Source: Albula goreensis (lineage: Eukaryota > Chordata > Actinopteri > Albuliformes > Albulidae). Taken from it: a DNA stretch of 64,000 nt. The DNA is taken from NCBI GenBank assembly GCA_022829145.1, contig CM040753.1, positions 16,149,884 through 16,213,883 of the forward strand. The letters run 5' to 3'. The notes beneath the pieces were generated by a model, which searched no databases, was not told where the DNA came from, and saw only the letters and a list, made by a program, of their open reading frames with translations. The position numbers and the translations under genes are program-made. Numbering within the stretch: position 1 is the stretch's first letter; every line of letters starts with the position of its first letter. This document shows positions 1 through 64,000 of the stretch, piece after piece.

Positions 1-665
1 TTTTTAATTCATTTATCTGTGTTTCAAATTTCTGTCACATAACACAGCACCATGAGAACCAGACGAACATGAAAAGGGAGTTTCTGTTCTTTTCAGAGTC
101 AAAGTGAGCCTCGGTCCCTTCCTGAGATGACTAGCTGCATAGATGATGTCATCTAGGAGACTTCCCAAAACCAGCTTGTAGAAAATGACACGGCGAAGCA
201 CAATCTGCAGTATGTATTATTACAATCATGATGTTGACTGAAGCAGGCTCTGAAACATTTTTACATTTGACATAAGAATTGACTGTGATGATTAAGACCT
301 GTATTACATTAAGGCTTCAACTTGGCATCCACTGCATACAAATTAAAACTATAGACTCTATTGCAGGTTCTTTTCCAAGCAAAGTTAATAACAAAGAAAT
401 CCTCTATGAAGTACTTACTTCTGAGCCATAATTACGAAGGGATTCCATTTAGATTAGACTTTGCAAGGAATTTGATTTAGATTAGGCCTTGGATGCATTC
501 TTAAGTTGAGGGCAAAGCATGCCAGGGTTACAGCATGAGCTTGAGTTATACATCTTCAGTTATACAGAAAATTGCATCATTGTGTGCATTATTTGCATTA
601 ACAAATATTTTATGTAATCATTACATAAACAGCAACATTTGACATTTACAAGTTAAGAAATAAAT
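1..665. other. AT-rich noncoding DNA
   Basis: No coding frame, RNA gene or clear repeat is visible. The only open frame (62 codons, minus strand near the left edge) has no recognisable motif. Confidence 0.5.
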
Positions 666-1075
666 TATGAGAAGGTTTCATTTCTCCACTCAGCATCCTC
701 TGGTTGCCCTCCCTTCCTCAGTGGGTCACATCTATTGTAACGCCTCAGATAGGGACTCAGACGTGGATGTAATAAAGACAAGAGCTTTATAAAAGCAAAA
801 CAAAGTCCACAATCTAAAAACAGTGTCAGGTACAGGCAAGGGTCAAACCAGGAAGGCACAGCAGAGGCACAGAATCACAATCCGGGAATTTAAGTCAAAG
901 CTAGAGATGGGGGAAACATGGAAGAGGAAAAAAACCCAAAAACATAAAACGCTAGCTAAGATGGCAGTGTACTGACATCTATGGTCTACTCTGGTCCCCA
1001 CCCAATGGTGGAATGGACTTCCTGTCACCATAAGGGTAGCAGAATCTCTGTTCATCCTCCACCACAAACAGAAAA
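666..1075. repeat. Dispersed-repeat-like tract, class unknown
   Basis: This stretch is richer in GC and CpG than its flanks. It has the look of fish dispersed repeats: a run around 760-930 of short purine-rich words such as 'aaaacaaagtccacaatc' and 'gtcaaaccaggaaggcac'. I see neither terminal repeats nor a coding frame, so I cannot assign it to an LTR, hAT or Helitron class. The call rests on texture alone. Confidence 0.3.
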
Positions 1076-4000
1076 CAAATCTTCAACTTGACCAATTTAT
1101 ACCAGAACATTTATTTCATCTGCCTCTTACTATATACTCAAACCTATACTTCTCACCTAGACTTCACACTTACAAGAGCATTAATTATATACTATAGGTT
1201 AATTTAATAACTATTTTCATAAATTTTGGCCCTGACGACTCCAACATCATCATCTCTGCCTGATCTGCTATATATCTAAATGTAAATGTTAATTTCTTTG
1301 TGATATTTCTTACAGTGTTATTACATTTGCCATGCAATGACATTTTGAACTGGAAGAAATATATCATTATGCTGCGGTTATGACACATTGACAGAAAAAA
1401 AAAGTTGTTCTAAAAATTGAGAGCAGAGCAAAGAACTAGACTTGCAATATTCTCCATGCAGTAGCAATACTTCTGGATCTCTGGCAGCCTTTCTCTCAGA
1501 ACTATAACTCTTCTGGGTTTATCCTGCCAGTTACAAACTGTACCTGCCAGATTCAAGTACTGTACAAAAATGCATGGCCCCACACAGAGAAATTTCACTC
1601 AAAATGCCCTTATCAGTGGTTTCACTAGTTCTTTCATATCACACTGAGCCTTTTTTGGGGTCACACAAAAGATGGACAGCAGAGGTGGTATCGCTGGTCA
1701 GACAGCTGGCTTTGGCTGCCTTTGTGCTGAGCTGCACTGGCACAGCAGAACATTCAACGCTGTGGAAACCCAGAGAGGATAATCCGGCCATGCTAATACA
1801 CTTGAAGCCACTTTACAAGGGAAGGGCTTGCTACCTGGAGAGGTGATAAGTGAGATGCGGCACAGGCAGCACCATGAAAGGACCCCAGGCTGTAGAGTGC
1901 TGTCATTAGGACCACCCCCTCCCCATGCTCTCTGGCCAGCTTCAGACATGATTATTCACAGCTGTTCTCGGTCAGGGCAACCCATACCCCCACATCAAAT
2001 GAAAAAGATCAAAGATGTGATATTCTCTGCTTACAGCATCTGAACATGGGGATAATTGCAAAATACTGAAGCAAATACTCTACAGGAAACGCAATGTTGA
2101 TAGTTTCTGTCCCTTTTTCCTTATAAAATTCATAAGCAGATGGAATTTTGTTTTTTTGTTGTTGGAAATTTTAAGCCACCTGGAAATTTTCTCTGGTTAA
2201 GTTAGGGATGGAGATGATCACATGAAGGTAGCCAGGAAATGATAAAAGGTCACCCAATGCCCTCCTTCTCTTTTTGATCCTTTGGTTTTATAAAGCAAAA
2301 GGCCTGCTTGCACTAATGCCTGTTTAACAGTCCCATAACCCCTACCGAGTCTGCTTAATCAAGACAAACCTGTCAAGCCTTTCTTTCGCTTTCTGACAGC
2401 CATGAGAAGGGAGACACAAGAGAGGAGACAGAAGGAGAGGGACAGAGTAAGGTTACTCTGAGTTGTGCTTAAAGTTAACACCCACTTCTGAATGTGAAAA
2501 ATGGTTTTTGAAACACAAAATGACATTAATAATCAGTACTACCCTGGAAAACATTGCTCAAAACTGATCGGTGCTATGTGTGCTATAAAATTTTATAGAA
2601 TAATAAAAAGTGCTGTATTGTAAACTTGAAAAACAATAATAGTCCTTGTGTATGTACCTTGTTTTTTACTATTATTTCTTTAAGTCTTCTGTTTTTTGTC
2701 TGTCTTTGTCATTCTGCTCTGTGGGCATTTTATATTTTTCCAAGGATGTTCATGTTCATATGTACTGCATGAGGACCCAAATGCTTACAACAGGCAATAA
2801 AAAGTAAATCAAGAAAAAGGTACACATTTACTGGGATATATTTAGCTGTGGTTCAAAATTTTAAAAAGCAAAGATTTCACTGCAATGACTCCATATTTTC
2901 TTTACTGCTACACTTAATTTTCATGTTTTAAAGCACGGTAAGTAAGAATTATGTGAAACATGGAAAATACGTTTAATATAGAAATGTTTGCTTTCTCCCA
3001 CACCTTCTTAATGTTTTGCACCGGAGCACTTTGCAGTATGCCCATGTGCATGTTTCTCTAATCTTGGTGAACTTTCAGTGTATCTTTTGTCTGGAAGTGG
3101 GACTGCCTGAAAAGGACAATGGTGTGCAGGTTACTGTAATGCTTCCACTAAAAATGAAGACACAGCGTTTCTGCCCTCTTTTTTCCTTCCACCTCAGTTC
3201 GCCATCCTATCATCCCTGCAGCTGGTGTTACACAATCACTCCATCCCTCCTCCCACCCCTTTACTCAGAAAGACTCTTGACCTGGGGGGAACTCAGTCAA
3301 ACTGCAGGCTACCGCTCCCAACCCCAGACCCACGATGAACAGAGAGATTAGTACATTTCGCAGTACAATAGCTGTGACAACGTGTGCAATGCCAGGCAGT
3401 GAACTCTGGCTTGACCTGAACAATGGTTTGTCCCATTGAATAGTAATATAAATGGAAATTGGGCTCTTCAAATTTTAACACAAAGGGCGAAGTGGGAAAA
3501 ATAATTACACATTCCAGATAGGCAGCTGAATAATCATTGCATTGTGAGAGGCTCACATATATATGATTTATTGCACATGTACTGTACTTGTCTTTCTTAT
3601 TATGACATTCAGATACACATTCACTAAATGTATTATTCATTAGCATTACATTGTAACATTTCTCCATGGTAATCTGTGTCAGATACTCATTACATCCAGG
3701 TTCTCCATGAATTTAAAGGTCTAATTGTCACTTGTAGGGCAAAGAGGAGTCTGATGGGGGGGTACAGAGGGTCATCAGTGGTATGAGTGACCATTGGGTG
3801 TGGCTCTTTATTGGGTCAGCTTTTTGATTGGCTGCTGCTTGTTGTTTGCTCCCTTTGCTTTTATGTATGTAGTAATAGTATTTTATTTCATTATTTAAAA
3901 TATAATGTTTGGTATTTTTTTTATAATTTTTTACAAAATTTTGTAACAGGTTTGTTTGTGTACAACAGTCATCCAACATGTCATAAACTGGCGATAACCT

Positions 4001-5683
4001 GATATGTATTACAAATAAAATGCAGTACACCCCTAACAAAAGCGTCTCTATCGCTGTGGGCTCCTGATGCATTTCAGAGCTCTGTACTGAGGTTCAGATG
4101 AATCACTCCTTGGCCTCAATCATTTCTCTGTCAGTTTGTCTACTTCAGTTTTTTTGGTGTGGTCATGTGACCTCATGGAAAGTTTGCAAGAAAAGTTTGT
4201 GAGGGCAGAAAATTTAATGGATCTGGATCTGCAGCCTATGATTCTGTCATTGGAAAGCCTGTTTAGAGAGAACTTGCTGACATTAAGACTAAACAGAGCC
4301 TTCCTTTGGGCTTCCACAGCTGCACTCTCCACACTGGGACTGATTAGCTAAAAGACACTAGCTTCCTTTGCACTTCCTCTCACTTTAAAAGTCTTGTGAA
4401 GAAAAAAGCCACCATTGCTGTTACAACTTCCAAAGCCCATGGCAGCCTACTGCTTCACCCCCTTTTATGCCATAGCTTGTTTTTATATGCCAGCAATTCC
4501 ACTCGCTTCCAGGGGTATCTGCAGATGGAAAATCTGAAAAACAAGTTTGGAGCATGTACAGCTCTGAGTCTTTTCTAAGCTCCAAATGCAGAAATTCTGA
4601 AGACCATGGACCTACTGCACTTCATTACCACTTTTCAACTACTCTTGTACTGACTTCTGAAGGGTATAGCACTGGACTCCCTCTATGGCTTGTTGCTATT
4701 TATCAGCACTTCAGCTGCACAGTGGCCTGCAGACAATAAGCAACAGGATTCACAACAGTTTTGTATGCACAGAATCCAATAAAAGGAATAGGAAGAGTCT
4801 AGAAGCTTGTGCGGATTGCTCCTCCTTGGGCTCTATGATATTACACTGCTACTCTCCTGATTTATTGATGCTAAGTCTCAGATGGATTTGGGTGTATAGT
4901 TTCAGTGGCATTGATGTCACAATGGTATCTAATTAAAAAAAAAACAATGTTACTACATTGCATCGAGGTGGTGTGGAGAAACAATGCTGAGGTAACATCA
5001 TGATAATGCAACTCCTGTTTCATCAGGGCCTTATAAAGTCCACCTGTAATATGAACAGGGCAACAGGAAAACAAAGATTAAATATGGATGGGGATATTAA
5101 GTAGCCCATGTTTATGCCAGTGAACATTGCAAACATGTCGTCTGCAGGTGGAGTCAATGTAATTATTAATTGCATGAGGCTGATAATTGTTCAAACTGGC
5201 TTTTTTCCGCTCGCTTTCTTTGCCTCAGATTTTGTTTATGTGTCTTTTTTGGGGCTGGGTATGAAATGATAAATAGCCCTTGCTTTTGCATGTTAAATAA
5301 TTTGACTATAAATTCAATTTCAATGCTAATTCCATTAGCAGCATCCTTGGCACCACAGGGAGAAGCATCTCTAAATACTGGCAGGGAAACCGAAAAATTT
5401 CATTTACAGTTCCCCCTCAGAAAAATATATGTTACTCTGAGCTATCACAAACAATGATACTCAATGACTATTTGCTTTAACTGAATAGAATCATATTTAT
5501 GAATGCTTGTGACAAATCTAAGTGGGTGGCTTGTTTACTTGTATAGTGATGCATTGGTATATTTGCATATTTTGCCCAATATTTTATATTCCTCTATATC
5601 TGCCATTTTATCCTGTCAGACAGCTCTCTGAGGATGTCAATGTATTATAAAAGGACAGAAAAATACAATAGGACCTTTGCGGT
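1076..5683. other. AT-rich noncoding DNA
   Basis: No supported gene. The longest open frames here (minus strand 3293-3667, 124 codons; minus strand 3728-4072, 114 codons) have no domain signature, no flanking splice signals I trust and a composition typical of AT-rich noncoding DNA. No rRNA, tRNA or array repeat seen. Confidence 0.5.
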
Positions 5684-5802
5684 ATGAACACAACTGGACT
5701 GGAGATTTCCCATAACTCTGAAATATTTGTAAACTTTCAATGAACACAACTGGACTGGAGATTTTCCACTCACAATATTTGTAAACTTTCAATGGACACA
5801 AA
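5684..5802. repeat. Tandem duplication, unit of about 56 bp
   Basis: A unit beginning 'atgaacacaactggactgga' at 5684 recurs at 5740, and a third partial start appears at 5792. The second copy has lost a few bases in the middle (unit about 52 bp) but keeps the shared 'aatatttgtaaactttcaat' end. This looks like a simple local duplication, probably recent because outside the short deletion the copies nearly match. Confidence 0.85.
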
Positions 5803-7580
5803 ATACACAGAATTGAAGAATTTGAAATCACTCTTTAATTTTTGTTCTCCCTGTTCCCTACATCAAAATCTGTAGACTTTTCCTAATAGTATTCTTCTGC
5901 AGAAGCACATAGACAGCATAAATTGTAACTGTATACTGCTTCTTGTTTCATACCTATCTGGTTGCCCAGTTTGTCTGTGACTGTGAAATGTGTGTCTTAT
6001 GAGGCTCTGCCATAACACTTGAAAGCTCTTGTGATCTTTCAAATAAAGCCAGTGGCTACATAGTGGAAGGTAAAGGATGTAATTGTGTGCAGGGCTGCTC
6101 ATTCACAGCTGCACATGGCTGGCATCACACACACTTCTGCTGACAGAACACGTCATACTCCATCCCAAAAGCCCTCATGAGCACAGCAGAGTAGCTGCTA
6201 CATAATTAAAGTTGCATGTGCCTTTTTTCCAATACAGTGAAACCGTCCTCTCTCTATGGCTATCCCAGTTAACTGTCCTCTCTCCCAGCACCAGAGACAC
6301 AGCTTGCAACTAATTTAAGGGGAAATATTGTTGAACAGACATACAGAAGGCCAAATAATTATATGAAATATCTTAACCCTTCAGACACTCATTAAAATTC
6401 CTTTTGATTTCTGATGATGGTTAGAAGAGTTTATTTTTATCTACATTCACAAGAAAAATCCTAATTTTTACAGTTGTACACTTGAGTAGTGAATCAAGAT
6501 AAACATGTTTCTCACGGACCTGCTGGGTGGTGCTTTTATCATTTTAACAGCCCACAAAGAGTTATATGTTTCCAAATATATATTTTTAACATGATTGTTT
6601 TACTGGTCCTTAACCCTCCCTCTACACACATACCCCTGCCATCATGGTTATAAATGAAAGAAAAAAACAAAAACCAAAAACCAGACACAGGGGTGGCCAA
6701 GTCAGTTCCATATCGGCTCACTTAACAGTGTCATTAAAATGCTCTCCATTTCCTCCTGGTACAATGGCATTAGCCTCTGCATTGTAGGCCCGGACAGGAT
6801 GGGCATATTGGATTTTCCACAGTTTTAAAGTTTAATCCAAATGCTGTGGGGAGCACTCAGGCCACCAGACACAGGAAGAATAGGACAGGCAGTTAAGCAG
6901 CTTATACCCAGTTTGCTCAGAAAAAGAAAATGGCATTTTGTTTATTATGTGTGCTTTTTAATGGCTGGAAATGCAGGTTTCTACTGAATGAGCAACCGAT
7001 TAAGTTGGAAAAGCATCCTTTCCTCCCTGCAGCAGGATGGGAGGAAAATGAAAAGCCTTATGAAGAGTCCTATGCACCGTAAAAATGCACAAAGTGGGTC
7101 CACCTGGAAAGTGTTGCCTTGTGTGCTTTTCTTGTGTGGTTTTTCTTGTACCTATACACGCTTTCTTAATGGACACATTTGTTTGTCATTTATATTTGTA
7201 TTGGTCATGATCACAAATAAGGACTTTAGCATTTTATGAGCTGCATATGGAGTTAATACTGACATGTCAAACTCATCAGAATCTTGCATTTGTATGATAA
7301 TATTTTAAGATGTGACATTGACCGTACATTAAATGTACTTTAAAAAAACACACAGACCTTGGAACTCATAATGTTAGACTTCGAGATCTCCACTTACATT
7401 AATGTGAAGAGCCACATATTTCCTACACACCCCCTCTCACTCTTCAGCTCAGCAGTGTACTGTGTCTCATTGTGTGTATTTTAAACGTGAATCATTGAAT
7501 CATTGCCACCTCCTCTTTAGACTTGTCTTTATGAGTTACTGTGATTGGTATGAAAATATTACTTGCATCTTAAAGGTGGG
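5803..7580. other. AT-rich noncoding DNA
   Basis: Nothing coding recognised. Open frames are at most about 80 codons and carry no motif. Confidence 0.45.
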
Positions 7581-7810
7581 CAGATGTACTACATTACATT
7601 TAGCCAACACCCTTTTCAATAGGTGTGTTCATAGCTTTTTTATTTTATTTTATTTTTTAAAAATGTAATCAGTTTACATAGCTGACCATTTACTTAAGCA
7701 AGTCAATTGCAATATCAGGGGTACAACTACAGTGCCCTTCCCAGGATTCAGACCTGCAACCTCCGAGATAAACAGCCAGTTGACTAACCACTACACCACA
7801 AAGCTAGCCT
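7581..7810 (-). repeat. tRNA-derived SINE with L2-type tail
   Basis: Read on the minus strand, the head (about 7800 downward) starts 'gtggtgtagtggttagtcaa', a pol III A-box-like sequence. It is followed by the B-box-like 'ggttgcaggtctgaatcc', the 'gttgtacccctga' body and, at 7582-7625, a tail resembling 'tgttggctaaatgtaatgta'. The family is known in fish: a tRNA-like promoter head joined to the 3' end of an L2-clade LINE that supplies the reverse transcriptase. A short A/T-rich run has expanded in the middle. A related copy lies at 17163-17400 on the other strand. Confidence 0.75.
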
Positions 7811-10800
7811 TCGTATGTGAGAACTGCATTGTGTTTGGCAAGCTTTTAGCAGAGAAGTGTAAGTCTGGCACACAAGGCTACAAACACACAATTGGGGGCA
7901 TCTAAGTGGCACACACTCTACTGTAGACACTGCTGTGGAAAATATTCACTTGATGGAGATCAGAGCGGTGTTTTGGCTGTCGAGATGCACTGGACTGTCA
8001 AAGTTACACTGTGGCTCAAGGATACCACTGCCAAACTCTGACAGAATAATAAACAGATAGATGTATATTAACAAAAAATGAAAAGAAAAAAATAAACAGA
8101 CAAGCAAGCCAAATAAGCATTAGTCACCCTTCAGAGAACGATGGTTAAAATGCAGCATTTTTGTTTTCAATTTGAATTTAATAACATAGTGCTTATCTTT
8201 CTGCATTGAACAGATTTATTGAATCTTGTTGATATAGCTCCCTGTTGCAATCTTAGCAATCTTACTGTCTTCAATGACTCACTCGTATGTAAAATGTTCA
8301 ACAAAATGCTTCCATTTGATTTGAGGCATGATTGCAATCACAAAATGGCACAAATAAATATACTTTGTGTAATAAAGATTTGTGTAAGCATCACTTCACC
8401 TCAAATGTATGTTCATCAAAGTCAAAATGAATTTGAAAAAATTGACTTACATTTCTGCATGTTCGTCTGTAATTGTCAGTAATCAATAAAAAATATCCTC
8501 AGATCTTTAATCTGTCACAATATATATATATGCTAAATAACCCAACAAATGGTGCCAAACCTAATTGGACTCACTTAATCTAATAGTTTCACTATCAATA
8601 CAACAGTCAAAAATAGCACGTATATTGTACACGAATACTTATTAATGAATACTATTTTATATATACAACTTTACTTGGCTGCATGCATACCTGCTAAACA
8701 TTGTAGCTTAAGAATAAAAGACAAAGGCCAACAGAACAAGGTGGAATTCATCCTGTCTTGCTTGAGGAGTCTGCTTTTGCTTGAGCTGCAAAGCTACGTC
8801 TAATTAAGTAAAGCTATTTTCTTTTATCATTACATATTCTAAATGCATGGTAACACCCTTTGCCACAGGCATATCTTTAAATGGGAATTAGGAATTTTCC
8901 TTTTTGATTCTCTGACAAGGTTTACAGGCTGTGAAAGGTCAACTGAAATGTGCAGCTAATGAATATAGAAGAGCTGCTGGAGCAGGGGCAAGTGGTATTT
9001 GTGTTTCGGAATGCCTCAAGGAAGCATTCTAATTTACAGATTGTGCAACAGAGAGATCAACTGGTGATGGGCTATGGGCACCATACCAATTATCAGCGGT
9101 AGCACTGACTTACTTCAAAGCAGGGCATAGTGCTTAACCATTTACTGATGAGGCAAAATGTCCCTTATAACATAACTTGGTAATTGGGCAGAAATGGATG
9201 TGAAACACATGAAATGAACCAGACAGCTTTTTCAGAGACATTTTTTAATGTAAGAGTATTTCTACAGCAAGAGAATACATCCAAATGCTACAACAGCTTA
9301 ATAAAACTAATCTCAGCTTTTCCTTTTTACATTACAGTTACTTTTGAGTAAATCTATATGATTGTTCTCTTTATTTCATTGCTTCTCTAAATGGTGCAAT
9401 GAAACTGCACATAATTAAATAATACTACAATTGTACAACAGCATATCATAAAGCTAAATAAAAGATTATTTGTTTTATTGCCCAACGTTGTGTGTTTGAA
9501 ATATATACCATGACTCTAGGGGAAGATTAACCATTTAGCACAAATGATTGTGATGTAGAGACTACATTTTGTCGAGAACCATTGAGATACAGCAGGAAAA
9601 GATTTTATTGTTGTAATTACAATGTAATGGCATGTACATAAACAGTAGTTACAGTGCTTGTTAGTACACAGTGGTTTCCTAAAAAACAACAAACTGAAGG
9701 ATAGGATCTGAGACTTGTGAAAGCAGAATGTATGAATGCAGTATTAATGTCTGTTTAGATTGAATTGTATATGCATTTAAAGAGACTAAGTTTGTTTGAT
9801 AGGGTCTGGCAAGTACATTTGAGTCATTTAAATAAAGGGTGAATTCCAAGATTAAGAAAAAAAGATGGAAATGTAAATCGTCAACAGTAGTTTCATGGTC
9901 ATAATTTTAAGTTTGCTTTTGCATATCAAATACTAAACCTAACAGTACCTTAGCTTAACCTTAGCCACTGCAACATCCTACAGTCATTCAAGATAAAAAA
10001 GCATATATTTTTCTCATACCTTGTCTGTAGCATCTATATTGAATAGGATTCATTATTTAAGTCACGTGAATGCCTCACTCTGAGACTTACATCCAGTGTT
10101 GCATTCATACTTGATGTAGTGGAACCAAAGTTTGTGAAAAAGTTAAGAATGGATCCCCAATGTGTAACATTTCAGCTGCATCTATGGTTATACCAGATAA
10201 TATAATGTAAAAGAAACAAGTGAGCTGAAATTGGTAATACTGATCTTCAAAAAATATAATGCATTTGTATGATATCAGAGGTACATGGACAAAATATATC
10301 TTTAGTTTGTGGTCTTACAGGGGTCCAGCCAGCCAAGGTAGGTTGCCAAAGAGTGATCAGAGTGAGAACTTGACCCATCTTACCAGCTATTTACACCAGT
10401 CAGACTGAATGCATTGAGTACTTGATAATGTGAACCATAGTTAGAATCACTTTGCTTAATCTTCCATCCACAAGTTAAACTGCTAAACCACGATCATGTG
10501 CTTGAACAGATAACATTGAATCATGTGATTAACTTTGATGAGCTCAAGGCTCTGCTAAAAATGAGGAATGCTTTAAATATTACACTCAGCTGACCTGTTT
10601 TTAAGCACGCTAAGGGTAGTTATGGTGACCAGTAGTGTAACTGGAAGTGATAAGTGGCATATTTGCTGTGTCATACCGAGAGCAATTATCCAGCAAAAGG
10701 TATAGCAATAGTCATCTGTGCCTGAAAGTTCAATGCACTGCAATGGTTTTCAGTTCAAGTAACAATTGGCAACCATTATTCTTATCTAGAATGCAGATGA

Positions 10801-12240
10801 CAGAGGTCTCTACAGTGTGCACCATGACCACTTGTGCCAATCAAATGTAATCAGATTCTTTCCTGATCATCCTTTGAAATTGAACCTCTACAGGCTTTGT
10901 AGGACAGCTCAGACCTGCCTACCTTTTACTCCACAAAGGCAGATTAAACACAGAGGGCTTTTCTCTTTCCTCCCACCTCCATTTTTTTGTCTTTTGGAAA
11001 CCTTAATTCAATTTCATTGTTCCCTCACAAAGCAATCGTTATCAGCAGGGAAGCTGAACACATTGTGAATACCAAGGGACACCTCCGAAGAATAGCCATT
11101 TTATTTATTTTTTTATTTTTTTCTATTCTCTACTCTTTTTCACTGCAGTCCTTTCCACCTACTTAGAGATAGGAAGGTGATTCATACTGCTACATTGCAA
11201 TTAATTTAAGAATTTTAAAGCACACCTCTTTGTTTATTCCACATTAAATACATTGAAAATAAACCAAGCTACTTAGAACAGCATATAATGCTTTTTTTCT
11301 GACAATGACAACATAGATAGTCATTTTTACTGTTTTATTAGTAAAACTAAGATAAAATGTTCAATGGAAAAAAGATGTCATAAATGTCACTTCAGCAACT
11401 TCTATTACTAAACCTTATATTTTCTGAAGGAATTACATACAATTTCCAAAAAGATTTGGGGGGAAAAGCTCTAATGAGATTCAATCTGATTTGCCTGTGC
11501 TTTATTCAATTTACACAAAAAAATCATCATGTGGAGGGGACAGACACAGGCCTAACTTTCTTGCATGCCAGCTTATGCCGTTAGAGACTGAGATTTGATC
11601 TCCGTCCAAAAACACAGAGAGATTGAAATAAATTTGTGATACATTCACATGTACAGGGCAAATGCCCTTTAAACTTTACAGACACGTTGTATGCCAGATA
11701 AGCATTATAAAACTTTTTCCCTTCTGCCACTGTAAATCCTCTTAAAGAAATGGGGAATAATCACTGATTTAACGTCTGACTAGATTACTGCTGATGGGAT
11801 GACAAAGGATCTCAGGATATTAAGCCTCTCAAACTGTGTTCACCAGTGTGATTATATTAGTTTGATTGAGGGACTACATCTTTCTGCAAACTTTTATCCA
11901 AAAACATGCCACGGCGGTTTGGCTACAGTAGTTGTTCAACTTGAGTGATATTTATGACATTTTATCATTTTGCCTGTGGTTGGATTTTCTTATAATTTAT
12001 ATGTTATTATGAATGTTTGGTTTGTATTTGTGTGTTGTATTTTAGCTAGGATTTGCTTAGTTAACTTTCACTGATGCTTTACTGATGTTACGTACAGTTC
12101 CCTGTCTAGAGCAAAGAAGATTTCCTCATTTGACCCTGTATTAGCTTTAAATATGTCACTAAGCAATTCACGTCTGGTTAATGTGGAGACTCTATTTAAG
12201 AGTATTTTTGCACCTATTGGTTTAAAGTACTGTACTTCTT
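7811..12240. other. AT-rich noncoding DNA
   Basis: A long stretch of AT-rich sequence with only short chance frames. A brief (AT)n run sits near 8520-8531. No gene, RNA or mobile element recognised. Confidence 0.45.
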
Positions 12241-12249
12241 AAACTTCCA

Positions 12250-13320
12250 TATTTCAGCAACCATTTTGTTTGGGACATATTATTACTATGTAAATTTGTA
12301 TGTATAATCATGTTTAATACTTTGTCATATATGCTTTGCATGCAATGACTGCTTGGTGTCTGAGATCCACATATATCACCAGGTGCTGCATATCCTCTCT
12401 GGTGATGCTCTGCCAGGCATATGCAGCTCCCATCTTCAGCTCCTGCTTGTTTCAGGGGCTAGCTACCTTAAGTTTTCTCTTCAGCATATGAAACACATGT
12501 TCAATTGGATTTAGATTGGATGAGTACCATGGCCCACGTGTCTTTGTCTTGTCTAAGATGTTTCTGTGCAATTCAGAATTCATTCTGCTGCAGCTATCAG
12601 CAGTTACATCATCAATGATGTCGATTTTACAGTACCTCAGGCAACTATACATAACTGCACCCATAACAGCCCACCACCATGGCTCACAGATTATTGTGGT
12701 ATGTTTTGGATTTTGGGCAGTTCCTTTAGGCTTCCGTAGTGTGTTCTTGCCATCACTCTGATAGAAGTGAATCTTGGTCTCATTTGTCCGCAAGGCCTTT
12801 TTTTCTCTGCAGACTTGCACAGGTACTTCCTAGAAAACTGTAACCTGGCCAACCTCCGTTTGTAGCTAACTAGTGGTTTGCATCTTCCAGTGTAGTCCCT
12901 ATAGTTTTGTTCTTGAACAACTTCTGAGGACAGCAGTCACTGACACATCCATGCCTGGTCACAAACTTTGGTCATCATTTGCAATTACTGACCTCACCAG
13001 TGCATTTTCCTTCTCAATGAAGTTTCTAAAAGGTGATATTTGTAAGATTGAGGTCTGGTTTATTTCTCTCTTTTTTCAGCCTCAGAATGCCTTCATTGAC
13101 TTCATGAATGAAGATGGCCAACCCTGGCCATAATGTTGACAAATACCAATAGCGGCCTCTAGAAGCAATCAAAAGCCTAGAATCCACTGGACACTAACAG
13201 CTATCCTATAACTGCACTAAGGAGGCAATTGAACACACCTGACCAATTAGAAACACCTGTGAAGACATTCATCTCAGTCATTATCAGTGCTCTGAAAAAC
13301 ATAATGCCTACATCCATTGT
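12250..13320 (-). mobile_element. Dead Tc1/mariner-superfamily DNA transposon
   Basis: The block carries a decayed transposase reading leftward. Its inner limits are set by the coding remnants (12452-13135). The outer limits are estimates: I could not confirm matching terminal inverted repeats or TA target duplications. The 3' side (12330-12480) still shows sequence typical of these elements, encoding the segment around 'QEIWHSI'-type ends in related copies, though here it is out of frame. Old insertion by divergence. Confidence 0.7.
12452..13135 (-). pseudogene. Tc1-like transposase remnant
   Basis: On the minus strand the longest piece (12820-12452, 122 codons) contains 'NETKIHFYQSDGKNTLRKPK', matching the family's 'DETKIxLFGxxxxxxVWRK' block, then 'GTAQNPKHTT', then 'SNLNPIEHVFHMLKRKL', matching the 'PDLNPIENLW' block with the third catalytic acidic residue. 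The first catalytic Asp appears as Asn, and the usual 'QQDNxPxH' second-Asp block is absent, as if deleted between 'LHRNIL' and the NPIE block. Upstream (13133-12830), N-terminal pieces such as 'FIHEVNEGILRLKKE' are split by stops and frame changes. It cannot be an active enzyme. Confidence 0.85.
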
Positions 13321-13765
13321 GACACAGCAGCAGGTGTGGCCACTGTGCTGGATGGTTAGTGGAAGGAGAAACACAACCAAAATTCAACAAAAAGGGCCAA
13401 AGGCCATTTATTTAAAAAGGAAACACAACAACTGGAATTAACAGAAGAGGGAAAAAAAAAAATAGGGCAGAAACTCAGAAATAGCTCAGCCATCCAGAGC
13501 ACACCAAAACACAAAACCCCAAAAAGACCCCTTCAGCCTCTTAGGCTGTGCTTAAATAAATGGCCTAATTGAAGGCAAGTGCGCACAGCTGAGTTGATTA
13601 GAAATCACTCACAGATGAGGCTGTCGTGAGGCCTCTGCTGTTGCAGCTCCAGTTACTTCTTCAGGCTGAGGGAGGAAATTAGGAGACTAACAGCAGTACA
13701 ATAGGAGGAGCTGAGGAGCTGAGGAGCTTGCTCCTCTGTCCAGCTCTCCCGGCACCACACCATTT
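13321..13765. repeat. Repeat-like tract, possibly a solo terminal repeat
   Basis: A block of about 440 bp adjoining the Tc1 relic. It begins 'tgtgacacagcagcaggtgt' and ends near 'cccggcaccacacc', with an A-rich middle and a directly repeated 'gaggagctgaggagctgagg' near 13711. The texture resembles the long terminal repeats of fish retroelements, but there is no internal region and I could not verify flanking duplications. Class uncertain. Confidence 0.25.
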
Positions 13766-14830
13766 TATATAAGCACACATGATAATTGTTTAAACAATCA
13801 ATTAACTGGTCAATAAATCAATCTGTCTTTCCATCTTTGCTTTTGTACAGTTTCTATTTCAAAAACAACTTCAAATTTATTCCCTGACAGTTTAAGAGTC
13901 AATACAGTTTGATTTACTGGAAAATGATGGGACACAGCCAAGAACAGCTCAATAAACACAAACGTATTGGAGAAAATAGACCAGCATTCTTAATGGTAAC
14001 AGGGTGAGTTGGGTCCCATGATAGCCAGCTCTGCTGTGTTTGAAAGAGTGATGCTTACTCATACCTCCTGCACAAGTACCTGAGCCCGCTCAGAATGCAT
14101 GATGATTTACTTAGGGGTAGTTTCTTTGCTAATTATCACACTAATTAGGATTGATCACACAATTTTCTGCTTTTGTATTTTTAAACTGAGTAGTCAACAC
14201 AATCTTTCAGACAAATGAAAAAAAAGAAAAAGAAAAACAGGGAATATGTAGTTAAAGTTTGATCCATGTGGCTTTTTCCTAAAATTATTTATCCATTGCT
14301 AGGTCACATTATTTACATGACAACTTCTACCAGATGAAATTGTGTGCATAATTTCTCACCAACAAAACAATACAAAGAAGAACAGACATCACCAATAAAA
14401 CAAAAAAAAAACTTAACTATCCTTTGTAATGTAGTTTTAGAAAGTTTTTATTACAAATTGGGAAAAACAGGAGTGGATGAGAAATATTTAGTGAGACAGG
14501 CTCATGATACAGCCCAAGCCGCATTAAGACTGTCCCTCGGTGCAGTGTGCGGCCATGCTAGGTGGAGGGTCAAGGGACTAATTATGCTCTATGTAAGTGA
14601 ACACAGTCTCTAATGACTGCAAGGGAGATCACCTTTCCCATGTCCCCTTGACTCTGGTCTCATCTGCAAGCGGCACGGAACTGAGCACTTAAGCAGTATG
14701 GGGTCCTGGCACTGAGAGAGCCTTGAGCCCCTGGGCACCAGCCACGTTACAGCTTTCGTCTTCCAGCAAGCAGATTTACCGCCCCTGACACGAAAACCCA
14801 GAACTTAATTTGTGTGGATAGGATCCAGCT
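13766..14830. other. Noncoding DNA
   Basis: AT-rich to about 14500, then more balanced composition. No gene or clear repeat. The 89-codon plus-strand frame at 14344-14613 has no motif. Confidence 0.4.
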
Positions 14831-15110
14831 GCCAAAGGGGAGGGTCTGGCGAAAGACTCGGCTGGTTTGCCTAATCCAACGTGGCACACCCCAGCTGTCA
14901 TGGTGATGAGGCTGAGATGCAGTTTGTCCAGCCATCTTCATGCTCATTCTCCACCTTGATGTGTGGTGGATAATCCCAAAACAAAATGGCCACCATGCAT
15001 CACCAAGGATCGGCACTACACATTGATGGGGGTTTAGGTATTTTCCTCTATAGTAAAGTACTATGACTCAGACATCATGAGATGCAAATTCTGTCACTAT
15101 TGTGTATTTG
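14831..15110. repeat. Dispersed-repeat-like tract, class unknown
   Basis: The segment 'ggatcggcactacacattga' through 'tagtaaagtactatgactca' resembles the 3' part of a common fish repeat in which a 'gctgcacattggtggtggtt'-type stretch precedes 'gtaaagcgctttgagtgtc'. I am relying on remembered pattern similarity, not a search. The left limit is arbitrary. Confidence 0.3.
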
Positions 15111-17162
15111 CAAAGGCTAAACACAAAAAATTTGATTCATAAACATGTTAAAATACCAAAAAAAGTAAACCCCTTTTGAGCCAGGTTTTTGAAGATACAA
15201 GGCAGATAAAGTTACAAGGTTGATAGTTTTTGTGGGAAGGTTGTGTAAACTATTCACACAACTGTCACCACTGCCAATGAAGCTTTGAAATTTGCCTTTA
15301 GCTGCTCAATTGTTTTGAAATGTTAGACTTATTTATTCTGATTATTGTTTTCCCAGTGTGTTACAACCTGAATGTCCACCAATGTTACAACAACAGAGAT
15401 GACTATGTTGGCCGCTACTAAGCTACCATGATCATATGATCTTAAACAAATATGACTAAACACACCCAGTTGAGCTGGGTTACAAACAACAATTTCATTA
15501 TGACAAATAATCTAAATAATATTCCAACAAGTTAAAAGAAAATACAAAAACAAGCACATATAAAAAAATAACATATAAAAAAATAACATGAACTCACATG
15601 AGGAGTTGTCATGGTGTCCTCATGCAGTTTAAAGTGTTAATTAATTTGAAAACTACAGTAGATATCAAAATCAACTGCAAAGTTTTTGACAGAAATTTAG
15701 TAAACTAAAACAAAGCAGCTAATGGCTAAAACTAAATTGGAATTAACAAGTGTCTGAAAAATGTCCAAAGAAATATGCCTTGTAAAGTCCTGTGAAATGT
15801 CCAGAGAAATGTCCAAAGTGACGAAGTGGACGATCCATTATATATCTTGGCATTCTTTCAAAGTTGTTGCTCAGTGATGGGCACAATGTCCTCAGATGCT
15901 GCATCTTCTAACTAAGTATCTTGGTGATTATCGGGATGTAAAATTGTTTTCATAATGACAGCCATCGGTGTATCAGCTGTTTATGAATCTTCTAGAATTG
16001 TTGCCTGGCGATGATGATAGTGTTCTAAACTCTGAACAGTAAAAAAACAGCACAGGACAAGCAACATAAAAGCAAACAGGGGTAACCAGGGGGACGTGAC
16101 ACACTGCCGGCATAAGATGTTCATATCCTTCAATGACACTTTAATAGGACTCTCAGGGAATTATCATTCAATAACAAATCAGTTTAACCCACCCCTCCCA
16201 ACACACACACACACGCACACATACACACATACACCCAACTGCTAGCTGTTTGGGTTCATGCCTGGGAGGGGCATACGCAGTCGTGACCAGAGAAGTACTG
16301 GCTGACTTAAACCCATCCTACCATGTCCAGGACAAAGCTAATTGTGTCCCACCTCAGAGGACCGTTAGTCACACTTGGCTGATCACCCAGTCCTGGCTTG
16401 ACCTATGTAGACAATGGCTGGGACCCAATAAAATGAGTCTCTTTAAAGCCATATGCAACACAGTTATGAAAAACTTTAAACTGCAGCATAAGTTTGTTTT
16501 TAACTCAGACCACTCTTCACTTTAGACAAGCAAACAATTCCTTTGGAGTGTGTTAATATAATTTTACATACACTCAAGGAATCTGAATTTTCCTCTTATT
16601 TACCTCATAACTCATACTGGATTTAGGGTGGTAGCCATTCCTCCCCATCCTTCCCCTGCTCAACACTTGTCTTGCAAAATGTGGTTGCAAAGCAAAAAAG
16701 AATAGAAAAAATATTAGTTTTAAGTCAAAGTTGAGGACAAATATTGATTGAATCCAGTCCCATACTTCTTTGGGCAGTAAGGCTATAAGGTTTCTGCCAG
16801 AGAAAAGCAGGTTCAGTCACTGGTATTCCTCAGACTGATGAGGATAGGGTATGGGAAGCTGTAAGGTATATCATTTTGTTTATGTGACATTGTGACAATA
16901 CTTTTACAAGGCAGACAGAGTATGGCTGCTACGTAATACCAGAGTTCTTCTTGGTTTGGTGTGAAGCTATCTGTGTTCACTGAGATTGTGGTCTGCTCAA
17001 CCACATTTTTGATGGTAGGGACAGAGTAGAGGAACATTTTTTTTGAAGAGCCATTCCAGGTCAGCTTCTTTTAGGGGTTTGTAAGACACCAGAGTCAGCA
17101 CCCTCAAAACTAAGGCAAGGTCCCAAATTAGCTGGCAGGCCTTCTTCACAATCTGGCTGATC
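15111..17162. other. AT-rich noncoding DNA
   Basis: No gene. A 15-bp unit 'tataaaaaaataaca' is tandemly duplicated near 15560-15590, and a short (CA)n run lies near 16200-16230. The 91-codon frame at 16250-16525 has no recognisable feature. Confidence 0.45.
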
Positions 17163-17400
17163 AAGTAATGTGGGCAGCAGGATAGTACACTGGTTAAAGA
17201 GTTGCATTTTATCTCAGAGGTTGCAGGTTCAAATAAAGTAGGGCACAGCCATTATAGCCTTGAGCAAGGTACTTAACCTAATTGACTGTGCAAACATCCA
17301 CATATATAAATAGATAAGAAATGTTGGATATGTAAGAGAGAGAAGTTGTGAGCTTAGTAAGGTGCTCTGGATAAAAGCATCTGCTATCTAAGAGAATAAT
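17163..17400 (+). repeat. tRNA-derived SINE with L2-type tail
   Basis: The order of parts is clear: an A-box region 'tagtacactggttaa', a B box 'ggttgcaggttcaaataa', the body 'ccttgagcaaggtacttaac', then the L2-type tail 'ctctggataaaagcatctgc' followed by an A/T-rich 3' end. It matches the family architecture of the minus-strand copy at 7581-7810 and is nearer to complete. The B box departs slightly from consensus, so the copy is probably old and silent. Confidence 0.8.
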
Positions 17401-19514
17401 AGTAAATAAAAAAGTTAATGTGCTTCTACCATTTCAGTATGCATTGTCAAGACAGATTCTACTTAACACTTCAAGCAAATACTGTGAAAATGAGTAAGAA
17501 ACTAAGCATGTTTGATTGAGCTTTAGATACTAATGAAAGAGGTACAAAAAGTACACTGGAAATATATGGAGTCATTGTACTAAAGTCTGTCAGTGTACTG
17601 AGGTAGTTAACTCTTAATGAAAAAGGTAATAGCAGGTATGTGAAAGTGAAGTCATTGGCCTCATTCAATAATATTCTGTATCCAACCACAAGATCTCTGT
17701 GGATGTTTTCTGAGTGCTGGACCATTCCCAAAACACTTTTGACACTTGACACTTTGAAAACTCCAGAAGGTTTGCTTTTTCTCATGTATCCATACCAGTA
17801 TGTCTGGTGTCCACTTGCCATGCCATGCTCAAAGAAATGTACATTTTTTGCCCATCCTCCCTCTGAATTCCAGACACACGCACAAAAACACAGAGGCATA
17901 CACAAACAATCAGTAGGTCCCTGCCTACCTGCTTTCAATAGCGTAATCTGTGTTTTCCAGGTTGGTTTGTGAAATGAATTGAAGTGAACTGGAGTTAGGA
18001 TGTGGCCTCAATGAATTGGCCCAAGATTTGGTTCTGCCTCATTCATGCAGACAGAGGTAAGCAAACAATAGTGCTTAAATGTTACAGTAGTGAAATGCCC
18101 CTTTAATTCTAAATAGAATAGCATATACCCTTGTGAAATTACATATGCCCTGAAAGAGGCTATTTTTTGTTTGCCTGTGTTCCAGCCAATGTGTTTTAAC
18201 ATAAGACCAAGAGATGTAATGTAATGCTAGCTCTGGCACAAGCTCTCAGGTCAAGATCATGAGCATGGATATCAGTTCACATGGATAGAGAACTCTCACC
18301 ACACCAAGTCGAGCAGAAAAGAGAGGTGGGTCATTGGCACAGATAATATTGACTGGTATCAGCTGATGTAGGATTTCCTTTATGACAATCATGGTGTTGA
18401 ACAGATTAATTGAACTTATGGGCCATCAGCAGCCATCTGGGTTTGAATCATTGCAATAAATCAAAGGCTGGCCAACCGGTGAACTGGTAATGGGTTTACA
18501 AACATATAGCAAGTATAAGTGATTTTCATGTTCACAGTTCACTAATCAGAAACTGTGCTAAAACACAGCAGGTGAAGACAACATTGAGTTATTTGAAGTT
18601 TTATGACAATGATTTTTTTTCTGCTTCCTGAAACTGTTTGAATGAAAATTATATTTTCTTTGGGTTACTTCCATTTGTGCTAAAATATGAAAAAAGCTTG
18701 AGAACCGGTTTTCCTGAGTCATTAAAAGCTCAGAGAAGCTAGCTGGTCCTTTGAGTGTCAGCCTGAAGTAGAAGTTTTATTTTTAACTTCCTGTTCTGGG
18801 ACCTCTCCTTCCTGTTTGTCCACCACACCGCCGCTCCCAATCCTCAACACAGGCCCGCTGGTTTAATAATGAACACATCTCTACCATAAACACTCCTTAT
18901 GCCCCAGCTGAACCCATGTGAGAGCAACAAAAGGCAATGTAACACCTTCATGACAAATTAGCTGAGCCACCCATGCCAGAAAAAGACCCTGTCCCTCCCA
19001 GTCTCTAAATCAGCTCTTATCCTCAATGTACAGCTCCTCCATAATCGCCCATAACAGGATCCAGCAATTCATTTTCCCTCGGGCACCAAACCAAAATGTT
19101 CTCATTTTAAGTTGGCCTAGCCTCCTGTTACTTCTTGTATTATGCAGTCATTTTTTTACTGTGATATTTAAATGTAAAGTACAGTAGTAATTATTTTCTT
19201 CTTGGTGAATATCTTTTTCATTAATAGTTTTCTGTACCCACACCAACACCTGTTCCTTCTCTCTGCATTCCCCTCAACTCCACACCATTCCACAGAACTC
19301 TCCTAAACAGCCCTCTTCTCCTGCTCCTCCCCACTCACACAGCCCTAAACCCTTAGGAAAAAGAAATCACAAATGAAATAAAAAGGGGAAAATCCATCCA
19401 TGGTCCCATGGTGAGGATGGGTGACTCAAACAGTATGACATCAAAAATGGGTGAAGCAATAAACTAGTCAATCATTGAATTGTTTCATCCAATGAAAAGG
19501 TTTTGCTTTCTGCA

Positions 19515-19515
<1 letters not shown>
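17401..19515. other. Noncoding DNA
   Basis: No recognised gene. The longest open frame outside repeats in this part (minus strand 17938-17471, 155 codons) has no conserved motif, no clear start context and a Cys/Leu-rich composition consistent with chance. Confidence 0.4.

Positions 19516-19516
<1 letters not shown>

Positions 19517-19607
<91 letters not shown>
19517..19607. repeat. (TG)n microsatellite
   Basis: About 45 uninterrupted TG dinucleotides. An open frame running through it is an artefact of the repeat. Confidence 0.98.
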
Positions 19608-19610
<3 letters not shown>

Positions 19611-22598
19611 GAGATGTATTGGTTAAATATGTTAACCCTGGATGTTTTCATTCTTCATTCACCATGGCCAGGGCTCTTGGGTGAATCCAATTGCCAGACC
19701 ATTAGTAAATGAAATAACTGGGACAAATATTATTACACAGGCTTAAGACTAACGTACAGAGTAACATGAGGTAGCTCACCGCCATTTCAGCCAACAGCCC
19801 AGCAAAGACTTGAGAATCCAGCTGCAGTTCAGATAAGTGAAATTCTGTTGGGGCAGTTCCAAAAAAGCAAAGGATGTTCACTTTGATCTCCCCATGTCAC
19901 AAATGGGCTCCTTTTCTCATTGTAAGAGGTAATAAAACATCTCCAAGTCAGATTGGCTCCAGTTTCTCACATCATACACTTCACAATGTACTTTCCATTC
20001 TGTGTAAGTTTTCAGGCTGCTGCCAACTTGGATGGGATTGGAATGAGGCTGGATTTCAAACAAAGGCTCATTTCCTAATATAGTGCACATTTGAGACATC
20101 AGTCAGATGATTGACAGCAGAATACTACCCCTCACACCTGGGGACTCAGAGTCCCACAGCTGTTTCTCCTAATCCTCACTAAATAATACATTCAACACCT
20201 GGCAATTTGGGCCGATCATGACTAGTAATTGATCCAGGTTTTTTGGCTTTGAAGAAAAACCATGCACTGTGCTTTTAGGTAGCTGTAGAATTTAAAAACC
20301 AAATATATTATTTGTTAAAAGCCTTGAGTATTATTTAATAACAAATGTTGTGTAATACTTCTCATGATTCTGTTCGTAGGATGTTTTCATTGCCTGAATT
20401 TATTGATATTTCAATCTGCAACTGTCTTTTCATGGTCTGTCAAACAAAAAATGCTTCAGTCTTAATGGTGAGTTTATTGAAAACTCAGCTCTGTTTTTTT
20501 CCTTTTCTTCCCTTTGGAAACTATAATAGGTAGCAATAGGTGGCTGTTTTGTGTAAATCTATTATAAATATCCATCTGTATGCAAAAAAAGACATCTTCA
20601 GGTCTACCTCAAGCCAGATCCTTAAGCACTGAGTTTAGGTGCAAAAATTCCACAGATACCATGTATGTTGAACTGTGTTAAATGAATGGATTTTCTGTTT
20701 AAAACTCCTTGGGCTTGGTTCAATCAGATGAGAACAAAATAGTAGTTATAGCCATCATGCATAAACTACTGTTTTGAAATATTTTATAATCAGTGCAGCC
20801 GTCTGCATCTGTTTTGATTGCATGTGTCCAGAAGCACAAGCACAAGTGCAAGGTTTTACATTGCTGATGGAAAAAATGATACATGCCATGTAGTTTTGCA
20901 ACCAAATTCAGGTTGAAGGGGACAACATCTAAATTCATCTAGATTCAATCATATTCACTCAGCTTTACCTAAAAGAAGGAATGACAGGGTGAGGAGTATG
21001 GTGCAGCAATGAAATAGTCATATCCTTTTATAGAATTAAGAGGCATACAAAAATTTATTTGGTGTAAGAGAGGAAGAGTAGGACACCTCAGACCAGAACT
21101 GAGCCCTTCTTTGTCGCCTCTCTGCACATGAGAACATTTATGATATGAGTGCACAACAGCTTCACCATCCTGTCCAGTGTTTCACTTACACAAATAGAGT
21201 TCTGAGGGCTGAAAAAAGAGTAACAAGAGGTGAAAAAAATTCAAATTGGAAAATGTTTTTACTGGTCCTAATTTTTATATTTTACAATGACAGGAACTTA
21301 TAATTTGTGAAAGGCTGATTGTAAAAGGCTAAAAAAGCATACAATCTCTAGAAGACAAATCTGAAACAACAATAATTATAGAAATATCAGCACATAATTA
21401 GCATATAAATTAGGTCCCCTATTCCATCAGTCAGTGGTCATAATTGATAACAAAAATGGAAATTACAAAATACAGTAAAATGCTAAAATAATAAAGTCAT
21501 TAGGGTAATTCAATTTTAATTGGACATAGATATGGTAAGATACTGTCAAAGACAGGAAGAAATTGCATAATGACACAGACAGAATGCTAACAACTGACAA
21601 AATATACTTTCAAGATAAAAGCAATATAAAATGTTTTCAAGAATAAGAACATCAAATAATCTTTGTTTTTTTTTTTCAGATCAGTTAACAGATGGATCCA
21701 AGAGGCCTGCCTTTAACTGAGGCTATTTGAATTCAGTTTGTATTTCAGTGTCTTGGTAAGCCCTACTCACTAATAACAAATAACATTAAATGTGTCCCAA
21801 TAAAGATTTTAAAATAATACAGAGAACATTTGCAGAGTATAAGGGCTCATCCATTGAAATGGCAAAACATGGTCACAGCCTGGATTTTATGAAACAGTGA
21901 TGGTTAATGAAGCCAATTGAGAAGAGGCGCAGGCTTTTAGAGGGGATTGGTGCACCCATGGTTTTGCAGAGCTGAAATCATAATTGATAGTCCTTAGAGC
22001 TGACTGCCATTTCAAAGTTCATTAGCACTGCAGCATACTTCATGTCTAATCATTTCCAGCCTTTCACCAGCCACAGGATGTGAGATTTATGAGTTCTTGC
22101 ATTTACTCCTAGATAGATGATTAAAAATTTTTTTCATTTAATTGGAAAGTAAGTTCAAGGTCTGTAAATCCAACAAATTGCATTTCCTTGCTGCTAATTT
22201 TTTCCCCTCATTTGGGGTAAAGAGGAAAAAAGATTAACAGTGTATATAGCTGTAACTGTGTTTCAGTTTGAAGATTAGGTATCTTAATTTGATTGGATAA
22301 TTTTGCTCAGTTTCAACCAATGTTGAAAATAAAAGACACAATGCTTGCCTCAGGTAGTGGGAATAGATGAATGGGTTAAGCAGATGATATTTGAAAATGA
22401 AGATGTGATTATTTTCACCATGTGCCTTAATTCACTTCAGTCAGAAATTCACATGAGAGCAAAATGAAACCCAATGAACTGTGACAAAACTGTGCATCTT
22501 ACCAGCACATTGCATGTATGGTAACTCAATAAATCAGTGATTTATGCAGTTCACGTGCCAAAAGGAATGTTTCTGATGTTTTTAAAGTGAGCAGAAGA
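19608..22598. other. AT-rich noncoding DNA
   Basis: No gene or mobile element recognised. The part at about 21900-22260 is orderly, non-repetitive and AT-rich, and is a possible conserved noncoding stretch (see findings). Confidence 0.4.
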
Positions 22599-22599
22599 T

Positions 22600-22672
<73 letters not shown>
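22600..22672. repeat. (GT)n microsatellite
   Basis: About 36 GT dinucleotides without interruption. A short GA-rich run follows at about 22762-22785. Confidence 0.98.
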
Positions 22673-22674
<2 letters not shown>

Positions 22675-25090
22675 ACCAGTCTATTGGCTGTGAGTAGTTT
22701 CCAATACTATTTTTGTGTACATGAATCTCTGCATGAATGAGAAAAGCAGAGAGAGGACAGATTGAGAGAGAAAGAGAGAGAGACAGCTGACAGAGTAAGA
22801 GAATGTGTAGAATGTGTATGCTGATTAGTTATCATCATTATCCTCTGTGCACTGTGAGACAGGGAAATAGGGCAATTGGAGGGCACTGTGGATCCCAAAG
22901 AATCATGAGTCGTCCCAGGTCTGGTAGCATATAGCAGTGATGGTCGGAAAGAGATGCTATAAACTCCGTAAGGTTGGGGCAACACTCAGCTGTCAGTTAT
23001 TGATTTATTTGACCCAATCAAGACTTTTTGTTTCACTGCAGTCAGTATGGCCATTGGTCAAATTATTGAGTCCACTGATACCATATGGTAGTACCTCCCA
23101 TTTTTCCCAATTAATGTCATGTAGTGTAGATTGTCAGGCTTGTAAATACAGCTCTTCATTCCAGTCCTGTTTTCCAGACTCTATCAGAAGTTGAGCATCT
23201 GGAGCTTAGACTAACTCACTTCTGCTGAGTTAGAAAGGTTGTGATGCATTGCCTCTCTATTCCCGCACTGGTTTCCAGGCACCTGCTCTACATCTTATTT
23301 ATCTTATTTACTGCAAACGTGACACGGGCCTCGCGAGGAGTCACACAATTACCCAAAATTCCCTGCAGCATTAATCGTCTGGTCCCGTCACCCAGAATCA
23401 CAGGAAAAGTTAAGTCCCCACAGTTAAATAGAAATGCTTTCTCAGCAATAAACAACTCAAAGTGGCCATATTTTCTGAGAATGAGAACACAGTGCGTTGA
23501 CCTAACTTTCAATGAATTTCCCTGGGATTCAATCAAACTAACTCAGCCTCTCTAAGGGCATATTCAATACAATCAAACCAGACTTTCTGATTGCATGTAC
23601 TGTTCTGTTTTATAATGAGAAGAAAACATGTGCTTGTCTGTAAACAAATAAGGAATAATAAGAGAAAATTATGTTATGGTGTAAAGTTTATTTTGATTAA
23701 ATTGCATATGCCCTTAAAGACAATGAATATATTTGCTTGAATCTGGCCCAATATCTTGTCTTTCCAATATTGCTGCAGTAAATTGGCAATTATATTTTGA
23801 AAGCTAATGTTCCCCAAACATGACTGTCAGGCTTCATCTGGCTTTCGCTGAATAATTAAGCTCAATTTTCAATGAGTAAAAGTTCATTCATTTTGTAGAA
23901 ATTCTCATAATATGCTCACACATAGATAAAATGATTAAACATTCAAGTACCATAGATATTCTCTAACACAACCCTTGATACAACCTCTTAGTTATTTACT
24001 GTATTGCACAATGGGATGCTTGCATCTTCAGTTAAAAGACAAAAATATTCTGAAAGCAGTCCCTTTGAGACTGAGATTGATGTCCTGTTTGACAAGTAGA
24101 CAAGTTAGTAAGCTATCTGCAATTATTTGATCATTTGTCCGCGGTGACAAGAGTTACACAGACATCTTACATAGAGGAGACCACATATGGTCGTCATACT
24201 TTTTACTCTTGTGTGTATTCCTCAGCATTAGTGAATCATAAAAGAGTAATTTCAGCATTAATTGAAGCCTTGGGTAAAAACTAACCATCTTGTGTATCAT
24301 GTAGCTAATGAAATCAAAGTGATTAGCAATCCAAAGCACCCTCACACATTGTGACTACCATCCCCATTCCTAGGTATGTTGTCAGTGTGTGGGGTTGGTT
24401 GTCCCTATGATTTTAATGAAATTTTTTTTTACATATACAACTGCTTTGTTTTTCAGGTTATGTACAAACAAAACATGTGACAACCACCCCCACCCCCAAC
24501 CTCAAAAAAAAAAAAAAAAAAGGAAGAACAGAAAGAAGAAAAGAAAACATGCGCCAGCCAGACTTTTCGGATTTTGGGATTGCCGCGAATATTTAGCATC
24601 AAAATACAGCCAACCTCTCACTTTTACACACAGAATAATAATATAGGCATTACACTAATGCAATTAAAAGTTGCATGTAAAAGAAAAAGGTATGAAATAT
24701 TTAGTTTCAATACATAAAAAATTAATCTGTGCTCACCAATTGTTGTTGCGACTTGAACTTCTAGGGCCAAAATGGAGCTTCACTGAGCAAGAGGGTGCGC
24801 ATTTCTGTGGCATAATCTAGTTGCAGGGCCCCCAATTTGAGATTTATGAGCTCTGTGGCAACCAAACCATGTGACAACTTCACTTTGGTTTGTAAGTGTT
24901 AACAGGTGTTACAGTTTTTGAAGCAAATTTAGATATCTTCAGCTATGTCAATTAAATAGGCTGCTTTCACTCTGTAGTTATAAACCTTTGATTCCATGAA
25001 TTAATAATTGAATAACGTGTAATCTGGATCTCATGGGAATATTCAATTCTTTTTCTTAGCTTGTAAAACAAAACTTCTTATTAGTTACTT
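22673..25090. other. AT-rich noncoding DNA
   Basis: No supported gene. A poly(A) and purine-rich run occupies 24504-24552. The 92- and 104-codon frames near 22.7-23.5 kb carry no motif. Confidence 0.45.
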
Positions 25091-25225
25091 ATTCAGTAGT
25101 ATGAACTCTCAGACAACGATATAGTATTTTAGGAGGAGTTTATTGATAAGGGATAGAAAAGAATGAACTTGGGCTTAAGCGTCAAAAGGGGGAGGAGTCG
25201 TCCCGTACTCGTGGAGAGGGAAACC
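25091..25225 (-). repeat. B2 split direct repeat of the Ngaro-like element
   Basis: A 135-bp terminal segment starting 'attcagtagtatgaactctc' on the plus strand. It recurs almost unchanged as B1 (25452-25586). It forms the outer 3' end of the element (minus-strand sense). Confidence 0.93.
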
Positions 25226-25321
25226 CCCCCTCCCTTTGGCTGAAAGAAATAGAAATAGCAGTTAGGATCATGAATCCCCCCTAGAAAGAGAGGATGAAGG
25301 TGGAGATGGGGAGGAGGTGGG
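25226..25321 (-). other. Unique middle segment between A2 and B2
   Basis: About 96 bp separating A2 from B2, C-rich at its left end and purine-rich ('gatgaaggtggagatgggga') at its right. It is absent next to A1 and B1, but counterparts can be recognised in both older solo units of the family in this window, so it is an ancestral part of the terminal unit. Confidence 0.8.
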
Positions 25322-25455
25322 ATGCCGGAAATGCTGAGCACGATGGGTAAAGGTACGTGGTGTTTATATACCTGTAGGGACCGGAAGGGGTACGATAGGT
25401 AGAGAGGTTGTCTGAGAGTTCTTCTCCGAATCTCTGTTTTACCAAACTGCAATTC
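25322..25455 (-). repeat. A2 split direct repeat of the Ngaro-like element
   Basis: About 134 bp, plus-strand start 'atgccggaaatgctgagcac', end 'accaaactgcaattc'. It differs from A1 (29096-29230) by about one base. It abuts B1, sharing the ATTC at 25452-25455. Confidence 0.93.
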
Positions 25456-25586
25456 AGTAGTATGAACTCTCAGACAACGATATAGTATTTTAGGAGGAGT
25501 TTATTGATAGGGATAGAAAAGAATGAACTTGGGCTTGCGTCCAAAGGGGGAGGAGTCGTCCCGTACTCGTGGAGAGGGAAACCCCA
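25452..25586 (-). repeat. B1 split direct repeat of the Ngaro-like element
   Basis: A near copy of B2. It joins A2 directly on one side and the coding interior on the other, and the recombinase reading frame remnant runs into it. Confidence 0.93.
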
Positions 25587-25599
25587 AAAGACTGCCAGC

Positions 25600-25850
25600 C
25601 CTGAAAACAGAATGTGAGATTAGGTTTGATATTTCTACGTAATCATCAATGGAATAATGAGCAGTGGGCAAAACGAATGTCATTTGGACAGCGTCTGATG
25701 ACCAGCGACCCAGGCGTTTCATTAAATGATCAGGAAGTCCATTTTTGTGCCGCTGTGGTTGCTGCTCCGATTCTAAATTAAAGAGAAGAAAATTGTTAGC
25801 GGAAAACCTGACATATACGGAGTTGAAAACACGGTGAATTATGAGCATAG
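25600..25850 (-). pseudogene. Tyrosine recombinase remnant of the Ngaro-like element
   Basis: The minus-strand translation at 25740-25681 contains 'GLPDHLMKRLGRWSSDA', the C-terminal block seen in DIRS-order recombinases ('GVPDHLIxxLGRWxSDAY'). In the family this enzyme joins the circular DNA copy into the host genome. Only the C-terminal end is recognisable, so this is a fossil piece of pol. Confidence 0.8.
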
Positions 25851-25999
25851 GAGGAATCAGAAGAATGCGAGTGAGAAGGAGCTGACAGAGTGATGCCTAC
25901 GAGAGGGTTGATGTAACCGGAACGGGACCTGAATGCAGTGGGAGAGTATGTAGGCGAGCTGGTTGTCTAGGTTTGGAAAAGCCTGGGTCTAAACTTCTG

Positions 26000-26222
26000 G
26001 TATCCTCCCGTGAGCTTCCGGGGCCGAACTGGAGAATTTCTGAAATTGGAAACAAGAAAGACTGTCAGGAATTGAGTTATAGTTACCGGGAATGTAATCG
26101 GCACGTACGGTGAACTGATGGCGTATTGACACTCGTGTGAGACGGCAGAAAAGTGACATGCTAGTGATGAAACGTGAACGGCCTTTATTCATTATTGCGA
26201 CGGTGACCCTGTTGTCAGGATG
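26000..26222 (-). pseudogene. RNase H end of a DIRS-order pol, remnant
   Basis: Minus-strand sequence reads 'PDNRVTVAIMNKG' followed further on by 'ADYIPGNYNSIPDSLS' and 'FQFQKF', matching the 'DNxTVVAYINxQGG ... IPGxxNxIADALSRFQ' pattern at the end of the reverse transcriptase-RNase H of DIRS-like elements. Known role: copying of element RNA into DNA. Most of the reverse transcriptase that should precede it is absent. Confidence 0.8.
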
Positions 26223-26589
26223 AAACTAGACTTTCTTTAAGACCGTTCCGACCCCAAAATACAGCAGCAACAACCACGGAATAAATTCAAAACAATGCGG
26301 AGGACTCGGAAGTAGGCGGGAGGAGGAGAATTCAACTGGCCAGGGGGCTGCAAACCGGCGCCTCGACAATAAGCACCAAAACCCACGGCTGGCGGAGCGT
26401 CTACGAACGGACGAGGATCGCGTGCCGCAAACACTACGCCCAGACAAAAACTCGTCCGGTACGACCAAATCGAGCAGGGAAGGGACCTAGGAGGCGAGGG
26501 TCAGCAGACAGCAATTCTGATTGGATTAACACGGAATGCAGGAAACGGTGGGGACGAACGACAACAAATCGACAACGCCGGGCTCAGCC

Positions 26590-26740
26590 TCGGTCGAATG
26601 GAGGTGCACGCAAATAACGTACCGGACGGGTAGGGCGACCAAACAGGGGGAAAAAAAAACCGTGAGTGAGACCATGATGAGAAAGGAAACGAAAAGTGGA
26701 TCGGGATGGTTGCGGAGTGCATGACTGAGCCTTGAAAAAT
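26590..26740 (-). pseudogene. Start of pol of the Ngaro-like element, fragments
   Basis: Just past the gag stop, minus-strand frames show short pieces such as 'LRNHPDPLFVSFLI' that resemble the opening of DIRS-order reverse transcriptases ('LxxHPDxxFVxxLLxGxxxGF'). The core polymerase motifs are not found anywhere in the element. Broken fossil. Confidence 0.55.
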
Positions 26741-26768
26741 AAAAGGGGTTGGACAGATGTGAATATAC

Positions 26769-28160
26769 TCACGCAGCGCCCGAAGGGGCAGTGCGACGGT
26801 AGACAGGACATACTGGGCGCGCGTGAGCGCCCGAGGCGCAAAAGCTACACACGTGGAAAAATTTGCACCCGGTTTTGAAGCAACCGGAGTGGTTAAAATC
26901 ATTACATACTGATTTCCCTCCAACGAGAAGAATGGGGCGCCCTTTGATGTCGACCTCGGGGGAGGTGACGACAGCAGAAGCTGTCGGGACATTATGAGCC
27001 GCACCAGCCACGATGGAGGTAGCGGGAGCTACCATGGCACATAAACGGGTAGCATGCTCAGTAGACTGACAAACACCGCAAACAGAAGCTCTCAACCCCA
27101 GGAAAACCCGACAGTATAAGTCAGAGTCCAGAACCCCCCAATAAGGACATACGTAGAACTGAGCTACCTTAGCGGCACATTTGGCAGAAAACATTTTATG
27201 GTATGCATAAAAATGGGAACCCCCAAAACGGATGGCTAAATCCGCCACGATAGCCAAATAGTCAGCCAGCTCTCTGCGACGTTGAGGTAACACAGAGCAG
27301 ATAATGTCGGTGTAACGACTAAAAGCTAAGCAGGATTCAGGGAAAGTTAGCACCTTAGAGGAGGAGGAGGAAGGAGCCCTGGGCGCGACCGTGATGCCGT
27401 CACACTCCAGAACCCTGCGTTCGTAGGAGGGGGAAGGTGAAAGCAGGGATGCCAAACACACGTCCGCACCTTGCAAAATCTCTGCGAGCGCAGGTGGGCA
27501 GACACTGGCGTAGGCTCGAAAACAGGGGCATTCGAGGGAGGAGGCATCACACGGCCGTGGACAGGCTGTAGGACTGACACTGGTGGCGGAAGGAGCCGGG
27601 GCAGGAAAATTGGGGACCTGGGAGAGAGTGAGAGAGAGAGACAGCAGCAGACACGGCAGTAGTAGGAGGATACAGAGGCGGATACGGAGCAGGATGCAGG
27701 GAAGGATACGTAGCGAGAGCTGGGGCAGCTGGGAACGGTCATGGGGAGCCAGGGGAGCTGGTCGGAGGGCGCGTGGTTGCCTGGGAAACCCGCCTGCTCC
27801 GGCCGGGACGGCAGCAGCTGGGGGAACGGACCGCAGCGCCTGAGTCCCAGAAGCGTGCAGGGGCTGTCCGGCGGGCGCGAGGTGCGCCGACTGGAACTCG
27901 CCGACTCCGGGAGGGACCAGGGCAGCCGGGGAAAAGCAACCGCAGTGCCGACGTCTTGGGAGAGTGCAAGGGCAGGACAGAGCGCCCGATGGCGCCGGCT
28001 GAGCCCGCCGACTCCGGCAAGGGTGGCGACTGGGGAGAGGGGGCGCAGAGCCGATGCCTCGGGGGCGTGCAAGAACGGGCATGCTGATGCCGAGCACCAG
28101 GAGGGGGCGTCGACCTCCGCAAAGGCTGTGGCGTCTGGGGGGAGGCTGCGTAGCCGACAT
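26769..28160 (-). CDS. Gag-like nucleic-acid-binding protein of the Ngaro-like element
   Basis: A 463-codon open frame with an ATG start, the longest in the window. The N-terminal half (about residues 1-250) is Pro/Ser/Ala/Arg-rich and low in complexity; the middle has a more globular composition. The C-terminus carries three zinc-binding patterns: CX2CX4HX4C at about 361-374 ('CGVCQSTEHATRLC'), CX7CX4CX3H at 419-436 ('CNDFNHSGCFKTGCKFFH') and a second CX2CX4HX4C at 438-451. This CCCH-plus-CCHC tail is typical of ORF1 proteins of DIRS-order elements, thought to bind element RNA. The pol region follows at once. Several other open frames overlap it on both strands and are shadows of the GC-rich composition. 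Confidence 0.82.
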   Translation of the reverse strand: MSATQPPPRRHSLCGGRRPLLVLGISMPVLARPRGIGSAPPLPSRHPCRSRRAQPAPSGALSCPCTLPRRRHCGCFSPAALVPPGVGEFQSAHLAPAGQPLHASGTQALRSVPPAAAVPAGAGGFPRQPRALRPAPLAPHDRSQLPQLSLRILPCILLRIRLCILLLLPCLLLSLSLTLSQVPNFPAPAPSATSVSPTACPRPCDASSLECPCFRAYASVCPPALAEILQGADVCLASLLSPSPSYERRVLECDGITVAPRAPSSSSSKVLTFPESCLAFSRYTDIICSVLPQRRRELADYLAIVADLAIRFGGSHFYAYHKMFSAKCAAKVAQFYVCPYWGVLDSDLYCRVFLGLRASVCGVCQSTEHATRLCAMVAPATSIVAGAAHNVPTASAVVTSPEVDIKGRPILLVGGKSVCNDFNHSGCFKTGCKFFHVCSFCASGAHARPVCPVYRRTAPSGAA

Positions 28161-29095
28161 CTCGGGAGCGTGCAGAGACGGAGACGACCGGCGCCGAGGG
28201 CACCAGGTACGGCCTGCCTACTCCGGCGAGAGCGGCTGCAGCAGGGGGAGGAGGCCGCTGCGCTGAAACCCCGCGAGCGGGCCGAGGCTGGACGCCAAGC
28301 GCTGAGGGCGCCTGGCGGGACTCGGGCCGGCTCTAGCGAGGGAAACGGCAGCAGGGAGGGGAGAGGACCTCATTGCCTGGCGCTCGGGAGCGTGCAATGG
28401 CAGGTTAGCTGACGCCGAAGGCGCTAGGTAGAGCCTGCCGACTCCAGCCCGGCCGGCACGTGAGGGAGAGAGGGGGAGGGAGGGGAAGAGAGCGAGACTG
28501 GGCGAGAGCCGCAGTAGCACCCTGGCAGCGACACTGCAGGAAACAGGCGCAGCATTGACTGCCTCAGGGTCCAGCGAAGGTCCTCTGACGGCAGCGCTGC
28601 GCCGGACGTTGACTGGGAAGAGTGGGCGGGACTGCCAGGTTTTGAGTGCGGAGGGCTTCCGCAAGCAGCAGAAACAAGTCTCTTTTCCGCGCAGTCCGGG
28701 GAAAAGAAATCCCTCGGAGTACCAGAGCTTCACGGATTCGGGGGCACAGTCCAATTGGAAAGCTGCAGTTCTCCGGTCCTGGAAAGAACTGCCGGCTGAC
28801 GGCGAACGATGGCCTCAGGAGCCGCCGGGCTGCGGGAACGGGACCTCGGTCGACGGGAGTCAAGAGAAGAGGAGGAAAGAGATCTCCGAGAGACGGCCTG
28901 GATCTCAGCCTGCGAGAGAGGCGTCGGATCGGTCGGCGACCATGAGCCGGGATGCAGGGGCTTACACGGGAACCAACCCGTGAGGAAGTCGAGGAGAAGC
29001 CTGCCTCGGGGGCGCGGACAGGTCTTCGTCAGAGGCATGGATTTGGATATCCAGTTTCTAAGAGCGGTGCGATCTAGGCGACGCAGTAAAACTGA
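28161..29095 (-). other. GC-rich leader of the Ngaro-like element
   Basis: About 935 bp between A1 and the gag start, rich in CpG and GA/CT runs. Frames of up to 223 codons exist on both strands but share the low-complexity Arg/Gly/Ser or Pro/Ser composition forced by the base content. I see no domain. It probably holds the promoter and untranslated leader. Confidence 0.5.
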
Positions 29096-29230
29096 ATGCC
29101 GGAAATGCTGAGCACGATGGGTAAAGGTACGTGGTGTTTATATACCTGTAGGGACCGGAAGGGGTACGATAGGTAGAGAGGTTGTCTGAGAGTTCTTCTC
29201 CCGAATCTCTGTTTTACCAAACTGCAATTC
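29096..29230 (-). repeat. A1 split direct repeat of the Ngaro-like element
   Basis: Outer 5' end of the element in minus-strand sense, 135 bp and almost identical to A2. It ends at ATTC (29227-29230), the same four bases found at the other two junctions. Confidence 0.93.
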
Positions 29231-32200
29231 TCTCTTAATTATCTCTTAAATGCAGTACTTTGTTCCCCCCTCCTTACATTCAGCATTTTTGGTTTGATGC
29301 ATAAATAAATACATTTTATCAATTTTATTCCTTATCAATAGTACTAAGGCATGCCCCTTTTTCTAATTTTGCTGTTCCCATTTTTGTCATCTAAGCTTGA
29401 TACTGATATTGTTATTTATGAAGGTCTGAATAAGGATTCATGAATACTGTTGGGGTGCAAGGCCTCAATCTCCATAACTACTGCATTTGTTAGTCCAAAT
29501 CTTCAAGTCATTGAGTCATTAATATTATATAACAGCTCCTACCATTTCTGGCTCAATGACACCTCACTACTTCCCATCACAAGTGCACTTTCATATGCTA
29601 CTTCAGTTTTCATACCAAGTTCGATTGACAGGTCACACTGTGTCTCTAAGGTTCATATCACTGAGATTCTATGTGTGTACTTTAGTTTTTGTACTGTCAC
29701 TCACTTAAGCCAAAAACACAGTCAGCTGTCACACCAGAGTCCATTGAAACAGCCCCTGGGCCTTTGAACTGAAGATGTCTTGAGGAGTGACAACTGTCCT
29801 ATTGTGTTTCTTGTCATCCCCAGTAATTTAAGGCATCAGTGGTGAATGAAATGAGTTCTCAGAGTTTGTTCTTGGAGTTGGACAGCATTCATTACAGTGA
29901 TAGATAGCACACTTTCTCTCATCCTCTCCTTGCCTTAGTTACATAAATTTTTACCAAGGACAACAACTGTTGGCACCATGAGTGCACACACTCGTATACA
30001 AGAATCAATCGAGTTTCTAATCTCATGCTGTACCTTTTTATCAGCTGTGAGTGAGCAACTGAAACCCTTTTGATTTCCAAAGGTGTGAGGGTGATATTAT
30101 CTTAGAAAACACTGAATAAAGAAGGGAACATTGAAAGCAGGCACTGTTATCCATGCTGTTGTTTGAAATCATTTTATACTCTGTTACATGATGTGCAGTA
30201 AAGGTTCCCAGCCCTTTTGTGACAGCAGTCTGAGGACACTGCTTCTGAACGACAGTTGTTTGTAAAACTAAGTAATGCTGCACCCAGTTTACATAATCTT
30301 TACTAATGAAAGAGCCATGACATTTACATAGGGTTTAAATTGAGTTCTTGTGTTGGTCTTTATTTCATCTCTATGAATTTTTGAGGCCAATGAATTATAA
30401 ATAGCATGCAGTGTACACATTTCAATAATATAGCAATGGGAACAAATGGAAATTCTGAAATATTTAAAAACCTTGCATTTTTTGTACAAACAAACCTTGA
30501 GTTACAGAGAGTACAAACTCCAACCTCCTGGACAAAGGATCTGTATCACAATTGTAAGAAAATAAGTTTGCACATGCCAGTTGTACAGATAGAAAACAGA
30601 ACATTGTGCAACTTGAATTATATTCATGCCTTCATTTTCACATCATCTTTGGACTCTATTACCAATCTGTTTCAATTACATAGGTGTTGATTTGATTTGT
30701 CATAAGTGTATACATTTTATTTGACCTTTAAACATTTTTTCTCCAGAGGGCCATTATAAAATTCACTGGGGGTAGAGTGGGTAAACAAACTGTTTTAATA
30801 TTTATTCATTTCAACATTTACTTATTTCTATTTCATTTCATCATTGCGTTACTGTGTCTCATACATGATGGGGACTTCACAAAAATTTCTTTACAATTAA
30901 TTGCTCATTGTAGCCCCAGCCATAGTTCAAGAAACCTCATGCTCCCAAAACTGGCTACATCAAATCTTAGCCATTTAAAGCACATCCAACCAAAGATTAC
31001 ATCCTGTCTGTCACCCACCTAGACCCAGATGTAGCAGCACTCATTTAATCAAACATAATAAGGGCAGTAGGACATGATATTCATAATATTATGAGCATAA
31101 CTGAGCATGGCTCTGCACTTGCAAAAGTGGTTGGATGAGCACCTGTTCACTGAGGACTTACAAAGGCTTAACACAAATCTTAGCAAATGCAACTCTGACA
31201 ACCAAATGTATGGCATGTTTGTTAGTATGGCCTATTGATACCTTTCTGTTTTAACACAAAACTCCTGAGGCTTAAGGTCTCTGTCAATCTGACCCTACAC
31301 AGTGTTCTGAGTCTCGCCACCTGAACCATTGAGTTTGATCCCCGACAACACAGTCCTGGCAAGGGGATGTAAGGCAATAAGAAAACAGAAAAACAGCCTC
31401 AGTGATTTGCTGTCCCTTTCTAAAGTAAAGTCATTTTAAAGTAAAACATGATGACAGAGTTATGTTGACAGGTAATAACCCTACAGCCTGCACCAATTTA
31501 TTCTGTTTGGGGTAACCACAAGGCACTTAAAAATAAACAAAGTAGATGGAGTATATGAGGGTTGAATGGTACACAAGTTTGATTTTGAGTGTGCCCTTTT
31601 TTAAATAAATACATGACCAAATATGTTCAGTACAATTTTTGGAAAAATGAGATCTGGCATTGTTCATCCTTTTTGACCTTGACATAGTAACCTTGACCTG
31701 GTGGTTACTATGTACGGTGCAAATCTTATTCCTTAAGCAGCTTTGAAGTAAATGCCACTAGATATAAAAGTAAGTTAGACTGACAAAAACGCTGGCCTCA
31801 ATGCATGCATACTTTGACAGCGCTTTGCATTTTTAATCTGAGGGCCATTTATTTGCTATTCATGTTCAGCTGCACTGGAGATGAGTTTCCAAATTATTCC
31901 AATATTCTATTCTGGTCTCTTCTTATTAATATTTGAATCTGGTAATTAACTTCAATCTTTTTCAAATGACAAAGGAAAGTGAGTAATTGCAAGATTTTTG
32001 TGGCATTATGCTTTAATACTTCAAAGATATGTTCTTATCCTTTTGCCACAACCCTGAAGAGGACACTCACTGGAGGACTTATGTGCTTTTAAAACCATTG
32101 TATATATTTGAAGAATTAGTCTGAAAGCCAATCTGATAAGGGAATTCTGTAGCCATTATCATAACAATTATTTTTTCTCAATAGTTGAGCTCATTTGCAC

Positions 32201-32690
32201 AATGGCATTGAGTTCAGTCTTGCTGAAGCTGATTTAGCCATTTTGAAATGCTGTTCTGTAAAGAGGGTTGGGTTGAGAAATAATGTTTTATGTTCAATTA
32301 AAATGTGTGATAGATCAAAATACTGATATGCAATAAAATACTTCATGTCATAATATTACATTGTGTAACAAAAGTATCCAATAAAATGGCATCCAAGTGC
32401 CTATCCAATAAATCTGCCCTCAATGTTTACCATCCAAACACACAGTGCAATGACAAAAGAGATATTGATTTCAACATCTGGTTATTTTTTTCTGTTTAAA
32501 ACTCTGATTTGAATGATATCTGTGTTAGGGCTAATTTAATTTTATATAACTTTGTAATGTAACTGCTAGAGCCATGTGACTGTTCTATTTTGCACTGTTT
32601 TTTGTGAAACTGAGATCTCAGAATTGTGAAACATACATGGCAGCAATTAATTAAGATAAATGGAGTTTGTTAAAAACAAAAGTTCGGGTG
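29231..32690. other. AT-rich noncoding DNA
   Basis: No gene or mobile element recognised. Open frames of up to 105 codons (29450-29767) have no motif. Confidence 0.45.
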
Positions 32691-32789
32691 AAGTATTTTC
32701 AGACAACCCCTCATTCAACTACCTCTATCCGTCCAATCCGATTTTCTCCGCAGGTATTAAATTGGCACGTACCTTATCTCCAGTCATGC

Positions 32790-32976
32790 ATTACAACTGC
32801 GGCAACACGTCATCAATAGGGTAAAACTAATCTGTCTCACGATGGTCGAAACCCAACTCACGTTCCCTATTAGTGGGTGAACAATCCAACGCTTTGTGAA
32901 TTTTGCTTCACAAAGATAGGAGGAGCCGAAATCGAAGAATCAAAAAGCGACGTCGCTATGAATGCTTGGCTGCCAA

Positions 32977-33013
<37 letters not shown>

Positions 33014-33117
33014 CTGCTTGAAGCTCAAAAAGCCAGAAGGATCGTGAGGCCACACTTTCACGGTCTGTATTCATACTGAAAATCAAGATCAAGAGGGCTT
33101 TTGTCCTTCTGCTCCAC
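32790..33117 (-). pseudogene. Partial 28S rRNA pseudogene
   Basis: The plus strand is the complement of the 3' third of nuclear 28S rRNA. Long matching words include 'cgttccctattagtgggtga', 'caaaaagcgacgtcgctatg', 'agccagttatccctgtggta' and 'tcacggtctgtattcatact'. This covers the peptidyl-transferase-ring and neighbouring helices, not mitochondrial 16S. Scattered substitutions (for example 'gctttgtgaa' where 28S has 'gcttggtgaa') suggest very roughly 85-90% identity, so it is an old dispersed copy and not a functional unit. Similarity stops sharply near 33117 and fades before 32790. It lies downstream of the R2 target site in 28S, so it is not simply R2 flank. Confidence 0.9.
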
Positions 33118-33858
33118 TGCTTCCGGCATCTACACCGTCAGCTGCCGTTAGCACTAGTTGCTCCACCACGGACATGCAGCTACCCTTCTGACACTGGATT
33201 TCCGACCCATACAGGACAAGTTCCATAATGTTTCTTTGTGTACATCTCAGAAACCTTTACGTTACAGACTTTATTATGGACAAATCTCGACATTGCTAGG
33301 TTACTGGAGGCCTACCCACCAGTCATGCTCAGATTACATTTTGTAACAAGTCTTCCGATAACATCACTACTGTGACTGCATTTCCCTCAGATGACCTGTG
33401 TTTTTTCTTGGAATTTCCCTCTGCTGTGCCTGTTTGCGTCTGTACTTCGACCGACTGCACCTCTCCCATCATTACAAAGCTCAGCCCCGACTCGCAGCGG
33501 ACCCAGAGAGTTGGCCGGATTCACCTGCCACCTGTATCGTTTGGCCCCACCAGTCTCATTCCTGCATCTTCCTTACCTCTGTACTTCAGACACTCCTGGA
33601 GTTGGCGGGTTCTCTACTGAATCTCTGCTACCTTCCTCTGCCCTCTTTTTCCACATGCACCCCCCTCCTGAATACAACCTGCCCATCCACACTATTTGTT
33701 GGGTTTATTTGCCTTCCTTTACAGCCTGAAAAAAGCTCTGAGCCCGGTGAATAAACAGAATCTTACATGTCATAGCTGGTTTTTGGTCTCTGTTGTCAGT
33801 CTAGCTCAGTTGACCTGCCTTACTACCTGATGAACTACTGCAGTTCTATTCAGCCGTG
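33118..33858. other. GC-richer spacer between the 28S fragment and the minisatellite
   Basis: About 740 bp, clearly richer in C and CpG than the surroundings. A motif like the minisatellite unit start ('actagttgctccaccacgg') appears at about 33151, just after the 28S sequence. An AATAAA occurs near 33750. Plus-strand frames of 82-118 codons overlap in all three phases, which argues against a real protein. Confidence 0.5.
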
Positions 33859-33860
33859 AT

Positions 33861-34460
33861 AGCTGCCCTGCCCCTGTCTGCTCCAGAAGCCGCTCTATAC
33901 CCACCTCTACTCTTTCTACTGCTACTACCTGTCCAGGAGCCGCTGGGTTCCACCTAGCGTCAGCGCCACTAGCCGCACTACCCCTGCTTGTTTCAGAAGC
34001 CACCCTATACCCATCTCTACTCTTTTTACTGTTACCATCTGTCCAGGAGCCAGTGGGTTCCACCTAGTGGCAGTGCCACTAGCTGCCCCACCCCTGTATT
34101 CGCCAAAGGCCCCTGCTATTCCCCCTTCTACTCTTTATACTGCTACTACCTGTCCAGGAGCCAGTGGTTTGCACCTGGCAGCAGAGCCTTTGGTTGCACC
34201 ACCCCTGCACGCTCCATTGGTCTCCTCTATTGCCTCCCTCTACCCTTTCCACTTCCAACAGGAGCTGGTGGATCACACCTGATGGCAGCACTATCTGTTG
34301 CTCCACCCTTGCAAGCTCTGGGACCCTCTGCTCTGTTTTCTGCCCTGCTTCCCCCTGCTTTTTCCGCAGCTGGCGCAACTGGAGCAGGTGGATTATAGCC
34401 AGTATCACTGCTGGTAGCTCCACCCTGCATGCTCCCCTCCACTCTGTTGGTCCCAGCCCC
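33861..34460. repeat. Minisatellite, unit of about 110 bp, five to six copies
   Basis: Unit starts lie at about 33861, 33971, 34081, 34192, 34295 and 34413, giving lengths of about 110, 110, 111, 103 and 118. Each begins with a 'tagctgccccacccctg'-like core, and the first three carry 'ctgtccaggagccagtggg' followed by a 'cacctagtggcagtgcca' end. The first three units are closest and the later ones more diverged. Frames of up to 144 codons run through the array on both strands because the unit length and composition permit it. I do not treat them as genes. Confidence 0.85.
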
Positions 34461-36927
34461 TGGGCTCCCCCTTTTTTTCCACTGTCGCTTTTTTTCTACT
34501 GTGGCTATTTGACATTATGTCTCATGTCTACCTCAATGTTCACTGTTTTTAGTTTTAGAACCCAGCAGTCTAAATTATGCCCTGCCTTCTACTTTTAGGG
34601 GGCCGAAATCATAACAAAGCATGTCTGTTCACTTTGATAATAATACTGTTGCTAACATAAAAGATTGAATTCACACCACCATTGTACCACTCCTGTCATT
34701 TCACATAGGTCTCAAATTTGATTTGTTGTGGAATGGGACCTTTTGTTCAAGGAACATTAAGCTGCCATCAGGAACGCTGGGGTGTTCCTGCCATCCACGG
34801 CCCCGGGTTTACACTGTGGGTAGATGCGAGAATCCCCTTAACCTCCCTGCCAGGGTAACAGTTTGAGATTTATGGAGATTGAGATTGGTAGCAATATCTC
34901 ACAGAAAGTCATCTTAGCTACTGTCACTGGGTATTGAGCAGTCACAGGTTGTTTTGGGAAGCCTCTCTAGATAAAACCCAGAATGTCCACAGGGTGAATG
35001 GCAGCCCTACACATTTGTATGGGTTTATCACTTCTTGGCTGGTTGTTTTTGGGGGGTTCACCTCACCCAAAATTGTGAGTTATGATGCTGCCCCCTTGGA
35101 CTCCAAGCCCAAGATCAAATGTCATTGTTCAGTGTTGTTCTGTAAATTTTTTATACTGAATATGCTCTGTTTTACTGTTGTACCTTGGACCATGATGATG
35201 GAGTCTTCTTTCATGTTTGGACTATTAAAATGCTGTCCACTGTCATGTCATGTATTGACACTTTATTTTGTATTAAAACATTAAATAGTAGAAGAGACCT
35301 AATATTGCATTAATCAGGAATGATGGGAGTGATGCATAAAATATGTGGTACTCACTGACATCTAGGGTTCAAAATGAGGGGCGGTTGGGTTTCTTTCATC
35401 CCATATAAGTCAAGAGGGAACCACCATAAGAAACAAATGAAAATTTATGGGGCCCCTATTTCATTTTTTAATCAAAGTAGTTACATAACTGCTGTGTTTC
35501 AGTGTCTTCCATTTGTTGACCAGGTCACCATGGCTTCTGCATCATGCACCTCAGCTTCAAAATGAATTTGTCTGCATTAGAGCTGGTTTTGAGCATGATA
35601 CTGCTACATGGATTTACTGCGTACTCCATTAGCCATTAGCCTTGTCCTCCTCTGTCTCTTCTCAGTCCTCTTAGTTTGACAGCAGCCCTGTCAGTCTCTC
35701 TCCCTTACACTCTCTATGAGAGAGAGGAAGCAACTCTCATACAACACATCAAGGCTATTCTTCAGGTGGCTTGCATACTTCCATTAAATTAAACCCATGA
35801 CACAAATCATGATCATGCACTTGTAAATGGTTGAGCATCAGACTTTATAACTTTGTATTTCTATTTAGCAATGGTTTTTAACATAATTCAGTGTTGAGGA
35901 GTGATGATGTAATCCTTTGATATGAAGCTAGATTGGCAAATTAGAGTTACTTTTTTTGCAAAATATTTGTCACATAACCAGCAGTAGTGTACTGTAGGAT
36001 CTTCAGGACAGTTGGCTAGTATGTACTATAATATATTGTTTATTATACAATATTATTTATTATCTCCAATGAAAAAAATATAAGCATTACTTATGACAAT
36101 AAAAATCATATTTTCCATTGATAGTAATGGAGTAGGGTAAAAGCAGAGGTTTGAACATTTATCAATCAAAATTACTTGATGCACCTGTTCCTGCTGGCTG
36201 CAATAAAACATGCAAAATATGTTAATATATTGTTAAATCCATCAGATCTTATCTTTTTATAACTTTTATTGGTTCACATGCATATACAGTGTTTCTATTA
36301 GCCATGTTTAGTTACAGTTGGTTCCCCCCCACAACCCCCAATATCCAGATAGCTGATGTCATGAACTTCTGGGGTCATGCCACAGTTCAACATACTGCAA
36401 ATTCAAGAGCCATGAGTCCCCCTATCCAGCTGGTGCAAAAGCTGATTAATCTACTAGCATACGGTACACAGTAACACACATCAGCCTCCAGATCATTACT
36501 GCAAAACCAGCCTCAATTTAGAGCAACAGAATTATGAAATAAACAATGGAAACCTCCTAAGCCCTTAAAGCCACCACAATGCAAAATAAATTGCTCTCTG
36601 GTGCATGAAACAGACTGCACGGCATATCCAAACCGTCCTTTGCCCATGACTTTGCACAGAAATGGAACCTGGGAAATCACAGAGCACAGCTATACAAAGG
36701 TCTGTCAAGGGACTGGAGTTTTGGCATCTTTAAGAAATATTATTTGGAAAGAAATGTACACTCATTTGAATGAAAAATGAGAAATTTCACTTCTACTTGC
36801 CATATCCACAACTGACAGACTGAAAGATTCTGTATTACCCCCAAGGGTGACGCAGCCTAAGGAAGATGCCTCCCAGATCTGACATAAAAGCAGCATCTTC
36901 TAAAGCATGTTGCAACTGTACAAACAA

Positions 36928-36937
<10 letters not shown>
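34461..36937. other. Noncoding DNA
   Basis: The GC-richer block fades near 34610. The rest is AT-rich and has no recognised gene. The 116-codon frame at 34934-35284 has no motif. Confidence 0.4.

Positions 36938-36974
<37 letters not shown>
36938..36974. repeat. (GA)n microsatellite
   Basis: About 18 GA units, preceded by an imperfect 'caaagagagacaaa' start. Confidence 0.95.
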
Positions 36975-36977
<3 letters not shown>

Positions 36978-37890
36978 AAAACACAACTAATTTTGATCAG
37001 CAACTGTGGCTGATATTTTCAACTGTTTACACACAGGATTTAAAACTGTGGTCACAAAGATCAAAAGAGACTCATCTTGCAAATGTTTAAAAAACCCCAA
37101 AAAACTAAAAGAAAAAAAATGTATTCATATTTAGGATCCAGCCTAGGTCAGATATTCATCTTTAATCATTTATTTCCTTTGATATTTGTAAAATGTTTTG
37201 AAGAAACTCGAGCAAAACCCAAAACATTTTCATTTAAATGTGTTACTAATCAGGAACAGGAACTTTTGAATATTGGTTAACATACAGTAGATCTTTCTTC
37301 TTTTTTAAAATTTTACAGTGGGAGTTTTAGAGCATGACTATGAGGTTGGATTTCAAAGGTTAATTTACCTGTAAGAATGTTGCAGTATTAAATACAGAAA
37401 AAGCCAATCAAATTTTTCTTCTCCCACTCCCAATACAAGCTGACAAAAACAAAGATATAATTTTGGTAGGGTAGGGCATGTAAATGTTTTGTATGGCATT
37501 CATTAGAATGGTATCCCAACTAAAAAAGATGTGCCATTTAAAGATAAGCTATTTTAAGAGTGTTGGAAAAAATGAGTATGCTGTTATGTCATCTTGTCTA
37601 ATAATTATAGGTTTTCTGTGAAAGTGTCAGAGGAAGTGACACACAAGAGTAAACATGAACCACCTTATTTGCAGTTACTTTGCACTGAAGTAGTCTAACC
37701 CTAAAAAGACCTGCACAACTTATGAAAAAAGAGCTGCCATTTTATTGTGTTAGCTTTGAAGACCCTTCCAAGTACACAAGTTTGGGGTGACTGATTGTGC
37801 TCCATTACATCAGGCTGTTTTTGTTTCCTATTAATAATTTAGTGTTACAGTTGCAGTTATCCTGTTCATACACTTTCCAAATGACAGAAC
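36975..37890. other. AT-rich noncoding DNA
   Basis: Nothing recognised beyond short chance frames. Confidence 0.4.
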
Positions 37891-38775
37891 CCTGAATGAT
37901 TCTGCTGTGTGATTTCAACATTCACCCTCACAGCCCTCAGTCAGCTATTCTTCTACCCTTCCTCCCATTGCCTCTACACACACAAGGTTGTCAGTCCTAC
38001 ACCTCCAGTCCTGCAGCCACTCCTCTTCATCTGCCATACCACTACTTTGTTTCAATCTCTCTTCTTCCTCTTCAACCCCATCTCTTTGTGATTCCCTCTG
38101 TCACCCTCCGTCAAAATCTTAGCAAACTGTTTTTTAAAGCATGCACTTCACCTCTCCCATCAACTTGATTCATTGATGTTGACTTTTTGCTACTTCTACA
38201 CCACTATCCTCACTATCGTCTGTTCTGTCCTCTCTTATCTCTAGACCCAGGCAGCCCTTTTCTGCCTGTCTATAGCATTTGGACACCTACCTCAACAGGA
38301 CCACACTTCATGCAGCAGAAGGGACATGATAGAAAATCCACAGCAATGCTGAGCTGTGCTGATACCAAGCTTTCCTCCCCTCAACTCATGCATTTGACCC
38401 CATTCCCTCACCTCTTTTCCAGACCATCCTATCCAACATATTCCCATTCATATCCTCTATAATCAGCTCATCCCTACCTTTAGGCTGTGTAAAAGAAATA
38501 AGAAGAATGATGATGACAGAAGAATCACCCTGACTGAAGAAACAGATCCTGGAACCCTGTGCCATTCAGAATTATTGACCAGTCTCTCTACTCCTCTTTC
38601 TGTCCAAAACAATGGAATATGCAGCATCATAATCAGCTCTTATACTTTCTCATACAGGATTAACTTCTCAGTCCCTTCCAGTCTGGGTTCAGGGCTAGCC
38701 AATCCACTGAGACTGCCACCCTGTCAAAACACTAAGGTGCTTCAGAGCCACAATTTCGCTCACTGCACCGTCTGG
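37891..38775 (+). mobile_element. Decayed LINE, L2/Rex-like clade
   Basis: Plus-strand translation in shifting frames gives endonuclease pieces: 'LLCDFNIHPHSPQS' (family 'LLGDFNIHxDxPxS'), then 'HTQGCQSYTS' where the family has 'HxxGxxLDLxxT', then 'HYFVSISL' (family 'DHxxxSFSL') and 'VTLRQNLSKL'. From about 38560 reverse-transcriptase pieces follow: 'LLTSLSTPLSVQNNG' and 'VPSSLGSGLANPLRLPPCQN', the family's 'LLDPLQSGFRxxHSTETALL' block. The stretch between endonuclease and RT is much shorter than in a complete element, so there is an internal deletion as well as many frameshifts. Such LINEs supply the enzymes that move fish SINEs with matching tails. Confidence 0.8.
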
Positions 38776-40957
38776 ATGCAAGAAATTTAACAATCAATCA
38801 GATTCAGTTTAATGGAAAACAACTTTACCAGCCTGACACAAGTAAATCAACTTATATCATAGCTACCACTGCCTAATGCAGGGTGGAAAATAGGGCCTTT
38901 AGTCTCTGATGGGAATATACTTGGCACGGCCAGCAGCATTTTGCCCACTGTTGTCATTTTAATGGGCCTATCACTTGCAATACAAATATTACACTGTTGA
39001 GAATATGTGAACAGCTACAATGTTGCACACAGTTCCAAGCCTGTACTTTCTCATAACAACACTACCATTTATTGGATTCCCTAATTTACAGAATTTACCA
39101 TTTTAGTAAATACCAGGAAATAACTGCCACAGGACCTTAAACTCAACTTTACAACACATTCGCATACATGGACCCAATATATGAGAGCCAGTACAAATCC
39201 CAAACAATAGTCATACAAACACATAACATATGAATCCCTAAACCAAATTGAATTGTACCCTGATCATTTAGGAATTTTGTATAAATGGTAACAGGACTAT
39301 TCACTAATGAAGTAGAACATCCAGACCAATGGATTGTTCACAATTGCATTTATTTTTAAGCATTTAATAAAATACCACCAATAGTAGTAGTTATTTCATT
39401 GACCTTTGTTTGATTTCCAAGAGGTTCTCTGTTTTTCAATTACAACAGTCTGTTTGTTTGTTCCTTGGCTGCAAAACAGGACTTCTACTACAGAGCTGCC
39501 TTCAATTACCCTGCAGTCATATTGCTTGTCAGAACAGATAGATTGGAAAAACATGGTTGTGGCCTGTTGTGGCACCCCAAAAGAGATTGAGACAGCAGCA
39601 TATTTAAGTGTCTGATTTGCTCAGATCACCTGAAACTTGAAAGCCCAATTAACATTTAATGATAAAAAACACTGGGGTGAAAATGAAAGAATCCATCAAA
39701 ATCAGGGGTGCAGACCTCTTGACCTTTGTCACAATACATAATATGCCATCATTGCACAAATAACAGAACCAGGACCCAATCAAACAAACTTAATCTCTAC
39801 AGGGAATGGTATTGATATGGTATTGTATTTTAGAATTAAAAGAATACAATCTAAATTACATGTTTGCTAGTTTCTAATACAATTTTTTGTCATGTACCAA
39901 TCGGTCATATGACTTGTTAAGTATCAAATTTCAGAAAAGTTTCAGAATATATGGTGCTTGAGAAAAGCAGCAAACCCACCTGTTTCTTAGCAATGCACTA
40001 TCACACATCTGTAAATTCCTATTCTGTAATGTTTGTAAAAATGTCCACATTAAAGCACAACACACAGGCTTCAGCACAGTGTGATGTAAGATACCTCTGC
40101 ATACATTGTTTCCTCATATTCATCGTATTCTGCCCTTGCTGTTGTCACAGACATAGATATACCCAGGCTCAAGAGAGTAAGTCTGGGCCCAGACTGATAT
40201 GCTTATTGATGATTCCCATCAGCCTCGCCCCTCAGTGGTGATGTAATGGATGAAGGTTTCCTGTCTTGTGTTTGTGTGGGCATAGTTCTGAACAACAATT
40301 GTCAACAGAGACTGTTCCCACATCATTTCTGACATTTCCTACTCCCCCACTGCTTCATCTGATGTCTCTGATAACTGGCATCAAGACCTTCATTTTGCTT
40401 AACTGATTAAGCACAAAAATCGACAGAGTTTACTGCAATTAACAGTTGGGTTAGTGAGCTGGGATACATCTTAGAAAAACACAGATTATGTGACTTTAAT
40501 TAAGCCGTGCCATGTGAAACAAGCACACTCTGAGCTGTTAATAGCAGAAGTGGTGCATCTAAGGACATTGAAAATAAAGTTAAATCTTAACATGGGTTGC
40601 AAAATAAATGGTAGAAAATTAAGATAAGGCAAGTGGCCACTGACTTAATTGTTTTCTCTATCCTGGTGTAACTTTGCAGTTCAAAGAACTGCATTAATGC
40701 TTTTTCCCATTTTCTCCCCATTTGGAATTCCAAGTTGTATTCATAAGACATATTCATTTATGTAACCTCTCCTTTATGAAAACAAAAAAAAAGGAATGGG
40801 GAAATATCACCAACTTTTTGTTTTCACCTCTTTCATGTGTGAACAGCTCACATGTGCTGTTTTTTTACATATGAAAATGTAAGCTCACTGGGGAAAAAGC
40901 ATTTCCATATATGCAATATCCTGTAGTTCTGATACAAAACATGACCTTGGACACTTC
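38776..40957. other. AT-rich noncoding DNA
   Basis: No gene recognised. The 96-codon frame at 39951-40241 lacks any motif. Confidence 0.4.
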
Positions 40958-41035
40958 TGTTATTCAGAGTTACCAAACAGTCTCTCCACTCCCCTTTCTG
41001 TCCTACAATAAGCAGAATAATGTGTATTTCACATA
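40958..41035 (+). mobile_element. Short LINE fragment, same family as 38.5 kb
   Basis: 'agtctctccactcccctttctgtcc' at about 40979-41003 and its flanks align with the LINE segment at 38566-38610 ('agtctctctactcctctttc'). Only this small part of the RT region is recognisable, so it is a strongly truncated or eroded copy. Confidence 0.65.
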
Positions 41036-42301
41036 GGAAATTGAATTTAAAATGTGTTTTGTTTTAAAGAGATGCAATAAATCTGGGAGGGCACAGACCA
41101 GCATAGAAACATTCCTTGGAAACATGTGCTATGTCTTTTTCACACAGTGGTCCACAGGTTGAGATTCCACAGATATGAAGTGAGGGAGGGCACCGCTTGG
41201 TGCTGGCAGATTTTGGGCACCCAACTGAACCCTTGGAGGCAGGTGGTGAGTGGTGAGTCATGGACATCCCTGCCATCATTCTCCCCCTCTATGGACAATT
41301 CTGAACCCAATTCTGAGCTGTATTTAAACTTTATTCACTGTTAGTTTTATCAGTTCAATAATAGCACTCTGTCAGGGCTGATGTTCCCAACAATGTCTCC
41401 AGACACATTTTGTATGGCCTGCTTTCCATTCTTCATTCAATATAATTGCATACCTATTTGCTTCAGTTAATCTTTTGTTTCTTAATAATTTAGAAGAAGA
41501 CATTCTAGCCACATTATCAAGTGCTGCCTGGAAAACTGGACATAACGGGAAAAATGGCTGCACTTCAAACTTATAAGCATTTGAGAATGTGTTTTTCTGT
41601 ATATATTCACTTCATTTGTATTATCACAGTACAGAATATTACCAATTAATTTTGTGATTTCCTAACATGTGTACTGAAAAGCTAACTGGTTTCTCTCAGC
41701 TGAAGACAATGTGGGACAACAATCAGGCAGAATGCCTTTGTTTGATTCAGACATATATTGTGCTATCAGCCTCCTTATGATCATTCACTCATGACAGTGA
41801 AGCAATGGCCAGTTTTCGCAAATCTCCTGCATCCCTAATTTGTTGGTGTAAAGAAGACAGAGTGCCCCGTTGAATGGCTGATACTAACTGCAATGGCAGG
41901 GAACACTTATATTTTGTAAAAGAAAATAAAATCATGGATTTCCAGTCACTTATAAAGCTTCTGTAATGGAAATGCAAGTTTAAACACCAGTCACTTGATT
42001 GATTGTCTAAACTATGCAAAAAAAACTTCCCATAAGAATATCAATTCACTAAATACCATGTGACCATCATTTTATGACATGCAAATGACCTGTAGTCTGT
42101 TAACGTTAAAGTTAAACATTACTTATGGAACCTTTGCTACACATTAAAATGTGAAGTGTTACATACATTTCGATGCAGTACATTCTATTCTGACAGAGAA
42201 CAAATCAGATTCGGAAAGGCTGTATTAGAATTAAATCAACACAAAGCATGTTGCAGTGTATACAATTCAAAATCATGCATCACTGGATAGCAGGCATTTT
42301 T
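41036..42301. other. Noncoding DNA
   Basis: No recognised gene. The 41060-41300 part is slightly GC-richer with no identifiable structure. Confidence 0.35.
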
Positions 42302-42372
42302 TTATTGATTCATTGATTGATTCATTCATTCATTGATTCATTCATTCTTTCTTTCTTTCATTCATTTATTGT
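42302..42372. repeat. Imperfect (TTCA/TTGA)n tetranucleotide array
   Basis: Mixed 'ttgattca', 'ttcattca' and 'tttctttc' units, immediately before the CpG-richer promoter-like stretch. Confidence 0.9.
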
Positions 42373-42459
42373 GGGATTTGTAATCATTTGGAAGCAATAC
42401 CGTATGACGCCTTGTTATAAACAAACTACCAACTGTTTCCCGTGCTCAATTGTGTGTCC

Positions 42460-42833
42460 TTCGGAGGGTGAGCACGTGAGTCAAGGAGGCGGCTCTAGCG
42501 GCGCACAGAGCTAGAGGGCTGGGACACAGCGAGTGGAGTAGGCGAGCGGCAGAAAGGAGTGCATGAAAAAACAGAGAGGAGGAACCCTGTAGACGAATCT
42601 GCAATTAAACAGGAAACGTAGCAAGGGAAGAGCTGGTCAAGAGCAGGAGCTACATGATACGAACGACTTAACACAGCTAAGACAAGACTAAGTTATTTTT
42701 CCCAATCAAAACAGCAGAGCATCCCCTAACCGGCATCGTGAAGATTTGCAGGAGCGCCTAGCGTTGAAGCGTGGTCCAGCACCTTACTTCGCTCGCCTGG
42801 TGCTCGCAGCTGTTTCAATTGCCGTCTATAAAA
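42460..42833 (+). promoter_or_regulatory. Promoter-like CpG-richer stretch
   Basis: Between about 42.46 and 43.1 kb CpG frequency and GC content rise well above the neighbours. At 42473-42483 a palindromic E-box CACGTG overlaps an AP-1-type TGAGTCA. A TATA-like TATAAAA lies at 42827-42833. The elevated CpG level continues into 43.3-44.8 kb, as often seen around vertebrate promoters and first introns. Not proven: the TATA match may be chance, and transcription could start further upstream. Confidence 0.45.
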
Positions 42834-43078
42834 ACACAGCGCGAACTCTCTTCTTTCAGTACTTGACGCAAGAACAGCTCCTTGCAGAACGTACTGTATA
42901 CCGGCTTATTCTGTACATACTCTCGGTGCAGTCTGCTTTGAGCCAACAAGCTACAGCTTTTCACTTCCACTTTAATAGCACTTAGCACATATGAACACCT
43001 ACAGTGTTTCTCAATTGCAAGTGCTCAACTAACTGACATCTGCCGCTGGGAAAGCAGAGATCTGACTTTACACTCAAT

Positions 43079-43099
43079 ATGTACCAGGGCCATTTGCAG
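43079..43099 (+). CDS. Possible first coding exon, gene unidentified
   Basis: An ATG with A at -3 opens a seven-codon frame, MYQGHLQ, that runs straight into a strong splice donor, CAG|GTAAGATATAC, at 43099/43100. The roughly 220 bases before it, after the TATA-like site, would be the 5' untranslated region. It contains at least one small upstream frame (ATG at 42991, 14 codons, closed before the main ATG). No matching downstream exon is recognisable within the remaining 21 kb, which would fit a very long first intron. I do not recognise the gene from seven residues. Alternatives: a noncoding RNA first exon, or chance. Confidence 0.3.
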
Positions 43100-45060
43100 G
43101 TAAGATATACATATATTATTTTGGTATGTCTTACATTTGTTTTATTGTGCTAGATGCGTTTTAGATGAAATAATGACCTTTTTAATGATTACTGTGGCCT
43201 TGTTAAATGAGAACGGTGTGATTTAAGGTACTGTACAGTTCACATCAAGGACATTTTGAAAATTACGGCATTAGGTAATTGCATTTAGAGGTAAAACTAC
43301 CTGTGTTCAGCCAGTAACGGTGAAATAAAGTCATGCCTTTTCCACTGTTTCCTTTTGTGCGTGAATGCGCATCTTCTGTGCACAACGTTATCGTTTTAAG
43401 GCTGTTGTCCCATTCTGATTATGGGATGGTGTGAGTGACGCGAACAGCTAAACCAATTTGTTAATAATTGTTTCGTAAGACGTCTCAGCACGAGAGACTA
43501 CGGGCAGTGGGTAAATGTACTTAATACTAGTATCTCCAAAAATACAATTTGCTTCAATATGCGTCACGTGTCGAAATATATAACACGAGGCAGTGGGAAA
43601 TGCTAGTAAACCGGTGAGGAAAAATAGTTGCCCCTTGTCGCTGACTAAATCGCACAACTGTTGGCACATTGACCAGTGAGGAGATGCATAATCAACCAAA
43701 ATGATAGGTCTCTTCTCACTGTGACGACGTCAGACTGTTGCCACATGTAAACACTACAGCGTGCAGTTTAACCTTGACCACATCCTTTTGCCTGGAGAGC
43801 ACCCGCGCTCCTTATCATTTCGAATACACTGAATTCAGATTCATTCTGTATTTCAAAGGTAAATGTAATCATTGTACACAAAACAGGTCTGTATTCTCAT
43901 GGACATAAGATTATTAAGGCACGTTGTAATTCAGGGCAACGCAGCTAATTCATGAGTTGACATTTCTTTATTTCTTTACTTAGAAACCCGTGCAGCAAAG
44001 GTTGAGACCAGCTGTCACGCGGATAGGCAACAGGCGGATGACCGAAGGATGAATGCAGTTCAAAATATTCCATGCAGTTTTATATGTATTTTAACCTAAC
44101 GGAATGAAACGCACAACAAAGTACTTTAAAAAAATATATGTTGGAAGATAACATGATACAGTTATAGAGATAATTAATGTATCTGCAAGCGTTGATGACG
44201 CTTTAAATGTCATTAAAGCCTATTCATCATTGATTTCCCTCATTTTGTAACTGTAGCTACACTCAATTCAATCCGTCAGTGACCGAAACAAACATTAGTA
44301 TGAAAACCCCATGTTGTACGCTCATCTCGCATAGTTAACACTAAAGAGCACTTAAACTTAAGATATTCTGCAATAACAGTTGCGCAATTGCACAGACCGT
44401 GGTACTATACAGAAATTAATAGCAAATTGAGCTTTTCAACGAAGGTGGCGCATTTTGAAAGTGTCTCTAGTTGGAGACGGGTCGTCAATGTTTGATAATT
44501 TGTTGAAATTTATCATAACCAAAAAAGGAATTGTCTATGTATTGTGCAGTAGTTAGTCTATACTTCCCAGCTCAATGAGAGCTATTCAATTATTTGACAG
44601 ATGATAACTTCATCTTTGGAAGTTAAAATATGAAAGTACTGTACTGTAAAACTTCAGCATGCCAGTTATGTAACGGCTGAATTGCCACTGCGCCGGGCCC
44701 ATCCAGCGTTACGAAAAAACGTTAATATTTGATGACATTACCTCAGACGGCTATGTTCATTGAGAATTCATCAGAAGTTGGTGGTAGGGTCATTTTTTTC
44801 TCTTTTATGTTGAAGCTGTAGATTCTGGAAATAAAATGTCCTTTTTCAGCATCAGTATGTTGTTATTATCTCGGAAGTGTATTATAATTCACAAAATGTA
44901 TGCATGGCTGCTGTCAACCGAGTGCACAGAGGATCGAGGGAAAGTGAATCAGAAATTGTTTTTAATTTCCATAAAATTCAGTAGGCTATTTAGTGAAACC
45001 ACTTTCCCCATTCTCTTAAAACGCTATTCAATATAGTAGGCTACTGGATTCAATCACCAC
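43100..45060. other. Possible first intron or flank with raised CpG content
   Basis: CpG-containing words stay frequent to about 44.8 kb compared with the rest of the window. No coding frame is supported (the 83-codon minus-strand frame at 43448-43699 has no motif). Confidence 0.35.
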
Positions 45061-45610
45061 GCTACGCGCCACTTAGGTAACTGCTTGAATATTAATTACA
45101 CATGAGTGTGTGCGTCCCCACAAAATCATTGAGAAAATGCTTACATATATGTATAATAACATCATTGGGGTCCAATCGGCAAGGTTGCGTGGGTACCCAT
45201 TGATTTTCTACCTTTTCTCATTATTACGATACATAATCATCTTCTTCTACCATTGAAGTCTATGGCACCTCCTAGATAAAAAGTCTTTAAATTCGGCACA
45301 CTGATTGGGGACTGTTGATTGTTTTCCCACCAAGTTTCATGTCTGTACCTCGAGCACTCCAGTGCCACCAATGGGTCAAAGTAGGAGGTGAATTTACGCA
45401 CTTAAGGATTGAACCGTATGCCCAATTTAAAAAAAATAGGTACCATTGGATCAAGCCGAGTCCAGCGCACCATTGTCAATATATGATTATTGGATGTTGA
45501 ATTTTCCGCCATATTGGAGTCCTATCAGTGTTTACAGCCACGCTTTTAACATGATCAGATCAAGTTGCCATGGCGACTCTGCCCTGCTGGATGGCTCTGC
45601 CCCCTCATCG
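45061..45610. repeat. Dispersed-repeat-like tract, class unknown
   Basis: Phrases such as 'ccaccaagtttcatgtctgt', 'attttccgccatattggagt' and 'cattgaagtctatggcacct' have the style of a repeat widespread in fish genomes. It is non-coding in character: the 124-codon plus-strand frame starting at 45446 has no domain. No terminal repeats were found, so limits are approximate. Confidence 0.4.
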
Positions 45611-46011
45611 CTGCTTGTAGCTATATTTCATATTGATATTGAAATTTTAGAAGTCATTAACCTTAACTGTGTCTGTTTTGTAATTGGAAAAGTGGAAATA
45701 TTTGTCAATTGTGGACAAATTGACATCAACAGTAGTTTTACAGGACGCACAACATTTCTTCCCTCTGCCTATTTCTATTTTATTTTAGTTTTTAATTCAT
45801 TTGCTAAAAAATATTTTTAATATTTTATTGTGCATGTGATGTCAGATGCCAGTATCCGCTGTCATTAAGGAACGGGTGAATGCTAAAACTGCATGCCAGT
45901 AATGATCTTCTTGTGTTTTCACATCCTTTCTGATTTGGGCAAATCTGTGCTTGCCTTCTGTTTACCTCTGAGCTGGTGACAATGTTCACCTTCACAGATA
46001 ATAAATGAACT

Positions 46012-46013
<2 letters not shown>
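45611..46013. other. AT-rich noncoding DNA
   Basis: Nothing recognised. Confidence 0.4.
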
Positions 46014-46093
<80 letters not shown>

Positions 46094-46210
46094 TATGAGT
46101 GTGTGTCTCCATTTGTGTGTGTGTGTGTGTGTGTGTGAGAGAGCATTTGTGTGTGTGTGCTGGTGTGTGCCGGTGTTTGTATGTGAACATACCTGTGTGT
46201 GTACGTGTGC
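46014..46210. repeat. Compound (TG)n microsatellite
   Basis: About 39 TG units at 46014-46091, an interruption, a second run at about 46114-46137, then shorter TG-rich pieces. Frames on both strands that translate to Cys-Val or Thr-His runs are artefacts. Confidence 0.97.
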
Positions 46211-47230
46211 CTATTTTGTGCAGACACTGTTACAAATTATAAATATATTGTTCCTACAAGTTAGTGGATTGTCACCCACTCTGTATACTATGCTCTGTTT
46301 CGCTAACAAGCTGTGAAAGCTCTAGTACCCCTTCTCCAGTTAGGAAAATCTTGAGATCATGATTAATATTACATTATGGATATCTGGTACTTTTTAGTAT
46401 TTCTTATTGTTGTCACTATCTTAACTCTCAATTGGTAGTGTTCACCTCTCCCTATTAAGATGTTTGACTTTTTGTCTCTGCTATATACATAGCTTTGTGG
46501 TATATTCCAGATCTGTTATTTCTTTCGTGTTGCTCTCTGATACTGCTGTTCTCTTCTGCAACAAGAAATTTAACAGGTGCACTCATCCTGTCTGCTTTGC
46601 AGCATCCTGTTTTGCAAGAGTGCACTGATTAGTACTAATTTGCTTTTGTGTAGGGGTTGGTCATTGTTTCATTCCTATACAAAAATAGCAAACATAAAAA
46701 CTTACCAATGGAGTGGAGAAATATTAATATTATTATTATTTACATTGTATAGTCCATGTTTTATTCAATAAAGAAAACCTAGAAAAGGCTAGCTAATAAC
46801 AATTAAGAATACTGTATGCACTTTAATCTTCCTGGAATTAGAAATGTTTTTGTTATTTGCTGCTGTTACTAATTTGCTTTGTAAAATTATCAAATTAACA
46901 CATTAAATTATCTTAATAACAGAGGCCATAAGGCTGATCTGAAAGTCACACAAAGCCACTAAAGCTCAGCTGAGCTTGTGCACAACCCGTTTGTACCATT
47001 GATTGGTGAATAAACTTTCATGACATCACCAATGAGCAGAGCTACCTTATTTTTCCCATAACTGAAAGAGTTTAGTTAATGTTTGTGTTTTTACCATTAC
47101 CAAAATATTTGGAATATTTTGATTGGTGAAGTGATTGAAAGCTAAGTGTGGTTCTGCCCATGATGGGGTAGATGAAATATGATACTACTTTGTTGACAAG
47201 GTGCATGAACCCACTTGACAGCTAAATTTG
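46211..47230. other. AT-rich noncoding DNA
   Basis: No gene recognised. An AT-rich ATT/TTA stretch lies near 46725-46745. Confidence 0.4.
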
Positions 47231-47583
47231 GTATTTATGGAGAAACAATGAACTATACAATGCATATGTTATGCTTGTGAGTGCACTTAAATATCCAAAT
47301 GAATGAGAAAATCACAGAGGGAGAATAAGTCATGACCCCACCTGTCTGAACATTCCCCCCATGACTAAAAGAAACAGAAAGAAACAGGATCAGTCAGGTT
47401 GTGTTTAAAGAAAGAGATGGTGGAGATGGGGGAGTTGGAGGGATGCTGGAAATGCAAAGCACGATGTGGGATGAGGTACATGGTGTTTATGTACTTGTAT
47501 GGGACCAGAAAAGCTGATGTGATAGATGGAAAAAATTGTCTAAGAATAATTCTCCTGAACTTTTGTTTAAACTCCAACAACTA
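47231..47583 (-). mobile_element. Old solo terminal unit of the Ngaro-like family
   Basis: The right part is plainly related to A2 and the middle segment: 'gatggtggagatgggggag' matches 'ggtggagatggggaggagg', then 'gatgctggaaatgcaaagca' matches 'gatgccggaaatgctgagca', followed by 'catggtgtttatgtacttgt' against 'cgtggtgtttatatacctgt'. The left part, corresponding to B2, is much more diverged but lies at the expected distance. Length is about 352 bp, with no internal coding region. Orientation is as in the 25-29 kb copy. Confidence 0.78.
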
Positions 47584-50266
47584 CTATTATCATTTATTTT
47601 CAGAATATTATGGGATGCATAAAATATGGGAAGGAGGGCAGACACTCAAAGCTTCCTTTGATGCAGAAGCTCAGTCAGTCATCAGCTTACCCATTTAAAT
47701 GACATTTCCTCTTAAAACCTGGGTAATTATTGTATTTCATGTTCATGGTGACACATAAGCCAGGCATTGAAAATAGATGTTGCATTTGAAAGTAAATTGA
47801 ATTATTGTTTCGAAATTATATTCAGATTTGTTTAATGGAATAGATTATGGACACATGCTAGTTTTAATTTGAGAATAAATTAATATATTGAAATGTCACA
47901 TTGACATTAAAATGTTGCATTTCCCCTGCCAACCCCATCTGAAAACAATAGAAATGTTACTGTATATCCCCTAAAATCCACCATGATGCTTATAACACTT
48001 TTTTGTCCAACTTGCTTGTGTCCCAGTGGTACTCAACTTCATATTGCAGGTTTTTACAATTACTTTTGGACTTCAGTTGTGGCACTAATAACACAGTATT
48101 GTTCCTGCTGTTTACCTAACCTTTTCTTATGCACATTGTACAGCAAGTCATTCTGGATATGAGCATCGGCTAAGTAACAAATATAAAATTGTAATGCTAT
48201 ATACCCTCAGCTGCACTGTGTTGGAAAGGCATATGCTTGTGGATCCAGTGCCATAGGCATTCCTTATGACAACAGAGATACAAAATGTTTCTACTTTAGT
48301 TTTGCACAATATCATGAGAGTACAGATACCAATTAACACCATTTCAACATTGGGCTTACATGACATTGCTCTCCCACAACAATTACAACAAAAGTCAAAA
48401 CCATCCTTCAGAGAGCTAAAACATAAGACACATGGGACCATTTCCCATTTCCATAAACAAACCCATTTGCAATGTGCAATGATATGGGTTCGGTACTTTC
48501 TCTCACACCAGCTGGGGCCCCCATTGAGGAAGGCTTTTCTTTGATGCTGTCCTTGCTGGAGATTGCTTGTGTCATGTTAAATAAGATTTTTGTGACTGAT
48601 CCAAGCACAGTTTGGCCTTGTGAACCAAATGAATTTAACATAAATGTATGACAAGGCTACTTTTAACAATTGTTTCCTGTAAAACTTGGTGTCTTTTTGA
48701 TACATTGGAGAGAAAAATCACAAAAATTATCCATGTGTACCACATGTACATATTTGACCACATAAAAATACTTGTGAAATAAATGTGACAACATATGACA
48801 ATGGGTTGTATACTATTGAATTACTTTTAAAATTTCCAATTCATGAGGGCAGATTTTTGATTTCTGATGACATGATTTTTTCCTGTGAGGGTATTTATTG
48901 ATTGCATACTCGTAATGACATCATTCACAGACATGAATGATGTTCTGGCAAGTTCTGCAAGGAAAATAGTGTCCTCTGTAACCCCTCTTATTCCCGCTAA
49001 TTAGGAACAGCAAGGAAAGAGCACATGCCCACCGTGCTGTCCTCTCCATTTCCAGGAAAAAACACTGCATTGGGAACAATGTCTCTTTCCTGGCTCAGAA
49101 ATGATGTCCGTTCCATACCTCTCTTTTCTGATCCTGTTGTGGCCCCATGTGTTATTCTTTCAATGACATCTGCTAATTAAGAGCACTGTTTTCTCGGCTT
49201 CACATGTGGCTCTAAATATTTATAGCAATGTACATGAGAAACCATTATGTAATATTTTAGCCACAAGGCTCCACTCTGTAATATGTCCCACTGAGTAATT
49301 AAAACTCTTTGCTCATGAGCTGTGACTACATTTTCAGAGAACCTGCCATGTCAAAACAAAGCAGAGAAGCAGCAAAATGTTTAGAAGAGATACTTAAAAG
49401 TAAGCACGTCCAGGTTGCTGTAGCTGTTGGAACTTTGAGTCATCTCTACTGACAGGTATCAAAGTCCATGCTGTGCTTCACTCAAGCGGCTTGTCTGCAA
49501 ACACAGCTGTTACCAGCACTGTACCGGTATAGCACAGATGTCATTTGTGTCTGCGTTTTAACCTCCATAAAAAGATTATTTACCCAGGTCTCAATAGAGC
49601 CCTGGCATATTGCATTCATTGTTTGGAACACAAAGCTTGGCACTCTAGTAATGCCTTATGAAAAGCCAAGTACAGATGAATCTAATTCTGTGAGATGTGG
49701 ACATATACTAGTACACTGTCACAGACAATGTTAGCTGAACACATACCTCTGTTATTGATTATAAATAAATTACTACTAATACTGTCAATCCACTGAAAAT
49801 TGCCCTTCAATGTATTTTGTTTCCACACAGTACATGATCTGTTGGTGTGTCACAGATCTTGGTGTAGTGTAGGCTTAATGTTGTTGTTTGTTGACAACCA
49901 CATCCTCCTTTGTCACTGTGGTGATGGAGTGTGGGGTGGCAGTTTGTCTGTTTGTCTGTTCTCTCATGACCACAGTATGAGAACAATGAGGTCACGTTTG
50001 TGACACTGAAGTGCTGGGTTCATGTTCTCTGTGGTCCAAGCACTGGTCTGGGGCTTGGCTCCTTAATAAGTTTCAAATAAGTCACCCATGGAGAATCCTG
50101 TAGACACTGTAGTCTTTGTTGTGGTGGAGTTGGTCTTGCTGTTCCCATAATACAGTAGTTTACATTGTAAGTGCCTCATAGGAGAGAAAACCAATCCCAT
50201 AATTGTGCTGCAACGCCCTGCCTATGGCTCACAAATATCTAGATATTATTTTATATTATATTATTT
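47584..50266. other. AT-rich noncoding DNA
   Basis: No gene recognised. The 49120-49330 part is non-repetitive, with several TAATTA-type words, and is a candidate conserved noncoding stretch (see findings). Frames of up to 99 codons carry no motif. Confidence 0.4.
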
Positions 50267-50630
50267 ATACAGTGGAATACATGTTCATATAACATAATGC
50301 ATTTAAAATGAGTTACGTCAGAAGTGGCAAGAAAGGAGAGACATTAGTAGCATTTGATCTTGGGATTTGAGAGAGGGGTTTGTACCTGAGTGTTGAGGTA
50401 GACCCCCTAGGGGACCACTGAAAGGAGAAAATAATGTGGAAAGGGGAATGGAGGACAGTAGACAGGTGGAGATGTGGAGAAGCAGGAATGCAGGAAGCAG
50501 TGAGAATGTTGGAATCTAAGTATATGGTGGTTATACCTGCTTAAAAAATCGGTTTGGTAGGTCATGACAATTATGTGAGTTGTTATTGAAGATATTTCTT
50601 GTGAATCTTTGTTTTAATAAACACCAATTA
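50267..50630 (-). mobile_element. Old solo terminal unit of the Ngaro-like family
   Basis: Every part of the terminal unit can be followed: 'acagtggaatacatg' for 'cagtagtatgaac', 'tttgatcttggga' for 'atgaacttgggct', 'gtagaccccct' for 'ggaaaccccc', 'gacaggtggagatgtggaga' for the middle segment, then 'tatggtggttatacctg' and 'gtgaatctttgtttta' for A2. Total length about 363 bp, against about 361 for the young unit. Orientation is the same. Divergence is high, so it is much older. Confidence 0.78.
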
Positions 50631-53460
50631 AATTCATATGTAGTATGTAGTATTAAATTCATATGTACGTATGTGGTATGCCCCATTGCTCACCTAACAT
50701 TTTGGCTGCACACTGCTTCAATTCCTCTCTGTGTGATAGCCTCTTCTGTAGGGGTCACTCAGGAAGCAGGAATTCGCACAAACACCATGATGCTCTTGAC
50801 AACTAGTAGATTAAAAAAGAAAATGAGACATGGCCTTGCCTCTGTGTCTATAGCAGCTGTTGCCAAACTGGGGGTGAGGACTCTCTGAGGCAGTCAGGGA
50901 GAGTTTGATGCGGATCCTGAGATGACGCTTGAAACAAAGATGCTGTAATATAATCCACTTACCTTAGACATCATTATCAGTTATATCAGACACTCTGGGC
51001 TGGATTTATCAAAGGCTTTAGCACATATTAAAGTGTTTACACATGCAATTTCAGTGACATGATTTGTCATTGCAGAAAATAAACTACCTCAACCAATCAC
51101 ATTTTGGATCCCTTTTGGATCTGCAAAGCAGTTATACACATGTTTAATGCCTTAGTATACATGTATAGTCAGGGGTTCGCAAATCCTGGGGGGTTGGGGG
51201 GGGTGACCTGTCCTCCCTAATCCTGGGGAGAGCACAAATTGACCCTCAATGAAATTGTGAAATTGTAAAGAAAAAAAGGGTTGTACATATCCAACTAACT
51301 TGATATATAATGCGTGAAGACAGTACAAACAAAATGTTTTTTTACAGTTAAAAAATGTGGTCACCACCCAGTTCACAATGGTTTGACCCAGTCACCCATC
51401 ATACAGTTTGGCTAATTGATATTGTGTGCGTCTGTCAATGCTGGATATCCAATAAGTATCCTAGTTAAGGTAGTAACGTCAGCTTTAAATTATACAGCAC
51501 GTAATTTCTATGGATCATTAGAACAGAACACGTTTGTGCCCTTAGTGCATTTTTGTCACTCCACTGAATTATATCCCAAAACATAAGGTAATAAGGTAAG
51601 GTACTAAGGTAATAGCAAGCTTTCTTGCAAATGATACACACCCATATTGTCCCCCCAGCCCCCTGGGAAAATGTCTATGTTTTTCATGCATGAAAACATA
51701 TTTGAATGAGATTACTTTACATTTTGGTAAGAGGGGCCCTCTTATGGAGATATTTGTGATGCAAAGCTCTGGCCCAGGGAAACTCCCCTCCTGAAACGCA
51801 CTGTACCAATGTTACATTAACAAGGCCTATGCCACAAAGCAATATCAGTGTTTAAAATTAAAATATACTTTCCAGTTGGAAATTTGCATTTTTGTTTTTA
51901 TAATTAGATTTTCTGTACTTTTTAGGTCATCATATTTTTCACCTGATTTTATTTTATTACATTTTTAAATAAAAAATACACTCCAATAAATTCCCATAAA
52001 GTATCCCAATATTCATGTGTCCTGGATACAGTACTGTAATCTCTGCCCTTTGTTTCTTATTTAATGCAACCAACAGTACCTGCTAAAAGTGCTGAAGGAC
52101 AAGCTGTGGTAACAGTTTGTAACTGATATTTTACTTAACAATGTGTTCAGACATCCCTATAATGTTATGTTTATATTATATTAATATACATCTTTAAATG
52201 AATGTTAATCTTTCTATAAGTTAATATTTATTTTGTTTTATTATTTTATATCAGGTTTGAAAATAACCCCTACTCAAATTTGCATGTCATAGTTAGTCCA
52301 TCTAGTCATCAGGGACTTGTATTGACTTGCAGTGGTTCCCATGGATTAAATTATTTTCAAATAGAACAGTGGAGTAGTGGCATCCCACTGCCAATTTTAG
52401 GGATTGTTTCCATAATATACTTTGCTAGGTGAAAATAACTGTTTTCATTTAAGAATTATTTGTATTTACTTAAAACATGTTAAAACACAATTGTTCGCGA
52501 GGTCAGACGCTTGTATAATGGATACAAGCTTGACTTGATTCAAGCTGCAGAAACAGCTCTGTGGTTTTATTATCTGTTTTGATAAGCAGATTGAAAGAAG
52601 CATTTTCTGCTTGAATTACATATGAATCCCAACCTATAAATTGAGAGCTTAACCTCTGTTACAGTTGGATACAGCCCATTTACAACATCTCATAAGGCAG
52701 AGCTTTGTGTCTGTGTTGCTTTAATTAAAATAGATTAAAAAAGAGAACACAAGTGAACTGTAGAGGAATTGAGGGAAATTAATGAACAGGGCATAAATAA
52801 AACTTTTTCAGAATCAAAAGCACAGCTTCCTGTTGGTATAGAAAACTGCTTGAGTTTCATTTATGGTAAGTGAATTATAATTTACTGGCCCAGAGAAAAG
52901 GCTACCCAAGAAAAACCAGTGCAATTTCACAATGCACCTTCCTATTCAGGCAAACTGACCCTTTTCAAAACGGGCACAGTAAGTTGATGGAATTTCTGTG
53001 ATAAGCTGATGTTGCTGCTGGCTTATTACTGCTGGCTGACAGTGAAAGGACACCACTACTCTACAAGAGATTTCTCACATGTTGGTCTCTCCACAAGAAC
53101 TAATGACACCTGTTTTAGTTTTATGGGAAGTCTTTTCTGACAGGGTTGAGTATATTCTACCCAAATTTGACCCAAGGATTAACTATTTAAAATTAGATTT
53201 TCAAGGTGTCGTACAATGATCATGGCAGCTGAAGCCCACTCAATTTCATATCCTTCCAATTGTGGAGGATGTGATCCCTGCAGGGAAGGTTTTCTGGGGA
53301 TCCACACAGTGGGCATCTTTAGAATATTCTGGATGTTTGATACTGTGCCCCGTAGATTGATGTTGATTTGGATTTCTCTGTTCTGCATTTCATAAGGTAC
53401 AGTTCTGTTTAACATTGCACACTGCATGTCCAGTCATGGCCCATCATGACTTCCTTTAAG
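50631..53460. other. AT-rich noncoding DNA
   Basis: No gene recognised. At 51169-51200 a 'caggggttcgcaaatcctgg' start recalls hAT-type ends, but no matching far end was found. Confidence 0.4.
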
Positions 53461-53602
53461 CCCATGGCCTCACCTGTCAGTTCATAAGTCCATGGCCTCG
53501 CCTGTCAGTTCATAAGCCCATGGCCTCACCTGTCCTTAGGCCTCACCTGTCAGTTCATAAGCCCATGGCCTCGCCTGTCAGTTCATAAGCCCATGGTTCC
53601 AT
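53461..53602. repeat. Minisatellite, unit of 28 bp, about five copies
   Basis: The unit is 'cccatggcctcacctgtcag' plus 'ttcataag'. Copies start at 53461, 53489 and 53517; the third is shortened, followed by two more and a partial one. Differences are single A/G changes in 'cctc(a/g)cctg'. It contains NcoI-like CCATGG palindromes but no unique spacers, so it is not a CRISPR-type array. Confidence 0.93.
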
Positions 53603-54648
53603 GAATATGACCACGTTGACACTCTAATGAAAGATAAGGGCACACTAACTTCTGGGGTATGTCCTGTGCTGTCAGACTTAATAAAAGGTCAGTTACTACT
53701 TTTGATGAATCATGATCTTTTGTAGGCTGGCTGACCAACAGGAGGTGGCAGTTCCAGCCAACTCAGCCATTGACCTATAACCCAACACCAGCTTTAAATC
53801 ACCCTTTACACACACACATCTAGAGATGTGTCACTCTTATTAATAGTTCCGCAGTGGTCTAAGAAAGAGATTAGTTTGGGAGCAAATCCTGGCACAGAAA
53901 CAGGACACATGTGTGCTGTTGAAAAGGTGAACAGGGGTTCACCCTGTTCCCTGACTCAGCACTGTGGACACCTAAATAAAAGTCACACAGGGGGCCTGTG
54001 ATGTGACATTGTGACAGCATGGCTGGGGGCCACTGCGTCTCAGACACACAGGCTGTGATTGACAGCTCGCAGCAGGGGCAGTGGGTAGGGAGTTTCCAGA
54101 TCCCCGGGGGAATGGGTATCTGTTAAAAAAGTAAACTTTTTACTGTGGTGATCATTCTAACTGAAATGGCACTTCTTGGCTTTGCCACTCATGGAGTGAT
54201 GTCATCCATCCCAGAGCCATGAAATCATTTCTTCATCTGGGTAGATTCATTACCCCCAACCCCCATCTCCCACACTTTTATTTGTGATTACCTTCCTAAT
54301 AAAGGGCTTAACAAACAAGAATGACTTTACTGTATGGGCATGGTGGTGTATCAATGACAGTATTACTGCACATTTAATGTATGACAGGCCACTCAGTAAC
54401 TCAATGAAATTATTATTTCCAATAAACTAGGTTGTATAAGAATCAAGCTAGTCATAAAAAGTTCAGGATTCCCTTAAACCCCATGACAGCCCAAGAGAAA
54501 CTGCAATGAGCAGCTTTCACTTCTCATGTGCTATCTGAACCACTTGGTTTCAGTTGTCATATTAAAATTTTTGTCATACTGGTGCGATGATTGGTGAATG
54601 TACATGTGATAATGATATAGCCTTTTGCATCTAAATACAATACATATA
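53603..54648. other. Noncoding DNA
   Basis: No gene recognised. Confidence 0.4.
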
Positions 54649-54663
54649 TCTCATATATATATA

Positions 54664-54706
<43 letters not shown>
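54649..54706. repeat. (AT)n microsatellite inside a TCTCATAT/ATATGAGA palindrome
   Basis: About 19 AT units (54666-54703). The flanks 'tctcatat' and 'atatgaga' are mirror complements, so the whole stretch can fold into one hairpin. Confidence 0.93.
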
Positions 54707-54707
<1 letters not shown>

Positions 54708-56212
54708 AACCAGCATCTGAAACACTGAAGAATTTCACCCAGGCCTGATACCACAAGCCTCCTGGTATTTTCCTGGTCTTGGCACACATTTTTGGGTACA
54801 GGAGCTCACACCCTTGCAGGGCTATGTCTGAAGGCCAAGTGAAAGAGACATTTCATTCTGGGGGGCTAAATTATACAAACAATCCAACAGTCTTATCTGC
54901 TTCAGGGAGCCCGACTCAAGTCATAAACACCGTTTATTGTCCTTGTTAGCAGGGACATGTTAACCCTTAATGTATCCTGTCTGGATTAGAATAGATAAAA
55001 CAATATGCAAATAACTGATGAACAGCAATTTCAGAAATGTCAAGAATGTCATAGTCAATCAATGACTGATGTCACTAGGTCTAACAGGCATGGAAATGGG
55101 TTAATTATCAAGGTGTAAATTGGCATTTCATTGTGATTTAATTGCTTCCTTCATCTACTATCTTCCACCAGTACTATTAAATTAACCAGTATCTGTCAAT
55201 ATAATATGAACATACTACATCTAGTGTTACTGTATCTGTTTTTTTTTAAGAGCGAAAGTAATGATCTCACTGAAGGAGCGTCAGTCCGAGGTTCATATGT
55301 CTATCCTTTCAGATGTCTTTTGTAAAAACATACAGCTGTGACGATTTGTGATGCAAGTTCATTAATTATTCAGAGGGCATCATACATAAATAATGAGTTA
55401 GCTCATAAAAGACTTTTTACTTTGAATGAACTGATCATGGATTGCATGTCACCTTTTTGTATATTCTTAATCTGAAATGGCAGAACACAAAAAAAGCAAT
55501 ACATGTGTTGTACTTGCTCTGTATGGGATGTAATGCTGTCAAAATTTTATTCTGATCACTTGATTTTCTAGTGGATAAACAGGAGGAATTTATTCCTCTC
55601 TAAAAACAGTGTGCCCCTGGTTGCTCCTGAATGTTATCTTTGCTAAAATTAAGTATATTCCTGCAGTGATGTAAAGGCTGAGCTCAGAACCTTTACAGAA
55701 AGCCAATTATCCGGGGAGCCACAAAAGACCTTGACTGGTTCAATTTACTGGAGACTGATTTACTGTGCTCACCACAAATACAAGCAGATATGTGATTGCA
55801 ATGGTTATTCCAAATAAATGCCATTCTTGCATTTCATAGAATCCAAACACGAGAATAAAATAGACTGACTGCACATTGACTGTGTTATATAAGATGTGTT
55901 ATAATATAGGCTAACTAGCAGATAATGTCTCTTTGCTTTGAATATAATATTATATAATATTAATACAATATCAGAAGTTTGTTCTTTGAGGTTGTAATTG
56001 AAAATGGAACAGGACCCAAATGTTGTGCAATGGGTTTTGCATAACTCTTGACCCCTTCCATTGGTCCTTTTGTTAGCCTGTCTAGTCTGTCCTGGGCTAT
56101 AAAAAATAGCAGCTCTCGTCAGATATTTTGCTTTCTAATTATTAATTTCATTTTTACAGCTTGTGTTCATTTTAGATGGGGCTTTCAAAGGGAAAACATT
56201 GCCATTGCACTG
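54707..56212. other. AT-rich noncoding DNA
   Basis: No gene recognised. 55340-55460 is a possible conserved noncoding stretch. Confidence 0.4.
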
Positions 56213-56224
56213 TCTCGCTCTCTT

Positions 56225-56265
<41 letters not shown>

Positions 56266-56284
56266 GTCTGTCTCTCTATTTCTT
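56213..56284. repeat. (CT)n / (TCTG)n microsatellite
   Basis: About 17 CT units, then three TCTG units, then a decayed end. Overlapping 94- and 104-codon frames are Ser/Leu-rich repeat artefacts. Confidence 0.95.
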
Positions 56285-59200
56285 TCTGCCCCCCTGGCCC
56301 TGGATTGGAGCTGCTATAATCAGCTCCTATGAAAAGCCACCAAGCTCGACATCTCTAAGCTTGAGAGATGTGGGGGTGGGCAAGGTTGCTTGGGGGCAGA
56401 AGGTGGGGGAGGATGTCAACAACATCAACATCTGTAGTAGATTTAGCATCCAGATAAAACCCTCTCAATGTATGTAGGTATCACATCTTAATGCACATAA
56501 TCTTAATGCACATGCCAATAGATAGACTAGCAGGGCTTCCATGAAATCTAAACTCAATGTCTGTTCAGGGAAGCTCTGGCCAGATGGCATAATTAACAAA
56601 TGAATGGGTTAACCAATTATACTGCATTGAACAGAACACCAGAGTGTCCCAGTTTGTTCAGGTGCAGGCCAGATATAAACTGTGGAAGCAATTAGCAGAA
56701 CAGGTTAAACCTCCAGTCGTTTGGGCCCCAAGCCATCATTAATGCATACTGTAAGACATGGATGGATTATTGAAAGCTGTTGCACTTGATGCATGAGGTC
56801 AGATTTAGTAATACAACTGCAAAAAAATCCTCTGCAAAGAAGACAAATTTAAAAGAAAATCTGTTGATTCAGTCACCAAACGTGCAATGGCTTTTGCAAT
56901 TAGATCTGAGTCTGCTTTCTGATGGTGGTAAGCACATCCTTTTAAGAGCCTGTTCTTCAGCAAGCAGGGAAGTTTACTTAATTTTATTTAAAAAAAAATT
57001 TTCTTAAAAAAATTAGTTTGCAGTGTTTTTCTGATTATTGTTCCCTTACAGTCTCCTGCCTCCCTCTGTGCGATCCTCTTGGTGGCTCATGGAGTAAAAG
57101 AACATGTCTGCACACAGCTGTGTGTCTCTAAGGTGTGGATTTGAGTTTCAGCTTTGTCATTTCCAGCAGTGGATGGAGGTCCATATTACCACCTGAAAAA
57201 ATGGCCAAGTATTGCCAAGAAAAATCAGGTTAAATAGTCTCTCATTATCTCTGTTTGTCTTTATCAATCTCTAACAGCCAGCCAGGCAGAGAGTGGCATG
57301 AAATGAACATAATTTTCCTCTGATGATATTGACAAGATATGTTTTGAGTAGTAAATAGCAAAGGCCTGTTCCATATGAACTGGTTGAGTGATTTGTATAG
57401 CTACTTCCTCCTGAATATCTGGGAGAAAGCAGAAAGGGGCAGAATTGTAGTAGAATGGTTTAGAAGCTTGCTTTGTTACTTAAGAGGTCATTGGTTCCCT
57501 TCCCATCTTGGACTGTTCTGTTGTATCGTTGAGTATGGTGCTTCATCCAAACTGTTTCCACATCCTGCTATATAAACTCTACATCGGAGGGGTTGTAATT
57601 GGTCAAATGGAGACGCATGAAATAACTTTCCACTGACATTAAAAGTAGCTATTTTCAAATCGAATTATCACTGCACCAGGGGCTTTCACTGCATTAGATG
57701 CAATGCACAGTGTGCATTTATTAAGGCATATGTTAATAACATTTGAATTCTATATAGTAACACATGTAATGCTATATTTTAAAAAGGGGTGGGTCAGAGA
57801 GGATGTTTTTACACAATTGTGTCATTGGCTCAGAATTTCATAACCACTAACAATGAGCAAACAAGGGAATGGCCAGTATAATTTATAATACATCTTTTTA
57901 CAATCTTCAAAATCAGGCTGAAAGTTCTGAAAAAAGTCTTGGCCCTGCTAACATGCCTGCCAGGTGATGCCCAAGCTGGTGAAATGTCAGAAAACTGGAG
58001 TGGTGGTGGGAATGTTGGCAAGCTCTCTGCCATTAATGAGATGAAACCAGAAAATGATGATAAAGCATTTCCATAATTCATCATAATAATATTTATTCAT
58101 ATTCAGCATTAGACACAGACATGTGTATCTATCAACAGCAAGTCACAGAAGGTGTAAGGAGTCAAATCAGGGTCAAATGCATTCTTTATGAATTAGAATT
58201 TAATTCACATTTTTAGTGAGCAATGTTACTGACCCAAAACATGTAGCTACATGCAAGTTCTGTTTCAAGTTCTATATATTAATACAAACTATTGCTTCAT
58301 TTTCAATTCTCAGTACTACAGCCAGGACTTTCAAAGGGTTACAGTATTCCGAATAATTATCTGACCCAGGTCTATCAGGAACACTAAATGATTTATGGTC
58401 TGCCAAACTGTATGGAAAGACATTAGCAGGCTTATTGATCAAAAGGACTCAAAGCACACAGCATTATCTTAATGGATGTGAATGTATCCAATAATCTTGG
58501 TTATATTTTTTATGGTAAACAGTAACAATATGAAAATGTATAGGTCAGATCTGCTTTTGATGGGGGCCCATTCCTTTTTCAAAATGTCAGGAGGAGTTTA
58601 CATCACTGCATCTGGATTTAATTTGAAAGTAAGTTAAGTGTTTTTTTTTCATATCGAGGGTTAGAATAACCATTATCTGTCCATTAGCTGCCCGGATATA
58701 GCAAAGAATGCATCAGTCAGATATAAACGAGAGTGGATTAAGGAGTGGGAGTATGAAAAGTAAGCACTACTATCAGTGTCCACTTTCATCTCATGTGCAA
58801 CAATCTACCATTCTTTCAGACTCTTTTATTCCCACTGTGCATAATGGTGGCTACCCGCTGTCATACTGAAAAACACAGAGGAGAGTACAGGCATTTTAAT
58901 GCAAACATTTCTTTGAAACAGATCTCAGTTTAGCCAGGAGAACAAAAGTATGTTCTGCAGACACAGTCTAGTTGTCTCATTCAAAGTGAATATGGTATAT
59001 TTATATTAGCTCACAGTGGTGGGGTGAGATTCTGGCAGATGCCTGATTGGGCCAGTGGTACTGACTGGGACCCAATCAAATGAACACATCAGGATTCAAT
59101 CAGCATTTGTCCTCCACTTTTACCTGCAATTAAATGAGAGTGTTATGTATTTTCCCTACAAGAACAGATTGATTAGTTGTTTTTTATGATTGGTGAGCTT

Positions 59201-62200
59201 GCCAAAATGAACACTTGCATTTAATTGTGAGCCAAAGTAAAGGACAAATGTTAATTTAATCCTGACTATTGTCTCCTCAAGGGAATATGTAATTCAATCA
59301 AAATGTTTTACTCTTTGTAAGGGCCTATGTGATTCTGTAGTAATTTAAAATAAAATAGGAAGTATGTTACTCAGTTACATTAAAATATGATGCCTCTTTT
59401 GACAGAATTCCCTTAAAGACTTTATTGAATCTAGCCATCTGTTGGTCCTGGACTTTTGCAGACTCAGCCAGAGACATCAGGGCATTGTCCATGCAATCTC
59501 AAACGCTATGTTCATATTGCATGTCTTCATGCACAAATCTATTTTGTTTTCCAAGTAATTAACGGAACTCTTTCCAGTACAAACCACACATTTCATGCGC
59601 TGAAATTGGCACATTCATTGTCATTATTGTTGCCTTGGAGTGGTGATGCAAGTGATCTCTGCTTCATGTGGGGAATGTCAAAAAAACTTGAAGGCACAAA
59701 AAATTAAATTTTACCATTCAGGCAGAAGTCACATAACAGCATTTCATACTTGTACCAGAATTGAAATCACCTCTGTGGTTAAAATTGTATTTGAAAAGAT
59801 TGGATTCCATGTGTTTTTTGTCCATTTAGCCCTGTGGAAAAAATTTTTGTGATAAATCTGATTTGTGTCGCTTTAAATTGCCATTGTGAACCTAGGCTGA
59901 TACTCAACCACAAATATTGTCTGTGCATTCACAGACCTAGTGTTATGTTTCTCATGCACACTAAAATTACATTCTCACTCCACTTAAACAGTACTCAAAA
60001 ACAGGAGGAGAATTGATTTGTCAACACACATGAAATTGCCTGGTATATAGAAGGAGAACACAGCTTTCTTTGAATTGTACTTGTGACAGAGAGCTAGAGA
60101 TTCAGAATGAGCTCTAAAAATACAAAATGTACTGATTACAAATTCAGATTGGTAGAGAAAAATCCATATTTTCTTTCAGGATGTTGATTGTTGCAGCACA
60201 CAGCTCAGAGACTCTGGCCTCTCTGGTGGGATCACATTGTTTGACAGCAGAATCTGTTTACAACAGACAGAAGCAACTGATTATCAATGAGAGACAGTGA
60301 CAGTATAACCTGTTATACCATGGCATGACTAAGTTGGCTGTTGTGATTGGTCAAGGGGGTATTGATTGTTTTTCGATAACCTGCATGGGTAAACAGTATA
60401 ATGCAGAGTGTACTGTCCTGCTATAAAGTGATATCAGTTATGAGTAGCCTTATCACTGTTCAAAATTAATAATATGCAAGCCTGTACAACATTCTACTTT
60501 TGCAAAACAGGAAAAGTTACAAATGAACAACACAGCACAGCAACATTCTTGTACATTTTAGCATGAGTCCCCCCATGAATGTCTTTTTTGTCATAAAAGT
60601 AAAAAAAAACCTCCCAGTCTAAGAAGAGGAGAGATGAAGGGAGCGACCAATCAGGACTTTTCCCCTCTCTAATAGCATTCTTAAAGCTAGCAATCTGACA
60701 AGGTGCATGAAAATAAGTCACATCTTGGTTGTTAACAGGCCTTAAGTTTTACCTCGGAGCAACAGTATGCCAACAACTCATAGTTTACTTTAGCTGCCGG
60801 CCTGTTTTTATTGCCACTGTACTTCTTTTGGTCTAAATGCATAAATAGTTAAGTCCTGGGTTTTCCATTCCTTGGTATGTATCTCCATCTTTGCATACTC
60901 TTCACTTAATAGTAAGGAAATTAATTTTCTGAGATACATTTTGGGATAAACATTTGTTATGAACAGCTAATATAAAGTGCACCAGACTCATTTTCAGTAG
61001 AATTTTGGAGTTGCTTGGAGGGAGAGATGTTCTGAGCTGCCATTGGGAATTGGAAATAATACCTTAAGTGGCTGATTTTGAAGGGCAGAGAAAAATAGTC
61101 AGAAAACCTAATAGTATTTTGGGTAAGTAGCAACTTTTGGAAGACTTCTGTATAGCCATATGTAAAAAGGATCCTAAGGAACAACTGTATTTTAATATGG
61201 TTAAATAATCTCCAAACAGGATGGGTCTTTCACTTCTGTGTTTTGATTTCTGTGATCTATCTTCCAACTACATATAACTGATAAAAATATTAATGGTAGC
61301 AATGTGTTTGGCATAGATGTGTAAATTAGCAGGCTCTGTGCTGTTCACTGGAAAGAGAGATAGAAACTTAGAGAAGCTTGTACATGTCAGTTACTGCATA
61401 CTGCATATGTTAATATTGCAGCTGTGACCAGGAGGGCAAGTGATAAGTGTCACACTGTTCTAGGTTTCCACAAAATTGCAGTAGTGAATCTTATTTAAAA
61501 GTATTGAAATGTGTACTACTAAAACAGTAAAAATAGATGACACTTAAAACTAAAAATGAAATACATTTTCAGTTTGGTTTGTTTGCATAGCTCAGTGCAT
61601 AGATTGCATTGTTCTTCATTGCACTGTTTACTCGTAAGTAGCTGATCACATCCACAAACATACCTAGGAAAGACAATAAATATGAAATTGCTTATTTAAG
61701 GAATTGTGTTCTGCAAGGAGCAGAATACAAGATAAGAAAATAGCATTTGTATCTCATGCATTTAGGCTCTGCACTTCATTATGCACACCTATACACTTCC
61801 CAAAATACAGAATTGCTTTCACATGAGCGAGGGCTTGTTGTCTTGCCGTGCATATTCCCTGGGGCTATGATATAGATCTCTTTCGGAGGAAATAGGCCAG
61901 AGCTTGCTGCCTCTGTGGGAGGGGAGTTTGCTGGCTCATCCATCTCTGACAAACCCCATTCATAAAAGTCAGGCAGGAAGCATGATTCTGTTTCTTCCAG
62001 AACCACCTCACTGGCTGACTGCATAGCACATTAGGAAAGCTGGGGAAAAATCTTCTAATATCATTTGAGTCTAAAGCTGTGTTCCGATGCTGTTGATGAT
62101 TAATCACAAGCTAAGGCTAGTAGATTTGTCTGTAGTGAGCTGTGCGTTGTTCCATCCAGGTGCTCAGTTTAGCTGTAAATTTAATTAGAGCTGTTTTTCT

Positions 62201-62312
62201 GCAGAGAACTGCAGTGAAGTTCAACTCAGGTTTTGAGCTGGTCCTTCAATGAAAACATTGACATACCTCAGTGCTATTGAGGTGTAGTATACAATTCTCA
62301 CACTTTAAACCC
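56285..62312. other. AT-rich noncoding DNA
   Basis: Six kilobases without a supported gene or mobile element. Open frames are at most about 85 codons. A 'ttttctttcag'-type acceptor precedes a 39-codon open stretch near 60180-60300, but no donor or protein similarity supports an exon. Confidence 0.4.
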
Positions 62313-62480
62313 ACCCTTTTCAACTCCAGGTCCTGAGGAGTGCAGGTGCTATACCCCTGATTATACTTACTGATAACTTATAGTTCAGAGTCTAAGCTAA
62401 TTAGTAAAATCAGGTAGTTTATTGCACGGTTGGAGCAAATAGTTCTAGGCACCGTGTCCCTCAGGACCTGGACTTGACTA
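62313..62480. mobile_element. Palindromic MITE (nonautonomous DNA transposon, hAT-like style)
   Basis: The left end 'caactccaggtcctgaggag' is the near complement of the right end 'cctcaggacctggacttg'. The interior is short and AT-rich with 'ctgattatacttactgataa'. About 165 bp with no coding capacity. The style is that of a very common fish MITE group with inverted 'ccaggtcctg' arms. The superfamily assignment is a guess because target duplications could not be confirmed. Confidence 0.7.
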
Positions 62481-63808
62481 GTTGGGGCAATAATTTGTTT
62501 GTGTAACATCCTTGCTGATCATATCTGTGTTACTATAACCTGCTGCAGGTTAGCTTTTGGCTTCTCTTTTAGTGAGAACAAAGTTGTGGTTTCACAGACA
62601 TGAATTATAACACAAGGTTGCTTTTATATTGGTTAATTTGCCTGACCTGGGACTCAGACAATGAATTCTGTGCCAAACACATGGGAATTAAGAGTCTTAT
62701 CATGCAATTAACACATTTCTGCCCATACAATTAGTGCAACAGAGATGATCAACAGCAACATTTATGATGTAAAGAAACATATCTCCATGGTAATAAAGTG
62801 AAACCAGTCAATCTGTTCTAATTTTCCAAATGAATGTAACTCATTGCTGAGATCCCTCAGTGACCAGTTCTGGATATTGAAGATAATACAAGCAATTGTA
62901 AGCAAAGAAAAAGACTACAGTGCAGCTAGAGTGAGAACAGTGCAGTTTCCTTTCTAATAAGTGTGAAGCCCATGTAAAATAATACACTGGAAAATTATAA
63001 ATTGTAAGTGGAGAAAGTAAATGGGAGGCTATGATTCAATCATATTTCAATCACACTGAACCAGCAGACTGCCAAATTAAAATGCATGAGAACAGTCTGC
63101 CATGCACTTATGAAAATACAATTGAAAAAAATATATGATGCACAAAGAAATTAGCAGCTTTGTGTTGCACAGAAATTGCAGTGCATTGTTTGGATTGGAG
63201 GCCTAAAATAAGACTTCAGTCACAACCACAATCAGACATATGTGGCCATAAAGAGAAAGATGCAGTTGAAAGATGATGGGGAACTGGTTTTCTTGTTATG
63301 TGTCCATAGACATAAAAAGACCTCAGAAAGTGGCATATGCAGCCCTGTGTATCTGTCTAGCTGTGCATACAGGACTCCTGTTACAGCACGGTTATCAGAC
63401 GGCAGACCTGTGCACTAGGAGTTACATACTGTAATTAAAACAAAGATGGACAAAACATGTCTCAGCACAAAATGTGCTCCCCACAACCCCATAGACAGCT
63501 AACATGTGCATGTATCAGTGTTACTGAGGGCATAGCCCAGGGCGACTCCCTGCACACAGGATGCTGGCTCAAGTTTCTATTTTTGACACATTTTACCGCA
63601 TCATTTCTCTCACTGTCTAATGCATGCTGTTAGTTGCAGCTCTGCATCTTGCCACAGTGAAGTGGGAACAAAAGACTGTTCTAATAATCTGATTGGGTCA
63701 TTCAACATCAGCTGAATTTATTGAACACAGGAAAGAAGCTGTTGAAAGGCCTCAACATTCCATATACAGTTGATAAAATGTGTGTATCACTATAATATAT
63801 AATATATA
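62481..63808. other. AT-rich noncoding DNA
   Basis: Nothing recognised. Confidence 0.4.
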
Positions 63809-63832
63809 TTATAATAATAATAATAATAATAA
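63809..63832. repeat. (TAA)n microsatellite
   Basis: About eight TAA units following a 'tataatatataatatatatta' AT-rich lead-in. Confidence 0.93.
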
Positions 63833-64000
63833 GGCCTAGGTAACTTATTTATCTGCTGAATAGCTATTATGATGACCTATAGTGAGTCCGCAGTCTAGAC
63901 AGAAAAGTTAGCAAATTTTTTAAATATTATGTGCCACATTTTGAATTAAATTTGTTCTTAGACCCCTCCAACCTCATCCTCCATGCAGTGGTAGAAATCC

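What the first reader, a model, noticed from the sequence alone, without database searches (positions are those of the whole stretch)
25091..29230. Young Ngaro/PAT-like element with a complete A1...B1-A2-B2 split-repeat layout
Seen directly: segments A (134-135 bp) and B (135 bp) each occur twice, in the order A1, interior, B1, A2, B2 on the minus strand. Known: this layout marks the Ngaro and PAT-like groups of tyrosine-recombinase retrotransposons, distinct from LTR elements and from the inverted repeats of DIRS1. The interior carries a gag-like frame, an RNase H end and a recombinase end in the expected order. An automatic annotator could easily miscall it as a solo LTR next to an unrelated GC-rich block.
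Basis: partly seen in the sequence, partly recalled or inferred. Interest (0 to 1): 0.72.

Follow-up and report, generated by a model that had tools for sequence, protein, structure and literature searches.

The report
Defective split-repeat jumping gene, fish-like genome
A young but broken copy of a known, unusual class of retrotransposon (apparently the tyrosine-recombinase type with split direct repeats) sits near older remnants of its own family; it looks like a good example of a known kind, not a new one.

Summary
Ends and junction share GAAT, with no longer target duplication. A1/A2 differ by one indel, B1/B2 by one substitution and two indels: a young insertion. The order is that printed for Ngaro, PAT-like and VIPER elements, not LTR-interior-LTR. 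It is not complete: a gag-like frame is open (482 codons), but only about 360 bases, without RT signal, separate it from an RNase H-like motif, and the RNase H- and recombinase-like pieces are frame-broken. Pfam named none of these domains in 13 sequences; I recognised them by recalled motifs. Three older relatives lie in the window: A+spacer near 47.4 kb, A with weak spacer and B at 50.3-50.6 kb, and a plus-strand copy at 32.7-35.2 kb whose A is followed by antisense 28S rRNA. Solo AB repeats and an A2-spacer-B2 short element (SIRE) are already in print. Ngaro versus PAT stays open. The whole-genome search did not complete (nine tries).

The parts
29096..29230 (-). A1, left terminal repeat; TATATAA at 29138-29144, about 40 bp before its inner end
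25586..29095 (-). interior (C-rich on the coding strand)
27754..28474 (-). degenerate tandem array, period about 103-110 bp, in the 5' part of the gag-like region; similar array in the older plus-strand copy
26769..28160 (-). gag-like ORF, 463 aa from ATG (482 codons open), ending in Cys/His clusters including C-x7-C-x4-C-x3-H; 'gag-like' is recalled resemblance
   Evidence: 0 of 500 dinucleotide shuffles of the interior reach 482 codons, 2 of 500 reach the 223 codons of the 26700-27440 part alone; no Pfam family
26675..26732 (-). possible start of the RT/RNase H frame (RLSHALRNHPDPLFVSFL); recalled motif
   Evidence: no Pfam hit
26350..26407 (-). RNase H-like N-terminal motif (FVDAPPAVGFGAYCRGAG); recalled resemblance
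   Evidence: no Pfam hit
26016..26123 (-). RNase H-like C-terminal tail (RHQFTVRADYIPGNYNSIPDSLSCFQFQKFSSSAPE); recalled resemblance
   Evidence: no Pfam hit
25684..25777 (-). tyrosine-recombinase C-terminal-like motif (FRIGAATTAA in one frame, GLPDHLMKRLGRWSSDAVQ in another); recalled resemblance
   Evidence: no Pfam hit
25452..25585 (-). B1; AATAAA at 25500-25505
25322..25455 (-). A2; TATATAA at 25364-25370
25228..25321 (-). 94-bp spacer between A2 and B2, absent next to A1 and B1; pyrimidine tract ending CAG at 25240, then a purine run up to B2
   Evidence: follows A in the 47-kb relic (0 of 300 shuffles reach its score)
25091..25227 (-). B2, right terminal repeat; AATAAA at 25139-25144
32657..35170 (+). 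older diverged copy: A 32657-32806, antisense 28S rRNA 32829-33174, array similar to the young one about 33799-34457, B-like about 35053-35170 (borderline)
   Evidence: the B-like end was not listed by the profile scan
50268..50629 (-). older solo unit without interior: A clear, spacer and B weak taken alone
47355..47578 (-). older solo A-spacer unit without interior; B beyond it not supported

Best explanation
A recently inserted, non-autonomous copy of a split-direct-repeat tyrosine-recombinase retrotransposon (DIRS order; Ngaro-like or PAT-like). Shown: the repeat layout, the GAAT shared by B end, A start and target, no larger duplication, a TATATAA in each A, an AATAAA in each B, and the open gag-like frame. 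Inferred: RNA starts near the inner end of A1 and ends in B2, so it lacks most of A1 and the end of B2. Both are restored by copying from A2 and B1, which keeps the pairs identical at insertion (one search reports that such an annealing model was proposed for Ngaro and PAT elements). A recombinase supplied by an intact relative joins B to A in a circle and recombines it into a GAAT-like target. Homologous exchange between A1 and A2 leaves A-spacer-B, which would explain the solo units nearby.
For: Layout and identities. GAAT at the B1-A2 junction, at both ends and once in the joined flanks. TATATAA and AATAAA positions. Gag-like frame longer than in 500 of 500 shuffles. A present in three other places in the window (0 of 300 shuffles each), two of them with no interior match beside them. 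Same layout printed for Xenopus Ngaro (A 236 bp, B 152 bp), Cafeteria Ngaro with solo AB repeats, PAT and VIPER.
Against: No Pfam hit for an RT, RNase H or recombinase in 13 sequences; one PDB query and four collection scans gave no confirmed relative. The defining enzymes are therefore untested. No other copy of the same full layout was seen; the genome search did not complete. The 94-bp spacer is not in the A1-ORFs-B1A2B2 formula. The older copies do not show GAAT cleanly at both ends, and B is weak, borderline or absent in them.
Confidence: 0.85

Rival explanations
1. Two tandem units of one family: a full-size unit A1-interior-B1 was integrated by the recombinase at the GAAT end of an existing short unit A2-spacer-B2. 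The split repeat is then an accident of this locus.
For: Each half begins with A and ends with B around GAAT. Short A-spacer units, one with a weak B, occur alone at 47.4 and 50.3-50.6 kb. The older plus-strand copy looks like A-interior-B with no A2-spacer-B2 directly after it.
Against: A1/A2 and B1/B2 are 99% and 97% identical, while BLAST matches of A (with or without spacer) to the other copies are 62-81% identical. The same order is printed for several groups. The older copy could equally be a B1 x B2 recombination product.
Confidence: 0.1
2. An LTR retrotransposon with LTR = A-spacer-B whose left LTR is truncated after A.
For: A-spacer-B reads as an LTR-like solo unit; in the young copy it holds TATATAA and AATAAA.
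Against: B1 directly abuts A2 at GAAT, which an LTR layout does not predict. In the older copy A is followed by 28S rRNA rather than by a spacer and B. The interior ends in recombinase-like, not integrase-like, motifs (recalled).
Confidence: 0.04

Closest known systems
Ngaro-like retrotransposons of Xenopus (DIRS-53_XT; PMC9210276: abstract, part 1 of 2 of the Results and the Ngaro section seen)
   Same: A1 / B1-A2-B2 split direct repeats of similar size (236 and 152 bp); gag, RT/RNase H, recombinase order
   Different: Here no RT was found, no SGNH hydrolase hit among the 13 frames searched, and a 94-bp spacer separates A2 and B2
PAT-like elements (PMC4157794, passages seen)
   Same: Split direct repeats; Pat1 gag carries a zinc finger, and the gag-like frame here ends in Cys/His clusters
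   Different: No methyltransferase hit among the frames searched, but the interior is short; placement by RT not possible
SIRE of VIPER (PMC6681497, passages seen)
   Same: Short unit made of A2, a unique internal stretch of about 30 bp, and B2
   Different: Kinetoplastid family; here the spacer is 94 bp and the host looks vertebrate
Solo AB repeats of Cafeteria Ngaro (PMC8547959, passages seen)
   Same: Isolated AB units scattered in the genome, read there as possible recombination products
   Different: Only two candidates here, both diverged, one with a weak B and one without a supported B

Membership tests
Split-direct-repeat tyrosine-recombinase retrotransposons (Ngaro/PAT/VIPER-like) | A1-interior-B1-A2-B2 direct repeats | tested here: met
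   with a 94-bp spacer between A2 and B2
Split-direct-repeat tyrosine-recombinase retrotransposons (Ngaro/PAT/VIPER-like) | No target-site duplication beyond a short core (stated for DIRS1-like; extended here by inference) | tested here: met
   flanks joined leave one GAAT; young copy only
Split-direct-repeat tyrosine-recombinase retrotransposons (Ngaro/PAT/VIPER-like) | Tyrosine recombinase domain | tested here: inconclusive
   no Pfam hit on frame-broken pieces; motif recognised by recall only
Split-direct-repeat tyrosine-recombinase retrotransposons (Ngaro/PAT/VIPER-like) | Reverse transcriptase and RNase H | tested here: inconclusive
   no Pfam hit in pieces from gag stop to RNase H-like tail; RNase H-like motifs by recall only
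DIRS1-like | Inverted terminal repeats and internal complementary region | tested here: not met
   no inverted repeat pair of 25 nt or more in 24800-29600
Ngaro-like versus PAT-like | RT phylogeny; absence (Ngaro) or presence (PAT) of a methyltransferase domain | not testable with these tools
   no RT here; interior shortened, so absence of a methyltransferase hit says little
LTR retrotransposon | Same complete repeat at both ends | tested here: not met
   the left end matches A only; spacer and B give no match there

The most novel reading that the evidence does not exclude
The family spreads largely as partial units: an RT-less, gag-bearing split-repeat element plus SIRE-like A-spacer-B units with their own TATA box and poly-A signal, moved in trans. 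Its copying also sometimes captures host RNA at the A1/interior boundary, seen as antisense 28S rRNA directly after A in the older copy.
Probability: 0.12. Interest if true: 0.45.

Novelty: new member of a known kind. Interest (0 to 1): 0.25.

Why it matters
It is a clear example of a repeat layout that LTR finders can misread, with a young copy, solo units and an older copy within 64 kb. That makes the predicted recombination products of split repeats testable in one genome. It changes no general view of these elements.

Tried and rejected
Domain profiles: Pfam on five ORFs, four stretches with X at stops and four pieces between gag and RNase H gave no DIRS-order family. The only listings were Prok-E2_C (E 0.21), a Lin-28 zinc knuckle (E 0.97) and Autoind_bind (E 0.077), each below its cut-off. 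PDB by sequence, one RNase H piece: three chance-level hits (best E 0.54). IMG/VR with the gag C-terminal part: 11 pattern matches, none confirmed. Prokaryote genomes with the RNase H tail: 270 pattern matches, none confirmed. DNA pattern for an RNase H motif: 0 matches. DNA pattern for the recombinase motif: 3 contigs; the motif lay in frames of 12, 14 and 190 residues, the last judged by eye not to be a recombinase, no family search run. Papers holding any of four motif strings: 0. A bacterial promoter/terminator scan of A1 found nothing and does not bear on a eukaryote.

Results against the reading. One search made 40 comparisons with 300 shuffles each. B2 was not found in the 47-kb relic (194 of 300 shuffles reach its score), was weak in the 50-kb relic (11 of 300) and borderline in the older copy (1 of 300). 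The spacer alone was not significant in the 50-kb relic (24 of 300). The spacer also beat 300 of 300 shuffles against the stretch after A in the older copy, which is 28S rRNA, and was reached by only 2 of 300 upstream of the 47-kb relic; I take both as chance among 40 comparisons, which also weakens the borderline hits. A was reached by 3 of 300 and 1 of 300 in overlapping stretches downstream of the older copy (35719-35822), unresolved. The profile scan (E up to 1) listed neither that stretch nor the older copy's B-like end; it was trained on the 47- and 50-kb copies, so its scores for them are circular. In one search (100 shuffles each) the array alignment was 77.7 against a shuffle maximum of 59.7 over the longer old stretch, but only 66.7 against 66.4 over the short one; three other stretches of the young and old interiors did not exceed shuffles. 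The older copies do not show GAAT cleanly at both ends.

PMC9210276 gives an RT domain of about 120 aa, which is about 360 bases, so length alone does not exclude one. The claim now rests on the absence of a hit or motif (run for this).

Full report
Observation. On the minus strand two segments each occur twice: A at 29230-29096 and 25455-25322, B at 25585-25452 and 25227-25091. A1/A2 are 99.3% identical over 135 columns (one indel) and B1/B2 97.1% over 137 columns (one substitution, two indels).

Ends. B1 and A2 overlap by GAAT; the same four bases begin A1 and end B2, and joining the flanks leaves one GAAT. This is what recombinase-type insertion with a short core would leave; there is no longer target duplication. 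GAAT occurs about once in 216 bases of the window, so four bases alone are weak evidence. The older copies do not show it cleanly at both ends.

Signals, read directly. Each A holds TATATAA about 40 bp before its inner end; each B holds AATAAA. The spacer has CTAAC, a pyrimidine tract and CAG, then a purine run up to B2; B1 is also preceded by a pyrimidine tract and CAG. Roles in splicing or plus-strand priming are guesses.

Coding content. The gag-like frame is open for 482 codons (463 aa from ATG); 0 of 500 dinucleotide shuffles of the interior gave a frame that long, and 2 of 500 matched the open length of the 26700-27440 part. It ends in Cys/His clusters. From its stop at 26769 to the RNase H-like motif at 26407 there are about 360 bases. 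Four pieces covering this stretch had no RT hit in Pfam, though an RT domain of about 120 aa as quoted for Xenopus would just fit by length. The RNase H-like and recombinase-like motifs lie in different frames with stops between them. I name these motifs from recall: in all, 13 sequences had no RT, RNase H or recombinase hit. The copy thus looks non-autonomous, while its repeats are nearly identical: a young insertion, apparently of a defective copy moved by enzymes made elsewhere (inference). Three of the four differences between repeat pairs are indels, two of them in short homopolymers, so assembly error cannot be excluded.

Relatives in the window. BLAST with the element found A plus spacer at 47577-47357 (68% over 230 columns), A plus part of the spacer at 50629-50464 (62% over 166), both minus strand, and A at 32658-32804, plus strand (65% over 149); no interior match lay beside the first two. 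Against shuffles, A is clear in the three places (0 of 300 each). The spacer is clear at 47 kb (0 of 300), not at 50 kb (24 of 300). B is weak at 50 kb (11 of 300), borderline in the older copy (1 of 300) and not found at 47 kb (194 of 300). The solos fit A1 x A2 recombination products.

Older plus-strand copy. A (to about 32806) is followed within about 25 bp by antisense 28S rRNA (RF02543 in two pieces, 32829-32988 and 33011-33174, at the gathering threshold; one looser match spans 32800-33245). Then comes sequence with a 110-bp tandem array (33860-34216) that aligns with the young copy's degenerate array (score 77.7, best of 100 shuffles 59.7, over 33799-34457; 66.7 against 66.4 for the short stretch), and a B-like end near 35053-35170. 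No A2-spacer-B2 follows directly. It may be a B1 x B2 recombination product or a separate unit. The rRNA orientation is opposite to what a simple jump during first-strand synthesis would give (reasoning, not a test), so a chance insertion is at least as likely as capture.

Comparison. A1 / B1-A2-B2 split repeats are described for Xenopus Ngaro (PMC9210276, part of the Results seen), PAT and Ngaro (PMC4157794, passages), VIPER (PMC6681497, passages), Cafeteria Ngaro (PMC8547959, passages) and fungal Ngaro (PMC3783388, passages). Solo AB units and an A2-spacer-B2 short element, SIRE, are in print. The finding is therefore best filed as a further member of a known kind. Which branch it belongs to cannot be told without an RT.

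Host. No tool named it. Long TG repeats, a Tc1-like transposase remnant at 12455-12829 (recalled resemblance) and eukaryotic 28S sequence suggest a vertebrate, probably a ray-finned fish (inference).

Noticed in passing
32829-33174 (-): Antisense 28S rRNA fragment (RF02543, two pieces) lying directly after the A repeat of the older plus-strand copy.
   Followed up: partly
33860-34216 (+): 110-bp tandem array, 3.2 copies, inside the older copy; similar to the degenerate array of the young copy.
   Followed up: partly
12455-12829 (-): 125-codon frame resembling the C-terminal part of a Tc1-like transposase (resemblance recalled, not searched).
   Followed up: no
35719-35822 (+): Weak A-like stretch downstream of the older copy, reached by 1-3 of 300 shuffles; not listed by the profile scan.
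   Followed up: no
53438-53624: Short 28-bp tandem repeats with a 45-bp overlapping unit.
   Followed up: no
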